The notes below the pieces were generated by a model. The model worked only from the letters and a program-made list of their open reading frames with translations, had not been told where the DNA came from and did not search any database. A DNA stretch of 46,084 bases from Syntrophaceae bacterium. Lineage in GTDB: Bacteria > Desulfobacterota > Syntrophia > Syntrophales > Smithellaceae. Both the position numbers and the translations under genes were made by a program. Below are positions 1 through 46,084 of the stretch, piece by piece. Position 1 is the first letter of the stretch. The number at the start of each line of letters is the position of its first letter. The stretch is from positions 1 through 46,084 of the forward strand of contig PLMQ01000037.1 of assembly GCA_003142535.1 (NCBI GenBank), written 5' to 3'.

Positions 1-261
1 AATAGGCGTACGTTCAGCAAGTACTGCACCTTTTGAATAGTAATTCACAACATTAAGACTTTTTAAAGTCGTTTGTTTGTAGGTGTAAGCTGTTATTTAG
101 CACATTTAAATACTAAGATACTATGGTATGGTACTTTCTATATTTATCTTGAAATTTCGTCAAGTATAGAAAATTCTGGATTCCCCAGTCGCTCTGGGGA
201 ATGACATAGACGAAGATAAAACGCGGCTAATATTATTAGACTGTTAATAACAAAAGTTTTA
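1..261. other. Intergenic region downstream of the nrdD homologue
   Basis: I see no gene here. The stretch is AT-rich and holds one clear perfect hairpin at 180-202 (listed separately). No tRNA, promoter with good spacing or small ORF stands out. An nrdG activase gene, often placed next to nrdD, is not present in this downstream stretch. Confidence 0.6.
180..202. repeat. Perfect 9-bp hairpin, REP-like or terminator
   Basis: The arms ATTCCCCAG (180-188) and CTGGGGAAT (194-202) are perfect inverted repeats around a 5-base loop. It sits about 60 bases past the nrdD stop codon. There is no long T-run after it on the minus strand, so it may be a dispersed palindromic (REP-like) element or a weak terminator. 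Confidence 0.5.
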
Positions 262-2349
262 TTACCGGCATGAGGAAAAACAATCGTTTACTTTTCTATT
301 TCTTAGTTCAGCCAGCTTCCCTTTGTTCCAACTGGAAATTTTGCTGAAATATTTGGTGAGGCGGGCGATGCCTTCGACATCTGCTGAACCGCAATAAATG
401 CAATTTTCATCCAAACCCGGCGCGGTTTTGCCGCAGGCAAGACATGAGGTGAATTCGGGAGCAAAGTCAATCTGGCGATTTTCTGATTTATAAAATACTC
501 CCCGCACAAACTGACAGATGTCTTCTTTATCAGGAGTTGTGCCCCCCAATTGCAGATGTGTAATAACTTCCCCTTCGAGATACTTATGAAACTGCCCTTC
601 CCGAATTACTCTTTGCAGCGGCGCGATATCCGCAGCTACATTAAGATGTGTGGAGTTGGTATAATAAATGGCCCCCACGGCAATATCGCCTTTGACATAA
701 CGTCCCGCTATCGGAGAAAAATATTTCAAATCCAGCCGCGCGAAACGATAAGCTGTAGTTTCCGCCGGTGACTGTTCCAGCACAAACGTCAAGGCGGCTA
801 CTTTACCCAGGCGTTTAATCTCATCTCGCAAATATTCAACAACTTTCAAGCCGAAGTTAAGCGCCTCCGGCGATTCATGCAGTTCACGACCGAGGTGTAT
901 CTGAACAAGTTCATTGAGTCCCACCAGACCGATAATGTAAAATGACCTGTTCATTCTTAAATAAGGAAAGCCGTCATGATTCATCGCGAGCACTGAAAGC
1001 GGCCCTTGATCGGCATAAGACAAAAGCTTTTCCAAAAAATCTTTTTTCTGAATGCTCGTCCTTACTGCTGTTGTTGTAAATTCTTTAAGCAGGGCAAATA
1101 GTTTCTTCTCGTCACCGGCAGCTTTGTAAGCTATGCGCGGCAAATTTAAAGACACGCTTTGAATGGCTGCCTGCCGCATCAGCCAGGGCTTATCTAACTC
1201 CTCTTTATAACCGTTATCATCCCCGCCACCGGCTTTACAGCAGACAAATGAATCAGCATCTGCCCCGCGATCAAAAACAAAACAGGTATTGCCTTTGCAA
1301 GCGGCGACTTCGCCGGCCAGTTGTAATAATTCGTGAGCGCCTTTCGTTTTTAAAAATTTCTCACTTATATGCAGCAATGGGCGCGGCAAAATAAACGGTT
1401 TGCCTGTAGCATCGCCCTTTTTAAATACTTCCAATATCGCCCGGGCAAAACGTTGCACATCATGTGCATATTCTCTATAAGTTTTGCCGGTTGGAAGCCC
1501 TGCGGGACCAATGGCCGAGAGCCTTGCCCAGTGTTCCGGCACTTCACAGTACAGGTGGATATCCGTATAAAGAGCCTGCCCGCCTCGGGTGGCGGAAAGC
1601 TGCGAGAATTCATAAATCAGCATCTGGGCAAATTGCAAAACATCTTTATCAGTCATTTTGCTGAGGTAAGGGGCGAAAGAAATATTGAGAGCATCCCAAC
1701 TGATAGTACCGGTAAAATGCCCCTGCAAAACAGCGCTGAAGCGTACCATATGCGCCAGCAATACTTCCGCATGCCTGGCGGGTTTGGCCGAATTGATCGC
1801 CTGCGGCAGTTTCAGCCCATTGATTTTCAGATATTCCAGCGATTGGCAGCAACTATAAGGACGGTCAATATAACCTAAGCCGTGAATATGAATGTCGCCT
1901 GCAGTATGAGCTTCGCCGATATCCGGAGAGAAGACATCGTAAAGAGAAAATTCTTTTTTAATACCTTCGGCAAAAAGCATATTGGTTCCCTCTGGAGTAT
2001 GAGGGATATTGGCGTTTTCCTTATTTTGATGCAAAATCAACTGGCGCACATCATAGAGGGGGAATCCGAGCCGTCCGTGCAACCGTCTTTCTTTTTCCAG
2101 CCCTCTTTCAATCAGTTTGGCGTTTACCAGTTCGCGGATTAATGCGGTGGTGAGCACACTGTTGCTAACAGAAAATATTTGTTTTTCCACTTCTTTGGAA
2201 ATTTCTTCCGCCAACTGATAATCAATGCTCGCCTCGCGCACCAGGGCATCCACAATGCGCTGGCGGTTCCAGCGGGCAAGTTCCTCGCCGGAAGTGCGGA
2301 CGAATAAAGTCAAATCTGTAGTTTCGGAATTATCCATATAATCAGACAT
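262..2349 (-). CDS. nrdD: Anaerobic (class III) ribonucleoside-triphosphate reductase homologue with altered glycyl-radical site
   Basis: Class III enzymes reduce NTPs to dNTPs without oxygen, using a glycyl radical made by the activase NrdG. The protein has an N-terminal ATP-cone (about residues 5-90), the NrdD barrel with motifs such as HIHGLGYIDRPYSCCQSLEY and SLNLPRIAY, and a C-terminal CxxC...CxxC zinc site (CLACG and CIYCG). The glycyl-radical motif, normally R-[VI]-x-G-Y followed by a W/F-N-x-G-K segment, reads R-L-T-K-Y here, so the radical glycine is lysine (codon 352-354, about residue 666 of 695). I chose the ATG at 2349 because the cone begins just after it, GGAGG lies upstream, and it overlaps the stop of the upstream HD gene by 8 bases. 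The longer reading frame reaching 2439 has no support. The family assignment is firm; catalytic competence is doubtful. Confidence 0.9.
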   Translation of the reverse strand: MSDYMDNSETTDLTLFVRTSGEELARWNRQRIVDALVREASIDYQLAEEISKEVEKQIFSVSNSVLTTALIRELVNAKLIERGLEKERRLHGRLGFPLYDVRQLILHQNKENANIPHTPEGTNMLFAEGIKKEFSLYDVFSPDIGEAHTAGDIHIHGLGYIDRPYSCCQSLEYLKINGLKLPQAINSAKPARHAEVLLAHMVRFSAVLQGHFTGTISWDALNISFAPYLSKMTDKDVLQFAQMLIYEFSQLSATRGGQALYTDIHLYCEVPEHWARLSAIGPAGLPTGKTYREYAHDVQRFARAILEVFKKGDATGKPFILPRPLLHISEKFLKTKGAHELLQLAGEVAACKGNTCFVFDRGADADSFVCCKAGGGDDNGYKEELDKPWLMRQAAIQSVSLNLPRIAYKAAGDEKKLFALLKEFTTTAVRTSIQKKDFLEKLLSYADQGPLSVLAMNHDGFPYLRMNRSFYIIGLVGLNELVQIHLGRELHESPEALNFGLKVVEYLRDEIKRLGKVAALTFVLEQSPAETTAYRFARLDLKYFSPIAGRYVKGDIAVGAIYYTNSTHLNVAADIAPLQRVIREGQFHKYLEGEVITHLQLGGTTPDKEDICQFVRGVFYKSENRQIDFAPEFTSCLACGKTAPGLDENCIYCGSADVEGIARLTKYFSKISSWNKGKLAELRNRKVNDCFSSCR

Positions 2350-3760
2350 TGGTGGACGAAGCCGCCTCCAATGAACCGAGCGCTTTTTCCGCAGCAATGG
2401 CCAGCTCTTCATCATAACGGTGATCCAGCGCAAAGACACGGAAATGCATAATACGTGCTGGAATAAAGCGGTATATTTCGAGCACCGGCTCTAAAGAAGT
2501 AATCGCAGTGAGCGGATTGAAAATATTTATTCGTTTATTCTGCTGGGAGATGGGATTGAGCGGACGCGGATCCTGCGTTGCCAGATCCACCTTAAAGCTT
2601 ATACCCTGCAATTTTTTTGGCAGCCGCTGTTTAATTTTCCGCTCATAATCAGCGGCGCTGGTAAAACCCGCTCCGCGTTGTATCCGGTCGATGGATATTT
2701 CCGCGGTGAACGCCATTTTCCATTTAACTTCCCTGTCGTGCAGTTTTTTCCACTCCCGCGCCAGCTTGCGTTTCCGCGGATCTTTTTCGTTTTGCCAACT
2801 TTGCACCTGAGTAAATAAAAACCACTCGTCGCAGCGCAGATAATCATCTAATTTTTTCAGCGGATTTTGCGGGAAGATGATGTTGATTGTTTCGCGGAAT
2901 ATTTCCTGAAGATGCAGATCCAAAGCGCGGGTTGTCCTATGAAAATAAACATTGCTGTATAAATTCAGGCGGGCATTGAGAAAGCGGCCTAAAACCGAAA
3001 TACCCGACTGATGCAGCGTAATGCCTTCCGGAGTGAAAAAAGTGTAGTAGCGCAAGCGGGGAATATCCACCATGTCTAAGGAAAAACCGGTCATATAGGC
3101 ATCGCGCTGGACATAATCGAGATTGTCCACTGTGTAGACGCCGGAGAATAGCTGGCGTAAAAGCTCCAGCCAGCGCGGCTGCCGGATACTATCGGACCCC
3201 GGCATCTTGATTAAATAAGCAACGTGGCGTGGATCGATAATTTCGCCGCGGCCGAAATTACCCGAAGGGCTGCGCCGAATGCGGCTGATTATGGAACCAA
3301 GCTTTTTTACAATAATTTGCTGGCCGATAATTTCATGAGTTAAAGAATATTGGTTTAAATAATTATCATCAAAAAAATGGCCGTAAGGACCGTGCCCGAC
3401 ATCATGCAGCAGACCGGCCAGCCTTAATAGCTCCTCCACATAATTTACGGATGGCGCATCACGGCATACTTCCTTTAAGCTGGCATAAAGATGTTTGCCA
3501 AATTCTCCGGCAACATGCATCGTACCTAAAGAATGCTGAAAACGCGTGTGCTCCGCCGCCGGATAAACCCAGCGCGCACTTTGGAGCTGGAATATTCTTC
3601 TTAACCTTTGCAGCCAGGGCGAATCAATTATGTCCTTTTCGGTACTCTCCACAGCTCCATAGGCTTCCGGCACTGTAAAAGAAGCATATTGATGGATGGG
3701 ATCCGCAATTAGCGCCATACCCTTATATATTTGGGCATATTCTGAATCAGCCTTTTTCAT
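2342..3760 (-). CDS. HD-domain phosphohydrolase (dNTPase/YwfO type)
   Basis: About 472 residues. The HD metal site is visible as H in FQHSLGTMHVAG, HD in LLHDVGHGPYGH, and a later D in VDNLDYVQRDAY. This is the pattern of the COG1078 group related to dGTP triphosphohydrolases and SAMHD1, which cleave dNTPs to deoxynucleoside and triphosphate. The gene ends inside the start of the nrdD homologue (8-base overlap), so the two are probably translationally coupled. That places a likely dNTP-degrading enzyme with a dNTP-making homologue. The start is uncertain: the ATG at 3760 has only a weak ribosome site and an alternative ATG at 3718 follows AAGGGT very closely. Substrate is inferred from the family only. 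Confidence 0.82.
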   Translation of the reverse strand: MKKADSEYAQIYKGMALIADPIHQYASFTVPEAYGAVESTEKDIIDSPWLQRLRRIFQLQSARWVYPAAEHTRFQHSLGTMHVAGEFGKHLYASLKEVCRDAPSVNYVEELLRLAGLLHDVGHGPYGHFFDDNYLNQYSLTHEIIGQQIIVKKLGSIISRIRRSPSGNFGRGEIIDPRHVAYLIKMPGSDSIRQPRWLELLRQLFSGVYTVDNLDYVQRDAYMTGFSLDMVDIPRLRYYTFFTPEGITLHQSGISVLGRFLNARLNLYSNVYFHRTTRALDLHLQEIFRETINIIFPQNPLKKLDDYLRCDEWFLFTQVQSWQNEKDPRKRKLAREWKKLHDREVKWKMAFTAEISIDRIQRGAGFTSAADYERKIKQRLPKKLQGISFKVDLATQDPRPLNPISQQNKRINIFNPLTAITSLEPVLEIYRFIPARIMHFRVFALDHRYDEELAIAAEKALGSLEAASSTNV

Positions 3761-3807
3761 GGAAGGTTTTCTACAATATTCCTGTTAAAATATCAATTTT
3801 AATCATG

Positions 3808-3843
3808 TAATAAAAGAGTCTTTCGCTTTTTAAGGAAAGGCTC
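3808..3843 (-). terminator. Rho-independent terminator
   Basis: On the minus strand the arms GAGCCTTTC and GAAAGACTC (one mismatch) enclose a 10-base loop and are followed by TTTTATT. It lies between the hybrid kinase and the HD gene and would end the kinase transcript. Its left arm overlaps the last codons of the short-chain dehydrogenase remnant. Confidence 0.6.
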
Positions 3844-3904
3844 GCAGTTCCATTAATCCGGATGCACCACCGGTAACTAATGCAACAACATCCTTATTTT
3901 CCAT
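3830..3904 (-). pseudogene. N-terminal remnant of a short-chain dehydrogenase (SDR)
   Basis: A 24-codon frame starts at ATG 3904 behind a strong ribosome site (GGGAGGGGGAAG), 12 bases after the kinase stop. It reads MENKDVVALVTGGASGL and then leaves the family pattern and stops at 3830. The ALVTGGASGL stretch is the first beta strand and the TGxxxGL nucleotide-binding loop of SDR enzymes. The rest of the gene is missing and a terminator follows directly, so a deletion probably removed it. This is a remnant, not a functional enzyme. Confidence 0.6.
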
Positions 3905-3916
3905 CTTCCCCCTCCC

Positions 3917-6900
3917 TTAATTTTTGCTCTTATCCAAGACTTCTCTTATTTTTTTCGAAATATCGGCAATGTTAAACGGCTTTTGAATGAAAGCACGGCA
4001 GCCTTTTTTCATAATCTCCGCGGCTTCGCCATCAATGCTGTACCCGCTGGAAAGAATGACATCAACCTGTGGATCAATTATCTTCAGGGCATCGAATGTT
4101 TCGCTACCGCTCATCCCGGGCATAATCATATCTAGGACGACTATATTAATTTCCCTGTGCTTCATCCGAAATACTTCAACTGCATCCGAACCTGTCTGGA
4201 CGCCGATAACGTTATAACCCAGTGCTTCCAATAATTCCTTGATTACATCAATTACCGAATCTTCATCATCAACTAGTAAAATGGTTTCATGACCTTTGAT
4301 CAGCGACAATGACGGCTTTTGATCAGCAATCAATTCTTTATCCGATGCCGGCAAATAAATGCTGAAAGTTGTCCCGTGTCCTTTTTCCGAATAAACATTA
4401 ATGGCACCATTGTGCCCCTTGATAATTCCATAGACTGTAGCCAATCCTAAACCTGTGCCCCGCCCCATTTCTTTAGTGGTAAAGAAAGGCTCGAAAATTC
4501 TTTCTTTTGTTGCCTCGTCCATCCCTACGCCTGTATCGGTTATTGATATTTTCACGTAATTATCCGCGGGTAATGAGTATTGTTTGGATTCATCTTCCGT
4601 CAGTGCTGCATTTTTAGTTTCTAAATACAAATCACCGCCGCCGGGCATCGCCTGCCAGGCATTGACATATAAATTAAGAAGAACCTGTTCAATTTGCCCA
4701 TGATCCACTTCAACAACCCAGAGATTTTTTTCTAAGAGCAGATGAATCATGATCTCTTTCTTCGTGCGGCCAAAAAGCGTTGTTGTTTTATCAACAACGT
4801 CATTTAAATTTGTCGGCTTAACTTCATAACGGCCGCGGCGGGCAAAACCTAAAAGCTGCTTGGTTAAATTTGCCCCGCTGGTGACCAGTTCTTCGATACT
4901 TTTTAATCTCCGGTGATGCGGATGCAAAGTTTCAGTATTTAAGAGCATCAAAGAAGCATAGCCTTGAATTCCCATCAGTAAATTATTAAAATCATGGGCA
5001 ATGCCGCCGGCAAGTGTTCCTATCGCTTCCATTTTCTGCGCCTGCTGCAGGCGTATTTCCAAATCTTTTTTTTCTTCTTCCACCCTTTTGCTTTCGGTCA
5101 TGTCCAGAATGAGCCCATCAAATACTATATCCCCGTTATCGAGTTTGCGCGGATAAGACAGGCAACGGTGCCATCTGGTAATATTATTGATTGTTGTCGG
5201 CCCCTCCCAGTTCAGATGGCCGGAAGATTCCACAGCCTCCGCAATACCAGCCAAGAGGCGCTTTTTATCTTCCTCCTGAAAAAAGCTGAAAACTTTTAAA
5301 GGATCTCTTTTCAGTCCTTCCGCGTCCAGCCCAATATCCTGGATGCTTTCACTAATATATTCAAGATTGGTGGAACCGTCCTTACGGACTATCCACTGAA
5401 AAACAATTCCCGGGACATTGGCTACCATATTTTTGAAACGTTCCCTGCTTTCCCTTAATTCATTTTCCATCTGTTTGCGTGCCGTGATATCGCGGATAAT
5501 CCCGCAAAAACCTGATAGATTGCCATGTTCATCGTGCATCAAGGAAACGGATAATTCTCCTGTTTTTTTGTAGCCGGCTTTTGTTGTCGCCGTTATTTCA
5601 ACTCCCCGCGCGGGCTGTCCTGTTGTGTAAACTTTACTAAATTCTAAAAATAGTTGATTGACAACTTCCGGGTCAGCAAGATTTTTATAATTTATTCCCA
5701 GCAGTTCATCATGCTTCCAGTCAAGTATTTTAAATGCAGCTTCATTTAAATCTATGATGTTGCCCTTCAAGTCGAGCCCAAAGTAACCGTCTGCAAGAGT
5801 TTCAATAATTGTGCGATATTTTTCCTCACTTTTCCGCAATTCGTTTTCCATTTGCTTACGTTTGCTGATGTCACGGATGATGCCTCTGAAACCTACAGGG
5901 TTACCATTGGAATCACGAATTAATGATATGGAAAGCTCCCCAATTATTTTAATGTCGGCTCTGTTTACGGCCGTAACTTCAATCCCGTGGGTAGATACTC
6001 CTGTTTTAAAAACATCATTAAATGCTTTAAAAATAATGTTAGAATTTTCCGCATCAGATATAATCCTATAATTGTTCCCGATTAATTCTTCTTTTGTTCT
6101 ACCTACTATATTTAACGCGGCATCATTAAAAATTAATACATTTCCCTTTAAATCAGTTTCGTAATAACCGTCTTCAATTGTTTCGATAATGGAACGATAC
6201 CGCACTTCGCTCTGGCGCAGGGCGGCTTCCTTTTCCTTAAATTCAGTTATATCTACTGCCAGCCCTCTTATTCCGACAGGTTTGCCATTATCAATTATTG
6301 GCGCGGCGGTGATATGAATAGGAAAATGGGAACCGTCCTTCCGCACGGCCGTTGATTCCACCGGATGTGTTACCGTTCCATTTATCATGCCAGCAACATT
6401 GTTCATAAGTGAATCAATTTCTTCCGGCGCGATAGTCTTTAAAATATCAAAACCAGCATCAATCTCTTCCTGCGTTAAACCGTAAGTTTTTAGAGCTTTC
6501 TTATTAAAGAAGGTAACCTTAAAATCCAGATCGCACTCAAAAGTGCTGCCGGGAAGAAGCTCGGCGAATTTCCGGAATTTTTCTTCACTAGCCTTCAGAG
6601 CTTCTTCCGTCTGCTTGCGGCCTGTAATATCCCGACAGAAAAGCAGAATGCCTCTTGGTTTATTTTCTTCGATAATTAGTGTGGAACTGATTTCAAAAAA
6701 TAACCGAGTTCCTTTTTTATTGATAAATTCTACTTCATAAGGAGAAACTGTCGTATCACCAGCACGGCGACGCGTCATTCTTTCAACCATCAGCGGTAAA
6801 TATTCTTTGGGAATAACATCCGCAACATTTATACCAATTGCTTCTTCTCTACTGTAACCGCTGATCTCACAGGCCGGGTTATTGATATAAAATACTTTTC

Positions 6901-7012
6901 CTTCCATGTCGCAGGCAAAAATGTATTCGTGAATACTGTCAGCCAATTCCCGGTAACGTGCTTCGCTCTTTTTTGTTTTTGTCAGCTCTTCTAAAAGCTC
7001 CGCTTTTGTCAT
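3917..7012 (-). CDS. Hybrid sensor histidine kinase with five PAS domains and a C-terminal receiver
   Basis: 1031 residues with no obvious membrane segment, so probably cytoplasmic. Five PAS/PAC repeats fill about residues 15-645; the PAC ends recur as [32 protein letters not shown] and LDMTESKR. The dimerisation/phosphoacceptor box [10 protein letters not shown] has its histidine at about residue 673. The ATPase domain shows the N box, DTGVGMD and [12 protein letters not shown]. The receiver at about 905-1025 has the acidic pair VDDED, the phospho-Asp in VVLDMIMPG (about 961) and K in QKPF. No response regulator gene is adjacent, so the phosphate target is unknown. PAS repeats 3 and 4 are very alike, suggesting internal duplication. 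The signal sensed cannot be read from the sequence. Confidence 0.93.
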
Positions 7013-7047
7013 TTTTTTCTCGCCTATAAAATTTCTCCGGTTAAATG

Positions 7048-8427
7048 TTATTTCACTTTGTCCAATGCTCTCTTAAAAGGCGTTAACATCTCCTGTTTAA
7101 TTCTTTTGACAAATTCACGGCGGACTACAGGAATTTTTGTCAACATGACCAATAGATTATTAATCAGCCGCCATTTATAATTTTTTTGCGGAAAGTCATA
7201 ATGCCCATGTTCTTTATAATATCTATGGTCGGCCTGGAATACGGGACGCAGCCTGCTCCAGATGACATCGCGAAATAATTTCGTGCCCCCGACCTGTAAA
7301 AAAGTTGGGGGTTTTACATAGCCAAGATTGCTATACATTATTGAGCGCTTCGCCAGCCACTGCAAGCCGGCATTAATTTCTTCCGAACTGCCCGGATCAT
7401 CACTCACAATGCCTATGAGATTGGCATGCTGCATACCCGCATAGGCCTCCATTATCTGGCGCAAATTTGCTATCTGGCCTAAAGGCCCCGAAACAACAAA
7501 ACCTATTTGTTTACCCGTGAGCACCGGAATATGACCGTTGAAAAAACTGCGGTCAAAATAACACTTCCAGAGAGATGAAAGAAAACGGTCATGAATTGCT
7601 CCGGCGAAAAATAAAATATCCGCAGTTTTAATTTGTTGATTGAAAAAATCAATAAAGCCGTCTTTGCCTTCATAAACACAAATGTTATCCATGCCGCATT
7701 GCAAGCAGCCCAGACAGCCTCCTTTAATATCAACATCCTTGAGCTGCACTAGTTGCGCCTGCGGTACAAATGCCTGCTGTAGATTCTCCACCATTTTGCG
7801 CAGGTTGGCACCTTTGCTTATATCATCAACAATTATTAATACTTTTTTGCCGTCCGTTCCGACAGGATTAAGCTTCTCCGATTCATAGACAGTATCGGGC
7901 ATAGTCAACGGTTGATTATTTCTTATTGCCGGCGTTCTCTCTTTTATTGCCTGAATAAACAACTCTCCAAAATTCTTTAACCTTCGCCGTTCTTTTAATT
8001 TCAGGAGATTGTTCATCTCCGCTGAATAGGAATCAATAAAATTCATATGCAAATCATCACATATAGCGTTCATGTAATTATGGGCGGTATGATCAAAAAA
8101 ATTGATGGAAGTAGTTAGAACGGCGGCAGGCTTGTCCAGAAAAGCCGATGCAGATTTTCTTTCAAAAATTAACTCGATAAATCTTTTATATTGGGATGGC
8201 ACAAGAAAAAAATAGAGCGGGAAAGCCCAGAGTACGCCATCTGCAGCGGAAATTTCTCCGATGATTTGCTCAAAAGCTTTCTCATCATCTTCCAGTTTTT
8301 TGATTTTTGGGGCTACATCGAAATATTTAAATTCAACATCTTTAAATTTTAATTGCAGGAAATTAACATACTGCATGGTAACACTGGTCTGGCCTTTCGG
8401 GGAACCATTCAAAACGGCGATCTTCAT
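7048..8427 (-). CDS. Two-domain NAD(P)H/FMN flavoprotein with iron-sulfur motif in the second domain
   Basis: 459 residues made of two flavodoxin-like units. The first begins MKIAVLNGSPKG, the phosphate-binding loop of FMN reductases, followed by VLWAFPLYFF. The second starts near residue 193 (KKVLIIVDD) and carries C238-x2-C-x2-C-x5-C250, the compact cysteine motif of iron-sulfur flavoproteins (Isf) that binds a 4Fe-4S cluster beside FMN. It probably shuttles electrons between low-potential donors and unknown acceptors in the cytoplasm. The ATG at 8427 follows AAAGGGAA. It lies 35 bases upstream of the hybrid kinase on the same strand, so they may share a transcript. The physiological substrate is unknown. 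Confidence 0.8.
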   Translation of the reverse strand: MKIAVLNGSPKGQTSVTMQYVNFLQLKFKDVEFKYFDVAPKIKKLEDDEKAFEQIIGEISAADGVLWAFPLYFFLVPSQYKRFIELIFERKSASAFLDKPAAVLTTSINFFDHTAHNYMNAICDDLHMNFIDSYSAEMNNLLKLKERRRLKNFGELFIQAIKERTPAIRNNQPLTMPDTVYESEKLNPVGTDGKKVLIIVDDISKGANLRKMVENLQQAFVPQAQLVQLKDVDIKGGCLGCLQCGMDNICVYEGKDGFIDFFNQQIKTADILFFAGAIHDRFLSSLWKCYFDRSFFNGHIPVLTGKQIGFVVSGPLGQIANLRQIMEAYAGMQHANLIGIVSDDPGSSEEINAGLQWLAKRSIMYSNLGYVKPPTFLQVGGTKLFRDVIWSRLRPVFQADHRYYKEHGHYDFPQKNYKWRLINNLLVMLTKIPVVRREFVKRIKQEMLTPFKRALDKVK

Positions 8428-8540
8428 AATAATTCCCTTTCTCGCAGTTTATGAAAAAACATAGTGATTTTTACAGTATAGTGATTTTGTAGCACAAGAC
8501 AAATAACAAGACAATAAAATATCTGATATGGTTTTTGATG

Positions 8541-8735
8541 ATCACGGGTGTAATATCCCTGCTTACACGGGATAATTCGGCTAACAAACTTCTATGCGCT
8601 TCGCTTTTGAAGTTTGAGTCTCATTACCCTCCGCTACGCTTCGCTTTCGGAATTGGAGTTTCCCAACCGCCGCTTATGCGGGATAGTTCAACTTACCAAT
8701 TCCGCTACGCTTCGCTTTCGGAATTGGAGTTTCAC
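8541..8735 (+). repeat. Palindromic repeat array (71-bp family), copy 1
   Basis: This fills most of the gap at 8428-8783, in which I see no gene. It opens with ATCACGGGT and closes with GGAGTTTCAC, as does the copy at 35963-36113. Two GGAGTTTC ends lie 71 bases apart (8655 and 8726). It contains two complete hairpins: CAAACTTC/GAAGTTTG (8585-8616) and CCAATTCCG/CGGAATTGG (8696-8727). The arms differ but the loops share GCTTCGCTTT. A further palindrome, CCGCTTATGCGG, lies between units. Confidence 0.85.
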
Positions 8736-8783
8736 TAAAAAGACCGCAGACAGTTGCGAAATATTTAATTAGAAAGCAACGGC

Positions 8784-9413
8784 TTAAATACTAATGAACG
8801 AATACGCAACAAAATTGCCGTCATGGCTCAAACTGACGTCCACCGGATATCTTTCCTCATTATAATAAATAATCGGCGGCTGAAGCTCTCCGTCATTTTT
8901 CACCCGTCTGATTTCCAAATGCTGGTAATTTAAATGAAAATATCCGGCCACTCTCCGGACAAGACAATCGCGGACAAATAATGATGGATCAACATTTTCC
9001 CGGGCTTCCGGTGGGGGTACAATATCAACATCCCATACTATTTTATCAAGTATCCGTAAATCATCCGTGCCGATACAATGCACATATTTTTCTGAAATAA
9101 AAAGGCGGGTAAAAATTCCGGCACTCGCCGAAATGATAACCTCGCCTTGTTCATAGATTCTACCGGTCTCACTTATTGTAACCTTCCACTGACTAGGCAG
9201 AAAAGCAGTATCTGCAGAAGCTTTCTTCATTACCTTATAAGCAGTTTCCTTACAGGCCCAAAGCGACCAAAGCACGGCAGCCGGATTTTTCGCACTGCGG
9301 ACAAATTCTATTTCAGCAGATGTGAGGATTTTCTTTAGAAATCGCAAATCCAGTGTTTTTCTCACATTCACCGGGTCTGTCAAATCCACAACATCGTTCC
9401 CTATGTGCGGCAA
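8784..9413 (-). CDS. 4'-phosphopantetheinyl transferase (holo-ACP synthase superfamily)
   Basis: 209 residues. It transfers phosphopantetheine from CoA to the serine of carrier proteins, most plausibly the ACP encoded three genes upstream. The magnesium-binding GNDVVDL motif is near the N-terminus and WACKETAYKV is the W-x-x-KE motif. The start codon is TTG at 9413, chosen because GGAGG lies 9 bases upstream and the first conserved motif begins 5 codons in. The gene begins inside the acyltransferase gene, overlapping it by 101 bases in another frame. It is the last gene of the fatty-acid-type cluster. Confidence 0.85.
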   Translation of the reverse strand: MPHIGNDVVDLTDPVNVRKTLDLRFLKKILTSAEIEFVRSAKNPAAVLWSLWACKETAYKVMKKASADTAFLPSQWKVTISETGRIYEQGEVIISASAGIFTRLFISEKYVHCIGTDDLRILDKIVWDVDIVPPPEARENVDPSLFVRDCLVRRVAGYFHLNYQHLEIRRVKNDGELQPPIIYYNEERYPVDVSLSHDGNFVAYSFISI

Positions 9414-10137
9414 AATATTTTTCCTCCATTTGCGCCAGCCGGTTAATTATTTGCGCGGCATATCCACGCTGTACCCGTAGCCCGCTATCACCTGCGGACG
9501 AAGGTGTAAAGACTTCCACCTGAACAGAAAATTTTTCGCCCCAGGCCGGAATAAGGCCATAACTCTTTTGTTTATCTCCGCGCAAATAAATACACATTAC
9601 TTTACAATCCTCCACATCCTGGACAAAACGTCCCACACCATAGGAAAAGTCTTCTTTATCCACCATGCCGGTGCGGGAACGACCACCTTCCGGAAATATC
9701 ATGACATTGTGGCCATGACGCATCAGAAAAATGCACTTATCCAGAGTTTTTTTTGTTTTTTCGCGGGGACCACCGCGGTCAATGGGAATGCATTTGCCCA
9801 GATAACATAAAACTGCCAAAATTATATTGCTCTGGAAATTACTTCTCTCCGGCAAGTTCCAAGGAAGTTTTTTATAATCTGTTATATGCGAAACCAGACT
9901 GAAAGTAGCATAACCCAGAATAAAAGAGTCAATCATTGTCAAATGATTGGCACAAATAATCCAAGGCCCCTTATGCCGGGAAAATTCTTCGGTACACTGA
10001 CGGCGAATATCTTTTAAATTCCGCACCCGATAAAATAATATCCGCACAATTAAAAAATATAATGGTGCAATAATTATAATCGCAATCCGCCCGAGAATAT
10101 CCTGTAATTGCAGAGATGCTTTGGATTTTCTATCCAT
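9313..10137 (-). CDS. PlsC-like 1-acyl-glycerol-3-phosphate acyltransferase
   Basis: 274 residues. The acyltransferase motifs are visible: NHLTMIDS (H-x4-D catalytic block) and FPEGGRSRTG (substrate-binding block). One hydrophobic segment near residues 10-35 (IAIIIIAPLYFLIVRILFY) probably anchors it to the inner membrane. In this cluster it may transfer the finished acyl chain from the dedicated ACP to an acceptor, which need not be lysophosphatidate. The ATG at 10137 follows AGGG and starts 5 bases after the ACP stop. The last ~33 residues overlap the next gene and look non-conserved, so a late frameshift that extended the protein is possible. Confidence 0.82.
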   Translation of the reverse strand: MDRKSKASLQLQDILGRIAIIIIAPLYFLIVRILFYRVRNLKDIRRQCTEEFSRHKGPWIICANHLTMIDSFILGYATFSLVSHITDYKKLPWNLPERSNFQSNIILAVLCYLGKCIPIDRGGPREKTKKTLDKCIFLMRHGHNVMIFPEGGRSRTGMVDKEDFSYGVGRFVQDVEDCKVMCIYLRGDKQKSYGLIPAWGEKFSVQVEVFTPSSAGDSGLRVQRGYAAQIINRLAQMEEKYFAAHRERCCGFDRPGECEKNTGFAISKENPHIC

Positions 10138-10141
10138 TTTC

Positions 10142-10390
10142 TTACCCTAGTTTCTGTTTGATTACCCTGACGGCATCGCCAATTGTCCGGATCTTGTCCG
10201 CCTCCTCGTCATCAATGCTGATCCCGAAAACATCTTCGCACTTGATGATAACATCGACCAGACGGGCGGAATTTACTTTCAAATCATTTAAAATGTGGGT
10301 ATCGAGTGTTGCTTTCTCCAGAAGTGCGACATCTTTTGTATACCCCTTTAAAATGTTAACCATCTCTTCAAAAATTTTCTTGTCATCCAT
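10142..10390 (-). CDS. Acyl carrier protein
   Basis: 82 residues, acidic, with the size and helical pattern of type II ACPs. The phosphopantetheine serine is in LKVNSARLVDV, at the place of the usual DSL motif but with N-S-A. It would carry the growing acyl chain between the synthases of this cluster. The ATG at 10390 is preceded by AAGGAG at 10 bases. The divergent attachment motif and the dedicated transferase downstream suggest it is separate from the housekeeping ACP. Confidence 0.9.
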   Translation of the reverse strand: MDDKKIFEEMVNILKGYTKDVALLEKATLDTHILNDLKVNSARLVDVIIKCEDVFGISIDDEEADKIRTIGDAVRVIKQKLG

Positions 10391-10421
10391 AATATTACGC
10401 TCCTTTATAAATTTAAAATTA

Positions 10422-11699
10422 TTATTTTTCCCATTTCTTAAATATTAAGCAGCTATTGACATCACCAAAACCAAATCCCGCCTTGGCAACAATCCTGAGC
10501 TGCGGTTTCTCGATACATGTTTGCGGGATGCTGTGGGCAAATTCCGCTATATCCGGATGAACATCCTCGCTGTTGATGGACGGGTGAATAAAACCTTTGT
10601 AAATTTGCAGCACGGTAGCCACGCATTCGATCGCCCCGGCAGCGCCCAGACAATGGCCAATCATGGATTTTGTAGAATTGATGTAAGGAAAATTCGCTGG
10701 ACCGCGCCCCAAAGCTTCCGCCCAATTCTTGACCTCATAGGGATCGGCAAATGTAGCCGTTAAATGACCGTTAATGGCGTCCACTTCCGCCGGATCAACT
10801 CCCGCATCGGCCACAGCAGCCCTGATGCATTTTTTAACTCCTTCAGCATTCGGAGCAGTCATGGACCCGCCCATCCGCTGACCGCCGCAATTTACATGGC
10901 CGCCGATTATTTCCGCATAAATTCTGGCACCGCGGGCCAACGCCGTTTCCAATTCTTCCAGCACAAGCATCGCTCCGCCGGAACCGGGAACAAAACCACA
11001 GGCGGAAGCACTCATCGGACGCGATCCGGCAGCGGGATTATCATTATACTTACGGCACATAACCCTCATAGCATCAAATCCACCCCAGATATAAGGAGTA
11101 GCTGCTTCCGAACCTCCGGCTACCATGCGCTTGGCCAGACCCATCCTGATTCTCCAGAGGGAATCGATCACCGCCTCATTACCGGTACTGCAAGCCGAAG
11201 AATTCGAGGTCACCTGATTTCCTGCAGCGATAAGGCCGGAAATGCGGCCGCTGGTGCCGCTATTCATAACCTGTTCCACTATTCTGCTGCCCAGACGTCG
11301 CACCCTGCCCTCATTAATCATGGGAACAACAGAATTGGCAATCGTATCCATCCCGCCGACTCCGGAACCGGCAATTACCCCGGTATCCCAATCTACGGTA
11401 TCATCTTCACTTTCCGGAAGGTTAAATCCGGCATCCTTCCAGGCATCAACCGCCGCTACCGATGCGTAGCCGATATTATCATTTATAGACAAAAGCTTTT
11501 CCCGGTCAAAGTAGCTTTTACGGACGGCCTCGAAATTTTCCGGCACTCCGGCGATCTGACAGGCAAACTTCAATTGCTCCAATTGCGGCAGAAAACGTAT
11601 GCCGGAACGGCCTTCCCTCAGCGCCTTTTCAAAATTATCAAGGCCATGCGCATTGGGGGCGGCCACACCCATTCCCGTAACAACAACTCTCGTTTTCAT
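10422..11699 (-). CDS. fabF: Beta-ketoacyl-ACP synthase II (KAS II/FabF type)
   Basis: 425 residues, close to the usual FabF length. It condenses acyl groups with malonyl-ACP to extend the chain by two carbons. The catalytic Cys is in NSSACSTGNEAV, and the two His are in NGHLTATFADPYE and IGHCLGAAGAIE, giving the Cys-His-His set of elongating synthases. Its ATG overlaps the dehydratase stop in the pattern ATGA, so translation is coupled. No separate chain-length-factor partner (a KS homologue lacking Cys) is present, which argues against an aromatic type II PKS. Confidence 0.93.
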   Translation of the reverse strand: MKTRVVVTGMGVAAPNAHGLDNFEKALREGRSGIRFLPQLEQLKFACQIAGVPENFEAVRKSYFDREKLLSINDNIGYASVAAVDAWKDAGFNLPESEDDTVDWDTGVIAGSGVGGMDTIANSVVPMINEGRVRRLGSRIVEQVMNSGTSGRISGLIAAGNQVTSNSSACSTGNEAVIDSLWRIRMGLAKRMVAGGSEAATPYIWGGFDAMRVMCRKYNDNPAAGSRPMSASACGFVPGSGGAMLVLEELETALARGARIYAEIIGGHVNCGGQRMGGSMTAPNAEGVKKCIRAAVADAGVDPAEVDAINGHLTATFADPYEVKNWAEALGRGPANFPYINSTKSMIGHCLGAAGAIECVATVLQIYKGFIHPSINSEDVHPDIAEFAHSIPQTCIEKPQLRIVAKAGFGFGDVNSCLIFKKWEK

Positions 11700-12166
11700 C
11701 TGGCCACTCCCATTCCGGCCAATCTCCCCGTACAGACCACTTCGCCGTTTTCTCTTTCCATAGTTAAATCCATTTTTATAGCCCCTTTACGAAAATAAAT
11801 TTTTCTGCCTTTTACAATCACCCTTTCGCCCGGCACCACAATCCCCTTAAATTCCACCTCATCCATGTGGGAAAATAAACTTAAAGGATATTCCATCTGA
11901 CTTGGCCTCACATTCCTCTGGCAGGCTAAAAGATACATACCGAAAGCAACAACCCCGATCTGGGCCATCGTTTCAATCAATATTACCCCCGGGGTAACAG
12001 GACGGCCGGGAAAATGGCCGCGATAAAAGAATTCGTCTTCGCGAAAGCGATAAGCACCGACTATCTGTTCCTCATCAATGCTGATAATTTCGTCAACAAA
12101 ACGAAATGGCTTTTGCTGCGGCACAAGCGCCAGCAACTCTTTTATTATACCAGCATCAACCTCCAT
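11696..12166 (-). CDS. fabZ: 3-hydroxyacyl-ACP dehydratase (FabZ/hot-dog type)
   Basis: About 156 residues. It removes water from 3-hydroxyacyl-ACP to give trans-2-enoyl-ACP. The active-site helix motif H-x3-G-x4-PG-x4-E is seen in RGHFPGRPVTPGVILIETMAQ-type sequence, with His and Glu as catalytic residues. I chose ATG 12166 because GGAGG lies 5 bases upstream; the ATG at 12178 has no such site. This start gives an 11-base overlap with fabG. Confidence 0.9.
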   Translation of the reverse strand: MEVDAGIIKELLALVPQQKPFRFVDEIISIDEEQIVGAYRFREDEFFYRGHFPGRPVTPGVILIETMAQIGVVAFGMYLLACQRNVRPSQMEYPLSLFSHMDEVEFKGIVVPGERVIVKGRKIYFRKGAIKMDLTMERENGEVVCTGRLAGMGVAR

Positions 12167-12887
12167 AAAGGCCTCCATTGACGTGAATTACGCTGCCTGT
12201 AATATAACTCCCCTTTTTCGCCAGGAAAGCAACCACTTCGGCAATTTCTTCCGGCTTGCCGATGCGCCCTAAAGTAATTTCCCCCATCACTCTATTTTTT
12301 ACTTCCGCAGACAATTCTTCCGTCATTTCCGTCTCAATAAATCCGGGAGCAATGGAATTTACCAGAATATTGCGCCCCCGCAGCTCCTGCGCCAGAGATT
12401 TGGTAAAAGCATCCAGCGCCGCTTTTTCCATCGTGTAGGGAATTTGTCCGGCATTACCCATATGCCCGACAACGCTCGATATGTTAATAATGCGACCGGA
12501 GGAACTGCGTAACATGAATTGCCGCAGTATTCTTTTGGTCAAATACCAGACACCTCGTGTCATCGCCCGCTGTTCATCGAATTGTTCCATTTTCATCGAA
12601 AGAATATCGGCATTGATAGACTGCCCGGCATTATTGACCAGAACATCCACCCTTCCGGCAACATTTTTAATTTGTGTAACCATCGCCTCGACATCATCAA
12701 TATTAGCCAAATCAGCTTTAATTAAAAATCCGTCTTTTATTTCGTCCAGCAGCTTTTGCGCCCCGTCGGCGCTTTTGCGGTAATGAATACCGACATGAAA
12801 TCCTTCCGCAGCCAATGCCCGGCAGCAAGCCGCTCCAATGCCTGTGGCGCCTCCTGTAACGATAGCAACCGGTTTCTCGATCATCAA
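12156..12887 (-). CDS. fabG: 3-oxoacyl-ACP reductase (SDR family)
   Basis: 243 residues, the standard FabG size. It reduces 3-oxoacyl-ACP with NADPH. Visible motifs are TGGATGIGAACC (nucleotide loop), NNAG, the catalytic Ser in NISSVVGHMG and Y-x3-K in PYTMEKAALDAF, and the PG motif after strand 6 (SIAPGFIETEM). It overlaps the preceding KAS III gene by 4 bases. Confidence 0.93.
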   Translation of the reverse strand: MMIEKPVAIVTGGATGIGAACCRALAAEGFHVGIHYRKSADGAQKLLDEIKDGFLIKADLANIDDVEAMVTQIKNVAGRVDVLVNNAGQSINADILSMKMEQFDEQRAMTRGVWYLTKRILRQFMLRSSSGRIINISSVVGHMGNAGQIPYTMEKAALDAFTKSLAQELRGRNILVNSIAPGFIETEMTEELSAEVKNRVMGEITLGRIGKPEEIAEVVAFLAKKGSYITGSVIHVNGGLYGG

Positions 12888-13873
12888 ACATCCTCCACTT
12901 TCAACATCATTGTTGCCCAGGAAAGGCCGGCGCCGACAATAGCCATCGCCACACGGTCACCTGCCTTGATTTCGTCCCAGTGCATACTCAACGCGCCGGG
13001 AGCGCTGCAACAACCTGTATTGCCAAACTGATCAACACTATACCAATGATTTTCCGGTAAAATCCCCCTTCTCTCACAGACGGTTTTGAGCATTCCTAAA
13101 TTGGCCTGATGCCCGATAAAGATAAAACGCTGCGCCTCGGCAGCAAAAGCGTCTTGCAGTGACTTGACGGCTTCCGTCGTCGTACGAATAGCGAAGCCCT
13201 GAACGGCATTACCATCCTGAAAAAAACGCCAGTCGTAGGTAATTCCAACTTTTTCCCAAGCCAAAGGCCGGGAATCAAAACTGCAATTAGTAAACTGAGC
13301 TCGAGCCGGAATACTTGTCGAAACTATAGCGGCAGAGCTGCCATCACCAAATAGCACAGCCATACTGCGATCGGAATAATTCACGCTCTTGGTCAAAGAT
13401 TCGGTATCTACAACCAGAACATACGGAGGAAGAGAATCCGGCTGCATTCGGGAAAGAAAATTGATTTTCATCCCAAAAGAGCTGCATGCCGAATTCATAT
13501 CGAAGCAAGGCACCTCAATACCCAGTTCAGCGGCAATTGCCGACGCTTCCGCCGGAGAGATATTATCCGGAGATGAACTTCCCGCAATCAGCATCCCGAT
13601 ATCTTCGGGCTTCAGCGAAGCGCGTTGCAGCGCCATGCGTGCAGCCGCAGCTCCCATTTGCGCATTCTTATATTGCCTGGCTTCAAAGGCTGCCAGCATG
13701 TTAACATTTTTTGTATTTTTTATGTAATCCAGCGACAATACAGTGCGGCGAGTTTTAATACCCACTCTCTCCAGAATCCATTCATTGCTGGTGCCGATAT
13801 CCAAATCTTCCAAAAATTGATTGGTAATAATGTTATCTGGGTTAAAATGTCCCACAGAATGAAGATAAAGCAT
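12884..13873 (-). CDS. 3-oxoacyl-ACP synthase III-like (FabH family)
   Basis: About 329 residues. FabH-type enzymes start chains by condensing an acyl-CoA with malonyl-ACP. The Cys-His-Asn triad is visible as DMNSACSSFG, FIGHQANLGM and FGNTGCCSAPGALS. I prefer ATG 13873, one base after the dehydrogenase stop and with GGAAGGG upstream; the longer frame would need a TTG start at 13894 overlapping that gene. Its position next to an acyl-CoA dehydrogenase suggests an unusual starter unit, but that is inference. Confidence 0.88.
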   Translation of the reverse strand: MLYLHSVGHFNPDNIITNQFLEDLDIGTSNEWILERVGIKTRRTVLSLDYIKNTKNVNMLAAFEARQYKNAQMGAAAARMALQRASLKPEDIGMLIAGSSSPDNISPAEASAIAAELGIEVPCFDMNSACSSFGMKINFLSRMQPDSLPPYVLVVDTESLTKSVNYSDRSMAVLFGDGSSAAIVSTSIPARAQFTNCSFDSRPLAWEKVGITYDWRFFQDGNAVQGFAIRTTTEAVKSLQDAFAAEAQRFIFIGHQANLGMLKTVCERRGILPENHWYSVDQFGNTGCCSAPGALSMHWDEIKAGDRVAMAIVGAGLSWATMMLKVEDV

Positions 13874-13874
13874 G

Positions 13875-15074
13875 CTAAACAATTTCCCTTCCAATAATCA
13901 TGTTTTGCACTTCCCGCACACCTTCATAAATATCAATGATGTGGGCGTCGCGGTTAAGTTTGGAAATTTCATACTCAGTTGTAAAGCCATATCCGCCGTG
14001 CAAATGGAGGCCTTCCGTTGTGCAATAAATTGCCGCTTCTGCGGCCGTATTTTTCGCCAGAGAAGCATAAATTCCGGCATCCTTTGCTTTTTCCCTGATT
14101 TTGCAGGCTGCCCGGAAGAGAGCAAGTTCAGCCAGTTCCACTCTTTTCCACATGGAGATTATTGTTTCTCTCGCGACAGGAAGATCGCAAATCCTCTGGC
14201 CAAATTGTTTACGTTCGCGGGTATAATCCAGAGTGACTGCGAGCGCCCTTTTCGCTAAACCCAGACCAATGGCTGCGACCATCGGCCGGGCATAATCCAA
14301 TACATCAACGATGTATTTAAAACCGAATCTTCTGTCCCCGATAATCTGATCCGGTTGAATTATAACGTCTTCAAATGTGACACTGGCCGTGTTGGAAAGA
14401 CGCTGCCCCAATTTATCCTCCGGTTTGCCGATCATTATTTTTCCGCCTGTCGGCACCTTTATATCTCTGGTGTTATTTCCGATATCAGGAATATCAGCCG
14501 CGGTTACATGTTCTACCGGGATAACAACGCAGGCCATAAAATTACTTGTGGGCTTTCCGACTTTACACAGAACAGTGTACTGTGAAGCATAAGAGGCATT
14601 GGTAATAAAGCACTTGGACCCATTTAAAACATAGGAACCGTCATCTTTCTTGCTGATAAAGGAGGTCATCATGGAGTTATCGGAACCGGCATTCGGTTCC
14701 GTCAGGCAGAAAGAAGCCAGAAGCGGTTTCTCAACAAAAGGCCTCAGAAATCTTTCTTTCTGTTGATCCGTACCATGCTGGGCAATCACCACATTGGCCA
14801 GATCATTACACATGGCCGAGGTGGATATGCCGGAATCTCCGTAGGAGAGCTCTTCGATAATCATTGCCGTGGATATTAAATCAATTTCATAGCCTTTGAC
14901 GGATTCCGGGATACATAAATTTATAATACCTATTTTCCATGCTTTGCCGATAATCTGCCAAGGAAATATGTGAGCCTTTTCCATTTCCAGAATGTGGGGC
15001 GTAATTTCATTTTTCACGAATTTACGTACCGTATCTACATACATCAATTGATTTTCATTCAGATTAAAATCCAT
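13875..15074 (-). CDS. Acyl-CoA dehydrogenase family protein
   Basis: 399 residues with the full fold: the FAD/substrate motif SFCLTEPNAGSD, the ITNASYA segment, and the C-terminal GGYGFTTEYEI and DIYEGVREVQN, whose Glu is the usual catalytic base. The family oxidises acyl thioesters to 2-enoyl thioesters using FAD and an electron-transfer partner. Within a synthesis operon that lacks an enoyl reductase it may work in the reducing direction, prepare a starter or extender unit, or add a double bond. No EtfAB genes are adjacent. About 280 bases separate it from fabD. Confidence 0.93.
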   Translation of the reverse strand: MDFNLNENQLMYVDTVRKFVKNEITPHILEMEKAHIFPWQIIGKAWKIGIINLCIPESVKGYEIDLISTAMIIEELSYGDSGISTSAMCNDLANVVIAQHGTDQQKERFLRPFVEKPLLASFCLTEPNAGSDNSMMTSFISKKDDGSYVLNGSKCFITNASYASQYTVLCKVGKPTSNFMACVVIPVEHVTAADIPDIGNNTRDIKVPTGGKIMIGKPEDKLGQRLSNTASVTFEDVIIQPDQIIGDRRFGFKYIVDVLDYARPMVAAIGLGLAKRALAVTLDYTRERKQFGQRICDLPVARETIISMWKRVELAELALFRAACKIREKAKDAGIYASLAKNTAAEAAIYCTTEGLHLHGGYGFTTEYEISKLNRDAHIIDIYEGVREVQNMIIGREIV

Positions 15075-15352
15075 TTTCGCAGCCTTTCGTTTAAATAATT
15101 TTAGTTATAAGTTTATAGAATGACCCGCCTAGGCATATCTATTTAAGAACCATATTTCATCACCGCTTATGCGGCAACATTTTTTTTCGGAAAGTTTTTA
15201 ACTCTGCTGACACAGATTGATTGCTGCCCGGCAGAAAAATGATTAATTTTTTTGATTACCGGACTAACTGAATTTTTGGCAAAATTTAGCAAACCGCTTC
15301 TCCCTGGCTGTATTAGTTAGTAATCAGCGTCCCGATGCAAATAAAGTTGTTC
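15075..15352. other. Intergenic region between fabD and the acyl-CoA dehydrogenase gene
   Basis: This 278-base gap has no credible gene. It holds CCGCTTATGCGG at 15163-15174, the same palindrome that lies between units of the 71-bp repeat, so it is probably a worn remnant of that family. I found no promoter with convincing spacing. Confidence 0.5.
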
Positions 15353-16303
15353 TTAATTAGCGCCCGCAAAGATTTTTTCGGCTGCGGAAAGACCGGTAAT
15401 AGACTGGCAGACTACATCTATAGTCTTGAAAAATTCACACAGAGGCCGTCCGGGACCAACCTCATAAATTTCCCTCGCATGGGCAGACAGACCTTGCATA
15501 TTCCCCCACCAGTGAACTGTGCTGCTTAACTGATTTACCAAATTTTCGATTATTTTGTGAACAGCAGCTGAATGGAAGTTGCCCGTAAAATTTGATGTTA
15601 CTTTTAAAGCATTCTCCGGCTTCAATCCTTTGCCGAATTCCCTCAATGTATCGGCAAACGGTTCTTCAATCGGCTTCATGAAACGGCTGTGAAAGGGCGC
15701 ACTGACATTCAACTGAACAAACCGGAAGGGCTTATCCCCGGCCAATACCTGGGCCAGTCTTTTTTCTGCTTCGGGCAATGCCGCTGCATCACCGCTGATC
15801 ACAACCTGATTGGCTGAATTAATATTAGCTACATCAACAGGCAAACCTTCAAGTAATTTACTGAGCATATCGCAATCAATTCCTTCGGAAATGACTGCGG
15901 CCATTCCGCCGACTCCGGCAGGAACTGCTTTCTGCATCAATCTGCCGCGGGTCTGAACAATCTTTAATGCTTCAGCCAGAGGCATTACACGGGCGGCAAC
16001 AAGTGCCGTAAACTCTCCCAAAGAATGCCCGCCGAAATAACGGGGAGCAAAATTATAACGTTCTACCAGACCTCGATACATAGCCATTTCGGTAGTGACA
16101 ATACAGGGCTGGGTATATTCCGTAAGATTTATTCTCTCATCTTCACCAAAGCACATGGCGGCTACATCCCACCCTAAGGTGTCTGATGCTTCCCGGTAAG
16201 TTTCGCGGCAGACGGTAATTTGCTCATAGAATTCTTTTCCCATACCGGGTCTTTGTGATCCCTGCCCCGGGAAAACAACCGCTATACATTTATTCTCACT
16301 CAT
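15353..16303 (-). CDS. fabD: Malonyl-CoA:ACP transacylase
   Basis: 316 residues. It loads malonyl units from malonyl-CoA onto ACP. Motifs: VFPGQGSQRPGMG at the N-terminus, the nucleophile Ser in GGHSLGEFTAL, Arg in QTRGRLMQKA that holds the malonyl carboxylate, and His in SAPFHSRFM. The Arg supports malonyl rather than acetyl specificity. It is the first gene of the fatty-acid-type cluster, although a 278-base gap may separate it into its own transcript. Confidence 0.93.
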   Translation of the reverse strand: MSENKCIAVVFPGQGSQRPGMGKEFYEQITVCRETYREASDTLGWDVAAMCFGEDERINLTEYTQPCIVTTEMAMYRGLVERYNFAPRYFGGHSLGEFTALVAARVMPLAEALKIVQTRGRLMQKAVPAGVGGMAAVISEGIDCDMLSKLLEGLPVDVANINSANQVVISGDAAALPEAEKRLAQVLAGDKPFRFVQLNVSAPFHSRFMKPIEEPFADTLREFGKGLKPENALKVTSNFTGNFHSAAVHKIIENLVNQLSSTVHWWGNMQGLSAHAREIYEVGPGRPLCEFFKTIDVVCQSITGLSAAEKIFAGAN

Positions 16304-16643
16304 CGGAATACCTCCCTAGAAAATCTATCGCACTCAATTTCTAATAGTGCTGCCCAAGGCAGAGCACGATCCATACCACGTTGTAAATATTTCTATTAAA
16401 ACCAGAACATATTGAATCAATTAACAATTAACTGGTGTAAGTATGAGGAAATTAGCGCTGGAAAGATTTATTTCGCGTAAAATATTTTACACTGCGAACA
16501 TTACTTCGCAGCATTTAAAAATATCGGCCAGTCTCTTTCTGGACTAAGTACATAACAGGCAATATTACTTAAAAAATGCCCAGATCGTTAAAACCTTCAC
16601 TTTTTATTAGCTTTTTTATCTTTGACGCTATATTAAGGAATAT
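16304..16643. other. Divergent intergenic region between fabD and the histidine kinase gene
   Basis: No gene is seen in these 340 bases. They must hold the promoters of both flanking genes, but I find no promoter match I would defend. There is a 7-bp inverted repeat CTGCGAA/TTCGCAG at 16492-16511; its right arm region TTACTTCGCAG recurs at 35819-35828 and 35999-36008. Confidence 0.5.
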
Positions 16644-18164
16644 ATGGATACTCTTACTCTGGCCGCAACAAGTTTTATTATTGCTGTTTCGCTGATGATT
16701 ACCGGCAAGAAAGACAATTTGCAGGCATCTTTTGTCGGATTGTGCCTGGCCATCTTTGTTTTCCAAGTGGGCTTTTTTTTCCACAGCATTTTTGCCCCGG
16801 CTTTTTGGAAAAACATCGAATATCTGGGAATCATAGCAATTGCACCGCTGGCTTTACTATTTTTCCGCCGCCTTACTCGTAATAAATCTATTCTTACTCG
16901 CGGACTCGTTGTTTTAACAATTTTTATCAGTGCACTGGGCACCATTGCACTTTTTTCACCTTTATCCGGATGGCAGTATTTCCATTGCAGCATACTTTCC
17001 CTAATGGTTGCCGCATTAGTACTCTGCTATATCGCACTGGTAAGATATGTAAATAAATTACCGCCCAGCGTGGAGAAAAAACGCCTTGGTTATTTACTTT
17101 TTGCCTGCCCGATTACTTTAATCATCTGCAGCATTGATCTTCTCCAATACTTTGGTTTTAATTTTCCATCTGTAGCCGGCATTGTTTTGGCGGCACTGGT
17201 TTATTTTATTTTACTAATTATCGCCTATCCACAATTACATGAGTTGCATGATTTTTTCGCCCGCGGCCTGATTATTTTTATCAGTACGGTCTGCGGCCTG
17301 ATTATTTTTTATTTCACCGCAGGTTTCTTCAGCGACAGTCAATTGCCGTCTTTTACCAGTGTACTTATGGCATCATTTTTAATAGTCATTTCACTTACAC
17401 CCATCAGAATGATTCTGAAAAAAACATTCAATTATTTCTACCCGGAAAGCAAAGATGTCTTTACATCTTTTTACGAATTTGACGAAAAGCTAGAAAGGGA
17501 AAAAGCCTTGATGCTCGCGGAAATGGCTCCGGTTTTCGCTCATGAAATTCGTAACCCTCTGGGGTCAATCAAGGGAGCCGCCCAGTATTTAAAAACAGAA
17601 GCCGTAACCGAAGAGCAGCAGAAGCTTTTCGATGTAATTATCGAAGAAGTAAACAGACTCAATGCCGTTGTCAACCAGTTTCTTGATTATGCGCGTCCCT
17701 ACACTCTCAATCTTAAAGCACAAAATGTCAATGTGCTTGTTCAAAAAGCGATTTCCATAATTGCCGCCAATAAGCTTGCCGAAAATATTGTCATCCAGGA
17801 GGAATTGCATGAGTTGCCGGACATAGAAGTGGATGACCAGCAGTTGATGCAGGTAATTTTGAATATCGCACTCAATGGCATTGAGTCGATGCCTCAGGGA
17901 GGCACCTTAACTTTCCGGACATCCCGTATTGAAGCCACCGCCGATGATGCCGTCAGTATAACAATCCGTGATACCGGTCAGGGAATTAATAATGAAGCAC
18001 TGAAAAGCATTTTCAAGCCTTTTTATACTACCAAAGAAAGGGGCACCGGGCTTGGTCTGGCGATTTGCCAGAAAATCATCAAAGAACACGGCGGGCTCAT
18101 CAGGGTCAAATCTCTCGTAGGCCAGGGAAGCGTTTTTTTTATCCGGCTCAATGCCGGAATATAA
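16644..18164 (+). CDS. Membrane-bound sensor histidine kinase
   Basis: 506 residues. The N-terminal half (about 1-255) is a run of roughly eight hydrophobic segments, so the sensor part is in the inner membrane with no large periplasmic domain. The phosphoacceptor box MAPVFAHEIRNPLGSIKGA has its His at residue 300. The ATPase domain has an N-box (LNIALNGIESM), DTGQGI and GTGLGLAICQKI. It is followed 48 bases later by an NtrC-type regulator, making a classic pair of the AtoS/PilS kind. The ATG at 16644 follows AAGGA. The signal is unknown. Confidence 0.93.
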   Translation: MDTLTLAATSFIIAVSLMITGKKDNLQASFVGLCLAIFVFQVGFFFHSIFAPAFWKNIEYLGIIAIAPLALLFFRRLTRNKSILTRGLVVLTIFISALGTIALFSPLSGWQYFHCSILSLMVAALVLCYIALVRYVNKLPPSVEKKRLGYLLFACPITLIICSIDLLQYFGFNFPSVAGIVLAALVYFILLIIAYPQLHELHDFFARGLIIFISTVCGLIIFYFTAGFFSDSQLPSFTSVLMASFLIVISLTPIRMILKKTFNYFYPESKDVFTSFYEFDEKLEREKALMLAEMAPVFAHEIRNPLGSIKGAAQYLKTEAVTEEQQKLFDVIIEEVNRLNAVVNQFLDYARPYTLNLKAQNVNVLVQKAISIIAANKLAENIVIQEELHELPDIEVDDQQLMQVILNIALNGIESMPQGGTLTFRTSRIEATADDAVSITIRDTGQGINNEALKSIFKPFYTTKERGTGLGLAICQKIIKEHGGLIRVKSLVGQGSVFFIRLNAGI

Positions 18165-18212
18165 TCAACAAAGTTTCTTGATTTAAAATTCAACTCATAA
18201 TAATTAGAGATT

Positions 18213-19580
18213 ATGAATAAAGTATTAATAGTTGATGATGAAATAAATATGCGGCTCGTCTTATCAGCCATGCTGAAAAAAGAAGGTTATGATGCCATTC
18301 CGGCTGCGGACGGTATGGAGGCCCTGCAAATTTTAAAATCCAACAAGATTGATGTCGTTGTTACCGATTTAAAAATGCCCAATCTTGACGGAATGGGATT
18401 ACTCAATTGCATCACCGAACAGTATCCGGAAGTACCGGTAATTATCATTACGGCGCATGGTACTGTCGCTACAGCCGTCGAAGCTCTCAAAAAAGGCGCA
18501 CTGGATTACATCACCAAGCCTTTTGAATTGGATGAATTAAAGAATGTTATCTCCAAGGCGATTAAAACACGAACTTTGAACGAAAATGAATTGTTTTTAC
18601 CGCCGGATGATATTGAACGTCCCGGAATCATCGGCGCCGGAAACAGGATGAATGAAATTTTTGATGCAATAAAAAGAGTCGCGGCAACAACCACCACTAT
18701 CCTGATAACGGGAGAAACCGGCACCGGCAAGGAACTGGTTGCTGATGCCATTCACCGGAATTCTCCGCGGAAAAATAATCCGCTGATAAAAATTAATTGC
18801 GCGGCCATTTCCGAAACATTAATCGAAAGTGAACTTTTCGGTCATGAAAAAGGTGCGTTCACCGGAGCAACCATCACCAAACCCGGAAGAATTGAACTGG
18901 CACATAAAGGGACTTTGTTTCTTGATGAAGTCGGTGAAATTCCGCGGGACATGCAGGTGAAACTCTTGCGTGTCATTCAGGAGCAGGAGTTTGAGCGTGT
19001 CGGCGGTCTGAAAACAACCAAAGTTGATGTGCGTATCATTGCGGCAACCAATAAAAATTTATTGCAGGACGTTCGTTCGGGAAATTTCCGCGAAGATTTA
19101 TACTACAGGCTCAACGTCTTTCCCATTGTTATGCCTCCCCTGCGGGAAAGAAAAGATGATATCACATTGCTGACTGATTATTTCATCGACAAATTCAATA
19201 AGAAATTGGGTTTAGCTATTACAGGAATTGATGATCAGGTTATGGAAATTTTCTTGCGCTATGAGTGGCCGGGAAACATTCGCGAATTGGAAAACCTGAT
19301 GGAAAGAATAATGCTGCTGGCTAAAAGCAATAAATTGACTTTGCAGGAAGTGCCGGTTGATTTTATTGCAGGCATGGAAAGCTCCGCCGCCACTATTGGC
19401 GATGATGATAAAAGGCCATTTAAAGATTACATGCGTAGCCATGTAGAAAATGTGGAACGGCAAATGATTATTAAATGCCTGGAAGAATGCAAGGGCAATG
19501 TCACGAAAGCAGCCCAACAACTGGGTTTGAGCCGCAAAGGATTACAGCTCAAAATGATTAAATATAATTTACGTAAATAA
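18213..19580 (+). CDS. Sigma54-dependent response regulator (NtrC family)
   Basis: 455 residues: receiver (phospho-Asp52 in VVTDLKMPN), AAA+ domain with Walker A GETGTGKE (167-174), the sigma54-contacting GAFTGA loop (214-219), Walker B LFLDEVGEIP, and a C-terminal Fis-type helix-turn-helix (GNVTKAAQQLGLSRKGLQ). It should activate sigma54 promoters once phosphorylated by the kinase encoded just upstream. Target promoters in the window were not found. The gene ends 8 bases from the convergent pyrG stop. Confidence 0.95.
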   Translation: MNKVLIVDDEINMRLVLSAMLKKEGYDAIPAADGMEALQILKSNKIDVVVTDLKMPNLDGMGLLNCITEQYPEVPVIIITAHGTVATAVEALKKGALDYITKPFELDELKNVISKAIKTRTLNENELFLPPDDIERPGIIGAGNRMNEIFDAIKRVAATTTTILITGETGTGKELVADAIHRNSPRKNNPLIKINCAAISETLIESELFGHEKGAFTGATITKPGRIELAHKGTLFLDEVGEIPRDMQVKLLRVIQEQEFERVGGLKTTKVDVRIIAATNKNLLQDVRSGNFREDLYYRLNVFPIVMPPLRERKDDITLLTDYFIDKFNKKLGLAITGIDDQVMEIFLRYEWPGNIRELENLMERIMLLAKSNKLTLQEVPVDFIAGMESSAATIGDDDKRPFKDYMRSHVENVERQMIIKCLEECKGNVTKAAQQLGLSRKGLQLKMIKYNLRK

Positions 19581-19588
19581 TATAAGAG

Positions 19589-21253
<1,665 letters not shown>

Positions 21254-21303
21254 TTAGGGATGCAGCACTTTTCACCGAATATATTCTTTTTAAAAGTGCA
21301 TAA

Positions 21304-24300
21304 TTATTTTTCCATCGACCACTGCTTAATGCGCGAGGCGATGCCTTCCACCGGTTCGCTCAACAAATCGGCCAGCGGTATTTTCTCCAGATAGTGGTCA
21401 TCCCAATTGACGTTGTATTCGTTAACCAGATTTCTGATATCATTATAACGGTATCCCAAAACTTCTTTCTTTTCCCGGACAGATAACGATTCATTATAAT
21501 CAACATGGATTAAAAGCAGAATGCTGACAAAATTATTTTCTCCCAGCAAAGGCAGCACCACAATGGATGCACCATCCGATTTCCCCTTGCCGATATAAAC
21601 ATGGCCGGTACTGACAATTGTCCTTTTCGTACCCATCAGCGGTGACCACGTCTCCGTTCGCGAAGCCATTCGTCTGGCTGTGCCTCCCTTTTTCAGCACC
21701 GCTATGACCGTATTTTCATCAGGATTACCCTCTGCATCCAGATTTTTAATATCATAAACCGTATATCCCCGCACCGTGGCAACCGCCTGATTTATTCTTC
21801 TCAGCGCCAGCACATTTTTATAAGTAAGATCCTTGGCCGTATATTTAAGCTCTTCCAGAAGATTAAAGATAATTCCCTGCGGAACCTTTTCTTTACGGCT
21901 TGTTCCCACGGTAACAGTTTTGGCCTGATGACGGATGGCATCTATGGGCCGAGTAAGTTCATCTATGGCTCTGCCCAATGTTACGTCCAGAAGGTCAACG
22001 GGAGAACTAAATCCTTCATCGGCCTTGAATTCCTGACGAAAATCTTCCAGCGGCAATTTGCTTGCCGCATATTTCAGCAAAAGCACTAAATCGGAAATTG
22101 TTTTGACACCCAGTAGATTAAAGGCGCCGCAGTTGCGCTGCTTATTGAAAGTCTGATAAAATTCGTTAATCATGCGGCGGAATTGAACATCCGCCAGCCT
22201 TTCATAAAGCGAATAATTCCTTTTCACCAGCTGCGCCATCGCCAGATTCAGGCGGTTCCTAAATTCCCTGAAAATAAGAGCTTCATTATCAATGCCGCAA
22301 GCGGCATAATATCCCCACAAATGTCCGGCCACAGCATTGAGAATTACCGGCAACGGCATCGCCGCAGCAGGAATAGAAATAACGGCATCGGCAACACCAT
22401 CAAAGCGCCCGTCGCCTTCTTCTGCAAACACGATAACGGCTGCCTTGTGCGCTTTAAAAATTGCCACGTCTTTGGCGATATCCTCGGCTACAGCCTCCGG
22501 ATTACCGGCAGCGCAAACCAGTATTAACGGTTCCGCCGAAAGGTCAATATGCTTTTTGTTTTCGACAATATCGGAGGAAATTGTCTTATAACAGAGCTCA
22601 CTGAGCTTGATTCTGATTTCATCAGCGGCCGCTTTATTCGGTCCGCTGCCGACTATTGCCCAGAACTTCTTATCAAATGTTTTTTTCACCGATGCAGCAA
22701 TTTGTTCCTTGTTGGAAAAAACGCGCATCATCATTTGCGGCGCCGCTTCCAGGTTGCGCAATTCCGCGGCAATATAATCATCATTGCGAGCACCTAAAAG
22801 CTGCGCAAAAAAAAGGGCGAGAACGTAGCCAGCAATAATCTGGGAGTAAAAAGCTTTCGTGGAAGCAACCGACATTTCTATGTCGCGCCCGTCGCTGGTG
22901 TAAAATACGCCGTGCGATTTTGCTGTAATATCCGACTGCCTTCTGTTGACGATGGCAATAATGGAAGCGCCGCGTTCTCTGGCCATGGCCACAGCCCGGT
23001 TTGTGTCCGTTGTTGTTCCGGATTGGGTGATGGGAATTATCAGCGTATCCGCAAGATCGTCCTTCAATAAAAAACCGCTCAATTCCGATGCTACTTTGGC
23101 CATTACACTGATGCCTTTGCCTTTTAAGTAACGTTCAAAAGCATCGGCAACTGCAGAACCGGCCACAGCCGCTGTTCCATGGCCGATAATCATTATTCTT
23201 TTAATTGTTCCCTTCTGAAAGCCAAAGCGGACTGACTTCGGAACAACATCCTCACCCAAATTAAAAAATATTTTTGCTGAAGAATTACTGCCTGTTTCTT
23301 TGCGGTACTTCCCCCGCAAAGTTCTTTTTACCGATACGGCCGATTCCGATATTTCCTTAAGGAAATAATGCGGATAATCGCCCCGATCAATATCTCGGGT
23401 CGTAATTAGTGCTCTCTGCACATCATTTTCAGTAAGCCCGAATTCTACACCATCATAAGAGCAAGCTTTAATCCCTGACAATCCGCCACAGGAATTTTGA
23501 TCCAGAATAAATATCTGTCCCGCCGCTGCGCTATCATTGGCAATGTCAACTTCGCCATTCATTTTGATGAAATCGGGCATAACTTCGACCAGACCGTAAA
23601 GCTCCGAAGAAAACATATACTGATCGGCGCTGATCCCCACATAAATGGATTGGCCACTGCCTTTTAGCGCCAGAAATATCCTACCGGGTTCCAGATCGCT
23701 CGTCATTACTATCGCCTGCGAACCCTCAAAATCTTTCACCGCCAACCTGAAAGATTCAGCAAGGTTGTTCCCGGCCTTTAAATATTTTTCAATTTCCAGC
23801 GGAATTATTTTTGTATCAGTTGTAACTTCCGGAGCTATCAGTTCTTTCCCCGCTTCCAGCCCTGCACGCAAATTTGCGTAATTATCAATATCACCGTTTA
23901 AAACAACATTAATCGCCACGGTTGATGTAGAATAAAAAGGGAATATTCCTTCTGTCTGTACACGCGTGAAATTATTCACAGGATGACAATTTTCTTCTGT
24001 AATGGAACCGACTGAAGCCCAGCGAGTGTGAGTAAGCGCCGTTTCGCAAACGGTCGCCACCTGAGAAAAATTATGGAGAATCCGGTCATTTCTGATTGTC
24101 TGCCGTAATTCGCGGACATTGCGCCCCAACTCGCCGACAATCGAAAACGTTTTGAAGGTGAAAGTTGCATTAATTTTCTTTTCACCGCCGGATAAAACAT
24201 GGGTTGTGACCTGAATGGAACCATTAAGCAGGTCTCCTGCTTGCGAACGGATGGAATAATCTTCGTATAAGTCTTTTTTCTTCAGATTGGACAGTACATG

Positions 24301-25074
24301 ATCTAATTCTTTTTCGTTTTCCAATAAGAAGGCTATTTGTAATCCTGCTGAATCTCGGCCTCGCACTTCCAGCCTGTCCAGCGCATTGAGCAATAAATTA
24401 ATCTTCCGGTATTTTCTAAATGCCGCTGAACTGATAGCAAGGTTATTTTTCTCGCCGGTAAGATCAATTATTTTTTCAAAATTAAATAATATATCCCTTT
24501 CTAAAATCCATTGAATGTCTTTGAGCAGGATAATGCGGCTGTTGATCATTTCCAGACCGGCGGAATTAAATTTGTTCGCATTATTTTCCAAAAATGTTTC
24601 TTCCGCATTTAAAAATATTTTTATTTCTTCAGCTAGCCCCTTGAGTTTTTTAGTTCTTACTTCCTGAAAAAAGAGAAATTCCTGCACGCTTTCCTGCTTG
24701 AGCTCCAGCAATGCCTGTTCCATTGCTTTTAGGATTTCCATACCCTTCAAATAAGCGTCTGCGGAAAGTTTCTCCTCCAGCAAAGCCTTAAAATCAGAAC
24801 ATTTAATTTCCGCAAATAACTCAACGAGCGTTAGATCGTAAGCCGGAGCAAACGTTGTCTCCCGCAGCTTAAAAGTCAGCAAACCGGCAAAGCCGCAATT
24901 GAGCCGGCAGGTAAATAGCGGAAAAAAGATAATAGCCGGAGCGCAAACATCAGCAGGCTTTTTCCCTGCGTATATCCGGCACTCCCCCAGAAAAACTTTT
25001 ATCTTCTTTATTGCTTTAATCATTGGCAAAATCATATTGTTTGTTAGATTCCGTTTTCTTATAACGAAGCGCAT
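21304..25074 (-). CDS. Very large GlmS-like protein (class II glutamine amidotransferase + two SIS domains)
   Basis: GlmS (about 610 residues) makes glucosamine-6-phosphate from fructose-6-phosphate and glutamine; this protein has 1256. The amidotransferase landmarks are spread out: CGFAGL with the presumed nucleophile Cys60, a mostly helical insert of about 170 residues, then GRDSAGL (239-245), THTRW (348-352) and NGDIDNY (393-399). The GlmS-like HYFLKEI segment lies near 570. SIS domain 1 (about 620-770) has ITQSGTTTDTNRA and SVASTKAF; SIS 2 is about 805-940. About 290 C-terminal residues are unassigned. Class II enzymes need an N-terminal Cys, so a propeptide of about 59 residues would have to be removed, or the amidotransferase is inactive. 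The start is uncertain (ATG 25074, or ATG at codon 14). Confidence 0.8.
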   Translation of the reverse strand: MRFVIRKRNLTNNMILPMIKAIKKIKVFLGECRIYAGKKPADVCAPAIIFFPLFTCRLNCGFAGLLTFKLRETTFAPAYDLTLVELFAEIKCSDFKALLEEKLSADAYLKGMEILKAMEQALLELKQESVQEFLFFQEVRTKKLKGLAEEIKIFLNAEETFLENNANKFNSAGLEMINSRIILLKDIQWILERDILFNFEKIIDLTGEKNNLAISSAAFRKYRKINLLLNALDRLEVRGRDSAGLQIAFLLENEKELDHVLSNLKKKDLYEDYSIRSQAGDLLNGSIQVTTHVLSGGEKKINATFTFKTFSIVGELGRNVRELRQTIRNDRILHNFSQVATVCETALTHTRWASVGSITEENCHPVNNFTRVQTEGIFPFYSTSTVAINVVLNGDIDNYANLRAGLEAGKELIAPEVTTDTKIIPLEIEKYLKAGNNLAESFRLAVKDFEGSQAIVMTSDLEPGRIFLALKGSGQSIYVGISADQYMFSSELYGLVEVMPDFIKMNGEVDIANDSAAAGQIFILDQNSCGGLSGIKACSYDGVEFGLTENDVQRALITTRDIDRGDYPHYFLKEISESAVSVKRTLRGKYRKETGSNSSAKIFFNLGEDVVPKSVRFGFQKGTIKRIMIIGHGTAAVAGSAVADAFERYLKGKGISVMAKVASELSGFLLKDDLADTLIIPITQSGTTTDTNRAVAMARERGASIIAIVNRRQSDITAKSHGVFYTSDGRDIEMSVASTKAFYSQIIAGYVLALFFAQLLGARNDDYIAAELRNLEAAPQMMMRVFSNKEQIAASVKKTFDKKFWAIVGSGPNKAAADEIRIKLSELCYKTISSDIVENKKHIDLSAEPLILVCAAGNPEAVAEDIAKDVAIFKAHKAAVIVFAEEGDGRFDGVADAVISIPAAAMPLPVILNAVAGHLWGYYAACGIDNEALIFREFRNRLNLAMAQLVKRNYSLYERLADVQFRRMINEFYQTFNKQRNCGAFNLLGVKTISDLVLLLKYAASKLPLEDFRQEFKADEGFSSPVDLLDVTLGRAIDELTRPIDAIRHQAKTVTVGTSRKEKVPQGIIFNLLEELKYTAKDLTYKNVLALRRINQAVATVRGYTVYDIKNLDAEGNPDENTVIAVLKKGGTARRMASRTETWSPLMGTKRTIVSTGHVYIGKGKSDGASIVVLPLLGENNFVSILLLIHVDYNESLSVREKKEVLGYRYNDIRNLVNEYNVNWDDHYLEKIPLADLLSEPVEGIASRIKQWSMEK

Positions 25075-25172
25075 TTTTACTTTTATACTGAATCCGTCTG
25101 CGGTATATCTAAGACTGAAGTTATAATATGCCGCCCCTTAGGCCGATCACCTGCAGCGGGCTTATCCAAGCT

Positions 25173-26453
25173 TCATTCCATCACTTTGAGACGAAAGATG
25201 TCCGCTTTTTTCAAGCACTGCTGGACTGTAACTGCAACTATCTCGCCCAACCAACCGGAACCAATTTTTGTTTCCGCAGGCGTAAGTATTTTTATTGCCG
25301 ACAAATAGGAATTCCGCCCAGGCAGTTTGCTTTGGATGATTTTCGTAAATGCTTCTTTTTTCTTCAACCCGATCTTTACTTCTTGCCCCGACCGAAGATA
25401 AGTTTCCATCTGCGGCCACTTCAATAAAAATTCTTTTTTTAAACTAATTATGGAACCGGACAATTGTTTTTTCTTTCTTCCCACAACCACTAAATGTAAG
25501 GCTTCCGACTGAAGAGAAAACTTGTGCATTTGCCGAAACCTTTCCTCAAGAGATCCATCGAGGAGCCTGATAGCTCCCGCATAAAGATCAGCGCCAAATT
25601 TTTGCTCAAGGAAAAAATCCTGGCGCACGTGAATATACCATTGTTTCAACGCCAGTAAATTAGCCATGTAAAGAATATTCAGATAAACTTTGCGGCGAAT
25701 ATCGCCATATACACCCGGCAGAAATTCTTTCCGGGCTTTGAGTGTTTGCGGAAAAGACCAGATGAACCCCGGCCCGGGCGTATCCCGGCGGCAGATGACG
25801 CCTGCCGGTATTACTGTTCCATAATCAATTTTCACCGGACCAACCATTCCTCCCTGTCCGCCCAAAAATATCGGCGCTTCCTTTAACATCACACCTTGGG
25901 CTACATCACCGACAATGGAAGCCGTAGCTTTATCCTGCTGCGGAGTATAATTGAAATGAATATAAGAGCTGCCCACTTCACTGTGATTCTCGCGGCTTGT
26001 TCCCCCCGCCATCAGACAGTCGCAAAAATTAATCAGGCTGCCCAGGGTAACGAAAGGAAAGAGTATCGTCTGCTTCAAACCTACAGTGTGATTTCCGCAG
26101 GCTTCTTCCTCCAGAAGGCAGCAGGCGCGAACCTGTGCATTAGCGCCCATTACCGCTTTTTCTAAAAAAACAGAATCTGTAAAAAATCCGCCCTTTAATT
26201 CTACAGCGCATCCCAACTGGCAATTAATCACCGTAACCGGTCCTTCGTAACCGAGTTTTACATCGTCCGCAATCACCGTATTTTCACCGCAGATTCTTGC
26301 CGCACCGTAAATCCTTAAAGAACCGGCAATCCGCTCCAGATTTACTTCGTCGCCAATTTCTACAGAAAAAGGGTTCGTCATCCGAACCCCTTTTTCTAAG
26401 AGACTGGTTACCTTTTCAGGCAAAGTTACAGTTTTCTTGACAGCTTTAGTCAT
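25173..26453 (-). CDS. Left-handed beta-helix (GlmU-like) protein without nucleotidyltransferase domain
   Basis: 426 residues. Residues about 25-240 show the hexapeptide-type turns of left-handed beta-helix acyltransferases; the stretch from FNYTPQQDK through GQGGMVGPVKIDYGTVIPAGV resembles the acetyl-acceptor part of GlmU. The uridylyltransferase domain of GlmU is absent. The C-terminal ~180 residues are basic and helical and I do not recognise them. The gene lies 98 bases upstream of the GlmS-like gene on the same strand, suggesting a shared role in amino-sugar metabolism. Whether it acetylates anything is not shown. Confidence 0.6.
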   Translation of the reverse strand: MTKAVKKTVTLPEKVTSLLEKGVRMTNPFSVEIGDEVNLERIAGSLRIYGAARICGENTVIADDVKLGYEGPVTVINCQLGCAVELKGGFFTDSVFLEKAVMGANAQVRACCLLEEEACGNHTVGLKQTILFPFVTLGSLINFCDCLMAGGTSRENHSEVGSSYIHFNYTPQQDKATASIVGDVAQGVMLKEAPIFLGGQGGMVGPVKIDYGTVIPAGVICRRDTPGPGFIWSFPQTLKARKEFLPGVYGDIRRKVYLNILYMANLLALKQWYIHVRQDFFLEQKFGADLYAGAIRLLDGSLEERFRQMHKFSLQSEALHLVVVGRKKKQLSGSIISLKKEFLLKWPQMETYLRSGQEVKIGLKKKEAFTKIIQSKLPGRNSYLSAIKILTPAETKIGSGWLGEIVAVTVQQCLKKADIFRLKVME

Positions 26454-26469
26454 AAATATTTTTCAACGA

Positions 26470-26775
26470 TTATTTAATCTTCTCACAATTGATTCCCAGT
26501 TTAGCCATTTTATCCGTAAATGTATTACGGCTGATACCCAGAAAAGTCGCGGCGGCGCTTTTCACATAATTAGACCGGCGCAGAGCTATCTTGAAGAGCC
26601 CCTTTTCCACCATAGTCATGACTTCTTCGTAAAGCTTACTTTTGCGGCCACCGGAAGCGGATAAAACAGTAGCGATATCTTCCAGCTTTTTTTCCAGTAT
26701 TTCTTCCACAGCAGCGTAGGGAGCTTCTTTCACCTTCACAACCAAAGCTTTATTGTTCTGCTTCTTTGACCGCAT
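26470..26775 (-). CDS. Small Fis-type helix-turn-helix protein
   Basis: 101 residues. The C-terminal 40 residues (SAAATFLGISRNTFTDKMAK) match the Fis/NtrC-type DNA-binding helix-turn-helix; there is no receiver or AAA+ domain. It ends 16 bases upstream of the GlmU-like gene and may regulate that operon. A nucleoid-type or local regulator role is inferred. Confidence 0.72.
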   Translation of the reverse strand: MRSKKQNNKALVVKVKEAPYAAVEEILEKKLEDIATVLSASGGRKSKLYEEVMTMVEKGLFKIALRRSNYVKSAAATFLGISRNTFTDKMAKLGINCEKIK

Positions 26776-26837
26776 TGTCTTGAGATTCCTTTTTCCCCTA
26801 TTAAATACAGAATATTATTTAAATACTTATATTGCGA

Positions 26838-27350
26838 TTAAATTCCCGACAATTTCAAAGTTATCAAGGCAGCTATAATAAAAGCGGCTACCCAGCTCAT
26901 AATGATCAGGGACAACCTTTCCAGAGGATGATTCAAATAATTTTTGACTTCCACTTCCACTCTTTCCTCACCTAACCTATCCATAAGAGAGCGAATAAGT
27001 AAAGCATGGTTTTCGAAAAGATTGGAAAAAATATAAAACCCTTTGGTTGTCGTTAATAAGAAATAAACCTTCTTTTTCAGGGCAACAACCGCCAGCTGTG
27101 TGATTTCCGCAAAGGTAAATTCCTTGCGGCGGAAAAATTTCTTTATAGTCAATTTCTCCTTGCCGACAATTATTTCCCTTTTTACCGATTCTATACCGAT
27201 GAGCAAAGATATGGAAAAAATAACGGCCAGAATTATTCTTTCCTCCATATGGCCTTTAAGCAAACTGAGCAAAAGAAGCACGAATAAAAGTATTGTTATT
27301 ATAATAAGGGGGATGACAAACGATCTTTTAATTTTGTAAATATTTTCCAT
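26838..27350 (-). CDS. Membrane protein of unknown function with PH-like middle
   Basis: 170 residues. Two hydrophobic segments near the N-terminus (about 12-32 and 38-52) and one at the C-terminus (about 147-168) flank a cytoplasmic beta-rich stretch (KEKLTIKKFFRRKEFTFAEI...), which looks like a bacterial PH-type domain. I cannot name it. It ends just upstream of the Fis-like gene and begins 3 bases after moaC. Confidence 0.65.
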   Translation of the reverse strand: MENIYKIKRSFVIPLIIITILLFVLLLLSLLKGHMEERIILAVIFSISLLIGIESVKREIIVGKEKLTIKKFFRRKEFTFAEITQLAVVALKKKVYFLLTTTKGFYIFSNLFENHALLIRSLMDRLGEERVEVEVKNYLNHPLERLSLIIMSWVAAFIIAALITLKLSGI

Positions 27351-27352
27351 TT

Positions 27353-27844
27353 TTATTTCCCGCTTGATTTTTTTCTGGTGAAAGTACCGCTTTTTCCACC
27401 GCTTTTCTCCAAAAGCATTATTTCTCCAATAATCATTTCCTTACCGGCAGCTTTGCACATATCATAAATCGTTAACGCGGCTACACTTACCGCAGTCAGC
27501 GCTTCCATCTCTACACCTGTTCTGCCGGCAGTCCGCACTTCGGACTCTATTATAATCTGGGAGTTTTTACGGTCAATCTTTAAATCAACATCAATTCCTG
27601 TCAATTCCAAGGGGTGACAAAGGGGAATAAGCTCCCCGGTTTTCTTCGCCGCCATAATTCCCGCAATTTTTGCCGCACCTAGTACATTGCCTTTGGCTAC
27701 CTTACCCTTCTCTATTAAATCCAGAACTGCGGGATTCATTTTAATTTTTCCCATAGCTCTGGCCTTCCGGCGAGTGATGTCTTTAGCGGTAACATCAACC
27801 ATACGAACTTCACCTTTATTGCTTATATGGGATAATTTTTTCAT
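27353..27844 (-). CDS. moaC: Cyclic pyranopterin monophosphate synthase (molybdenum cofactor)
   Basis: 163 residues. With MoaA it turns GTP into cyclic pyranopterin monophosphate, the first step to molybdopterin. Landmarks: MVDVTAKDITRRKA at the start, LCHPLELT, GVEMEALTAVSVAALTIYDMCKA with the catalytic Asp and Lys, matching the E. coli active site. I chose ATG 27844 because typical MoaC starts shortly before this motif; the frame continues to 27916 without family similarity. No other mo genes are in the window. Confidence 0.95.
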   Translation of the reverse strand: MKKLSHISNKGEVRMVDVTAKDITRRKARAMGKIKMNPAVLDLIEKGKVAKGNVLGAAKIAGIMAAKKTGELIPLCHPLELTGIDVDLKIDRKNSQIIIESEVRTAGRTGVEMEALTAVSVAALTIYDMCKAAGKEMIIGEIMLLEKSGGKSGTFTRKKSSGK

Positions 27845-28009
27845 GGCAATTGACTTCGGAATTAAATTTGAATCACGATTGGGAAGGACTCTAGCACAGG
27901 CATTTTTCCGAGTCAAGAAAGTCAGACATATTTTGCATAAATTTTATTTCTTGATATAAATAGTCTGATTGGTTAGTATTTTTCCACAAATTCCCCCTTG
28001 GAGACAAAA

Positions 28010-29539
28010 GTGTTTGTTAAAGTTCTCAGCATGAGCGTCATCGGCATGGAATCTTATCCGGTTTTTGTCGAAGTGGATATATCCGCCGGGTTACCGCAGT
28101 TTTCCACTGTCGGGCTGCCCGATGCTTCAGTCAAAGAAAGCCGTGACCGGATCAAAGCGGCAATAAAAAACTCCGGGTACCGGTTTCCGCGCAGCCATGT
28201 AACGGTCAATCTCGCTCCCGCCGATATAAAAAAAGAAGGCACCGGTTTTGACTTACCCATTGCGGTGGGAATTCTCGCCGCCGAAGAACTTATTAAAGAA
28301 GACGCCCTCACCAACAGTTTTTTCATCGGAGAACTTTCTCTGGACGGGAGCATTAAAAGCGTCCGCGGTGTTTTGCCCGCAACTTTTAAGGCAAAGGAAC
28401 TAGGCATCAAAAAAGTTTTCGTTCCGGAAGAAAATGCCCCCGAAGCGGCAATGGTACAAGGAATTGAAGTGTATCCGGTTAGTTCGCTGCCGGATGTTGT
28501 CGAATTTTTAAGTGGCCGGAAAGATATTGAACCACTTTCTCTGGATATCAGCAAAATTTTTGCGGAACACCGCCAGTACGATGTTGATTTTAATGAAATT
28601 AAAGGGCAAAGGCAGGCTCTGCGCGCTTTGGAAATTGCGGCAGCCGGCGGCCATAATGTTATAATGATCGGCCCGCCCGGCTCCGGTAAAAGTATGCTGG
28701 CTAAAAGAATGCCGACAATTTTGCCCGATCTTTCTTTTGATGAAGCCATTGAAGTAACAAAAGTATTTTCCGTTGCCGGATCATTGAACAAAGCGGAGAC
28801 ATTGATTGCCGTCCGGCCTTTCCGGGCGCCTCATCATACCATCTCGGATGCCGGCCTGGTCGGCGGCGGCCAGACGCCGCGCCCAGGGGAAATCAGTCTG
28901 GCTCATTTAGGCGTGTTATTTCTCGATGAACTTCCGGAATTCAAAAGAAACGCGCTGGAAGCGCTCCGCCAGCCATTGGAGGATGGCACAATAACGATAA
29001 CACGCTCTTCCGTTACCGCATCTTTTCCCGCCAGATTTATGCTGATAGCCGCGATGAATCCCTGTCCCTGCGGATATTTCGGAGATAGAATCCGCACCTG
29101 CCGTTGCACGCCCCAACAGATTCGCCAATATCAAGGTAAAATATCGGGGCCGCTGCTGGATCGCATTGATTTACATATCGAGGTTCCTTCCATTAAATAT
29201 CGGGCTTTGTCGAATAAGGAGGTGGGGGAATCATCCGCAACAATTAAGGAGCGCATAAGCAGAGCACGACACCTCCAGATGCAACGCTCTGCGGGTAATG
29301 GACGTGTCTGCAATGCCCGCCTGACTGAAAAACAAATCAAAGCTTATTGCTCGATTGATGAGGAATCACACAGGTTGATGGAAATGGCCATTGAAAAACT
29401 GGGCTTAAGCGCCCGCGCTATGAACCGCATTTTGAAAGTTTCCCGCACCATTGCTGATCTGGAAAATAAGGAATCAATTGAACCTGCACATGTTGCCGAG
29501 GCAATTCAGTATCGAAGCCTTGATCGCAGTTTAATTTAG
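28010..29539 (+). CDS. comM: Mg-chelatase-like AAA+ ATPase ComM/YifB
   Basis: About 509 residues. The family acts as a hexameric helicase in branch migration during natural transformation. The N-terminal Lon-like fold (VKVLSMSVIGMESYPV...) is followed by Walker A GPPGSGKS, Walker B LFLDELPEF and the Cys cluster NPCPCGYFGDRIRTCRC. I prefer the GTG at 28010, with TTGGAG six bases upstream; a TTG at 27998 in the same frame would place the start on top of that ribosome site. It is divergent from moaC. Confidence 0.92.
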   Translation: MFVKVLSMSVIGMESYPVFVEVDISAGLPQFSTVGLPDASVKESRDRIKAAIKNSGYRFPRSHVTVNLAPADIKKEGTGFDLPIAVGILAAEELIKEDALTNSFFIGELSLDGSIKSVRGVLPATFKAKELGIKKVFVPEENAPEAAMVQGIEVYPVSSLPDVVEFLSGRKDIEPLSLDISKIFAEHRQYDVDFNEIKGQRQALRALEIAAAGGHNVIMIGPPGSGKSMLAKRMPTILPDLSFDEAIEVTKVFSVAGSLNKAETLIAVRPFRAPHHTISDAGLVGGGQTPRPGEISLAHLGVLFLDELPEFKRNALEALRQPLEDGTITITRSSVTASFPARFMLIAAMNPCPCGYFGDRIRTCRCTPQQIRQYQGKISGPLLDRIDLHIEVPSIKYRALSNKEVGESSATIKERISRARHLQMQRSAGNGRVCNARLTEKQIKAYCSIDEESHRLMEMAIEKLGLSARAMNRILKVSRTIADLENKESIEPAHVAEAIQYRSLDRSLI

Positions 29540-29633
29540 TGATATGGAACATAATATTATTATTTATGCCAAACTGTGTTTATGCGGCAAGAAGCTGTAG
29601 CCGGATGAAGACATCTTGGTGAAAGAGGTTTTT

Positions 29634-30731
29634 ATGGAAATTACTATTAAGAAAGCATCACAAAAGAAAAGGAAAGCAAAACCCATTGATGAATCCAATC
29701 TTGGTTTTGGCAAAGTTTTTACCGACCATTTCTTCAATATTAAGTTCAAGGAAGGCAAAGGCTGGTATGACCCGATTATTGAACCATACCGCCCATTGCA
29801 ATTAGACCCGACGGCTATGTGCCTGCATTACGGGCAGGAAATTTTTGAAGGGCTGAAGGCTTACCGCGGTGAAGATGGCGCAATTTACCTTTTCCGCCCT
29901 AATGAAAATATAAAAAGAATGAATACATCGGCGGAAAGGCTATGTATGCCGCTGATGGACGAGAAGATTTTCCTGGAGGCCATAAAAAAGCTGGTCATTC
30001 TGGAAAAAGACTGGATTCCCCGTGGTGCGGGGACATCTTTATACATCCGTCCGACAATGATTGCTACAGAGCCGGCCCTGGGTGTGCATCCGGCCAGCGA
30101 ATACCTGTTCTTTATCGTGGTGGGTCCCGTGGGAGCTTATTATCCGCAGGGATTTTCTCCGACAAAAATGTATGTGTCTGAAGAGCATGTGCGGGCGACG
30201 CGCGGCGGCACAGGCAATGTTAAGGCGGCGATTAATTATGCTTCCAGCCTTTATGCCAGCCGAATCGCCACTAATATGGGTTACACTCAGGTTCTGTGGC
30301 TAGATGCCATTGAAAACAAATATGTGGAAGAAGTGGGCACCAGCAATATCTTTTTTCTGATCGGTGATGAATTGATTACTCCGCCGCTGGCCGGAACAAT
30401 TCTGCCCGGAGTTACCCGCAATTCTGTTATTAAACTGGCCTCTTATTTAGGGACAAAGGTAGTGGAGCGGCCTATATCTATCCATGAAGTTATAGAGGCA
30501 GCGGAAAAAGGTACGCTGAAAGAAGCTTTTGCCTCGGGAACGGCGGCAATTGTTTCTCCCGTGGGGCAACTTTACTACCGCCATAAGGATTATTTTATCA
30601 ACGGCGGCAAGACCGGATCGCTCGCCGAAAAATTATACAATGAAATCCTGCAAATTCAGTATGGATTAAAGGATGATCCCTTTGGCTGGCGTATCAAAAT
30701 CATGGAAGGCAAAAAAGCAAAAAAAGGGTGA
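29634..30731 (+). CDS. ilvE: Branched-chain amino acid aminotransferase
   Basis: 365 residues, the long class IV (eukaryote-like/actinobacterial) size. It exchanges amino groups between leucine, isoleucine or valine and 2-oxoglutarate. PLP-binding Lys is in GTGNVKAAINYASSL; EEVGTSNIFF and GTILPGVTRNSVI are the usual later motifs. I chose ATG 29634 with AGAGG five bases upstream; the frame is open from 29616 with a TTG. Confidence 0.95.
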   Translation: MEITIKKASQKKRKAKPIDESNLGFGKVFTDHFFNIKFKEGKGWYDPIIEPYRPLQLDPTAMCLHYGQEIFEGLKAYRGEDGAIYLFRPNENIKRMNTSAERLCMPLMDEKIFLEAIKKLVILEKDWIPRGAGTSLYIRPTMIATEPALGVHPASEYLFFIVVGPVGAYYPQGFSPTKMYVSEEHVRATRGGTGNVKAAINYASSLYASRIATNMGYTQVLWLDAIENKYVEEVGTSNIFFLIGDELITPPLAGTILPGVTRNSVIKLASYLGTKVVERPISIHEVIEAAEKGTLKEAFASGTAAIVSPVGQLYYRHKDYFINGGKTGSLAEKLYNEILQIQYGLKDDPFGWRIKIMEGKKAKKG

Positions 30732-30750
30732 AAATCGATTTTCCCTCTTT
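30726..30750 (+). terminator. Possible terminator overlapping the ilvE stop codon
   Basis: GAAAATCGATTTTC is a perfect palindrome; flanking GGG and CTC extend the stem with a mismatch and a wobble, and TTT follows. The stem overlaps the TGA at 30729. A weak rho-independent terminator is plausible. Confidence 0.4.
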
Positions 30751-30783
30751 GATACAGGCACTTGGATTTGTATTCCACAACAT

Positions 30784-30816
30784 TGTGGAAAAGCCTGTGG
30801 ATAACATTGTTGATAA
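30784..30816 (-). promoter_or_regulatory. Three DnaA-box-like 9-mers in 12-bp phase
   Basis: TGTGGAAAA (30784-30792), TGTGGATAA (30796-30804) and TGTTGATAA (30808-30816) start exactly 12 bases apart. The middle one is the exact complement of the DnaA box TTATCCACA; each neighbour differs at one base. An AT-rich stretch follows to about 30910. This could be a DnaA-binding site acting on lolA transcription, a titration site, or part of an origin. Confidence 0.5.
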
Positions 30817-31014
30817 TCTTCGCAAGTGCCCAATTGTTACCATTTTGCACCAAATTGCCTAAGGTTTGAGCAAGAATAATATATAATAATATCAACTACT
30901 TGTAAATATACCCTTTAATCATCGCCACTTAGCGAGACACGGCAAAAAAGATATTAACTCTATAGAAAAAAATGTGCCATTTGTGCCCGCTTTTTTCATT
31001 TTTTACATAGGAAA

Positions 31015-31722
31015 ATGATGAAAATATTTACTAAAGAAAACAAGCAACTTAGCGTAATAGCCGCGGCTATTTTGCTATTTAATGCGTTATTTCTGACATT
31101 TGCGCCATTAAGGGCTTTTGCCGAAGCTCAAGCTCCCGTAGAGGAGATTGTTACTCATCTTCAGCATACATACGAAAATACTAAAGATTTTAAGGCTAAC
31201 TTCGTTCAGGAAGCCACCGTCAAATCCATAAAGAAGACTGATATTGAAGAGGGAGTTGTCTTTTTCAAAAGTCCGAAGAATATGCTTTGGAGTTATTCCC
31301 AGCCGAAAGCGAAGAAACTGGTTATTAATGCCCGCAAAGTTTGGCTTTACCTGCCCCAGGAAAAAGTAGCCTATACGCAGGAAGCTAACTATATCTTTCA
31401 ATCCAAAGTATTAATTAAGTTCTTAGCCGGATTGGGGAAGTTGCAGGATGATTTTACGATAAAATATGCCGTGCCGAACGCGCTGGATAAAAATGGTAAT
31501 TATCTGCTTGTTTTAACTCCGTTGGAAAAAAATTCAGCCCTCAATCCTTTCCGGATAACGGTGGATAAAAGCAGCTACCTGATTTTACAGATCAGCTTTG
31601 AGGATGCCCTGGGCAATTCCACCCGCTTGAAATTTTCCAATATTGAACCCAACACCGGCCTTGCCGATAAAATGTTTCAATTTACACCACCGGCGGGCGT
31701 TTCCATTTTCAACATGCCATAA
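31015..31722 (+). CDS. lolA: Outer-membrane lipoprotein carrier protein LolA
   Basis: 235 residues. LolA shuttles lipoproteins across the periplasm to the outer membrane. A signal peptide is evident (hydrophobic stretch about residues 13-33, likely cleavage after AFA or nearby), followed by the LolA pattern DFKANFVQEA, PKNMLWSYSQP and KVWLYLPQEK. Two ATGs in tandem (31015 and 31018) lie behind AGGA; the second has better spacing. It implies a Gram-negative envelope. Confidence 0.92.
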   Translation: MMKIFTKENKQLSVIAAAILLFNALFLTFAPLRAFAEAQAPVEEIVTHLQHTYENTKDFKANFVQEATVKSIKKTDIEEGVVFFKSPKNMLWSYSQPKAKKLVINARKVWLYLPQEKVAYTQEANYIFQSKVLIKFLAGLGKLQDDFTIKYAVPNALDKNGNYLLVLTPLEKNSALNPFRITVDKSSYLILQISFEDALGNSTRLKFSNIEPNTGLADKMFQFTPPAGVSIFNMP

Positions 31723-31800
31723 GATGTTTTTTAGGCCGAATTTCCTATATTGGTTTCATCATTCAATAATCACTCGGTGTGCTGTCCCCGGAATTCCCTT

Positions 31801-32694
31801 TTACTTTATAAAATTTTCCACTTCTTTTAATGCTGGATACTTGTTGATGTCTGCCCTGTCAAACGACATCCAAAATATCAATTCAACATTGTCTTTTTTG
31901 TATCCCAGTGCTTTGGCAATTTCCTTAATTATATTGAGAGCATCTTTGCCGTGAATAAAGTCTTTATCAGCTAATGAAACACATTTTTTCTTAGATTCAA
32001 TCAGCGCTTCGTTAAAGTCGGCAATTTTAGGTCTTGTCTCGCAATTCTGAAAAAGTGCATTCTTATATTTAGCAATATTTACTCCCTTACCATATACATA
32101 ATATCGAGAGAAGTTTTCGTTTGTTTCCTGAAAAGGAAGTTTAAATTCGTTCTCTTTTGAACACAATCTAAGTATGGCAATTTCTTTAGCATTAGATAGT
32201 TCGTTAAGAATTGATTCCGGCGTAATTTTGTTAGTTTTAAGTCCAAGCTTTATGAACTTATTAAGATAATTTCTTTCGTATAAGTAAGCTTCTAAATCTC
32301 TAAAATCGGTAAATATTACATTTGGGGGCATTGCCTCACCGAGGATGCGTGTGAAGTCAGCATCTACAAAACATTTTATCCGTATTTCATGATTTTCAAT
32401 ACTAGAAGCAAAATTTAATAGCCGCTCCCTATTGCCATTTTCTTTAACCTCAGGAATGTCAACGGTTGCAATCTCAAAAAAAATAGTGTCATTTCTAACT
32501 TGGTTTTCAAATAGATATTCAAAGAACAGTCGGTCATCATGACCTTCTACATAAATGGCACACCTGTCAGGATCCATTTCAAAGGCTTTTACTATCGCTT
32601 CTGGTTTGCGTTTTATAGTTTCCTCTAGATAATTATGATCCATTTCAGAGGATTTTATTATCGTTTCTGGTTTTCTTTTTTTATTTTTTGCCAT
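31801..32694 (-). CDS. DUF4435/TOPRIM protein, AriB-like (PARIS defence)
   Basis: 297 residues. The TOPRIM signature is visible: Glu50 in AIYVEGHDDRLFFEY and the D-x-D pair Asp111/Asp113 in CFVDADFTR. DUF4435 proteins paired with an AAA ATPase make up the PARIS phage-defence system, where the TOPRIM protein (AriB) is the toxic nuclease released when a phage anti-restriction protein is sensed. Here it follows the ATPase gene with a 14-base overlap, the same order as ariA-ariB. The N-terminus holds a 22-residue tandem duplication (KRKPE...EMD at 6-19 and 28-41), which makes the true start less certain. Composition is AT-rich compared with neighbouring housekeeping genes. Confidence 0.75.
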   Translation of the reverse strand: MAKNKKRKPETIIKSSEMDHNYLEETIKRKPEAIVKAFEMDPDRCAIYVEGHDDRLFFEYLFENQVRNDTIFFEIATVDIPEVKENGNRERLLNFASSIENHEIRIKCFVDADFTRILGEAMPPNVIFTDFRDLEAYLYERNYLNKFIKLGLKTNKITPESILNELSNAKEIAILRLCSKENEFKLPFQETNENFSRYYVYGKGVNIAKYKNALFQNCETRPKIADFNEALIESKKKCVSLADKDFIHGKDALNIIKEIAKALGYKKDNVELIFWMSFDRADINKYPALKEVENFIK

Positions 32695-33937
32695 ATGTCA
32701 CAGTTTTGAGTGAATTAGAATAAGTTGCAGCAATGTCTGGGGAATGAGTTGCAAAAATATACTGAGGATTTGCCTTTGAAGATATTTGCAGTAATGCGTT
32801 TATAAGTTTGTTTTGCCAGCTGATATGCATTGACATTTCGGGCTCGTCAATAGCAATCACCGTACCTTGCACAGTTGTACATAATGCAAGAACAGTCAAA
32901 TACAGAAGATGATACTCGCCTGTGCTCAATTGGTTTTCCTTAAGTTCGTTATTATTTGCAGATTTGATTTCAAATCCTTTTTCTCCTGAAACGCTGATTT
33001 CTTTGTCCATCAGAAAATTGTTTAGTATACTTTCAAAAATTAGGAGTCTTTCGGCGAGGCTGGTTTTTTCGTTGTTTCGTGACGCAAGAACTTCTAAATA
33101 TGAATTAATCACGGTTAGTTTATGTACGGACGGTTCTCTTCTCCGTTGTTCGCTGTTAAGAATATTAGTTAACTTTACCTTATCCCACTTTTCTGTGGCT
33201 ATGCCCAAACGCTTTATTTGAAAGTCACGTTCAGCCTTAGCAATAGCCGTTATTCGTTTTTTTAACTCCACAACGTTGATTTTTGATGGATTATCAATAC
33301 TTGAAAGTATTTTTTCAAAAAGCTCAGGCTCGTCTTTAGCAAAAAATCGAGCGCTATATACCTGAGATTCGGTTATGAATTTTTTTACTTTTTCTGCAAG
33401 GACTCCAGATTCACCTCGGACTTTTTGGCCGATTTTTCCTTCTTGTTGATGGCTTTTTCTGACCATCATTTCTTCTTCCTTCAAGTTTATTTTCATTAAT
33501 CTTTCAGTATCAATAAACTCAAAGTTGAATTTCAACATGTCGGTTCGGTACTTTTCTGCTATTTTAACCTGGCTTGCTCGCTCTTTATCAGTATCTAACG
33601 GGCCCTTTTCTTTAGGGTTCAGAAGAACCTCGACATCCTTGTATTTGACCCTTAAGTATTGTAGCTCTTTTTGTTTATTATAAATACTTGCTACGCTTAT
33701 AGTCTCATCATTTGAAAACTTGAGATACGCATTATTGAACTTTATTTCTCTAAATACGTTGAAATCCAGTTTCATCAATCCTTCGATCATTCTGAGAATG
33801 GTGGTTTTACCTATGCCATTCTTTCCAAAAAGCATTATTATGGAAGCTCTTTTGTTTTGCGTATTAGATGCCGCGAAGTCAATCGTATGATTGTACAGCC
33901 CAAATAGACCTTGCACAAAGAATTGTTTAAATTCCAT
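32681..33937 (-). CDS. AAA/ABC-type ATPase, AriA-like (PARIS defence)
   Basis: 418 residues. Walker A FGKNGIGKTT (Lys44), a long helical middle, signature-like QLSTGEYHLL, Walker B VIAIDEPEMSMHISWQ and the switch His in IFATHSPDIAATY: the SMC/OLD-like ABC ATPase layout. With the DUF4435 partner downstream this matches AriA, the sensor ATPase that holds AriB inactive. The ATG at 33937 has AAGGAAG upstream. Other AAA-plus-TOPRIM families (OLD, Gabija) fuse or arrange domains differently and are less likely. Confidence 0.75.
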   Translation of the reverse strand: MEFKQFFVQGLFGLYNHTIDFAASNTQNKRASIIMLFGKNGIGKTTILRMIEGLMKLDFNVFREIKFNNAYLKFSNDETISVASIYNKQKELQYLRVKYKDVEVLLNPKEKGPLDTDKERASQVKIAEKYRTDMLKFNFEFIDTERLMKINLKEEEMMVRKSHQQEGKIGQKVRGESGVLAEKVKKFITESQVYSARFFAKDEPELFEKILSSIDNPSKINVVELKKRITAIAKAERDFQIKRLGIATEKWDKVKLTNILNSEQRRREPSVHKLTVINSYLEVLASRNNEKTSLAERLLIFESILNNFLMDKEISVSGEKGFEIKSANNNELKENQLSTGEYHLLYLTVLALCTTVQGTVIAIDEPEMSMHISWQNKLINALLQISSKANPQYIFATHSPDIAATYSNSLKTVTYGKK

Positions 33938-34045
33938 AGTTCTTCCTTTTTTTCAAAATTTGGCTGTTATGATAGCACTTTTTCTTTTTCTTCAAAAGGG
34001 AAACGTTATATAATTACTGTCATAATTATTGGGAAAAAATATTCA

Positions 34046-34132
34046 ATGATTAGTTTGAAATTGTGCATTTTCGTTGAGGTTGACGATTTGTGGCAGGAAG
34101 TACGCATCAACCGTATGAAGCTTAAGAAATAA
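34046..34132 (+). pseudogene. 28-codon fragment, possibly a transposase N-terminus
   Basis: An ATG at 34046 opens a short frame reading MISLKLCIFVEVDDLWQEV and ending at TAA 34130-34132, directly against the first relic tail. The VEVDDLW stretch faintly recalls the N-terminus of IS982-type transposases (V-D-D-F-C), but it is too short to assign. No terminal inverted repeats were found. Confidence 0.2.
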
Positions 34133-34190
34133 TCAGGTGGATGATTCCGCTGAATAGAATGCCATTCACCGCACCTTTATAACAGGTATG
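34127..34190 (-). repeat. Relic gene tail, copy 1 (ends ...SGIIHLII)
   Basis: On the minus strand the stretch resembles the 3' end of a membrane-protein gene and ends GGAATCATCCACCTGATTATT plus a stop. A one-base deletion relative to the copy at 36114-36168 breaks the frame upstream. The same tail recurs at 34752 and at 35935-35964/36114-36168, all in one orientation. Confidence 0.6.
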
Positions 34191-34194
34191 GCAA

Positions 34195-34458
34195 TTAGCT
34201 ATTCCGGTATATTTCCTTCCTATGCCCTACTTTCACAACGATAACTACTAAAACATCATCCTGAATCTCATAAATAATCCGGTAGACTCCTTTGCGGATT
34301 CTATACCGTTCCTGACCTGATAGTTTCTCGCATCCGAATGGCCGCGGCTCTTCTCTTAATGATTCAATGCATTTTAAAATAACGGCAACATCTTTTTTGG
34401 GGAGAGGACGCAGGTCTTTGGCGACTGATTTCTTGACAATTATCTTATATTTTTCCAT
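34195..34458 (-). CDS. RelE/ParE-family toxin
   Basis: 87 residues starting MEKYKIIVKKSVAKDLRPLP, with the typical KLSG...YRIRKGVYRIIYEI core and a C-terminal HRKEIYR. RelE toxins cut mRNA at the ribosome. I chose ATG 34458, which gives a 14-base overlap with the antitoxin gene; the longer open frame to 34572 is the antitoxin read in another frame. Confidence 0.88.
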   Translation of the reverse strand: MEKYKIIVKKSVAKDLRPLPKKDVAVILKCIESLREEPRPFGCEKLSGQERYRIRKGVYRIIYEIQDDVLVVIVVKVGHRKEIYRNS

Positions 34459-34678
34459 GTTGCCTAAGATCGCGTAACAATGCTTCGTAGGAAATCGAAG
34501 GTTCTTTTGCCCGATCATCAAATGCTGCCAGGTCTTCCTGATCTTCGCGAAGTGCCATACGGATGGCATCATTTACAAGGTCAGACATGGAGCGTTGGGT
34601 ATGAGCGGCTTTGATACGCAGGGCGCGCTGGATATCGGGCTCCAGATAAACTGTAGAACGTTTTGCAGGTTCATTCAT
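34445..34678 (-). CDS. Ribbon-helix-helix antitoxin
   Basis: 77 residues. The N-terminus (RSTVYLEPDIQRALRIKAAH) is a ribbon-helix-helix DNA-binding arm followed by SMSDLVNDAIRMAL; the C-terminal part would wrap the toxin. It is the first gene of the pair and probably represses the promoter at 34700-34728, whose spacer contains a palindrome. Confidence 0.88.
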   Translation of the reverse strand: MNEPAKRSTVYLEPDIQRALRIKAAHTQRSMSDLVNDAIRMALREDQEDLAAFDDRAKEPSISYEALLRDLRQHGKI

Positions 34679-34699
34679 AATATTTTACCTCTGAAAAAC

Positions 34700-34728
34700 A
34701 TTATAGCGTTATAACGTTATAATGTCAA
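34700..34728 (-). promoter_or_regulatory. Consensus sigma70 promoter with embedded operator of the toxin-antitoxin pair
   Basis: On the minus strand TTGACA (34723-34728), a 17-base spacer and TATAAT (34700-34705) form an exact consensus promoter. The spacer includes TTATAACGTTATAA (34709-34722), a perfect 14-base palindrome suited to a ribbon-helix-helix dimer. The antitoxin ATG lies about 22 bases downstream of the -10 box. Confidence 0.8.
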
Positions 34729-34751
34729 GGCATCAATTTGCATATTTTTTA

Positions 34752-34998
34752 GAAAATAATAAGGTGGATGATTCCTCTAACCAAAATGCCGATCAGTTCG
34801 CCTTTAACTGCGGACATAATAAAAAGCATCAACGCATTTGCCGGAAGAAACAAGGACGGCAACTCCCACGGCATCCAGCGGGTTGATTGTAAAACCGGCT
34901 ATTTTATTTAGCTCCACTGCCGTCATTGCTTTTTCCTGAATGAGCGGAATGGTCGCGCCCATCATAGCAGTTCCCCCTTGTAGCTTGTGGATATTTTT
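34752..34998 (-). pseudogene. Relic gene tail, copy 2: 3' part of an unidentified membrane protein gene
   Basis: This is the longest of three relic tails and fills most of the 34679-35076 gap. The minus strand reads HKLQGGTAMMGATIPLIQ, continues through AGFTINPLDAVGVAVLVSSG, then after a one-base shift MSAVKGELIGILVRGIIHLI and stops. The pattern is that of a polytopic membrane protein C-terminus. I do not recognise the family. The frameshift and missing 5' end mark it as dead. Confidence 0.55.
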
Positions 34999-35076
34999 TG
35001 CGCGAGTTCTGCACTTTTTTGAAATAATATTTTCGGACGAGATGAAAAGACTTTGTTTAACTTTGGAAGACTATAT

Positions 35077-35400
35077 CTACAGCACTCTAATACCAGTCTT
35101 GATTACTTCTGCCACAATTGGATTGTCTTTTCTGAACTCTTCCACCAAATACGGATGGGGTTCTATATTCAAATCAATCTCTCTTGCAATTTTCATAAGA
35201 AGGAATTTGAAGTCGAAACTGTCGCCAATAAACTTTCTCGTTAGAAGCGCAACGTCAATATCACTCCACTGTGTTGCAGTGCCCCGCGCATAGGAACCAA
35301 AAAGATATGCTTTATCTACATGAATATCATTTTTCCCAAGCTCGACAATGTATTTCTTTACAAGTTCGTGGACTAGTTTTTTAGCTTTTCTTTTAGCCAT
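35077..35400 (-). CDS. MNT-type nucleotidyltransferase (antitoxin)
   Basis: 107 residues with the polymerase-beta-like motif GSYARGTATQWSDIDVALL, i.e. G-S-x10-D-x-D. In HEPN/MNT modules this protein silences its partner by adding AMP to it. It overlaps the HEPN gene by 28 bases and is translated second. Confidence 0.85.
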   Translation of the reverse strand: MAKRKAKKLVHELVKKYIVELGKNDIHVDKAYLFGSYARGTATQWSDIDVALLTRKFIGDSFDFKFLLMKIAREIDLNIEPHPYLVEEFRKDNPIVAEVIKTGIRVL

Positions 35401-35765
35401 TTTTTTATTCCTTTGATTTTTGTTATACTGTCATGTGCAAATTTTCTGGTGCATTTTTTATGAAATTCTCTTTTGTATTCTTCATAGCGCGTCTCAATAT
35501 TGAAAAGGGTGATATATTGCAAATTGTCCTTCATTGTCTCATTAATTTCCATACCGGCAGTAACTGCGAGCTTGAGGAGATCACGCGTTCTCGGAACATC
35601 ACCGCCTGATATCTTTAAGTAATATGCCTTTAGCAATTTTTCAATTACAAGGTGGCCTATGAACAATGCCCACATGTATTCTCCGGCCTTCAACATGTTC
35701 AGCATGGATTTGTAATTGTCATCGGAAGAAGTAATCCAAAATTCTATTATTTCTTGTTTGTTCAT
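35373..35765 (-). CDS. HEPN-domain protein (toxin partner of the MNT gene)
   Basis: 130 residues, all helical, with the HEPN pattern (ALFIGHLVIEKLLKAYYLK, LFNIETRYEEYKREF). HEPN toxins are RNases in many modules. The catalytic R-x4-6-H motif of HepT is not clear here: only RKFAH (R-x3-H) is found near the C-terminus. It may be a non-RNase HEPN or use another site. The ATG at 35765 follows AGGG. Confidence 0.8.
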   Translation of the reverse strand: MNKQEIIEFWITSSDDNYKSMLNMLKAGEYMWALFIGHLVIEKLLKAYYLKISGGDVPRTRDLLKLAVTAGMEINETMKDNLQYITLFNIETRYEEYKREFHKKCTRKFAHDSITKIKGIKKWLKEKLKN

Positions 35766-35854
35766 TTGCCAGCCCTATTATTTTTTAAACTCTGCCGCAC
35801 TTGAATAAAAAATGCAAGTACTTCGCAGATTAAATGACCAAAATTACGTGAATA

Positions 35855-35917
35855 CCCTGCGACAAAGACCGTAGGGCATCAAAAAACAAGGTTATATCCT
35901 GTGGCAAAGACCACAGG
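35855..35917. repeat. Two related hairpins in tandem
   Basis: CCCTGCG...CCGTAGGG (35855-35876) and the perfect CCTGTGG...CCACAGG (35898-35917) share the loop sequence CAAAGA. They look like two copies of one small palindromic element, distinct from the 71-bp family. Confidence 0.5.
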
Positions 35918-35934
35918 GAGTTCTGCGCAACTTA

Positions 35935-36168
35935 AAAAATAATCAGGTGGATGATTCCTCGAATCACGGGTATGAACCCCAAAACAAGCTTTGGAAATAC
36001 TTCGCAGCACGCTGCTGGGTATTATACCCTCCGCTTCGCGGGATTGTTCAACTTACCAATTCCGACCTGTGACCTTTAGGTTATGCGCTGCGCTTTCGGA
36101 ATTGGAATTTCACAAATAAAATGCCAATCAGCGCGCCTTTTATCGCGGGCATAGCAAAAGCGGCAACA
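35935..36168 (-). pseudogene. Relic gene tail, copy 3, split by a repeat insertion
   Basis: The minus strand reads VAAFAMPAIKGALIGILF (36168-36114), is interrupted by the repeat at 35963-36113, and resumes RGIIHLIIF plus TAA (35964-35938). Joining the two halves restores a continuous frame that aligns with copy 2. This shows that the repeat inserted into an existing tail. Confidence 0.6.
35963..36113 (+). repeat. Palindromic repeat (71-bp family), copy 3
   Basis: It begins ATCACGGGT and ends GGAATTTCAC, like the copy at 8541-8735. The hairpin arms CCAATTCCG (36056-36064) and CGGAATTGG (36097-36105) are perfect, but the loop is enlarged by about 19 bases. It interrupts relic tail copy 3. Confidence 0.75.
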
Positions 36169-36223
36169 CTCGATGAAGCGATTTCAAACCGTTTTTAAGT
36201 CAAGGTCTGTTGATGGCGATAGT

Positions 36224-37507
36224 TTATCGGGCAGTAAAAACAGGGATCACGTAAGGCCCTTCCGGGATGACCGCCACATGGCGATCGCCGTGCCGGCGGA
36301 CGCTCTCCATAATCGTGGTTACAGGAGATCGCATCATACGGACGCCGGTCAACGTCTGCTGATCTGCACTCAGGCCATCGCTATACAGATAGATGCGGGT
36401 CTTCTTCATCGCCCGGACCTGCATCTCCGCCTGCCATTCATCGATGGCGGCAGCTGATTTCCGCAGAAGGCCTTCCAGAAAGGCTTCCGGCCCCATACCA
36501 GTCAGTTTCGCCTGCGCCCGTTCATAATCGGCTGAACCGATTCCTTCCGAACAGGCCGAGATAATCAGCAGATCACCTCCTTCTTCCATGATTTCAAGAG
36601 CGCCGACCATCCCTTTGATGGTTTGATAGTAGGTCTTATCGAGGGGGTAACCGGCAGCGCTCGTGATCACAGTTCGAAACCGGCGGTTGATCGGTATCTC
36701 CGCGTAAGGCCTGACAAAAGCGATAGCATCGATATGGCTTTCTTCGATGGCGCCGAAATTGACAAAAGACAGATGCCGGGCCTCGTCAATCACCACATTG
36801 ACGGCAAAACACGGGCCAAGTTTCTGCAGGATCTGCATTTGAATGTCGTGGAGAGGATTTCCTTCGATGATACAGTTGGTAGCACGGCAGTGTTCCAGTA
36901 TTCTGGCAGAATGAAGGATACGAATTGTCTTTTCATGGGCAATTCCGGGAACAATCACTTTTCTGCCTCCGGAGTAACCGGCCATAAAATGCGGCTCCAC
37001 AAGGCCCACGGCGATCCGCAGATCAGCCATTACAAAGCGGCGGTCGAGTTTGACCGGGATATCACCTTCCACAAAACCAAGATCTTCGTGATCCGCATCC
37101 TGCCTTGCGAAATGATTCAGAACGCGGACAGTGTTCATGACCCAGTCACTACCCACCACTTCCCGGAGTTCAGCCCCTTCATTGGGGCGGTGCAGGCCTG
37201 TGGCCACCAGAACAGTGATCGCCTCCGGTTTCAATCCGGCCTGCATCAATTCCTTAATGAGAATGGGGAGAATTATCCCGTTGGGGACAGGGCGCGTGAT
37301 ATCGCAGATGAGAATGCAGGCGCTGCGGCTCCCCAGCACAGTTTCCTGCAGTGATTTACAGCCTACGGGATGGGCCAGGGCGGAGCGGATGGCTTTTTCC
37401 GGATCGCTAAGTACTGGCATGACCGGCTTACGAATAACCGTAATTTCCAACTCGTCAGGAAGATCGAGTGGCAGCCCCTCCCTTCCGTATCGCATGACGA
37501 TTTGCAT
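36224..37507 (-). CDS. LarA-type nickel-dependent 2-hydroxyacid racemase/epimerase
   Basis: 427 residues. LarA enzymes racemise 2-hydroxy acids by hydride transfer on a nickel pincer cofactor. Residues aligned with Lactobacillus LarA are present at almost the same numbers: Asp69 in CDITRP, His106 in ATGLHRP, His173 in EPHFMAGYSGG, the cofactor-binding Lys183 in GGRKVIVPG and His199 in RILHSAR. It is the last gene of an operon with a Liv-type transporter, a GarR-like reductase and a glycerate kinase, so its substrate is probably a 2-hydroxy acid entering that route (glycerate, tartrate or a sugar acid). The cofactor genes larB, larC and larE are not in the window. Confidence 0.85.
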   Translation of the reverse strand: MQIVMRYGREGLPLDLPDELEITVIRKPVMPVLSDPEKAIRSALAHPVGCKSLQETVLGSRSACILICDITRPVPNGIILPILIKELMQAGLKPEAITVLVATGLHRPNEGAELREVVGSDWVMNTVRVLNHFARQDADHEDLGFVEGDIPVKLDRRFVMADLRIAVGLVEPHFMAGYSGGRKVIVPGIAHEKTIRILHSARILEHCRATNCIIEGNPLHDIQMQILQKLGPCFAVNVVIDEARHLSFVNFGAIEESHIDAIAFVRPYAEIPINRRFRTVITSAAGYPLDKTYYQTIKGMVGALEIMEEGGDLLIISACSEGIGSADYERAQAKLTGMGPEAFLEGLLRKSAAAIDEWQAEMQVRAMKKTRIYLYSDGLSADQQTLTGVRMMRSPVTTIMESVRRHGDRHVAVIPEGPYVIPVFTAR

Positions 37508-37534
37508 GATTGATTGTGCCTTCTTTTTTGACGG

Positions 37535-38239
37535 CTACATTCCCAGGTAAGCCTGCCTCACCAGATCCGATTGCAGCAGTTCTTCTCCCTTGCCTTCAAG
37601 AACTACTCGCCCGGTCTGCAGGACGTAAGCGCGGTGAGATATTTCGAGTGCTTCATGGACATTCTGCTCCACCAGCAGGATCGTCACGCCGTTACAATTG
37701 ATTTCCTGGATAATGCGGAAAATATCGGAAACCAGTTTCGGACCCAGCCCCAGGGATGGTTCGTCGAGCATCAGCAAGGAAGGACGCGACATCAGGCCAC
37801 GGGCTATAGCGAGTTGTTGCTGCTCGCCACCGCTGAACGTATCGGAGCGTTGGTTCTTTCGTTCCTTCAGGATCGGGAACAGCCGATAAACATTTTCCAG
37901 TGTCTTTTGAATTTCTTCGTTGGAGGTAAGACTGTATGAACCCAGCAGAAGATTATCGAGTACGGACAAACGGCCGAAAAGCTGCCTTCCTTCCGGGATC
38001 ATGGATATTTTTTTCTTAACGACGTCATACGGTGGAATTGTATGAATCGGTTCCTTTTCAAAGGTTATTTCGCCCTTGACCGGATGCATCAGCCCGGCAA
38101 CGGTTTTGACGATTGTTGATTTTCCGGCACCGTTGGAGCCGATGAGGCTGACGATCTCGCCCTGATTGATCTGAAAAGAGACATCCTGAACGGCCAGAAG
38201 CCCTTTATATCCGACAGAAATATTATTTACAGACAGCAC
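37535..38239 (-). CDS. livF: ABC transporter ATP-binding protein LivF type
   Basis: 234 residues. Walker A GSNGAGKST, signature FSGGEQQQLAIARGL, Walker B LLMLDEPSLGLGP and H-loop VEQNVHEAL. One of two ATPases driving the branched-chain amino acid/organic acid transporter. It overlaps livG by 17 bases. Confidence 0.93.
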   Translation of the reverse strand: MLSVNNISVGYKGLLAVQDVSFQINQGEIVSLIGSNGAGKSTIVKTVAGLMHPVKGEITFEKEPIHTIPPYDVVKKKISMIPEGRQLFGRLSVLDNLLLGSYSLTSNEEIQKTLENVYRLFPILKERKNQRSDTFSGGEQQQLAIARGLMSRPSLLMLDEPSLGLGPKLVSDIFRIIQEINCNGVTILLVEQNVHEALEISHRAYVLQTGRVVLEGKGEELLQSDLVRQAYLGM

Positions 38240-38963
38240 GATATTTATCCCCTAAATAGGCTTGAATGACTTCCTGGCAGGAGACGACCTCTTTCGGCAG
38301 CCCCTCCATGATCTTTTTCCCGGAGTTCAGGACGACGACGCGATCCGATATTTCCATAACCGCTTCCATCACATGCTCAACGACGATCAGGGTCATACCC
38401 TTATCCCGGATTTTCTTGATGAGACCGATGATACCGTGCAATTCGACAATGGTCAGCCCGGCCATAGATTCATCCAGCATCAGGAGCCGCGGTTGCAGCG
38501 CCAGAGCCATAGAGACCTCCAACCGCTTTTTATCGGCAATGGTCAATTCCGTTCCTAAAAACGATTTCTTATCATTGAGGCCGGTAAAATCCAAAATTTC
38601 TTCGGCCTTTTCTTTTGCTGGCCCGATACTGGTGTAACGAATCAGCGCCCCGGTTACCACATTCTCCAGAACTGTCATGTCACTGATAACCTGCACAATC
38701 TGGAAGGTACGCGCAATGCCAAGTTTGCAGATACGATCGGCGCGGAATTTCGTAATGTCCTTTCCGAAAAAGGATACTTTTCCGCTGTTGGGTTTATAAA
38801 ACCCGGTGATGCAATTGAAGAGAGTAGATTTTCCTGCGCCGTTGGGTCCGATGACGCTAACAATTTCCCCTTCTTCAACGGAAAAAGTGATATCTTGATT
38901 AGCGGCCAGCCCACCGAACCACTTCGACAGACCTTTCACATCCAGACAAGTTGATTTATCCAT
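38223..38963 (-). CDS. livG: ABC transporter ATP-binding protein LivG type
   Basis: 246 residues. Walker A GPNGAGKST and the LivG-type FNCITGFYKPNSG follow the family. The signature is ELTIADKKRLE instead of LSYG-type, and Walker B is LLMLDESMAGL; this variant occurs in a known subgroup of LivG proteins and probably remains functional. It overlaps livM by 8 bases. Confidence 0.92.
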   Translation of the reverse strand: MDKSTCLDVKGLSKWFGGLAANQDITFSVEEGEIVSVIGPNGAGKSTLFNCITGFYKPNSGKVSFFGKDITKFRADRICKLGIARTFQIVQVISDMTVLENVVTGALIRYTSIGPAKEKAEEILDFTGLNDKKSFLGTELTIADKKRLEVSMALALQPRLLMLDESMAGLTIVELHGIIGLIKKIRDKGMTLIVVEHVMEAVMEISDRVVVLNSGKKIMEGLPKEVVSCQEVIQAYLGDKYRAVCK

Positions 38964-39924
38964 TCTTTTTCTTACCTATGTTTGCAAATAATCCCCAAAT
39001 CCCCTGTGGTTGATAGACAGAAATAAGGGTAATTAAAAAGCCGTAAATGAGCATATCGACGCCCGTTCCCTTGTGGCCCAGCCAGATACGGGTAAACTCG
39101 GCAATAGGAATCAGTATCGCCGCACCGATGACCGGGCCCATCACAGTCCCCGCTCCTCCCAGCATTGAAATCAGGACAAGCTGAATAGATATGGCTAAAA
39201 GCATGACGCTCTCCGGATCGATGTAGAGAATGTACTGGGCATAGAACGTTCCGGCCATTGCGCTCAAAAAAGCACTGATCATGATCGCAATCAGCCGATA
39301 CCAGACAACATTGACCCCGAGTGCCCTGGCAACATCGTGACTTTCTTTGATCGCACGGAAATAATAGCCCATTTTAGAGTGTGCCACGAAATAACAGATG
39401 ACCAGGGCAATAAGCAGAAAGGACAGAATGATATAATAATAGGGTAATTTTGAAGAGTGGAACATGAAGTTAGTGAATGATTCATTCACCATCGGCAGAG
39501 TTATACCTTCTGCGGCATTAACCAGTTTCCAGTTATTGAAGAAAATCCGCACGATTTCCCCAAAAGCTATAGTGGCAATGGCAAAATAATGACCGCGCAG
39601 ATTGGAACAGGGATAACCGATAGCGGCCGCCATCACCGCGGCGACGACTCCTCCGGCAATGAGTCCGATCCAGGGATTGACATGGAAAGTAACCACCAGA
39701 AAGGAAGAGGTATAGGCACCAATGCCAAAAAAGGCCGCCTGACCGAAAGAAAACATGCCGGCATAACCGCCCATGATATTCCAGGCCACGCCCAGCATGC
39801 CAAACATGAATACAAGAATCATCACGTGGATGATATAAGTTTGTGTAATCACAAGGGGGAAGAGAAGCAGCACGAGGAGAGTGATTCCGGTCACCGATAT
39901 CTGTTTTGTCGTAAATTTTTTCAT
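38956..39924 (-). CDS. livM: ABC transporter permease LivM type
   Basis: 322 residues with about nine to ten hydrophobic segments; the motif GHYFAIATIAFGEIVRI is typical of LivM. It forms the inner-membrane channel with LivH. It starts 3 bases after livH ends. Confidence 0.92.
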   Translation of the reverse strand: MKKFTTKQISVTGITLLVLLLFPLVITQTYIIHVMILVFMFGMLGVAWNIMGGYAGMFSFGQAAFFGIGAYTSSFLVVTFHVNPWIGLIAGGVVAAVMAAAIGYPCSNLRGHYFAIATIAFGEIVRIFFNNWKLVNAAEGITLPMVNESFTNFMFHSSKLPYYYIILSFLLIALVICYFVAHSKMGYYFRAIKESHDVARALGVNVVWYRLIAIMISAFLSAMAGTFYAQYILYIDPESVMLLAISIQLVLISMLGGAGTVMGPVIGAAILIPIAEFTRIWLGHKGTGVDMLIYGFLITLISVYQPQGIWGLFANIGKKKNG

Positions 39925-39927
39925 GCG

Positions 39928-40788
39928 TCACCACCCCAAAAGGCCCTGTGGCCTGATCCAGATTGTTATGAGATAGATCATGAACACAATGGCATATTTA
40001 TAGGATGGGTCGAAGTAAAAGCCTCCCAGAGTCTGCGCTAGACCGACTAGGATGCCGGCGATGAAGGCCCCCTCGATGCTGCCGAAACCACCCAAAGCGA
40101 CTACGGCAAAGGCGATCGTTCCGAAAAGACCACCCACCTGAGGGTAAATGTAATAATACGTAGACAGAAAGGCGCCCGCTACTCCAACAAGAGCCGCCCC
40201 AATTCCAAAAGAGAGAGAGTTAATCCGTTCTGTATTGATTCCCATCAGCAAGGCTGATTCCCGGTTCATTTCCGTTGCCAGGATGGCTTTTCCTGTCTTT
40301 GTCTTTTTCATAAAGAGAAATAAACAAATCGAGGTGATGACACTGCCGATGGACGCGATCGCTTTCGGGACGCTGATATTGATCCCGCCGACATCCCATG
40401 TCCCCTGAAGGAACGTTGTTGAGATGAGGCGAAAATCGGGCGTCCAAAAATAGACAGCCAGATTGGATAGAAAAATGCTGATCCCGAAGGTCACAACCAG
40501 CTGGGCCAGCATCGGTCCTTTCATAACTTTGCTGACGATAAATCTGTAGATGGCGATGCCCAAGATAAACAAGAGAAGAAAGCATATGGGGATGGAAAAG
40601 AGCGGATCTAGTCCGAAGATAGTGAAAAGCCAGAAAGAAGTGAACATCCCGATCATCAGGAAGTCGCCATGAGCAAAATTGACGATATTCATGACTCCCC
40701 AGATGAGCGTGAGGCCAATCGCCACAAGGGAATACATAAAACCAATCATCAGACCGTTAACGATTTGTTGCAACAATTGTTCAGGCAT
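39928..40788 (-). CDS. livH: ABC transporter permease LivH type
   Basis: 286 residues with about eight hydrophobic segments. MYSLVAIGLTLIWGVMNIVN and FGSIEGAFIAGILVGLAQ are LivH hallmarks. I prefer ATG 40788, preceded by AAGGA, over the TTG at 40806. Confidence 0.92.
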   Translation of the reverse strand: MPEQLLQQIVNGLMIGFMYSLVAIGLTLIWGVMNIVNFAHGDFLMIGMFTSFWLFTIFGLDPLFSIPICFLLLFILGIAIYRFIVSKVMKGPMLAQLVVTFGISIFLSNLAVYFWTPDFRLISTTFLQGTWDVGGINISVPKAIASIGSVITSICLFLFMKKTKTGKAILATEMNRESALLMGINTERINSLSFGIGAALVGVAGAFLSTYYYIYPQVGGLFGTIAFAVVALGGFGSIEGAFIAGILVGLAQTLGGFYFDPSYKYAIVFMIYLITIWIRPQGLLGW

Positions 40789-40807
40789 GATCCTTAGTTC
40801 TTTCAAG

Positions 40808-40845
40808 AAGAGTTGACAGGCATAGGGATTATCCTGTCAACTCTT
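40808..40845 (-). promoter_or_regulatory. Strong intercistronic stem-loop between the binding-protein gene and livH
   Basis: AAGAGTTGACAGG (40808-40820) and CCTGTCAACTCTT (40833-40845) are a perfect 13-bp inverted repeat with a 12-base loop. No T-run follows on the minus strand, so it is more likely an RNA-processing or stability element that keeps binding-protein mRNA in excess than a full terminator. Confidence 0.65.
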
Positions 40846-40857
40846 TGATAATAAATA

Positions 40858-42123
40858 TTATTTTCTGCCTTTCCATGAGGGGAATGGCCACACAACATCC
40901 TTGGCCGCCGAGGCAAAGGGCCATATGGTAACGTAATCCTGATTCTGAATCTGCACCAGCGTCCCCTGGGCATAGACGTTTTGATGTGATTGCGGATCAA
41001 ACTTAATCCCTTTCCAGGGGTAAATAACTTGTTTGCCGGCAATGTCCGTCTCCAGCAGCGCTTTAATAACAGCCTCGCTTTCTGTGGTCTTCGCCCGGTT
41101 GATCGCGTCAGCCAGCACAAAGGGAGCCATGAAGCTGCGGGCGGCATTTTCGCTCATGTCGATTCCATATTTTTTCTTGAAAAGCTCGTTAACTTTGGCG
41201 ACCAGGGGTTTCTTTTTGGCAAGATCCAGTGCGAAGGTCGAACGGATGATTATATTATTGCCGTCTGCCTTCACCGCAGGCAGGTAACCCGGTTCAATAT
41301 AGCCGGCCATTGTCAGAATACCTTTAGGCGCAAAACCCATTTCCTTGAAAGTTTTTGTGAAGAGTATTGCATCGGTAATATAGGAGGCGTGCATCAGAAC
41401 GTCGGGTTTGCTTTTGATCAGCGTGCCCACCTCGCTAGTCACATCGGTGGCATTGGCGGAATAGGACACATCGGCCACGACTTTATAGCCGAATTCCTCG
41501 GCATATTTCTTGAGATACTTGCCCGCATTGGAGCCGAATTCTGTGTTTTCATAGAGCAGGGCGACCGTCTGAACCTTCTTTCCCTTGCTCTTCTCCAGAT
41601 CTTTCAGGAATACCAACTGGTCATGTGCAAAGATCGCATCATGGGGACTGACCCGGAAAAAATATTTATATCCCCTTTCCGTCAAGGTGGGAGAAGAAGA
41701 ATCGGAGCAGACATAAGGGATTTTAAGTCTTTCCGTGGCCTGGCTGGCCGTTTTCGTCACAGAACTCTGATAAGCCCCGATCATGGCAACGACCTCTTCC
41801 TGGGCAATCAGTCTTTCCGCTTCGGACATGCCGTTTTTCGGATCCCCTTTGGTATCGGCATAAACGATCTGCAGTTTGGCGCCCCCAAGGTTTGGCAGCC
41901 CTTCCGATTTGGCTAGCGGAAGATCAAGGTCGTACTTGCCATTGATAATATCCACGGCCAGATCAACACCCCTTTTGCAGTCCAAACCCGTGGAAGCAAT
42001 ATTACCCGTCAGAGGATAGACTGCACCGATTTTGATGATTTTCTGCTGCGCCTGTGCGGAAAAGGAAAAAGTAAAAAGCAGAAACAGACACAACCCCATC
42101 CGCCACCATAAGTTCTTCCCCAT
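40858..42123 (-). CDS. livK: Periplasmic substrate-binding protein of the Liv-type ABC transporter
   Basis: 421 residues. Signal peptide MGKNLWWRMGLCLFLLFTFS, with likely cleavage after AQA. The mature part begins IKIGAVYPLTGNIAS, the usual start of type I periplasmic binding domains, with GAYQSSVTKTASQ and YSANATDVTSEVG further on. These proteins bind amino acids or aromatic/organic acids; here the neighbouring genes favour a hydroxy acid. The ATG at 42123 has a perfect GGAGGTG site; the frame upstream to 42177 is not translated. Confidence 0.92.
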   Translation of the reverse strand: MGKNLWWRMGLCLFLLFTFSFSAQAQQKIIKIGAVYPLTGNIASTGLDCKRGVDLAVDIINGKYDLDLPLAKSEGLPNLGGAKLQIVYADTKGDPKNGMSEAERLIAQEEVVAMIGAYQSSVTKTASQATERLKIPYVCSDSSSPTLTERGYKYFFRVSPHDAIFAHDQLVFLKDLEKSKGKKVQTVALLYENTEFGSNAGKYLKKYAEEFGYKVVADVSYSANATDVTSEVGTLIKSKPDVLMHASYITDAILFTKTFKEMGFAPKGILTMAGYIEPGYLPAVKADGNNIIIRSTFALDLAKKKPLVAKVNELFKKKYGIDMSENAARSFMAPFVLADAINRAKTTESEAVIKALLETDIAGKQVIYPWKGIKFDPQSHQNVYAQGTLVQIQNQDYVTIWPFASAAKDVVWPFPSWKGRK

Positions 42124-42243
42124 CTTCACACCTCCTGTAATTTTGATTTGTTTAATAATCCAAAAACCGCCGGTCATGTATCATAAAACCGGCACTACGG
42201 CAAAGTTTTTTAATACCTCAAAATAAGAGCAGCCTTCAACCGC

Positions 42244-43572
42244 TCAACCGAGCAGGATGATCTGAATATCCATGACATTCGTCCCTGTGGGACCGGTTAT
42301 CATCAGGCCTCCTACCGCCTTGAAGAAAGAATAGGAATCGTTTCGCGTCAGATAATCCTTCGGATCGAACCCTTTTGCCGCTGCCTTTATCAGGGTTTCG
42401 CCGTCCACGATGGCCCCCGCCGCATCGGTCGGTCCATCGGTACCGTCCGTCCCGGCGGAAAGAAGCGTGATTCCGGCTGTTCCCTTAAGTTCGAAGGCAA
42501 AGGCCAGGGCCAGTTCCATATTTCTTCCCCCTAGGCCGCCGCCCTTGACGGTTACGGTTGTCTCCCCGCCAGCGAGGAGACAGAGTCGCCCACCATCTGT
42601 TTCGTGGCACTGGCGCTGACGGAGGATGGCTTCGCGGGCCAGCCAGACACCGACGTCCCGGGCTTCGCCTTTCAGTTCCGAGGACAAGACCACGACCTGA
42701 TACCCGAGGGCGGACGCTTTTGCCTCGGCCATCTCGATCGCCTTCCGGTTACTACCAATAATCAGGTTTTCCACTTTCTGAAAAACAGGATTCCCCTCTT
42801 TGGGAGTGTCCGGAATCTCCCCCCGGTCCCCACAAACCAGAATATCCAGCACTTTTGCGGGTATCATGTCCGCTAAACCGTATCGTTGGATGACTCTGAG
42901 AGCGTCAGCAAAGGTTGTTTGATCGGGCGACGTGGGGCCCGAGGCGATCACATCGAGGGGATCGCCGATCACATCGGACAGGATCAGCGACAGGATTCTC
43001 GCCGGGTAGGCCAACTCCGCCAATCTTCCCCCTTTGATCCGGGAAATGTGCTTGCGGACTGTGTTCAGCTCCTGAATATCGGCGCCGGCCTTCAGCAGCA
43101 ACCGCGTCACCTGTTGCTTCTCGCCAAGGGTGATATTTTCATGGGGAGCAACCAGCAGGGCCGAGCCGCCGCCGGAAATAAGACAAACCACCAAGGTTTG
43201 CCCGTCTGCCGCCTGAAGGGCTTCGATCACCTGATCGGTGGCCTTTACACCAGCTTCATCTGGAATGGGATGTCCAGCCTCGCGATAGTTGATCCGTTCC
43301 GACAGTCCCGCCGCCGGGAGATGGCCATATTTCGTGAGCACGATCCCACGGAACAGAATGGTGCCGGAAGCATCCGTTACAGCGCGGGCCATAAGATATG
43401 CGGCCTTGCCAAAACTGATTAGAAGCAGTTTACGGTAATTTCCGTCCTGATAGGCGGCGAAGATCCTATCCACATACCGTTCCACCAAGACATAGGGATC
43501 GACCCCCTGTAATACAGCATCGAATATCTTCGCCGCTATTTGTCGGCGATCATTCTGTTCTATCTGATCCAT
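42244..43572 (-). CDS. Glycerate 2-kinase, MOFRL family (GckA/TtuD type)
   Basis: 442 residues from ATG 43572 (AAAGG upstream; ATG 43593 is an alternative). It phosphorylates D-glycerate to 2-phosphoglycerate. The family signature GTDGTDGPTDAAGAIVDG is near the C-terminus, and CLISGGGSALLVAP and ISGGGSALL-type glycine loops mark the substrate site. Together with the GarR-like reductase encoded just upstream it would complete conversion of tartronate semialdehyde to a glycolytic intermediate. Confidence 0.92.
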   Translation of the reverse strand: MDQIEQNDRRQIAAKIFDAVLQGVDPYVLVERYVDRIFAAYQDGNYRKLLLISFGKAAYLMARAVTDASGTILFRGIVLTKYGHLPAAGLSERINYREAGHPIPDEAGVKATDQVIEALQAADGQTLVVCLISGGGSALLVAPHENITLGEKQQVTRLLLKAGADIQELNTVRKHISRIKGGRLAELAYPARILSLILSDVIGDPLDVIASGPTSPDQTTFADALRVIQRYGLADMIPAKVLDILVCGDRGEIPDTPKEGNPVFQKVENLIIGSNRKAIEMAEAKASALGYQVVVLSSELKGEARDVGVWLAREAILRQRQCHETDGGRLCLLAGGETTVTVKGGGLGGRNMELALAFAFELKGTAGITLLSAGTDGTDGPTDAAGAIVDGETLIKAAAKGFDPKDYLTRNDSYSFFKAVGGLMITGPTGTNVMDIQIILLG

Positions 43573-43673
43573 GAGACCTTTGAAAAATGGCATTGCCGTG
43601 GCTTAAGATTATTCCACTTCCACACAAAACAGTAATCCAAATGCTAACACAGATGGCCGTGTCCGTCTTCTCC

Positions 43674-44549
43674 TCAGGGACGGTTCATTCTGTCGAGCAC
43701 CTTGTATAGGGCCTGCGTCCCCTCGGCCTCCAGCCCCTCCGCCATGGCGGCGGTATAGAATTGATTAGCCAGGGCCAGCCCGGGAAGAGACAGTTTCATC
43801 CTCCTCGCTTCGAGGAGGGCGATGCCCATATCCTTGATGAAATGCCGGATGGCGAAGCCGGGGGCGAAATTACCTTTCACAATTCGTGGACCAAGCTGGT
43901 TGATGGCCCAGGAAGCGGCGGCCCCTTTGCCGATTACATCAATGACACTTTCCTGATCCAATCCGGCCCGGTGGGCATACAGAAGAGATTCCACAACGCC
44001 GATCATCGTAGAGGCGATGAGAATCTGATTGCTCATTTTGGTATGCTGGCCCATGCCTGGTCCGCCCATACGGGCGATATTCTTTCCCATCAGCTTAAAG
44101 ATCGGTAAAACCCTCTGGAAAGCATCTTTGTCTCCACCCACCATTATGGCCAGTGTTCCCTCCCGGGCGCCAACATCCCCACCGGAAACAGGGGCATCGA
44201 GAGACAAAACAGATTTGCCCTTAGCTTCCTTTTCAATCCGTCGGGACAGGGACGGCTCCGAGGTGGTCATATCCACGATAACAGAGCCCGGCCGGATACA
44301 CTCCAGGACACCTTCTTTTCCCATGATCACCTGTTCCACGTCCGACGGCTCGCCAACCATGGTGAAGATGATATCGTTTCGCGCTGCCACTTCTCCGGGG
44401 TTATCACACCAGACGGCTCCCTGGCGGCAAAGGTCGTCCGCCTGTCCTTTTGTTCTGTTGTATAAGGAAACGGGATATCTTTTGTTAAGAATATGCATAC
44501 ACATAGATCTACCCATAACGCCAGTACCGATCCAGCCGATTTTCTCCAT
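43674..44549 (-). CDS. garR: 2-hydroxy-3-oxopropionate (tartronate semialdehyde) reductase-like beta-hydroxyacid dehydrogenase
   Basis: 291 residues. Rossmann motif IGTGVMGRSM, substrate motif DAPVSGGDVGAREGTLAIMV and the catalytic Lys171 in HTKMSNQI. The family includes GarR/GlxR and 3-hydroxyisobutyrate dehydrogenase. The neighbouring glycerate kinase favours the tartronate semialdehyde role. The ATG has AAAGGAG seven bases upstream and is the first gene of the operon. Confidence 0.85.
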   Translation of the reverse strand: MEKIGWIGTGVMGRSMCMHILNKRYPVSLYNRTKGQADDLCRQGAVWCDNPGEVAARNDIIFTMVGEPSDVEQVIMGKEGVLECIRPGSVIVDMTTSEPSLSRRIEKEAKGKSVLSLDAPVSGGDVGAREGTLAIMVGGDKDAFQRVLPIFKLMGKNIARMGGPGMGQHTKMSNQILIASTMIGVVESLLYAHRAGLDQESVIDVIGKGAAASWAINQLGPRIVKGNFAPGFAIRHFIKDMGIALLEARRMKLSLPGLALANQFYTAAMAEGLEAEGTQALYKVLDRMNRP

Positions 44550-44721
44550 GGTTCACTCCTTTAGCTTGGTACAATTCCTTGGATTCCATTGAATGAGTAA
44601 TAGGTGTCACACAGATTCATAACGACGGTGTTTTTTACGACAGACCACCGGCCATGTCAATATCTTTGTGAAATATTTGGTGACATTTAAGTTGAAATAG
44701 TTTTTCAGGAGAAGGCACGTT

Positions 44722-44986
44722 ATGAAGTTTATGGGTTATCGCGGGGCAGACGGCCGAGCCGGGGTCCGCAATCATATTATCATCATCCCCTCCGTGGTCT
44801 GTGCAAACCAAGTAGCCAGAGGGATTTCGCAACTGGTGACATAAACAACCTGGGTGGAGCATCAGCATGGATGCACCCAGTTGGGGGCCGATGCGGAACT
44901 TTCCAGGCGAATTCTTGTTTCCCACGGAACCCATCCCAACATTTACGGCGTTGTCGTGATGGGCCATGGCCACCTCGATTTTATTC
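44722..44986 (+). pseudogene. Broken UxaA-family dehydratase gene (altronate/galactarate dehydratase large domain)
   Basis: The frame begins MKFMGYRGADGRAGVRNHII and continues PSVVCANQVARGISQLVT, hits TAA at 44842-44844, then goes on in the same frame with TTWVEHQHGCTQLGADAELS and HPNIYGVVVMGHG. This is the characteristic N-terminus of UxaA/GarD proteins (family normally several hundred residues). It carries an in-frame stop and is cut off at a fragment of the 71-bp repeat (44987). It is divergent from the GarR-like gene and was probably part of the same pathway. Confidence 0.75.
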
Positions 44987-45002
44987 GTGAAACTCCAATT
45001 TC
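44987..45002 (-). repeat. Terminal fragment of the 71-bp palindromic repeat
   Basis: GTGAAACTCCAATT matches the complement of the repeat end AATTGGAGTTTCAC seen at 8722-8735 and at 45962-45975. It marks the point where the UxaA-like gene is truncated. Confidence 0.55.
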
Positions 45003-45030
45003 AATAATAAAGTCCTTTGGTACTTGCGCC

Positions 45031-45960
45031 TCACAAATCAAAAGGTTTTTCTTTATCAAAATCGGGCGTCAGTGAAAATTCATTGACTTCTTGGACAAAC
45101 AAATTTTCAAAACCCAAATCCAGGGCATAATCCAAGATTTGATTATATTCCTTAGTGGTTAATCGGCGCCCCAGCAACGGATGGTTGCTAACTCCGGCAA
45201 TCGGCGTGTATTGTGACATGAGACTGATCGGAACAGAAGTTGATATGTGCTTTTTAATCAGCCGGAATACTTCCTTGGAATTTTCCGTTCTTCCGGGCAG
45301 TACCAAATGGCGCACAATGATGCCTCTAACGGCAATTCCGTTTTCTATTTCCAGCCCGTCGCCAACCTGACGCACCATTTCTTTTAATGAATCCAAAGCA
45401 AAACCGGGATAATCAGGGGCGGAAGAGAAGGCAAGGCCGTCTTGGACTTCGCCATATTTGAAATCGGGCAGATAAATATCCACCATTCCTTCCAGTAGTT
45501 TTATTATCTGCGCATCTTCATAACCCCCGCAGTTGTAAACGAAAGGAATTTGCAAACCATTTTCCCGCGCCGACAAGAATGCTTCCATAATTAATGGCGT
45601 CTGGGGCGTGGGAGTTACCGGCTCAATATTATGGCAGCCGCGCAACTGCAAATCCAGCATTACCCGCGCCAGTTCGTTGACATCCAGCTCTTTACCCGAG
45701 GGATTATGTGAAATCTGATAATTCTGACAGTAAATGCAACCCAAATTGCAGGAGGAAAAGAAAATGGTACCGGCCCCGCGAGTGCCGGAAAGAGGAGGTT
45801 CTTCACCGTGATGAGCCTGCGCACAATCCATTACAATCTTTGCCGGTAGGCGGCAATAACCGATATCTCCCCGAGTGCGGTCAACATGGCAGTGCCGCGG
45901 ACAGAGAACACAATCTTTGAAGATTTCTTTTAATGCTGAAACTTGCTGATGTGATTCCAT
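45031..45960 (-). CDS. PflX-type radical SAM protein
   Basis: 309 residues. C71-x3-C75-x2-C78 (CNLGCIYCQN) binds the radical SAM 4Fe-4S cluster; a further N-terminal cysteine group (Cys17, 20, 24, 36) may hold a second cluster. The family (COG1313) resembles pyruvate formate-lyase activases but its substrate is not established. I chose ATG 45960: TTGGAG lies 7 bases upstream and family similarity begins there. The longer frame to 46044 is read through the palindromic repeat. Confidence 0.88.
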   Translation of the reverse strand: MESHQQVSALKEIFKDCVLCPRHCHVDRTRGDIGYCRLPAKIVMDCAQAHHGEEPPLSGTRGAGTIFFSSCNLGCIYCQNYQISHNPSGKELDVNELARVMLDLQLRGCHNIEPVTPTPQTPLIMEAFLSARENGLQIPFVYNCGGYEDAQIIKLLEGMVDIYLPDFKYGEVQDGLAFSSAPDYPGFALDSLKEMVRQVGDGLEIENGIAVRGIIVRHLVLPGRTENSKEVFRLIKKHISTSVPISLMSQYTPIAGVSNHPLLGRRLTTKEYNQILDYALDLGFENLFVQEVNEFSLTPDFDKEKPFDL

Positions 45961-46084
45961 AGTGAAACTCCAATTACGCAAGCGAAGCACAGCGGAATTG
46001 GTTAGTTGAACTATCCCGCGTAAGCGGTGGTTGTGAAACTCCAATTACACAAGCGAAGCAAAGTGGAATTGGTAAGTTGTAATG
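45961..46084 (-). repeat. Palindromic repeat (71-bp family), terminal copy, two units
   Basis: GTGAAACTCC recurs at 45962 and 46033, exactly 71 bases apart. Each unit has arms CCAATT/AATTGG around a GCTTCGCTT loop, and CCGCTTACGCGGG lies between them. The array runs off the window. Its end supplies the ribosome site of the radical SAM gene. Confidence 0.8.

Follow-up and report, generated by a model that had tools for sequence, protein, structure and literature searches.

What does a homologue of class III ribonucleotide reductase (RNR) do for its host when lysine has taken the place of the radical glycine? This question is raised by one gene of the window, which here means the whole analysed stretch of 46,084 nucleotides from a Syntrophaceae bacterium (contig PLMQ01000037.1, assembly GCA_003142535.1). 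Its open reading frame is intact and full-length; the protein end reads GIARLTKYFSKISSWNKGKLAELRNR, with EGIARLTKYFSKISSWNKGKLAELRNR as C-terminus (Table 1). The encoded paralogue reaches 348.1 bits against the NCBIfam equivalog model for NrdD, TIGR02487 (cut-off 326.35), and is matched by Pfam NRDD (PF13597) over residues 111-686 with 400.6 bits. An AlphaFold2 model displays the NrdD fold (pLDDT 82.5, pTM 0.81) and superimposes on NrdD of P. copri (8p2s) with a Z-score of 35.8. By descent and predicted fold, the window protein is a homologue of class III RNR (NrdD). With the NrdD enzymes of T. maritima, T4 and P. copri it shares homology over the entire catalytic domain, the fold (Z 30-36), the Zn site, the HxH phosphate motif, the PAE helix and the WNxGK tail. 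In contrast to them, it has no radical glycine, no conserved cysteine and no adjacent NrdG, and the finger loop of its clade is variable or shortened.

Table 1 Features of the paralogue and the preceding gene in the window (positions of the forward strand; residue numbers are those of the paralogue)
Feature	Position	Strand	Basis or remark
Gly-less NrdD paralogue (predicted RNR pseudoenzyme)	262..2349	-	695 aa, ATG at 2349; family profiles and predicted fold
Lys666, codon AAA, at the radical-glycine position (Gly621 of T. maritima, Gly580 of T4 NrdD)	352..354	-	Plus strand TTT; alignment
Zinc-site cysteines C636, C639, C650, C653	391..444	-	Invariant in subfamily
Cys370-Cys371, aligned with the finger-loop SCCR/MGCR motif	1237..1242	-	Sequence alignment
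Cys167-Cys168, adjacent to but not homologous with the catalytic position	1846..1851	-	Alignment
Ser166, codon AGT, in place of the cysteine common to all known RNRs (Cys125 in T. maritima, Cys79 in T4)	1852..1854	-	Profile alignment
ATP-cone-like domain, N-terminal, residues 17-84	2098..2301	-	Pfam match under cut-off
Overlap of HD gene end and paralogue start, 8 bp	2342..2349	-	Coordinates
HD-domain phosphohydrolase (dNTPase-like), directly upstream of the paralogue	2342..3760	-	Similarity to EF1143/SAMHD1

The lysine codon pointed out in the sequence-only reading was confirmed in this full-length NrdD homologue, and a search for a second, intact R-x-x-G-Y motif anywhere in the same open reading frame gave none. 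Alignment with relatives comprised 122 distinct subfamily sequences, 49 of which contain the glycine (25 outgroup and 24 Syntrophales sequences). In the remaining 73, i.e., the window protein and 72 others, all from Syntrophales, glycine is absent and replaced by Gln (33), Lys (29), Arg (8) or, once each, Leu, Asn and Pro. The codons at this position are equally diverse (AAA 27, CAG 23, CAA 10, CGG 4, others). Hence, the variety of multi-step codons among 73 distinct sequences excludes a single sequencing error, as had been argued from the window codon, and rules out a lone variant as well. In an IQ-TREE phylogeny built without the motif columns and with 43 thinned Gly-less rows, the latter form a single branch (SH-aLRT 99) nested in the Syntrophales part, and one change on this tree explains the distribution of glycine and its replacements. 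FastTree applied to all 122 sequences yielded the same clade of 73 Gly-less members. As this is one clade within Syntrophales, a single loss of the glycine accounts for all 73. In both trees, Arg is found on the most basal Gly-less branch, and Arg is reached from Gly by one base change while Lys and Gln require two, which renders a replacement by way of Arg plausible. The relatives originate from MAGs of Smithellaceae, Syntrophaceae and other Syntrophales, and by counted matches the paralogue is present in 132 of 155 Syntrophales genomes. Phages yielded distant NrdD proteins alone, with less than 60% identity.

The glycine is not the only loss: the cysteine shared by all known RNRs has disappeared as well. 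Profile alignment places Cys125 of T. maritima NrdD opposite Ser166, and the cysteine is found in none of the 73 Gly-less members, as compared with 41 of the 49 members with glycine (25/25 in the outgroup, 16/24 in Syntrophales). Its loss corresponds to four changes on the tree, on the Gly-less branch and in some lineages with glycine. The earlier statement that the other catalytic features, including a CC pair, are kept is thus wrong for the N-terminal cysteine: C167-C168 are merely the two residues following Ser166, so that their presence does not imply retention of the catalytic one. A second CC pair (residues 370-371) is present in the window protein, which counts against a dead enzyme, but it is not conserved across the Gly-less clade. 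The finger-loop segment (residues 361-388) comprises 28 residues in all 25 outgroup sequences, whereas it is shortened in 41 of the 73 Gly-less members and devoid of any cysteine in 20 of them. Since the aligned SCCR motif does not lie at the loop tip in the T. maritima crystal structure, arguments from the finger loop are weaker than the one from Ser166. Among positions invariant in active relatives, 25 of 55 were lost in active-site segments versus 40 of 342 elsewhere (p 2e-8), an enrichment which is descriptive only as the segments were chosen after the list had been seen. Six Syntrophales loci (L066-L068, L070, L104, L112), mostly linked to the HD-domain gene, have kept the glycine, while the conserved cysteine is already serine and the Trp of WNxGK is Leu; these are possibly dead enzymes still carrying the glycine.

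Judged from these residues, the paralogue very probably forms no radical and reduces no ribonucleotides. That it might instead be an active enzyme with its radical on another residue is highly improbable. A survey from 2024 did report enzymes with Ala, Ser or Thr aminoacyl radicals, all class III RNRs in it having Gly (PMC11528403). Like the paralogue, these enzymes combine the fold of glycyl radical enzymes with absence of the canonical glycine, and the conserved loop around residue 666 would also fit such a reading. However, they are PFL-like, form radicals and keep the catalytic cysteine together with an adjacent activase, whereas in the Gly-less clade the site varies between K, Q, R, L, N and P, the conserved cysteine is lost in 73/73 members, finger-loop cysteines are lost in 20/73 and an activase is adjacent nowhere. 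Identification as an aminoacyl radical enzyme hence fails on residue type, cysteine and activase.

The genome to which the window belongs (2.93 Mb, 70 contigs) was searched for a second nrdD and nrdG, and a canonical NrdD with the motif RVVGYL was found beside NrdG2 on contig C13. No class I or II reductase was detected in this genome with the PF02867 profile, and no glycyl-radical protein with PF01228, for which the E. coli control was positive. Among the 132 Syntrophales genomes carrying the paralogue, 131 also possess a canonical NrdD or a PF02867 protein, the exception being one genome of 85% completeness (G030). A role of the paralogue as sole RNR was rejected on these grounds for the genome of the window and for nearly all others. 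The suggestion that a small glycyl-radical protein might complement the paralogue in trans, as GrcA/YfiD does for pyruvate formate-lyase, has next to no probability left. What could be taken in its favour is a stray copy of the 3' end of the paralogue elsewhere in the genome (L003 1439-1600; G000:C14:72965-73060), which spans 162 bp including 40-odd downstream bases and is 77% identical. Yet this copy encodes Lys at the glycine position and has no gene structure —it is duplication debris and not a gene—, a PF01228 protein is absent, and any glycine supplied in trans would leave Ser166 unrestored. Isolated fragments of the paralogue 3' end also occur in several related genomes (G002, G034, G043), and those read carry Lys.

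Despite the altered active site, large parts of the protein have been preserved. All four zinc cysteines are present in the window protein, as had been noticed before, and H154, H156, N402, R405, E530 and R535 are retained in 73/73 Gly-less members, as are W674 and N675; His114 of T. maritima NrdD, the counterpart of H156, binds substrate phosphates. Pairwise dN/dS amounts to 0.065-0.18 among Gly-less members; the active relatives give 0.04-0.12 and the HD gene 0.056-0.14. By these values, the Gly-less paralogue is under strong purifying selection and not decaying. A functionless gene in slow decay is accordingly very unlikely: the gene is lost or reduced to a remnant in several Smithellaceae (L136, L185, L186) and some members sit on long branches, but it is full-length across most genomes of the order, with low dN/dS and invariant Zn- and phosphate-site residues. 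Furthermore, 11 positions invariant in active relatives have switched to a different residue, now fixed in its turn and shared by at least 95% of the Gly-less members (by all 73 in the case of N265H); this favours a new role over decay. The view of the sequence-only reading that this is an inactive or regulatory paralogue is thereby strengthened, given also the canonical NrdD and NrdG2, the loss of the invariant cysteine and the lack of an adjacent NrdG.

From residue retention, continued binding of nucleotides is proposed with moderate confidence. Against it counts that Asp157, the counterpart of the conserved triphosphate-motif Asp, has given way to Gly in 55 of 73 Gly-less members, so that the substrate site has been altered as well. 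The ATP-cone, reported earlier as kept, is recognisable in the window protein, although its score of 23.1 bits stays below the Pfam cut-off of 25.8, which counts against a regulatory reading; the domain was matched at E < 0.001 in 23 of 34 aligned members.

Gene neighbourhoods offer a further clue. The overlap of 8 bp between the HD gene and the paralogue suggests one transcript with coupled translation. In 62 of 68 Gly-less loci, the gene immediately preceding the paralogue is an HD gene, at distances of -13 to about +150 bp and commonly with an overlap or no more than 35 bp in between; NrdG is adjacent in 0/64. Outside Syntrophales, relatives show the reverse, with NrdG following in 22/23 and HD preceding in 0/25 cases. 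These glycine-containing NrdD proteins of other Desulfobacterota (L069, L072, L141-L163) are direct relatives with 51-56% identity over the whole length, but differ in their intact RPYCSGQSLE and RITGYF motifs. By sequence comparison, the paralogue is shown to descend from such an ordinary class III NrdD with Gly, Cys and a downstream NrdG, as it still exists in other Desulfobacterota. Syntrophales loci with glycine are intermediate (HD 14/22, NrdG 0/21), and hence the NrdG neighbour was probably lost and HD linked before the glycine disappeared.

The HD protein itself resembles E. faecalis EF1143 (E 1e-22), and SAMHD1 was matched, too. Its residues H76, H119-D120, D212 and R73, which do not vary among 14 members, correspond to the metal site of the SAMHD1/EF1143 type and the preceding Arg. 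With similarity and metal-site residues of known HD dNTPases, the protein is predicted to be dNTPase-like. A defence system was considered as well and rejected, as PADLOC left the paralogue without a match and assigned the HD protein no more than a weak dGTPase one.

Pairing of the two genes is not obligate. One family (f12; G072-G075) keeps the paralogue, with Arg, in the absence of HD, including in a single-contig genome, which counts against the HD link; six genomes (G036, G037, G042, G044, G046, G145) have kept HD and lost the paralogue. In G145, HD is followed by a phosphoheptose-isomerase-like gene, named by eye, which follows the paralogue in G072, thus indicating an ancestral order HD-paralogue-isomerase. 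Remnants of the paralogue were seen behind intact HD genes: in L136 (G036:C77), an in-frame internal deletion has fused the first ~25 residues to the last ~50, and L185 (G042) and L186 (G044) retain N-terminal parts, amounting to repeated loss in one genus. On the other side of the HD gene, the window holds a hybrid sensor histidine kinase (3917-7012) that combines several PAS domains with a receiver domain; among the related loci inspected, L044 is the only one with a close counterpart at the same place. Positions 8784-15074 contain genes for a phosphopantetheinyl transferase, acyltransferase, ketoacyl synthase, FabA-like dehydratase and reductase, a set reminiscent of aryl-polyene or fatty-acid-like clusters and partly syntenic in L037, L043, L046 and L049.

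Taken together, the best explanation, held with slightly more confidence than doubt, is a retained pseudo-NrdD which binds nucleotides and regulates dNTP pools, its likeliest partner being the HD dNTPase-like enzyme encoded beside it. Sequence comparison shows that, in Syntrophales, the gene parted from its NrdG neighbour and moved behind the gene of the HD-domain phosphohydrolase, probably before the radical glycine disappeared in a single event, along with the conserved active-site cysteine. Another RNR was present, be it a PF02867-type enzyme, a second NrdD accompanied by NrdG2, or both. Purifying selection still holds the remainder of the protein, from the barrel and zinc tail to the ATP-cone-like region and the nucleotide-phosphate site. 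The pseudo-NrdD would bind nucleotides in the manner of NrdD and serve as allosteric nucleotide sensor or control dNTP levels, the former radical site being filled by the long polar Lys, Gln or Arg side chain of the old glycyl loop. The part concerning the partner, i.e., that the paralogue regulates how dNTPs are supplied or broken down and has its likeliest partner in the HD protein, is tentatively suggested by operon structure. Going one step further, both proteins might constitute a dNTP thermostat, in which the pseudo-NrdD senses nucleotides at its inherited RNR sites, with Lys, Gln or Arg of the one-time glycyl loop as ligand where the radical once sat, and toggles dNTP hydrolysis by the HD enzyme; this specific version is speculative and rather doubtful. 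An alternative that is unlikely but has to be taken seriously assumes a role unrelated to HD, either as inhibitor or regulator of the canonical NrdD/NrdG or as a new, non-radical barrel enzyme. It gains from family f12, from the residues newly fixed in the Gly-less clade and from the fact that most genomes encode a canonical NrdD and NrdG2, whereas the adjacency of HD in the great majority of loci, often with overlap, speaks for the dNTP-pool regulator paired with HD, and nothing positive points to a particular other partner.

Searches of the literature returned no paper on Gly-less NrdD, most subscription journals lying outside their coverage, and the clade appears undescribed so far. Likewise, nothing was found on NrdD in Syntrophus or ribonucleotide reductase in Syntrophus aciditrophicus, nor any HD dNTPase with an NrdD partner or operon of RNR and HD dNTPase. 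The closest parallel in terms of fate is offered by the R1 proteins of beta-herpesviruses (HCMV UL45, MCMV M45), homologues of the RNR large subunit which lost catalytic residues and adopted a new role (PMC5469499). Those, however, are viral and belong to class I, whereas the paralogue is bacterial, of class III and has been retained by vertical descent throughout an order.

For genome annotation, the paralogue represents a pitfall, as its score exceeds the NrdD equivalog threshold and pipelines would tally a second active RNR. The radical glycine had been taken as universal in class III RNRs, while in Syntrophales a version lacking both Gly and Cys is under selection across the order. Intermediate families, in which glycine is present, HD is linked and the cysteine is sometimes lost, provide a stepwise series. 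If regulation of the dNTP pool holds true, the paralogue would be a bacterial RNR pseudoenzyme and would show how a displaced essential enzyme can turn into a regulator.
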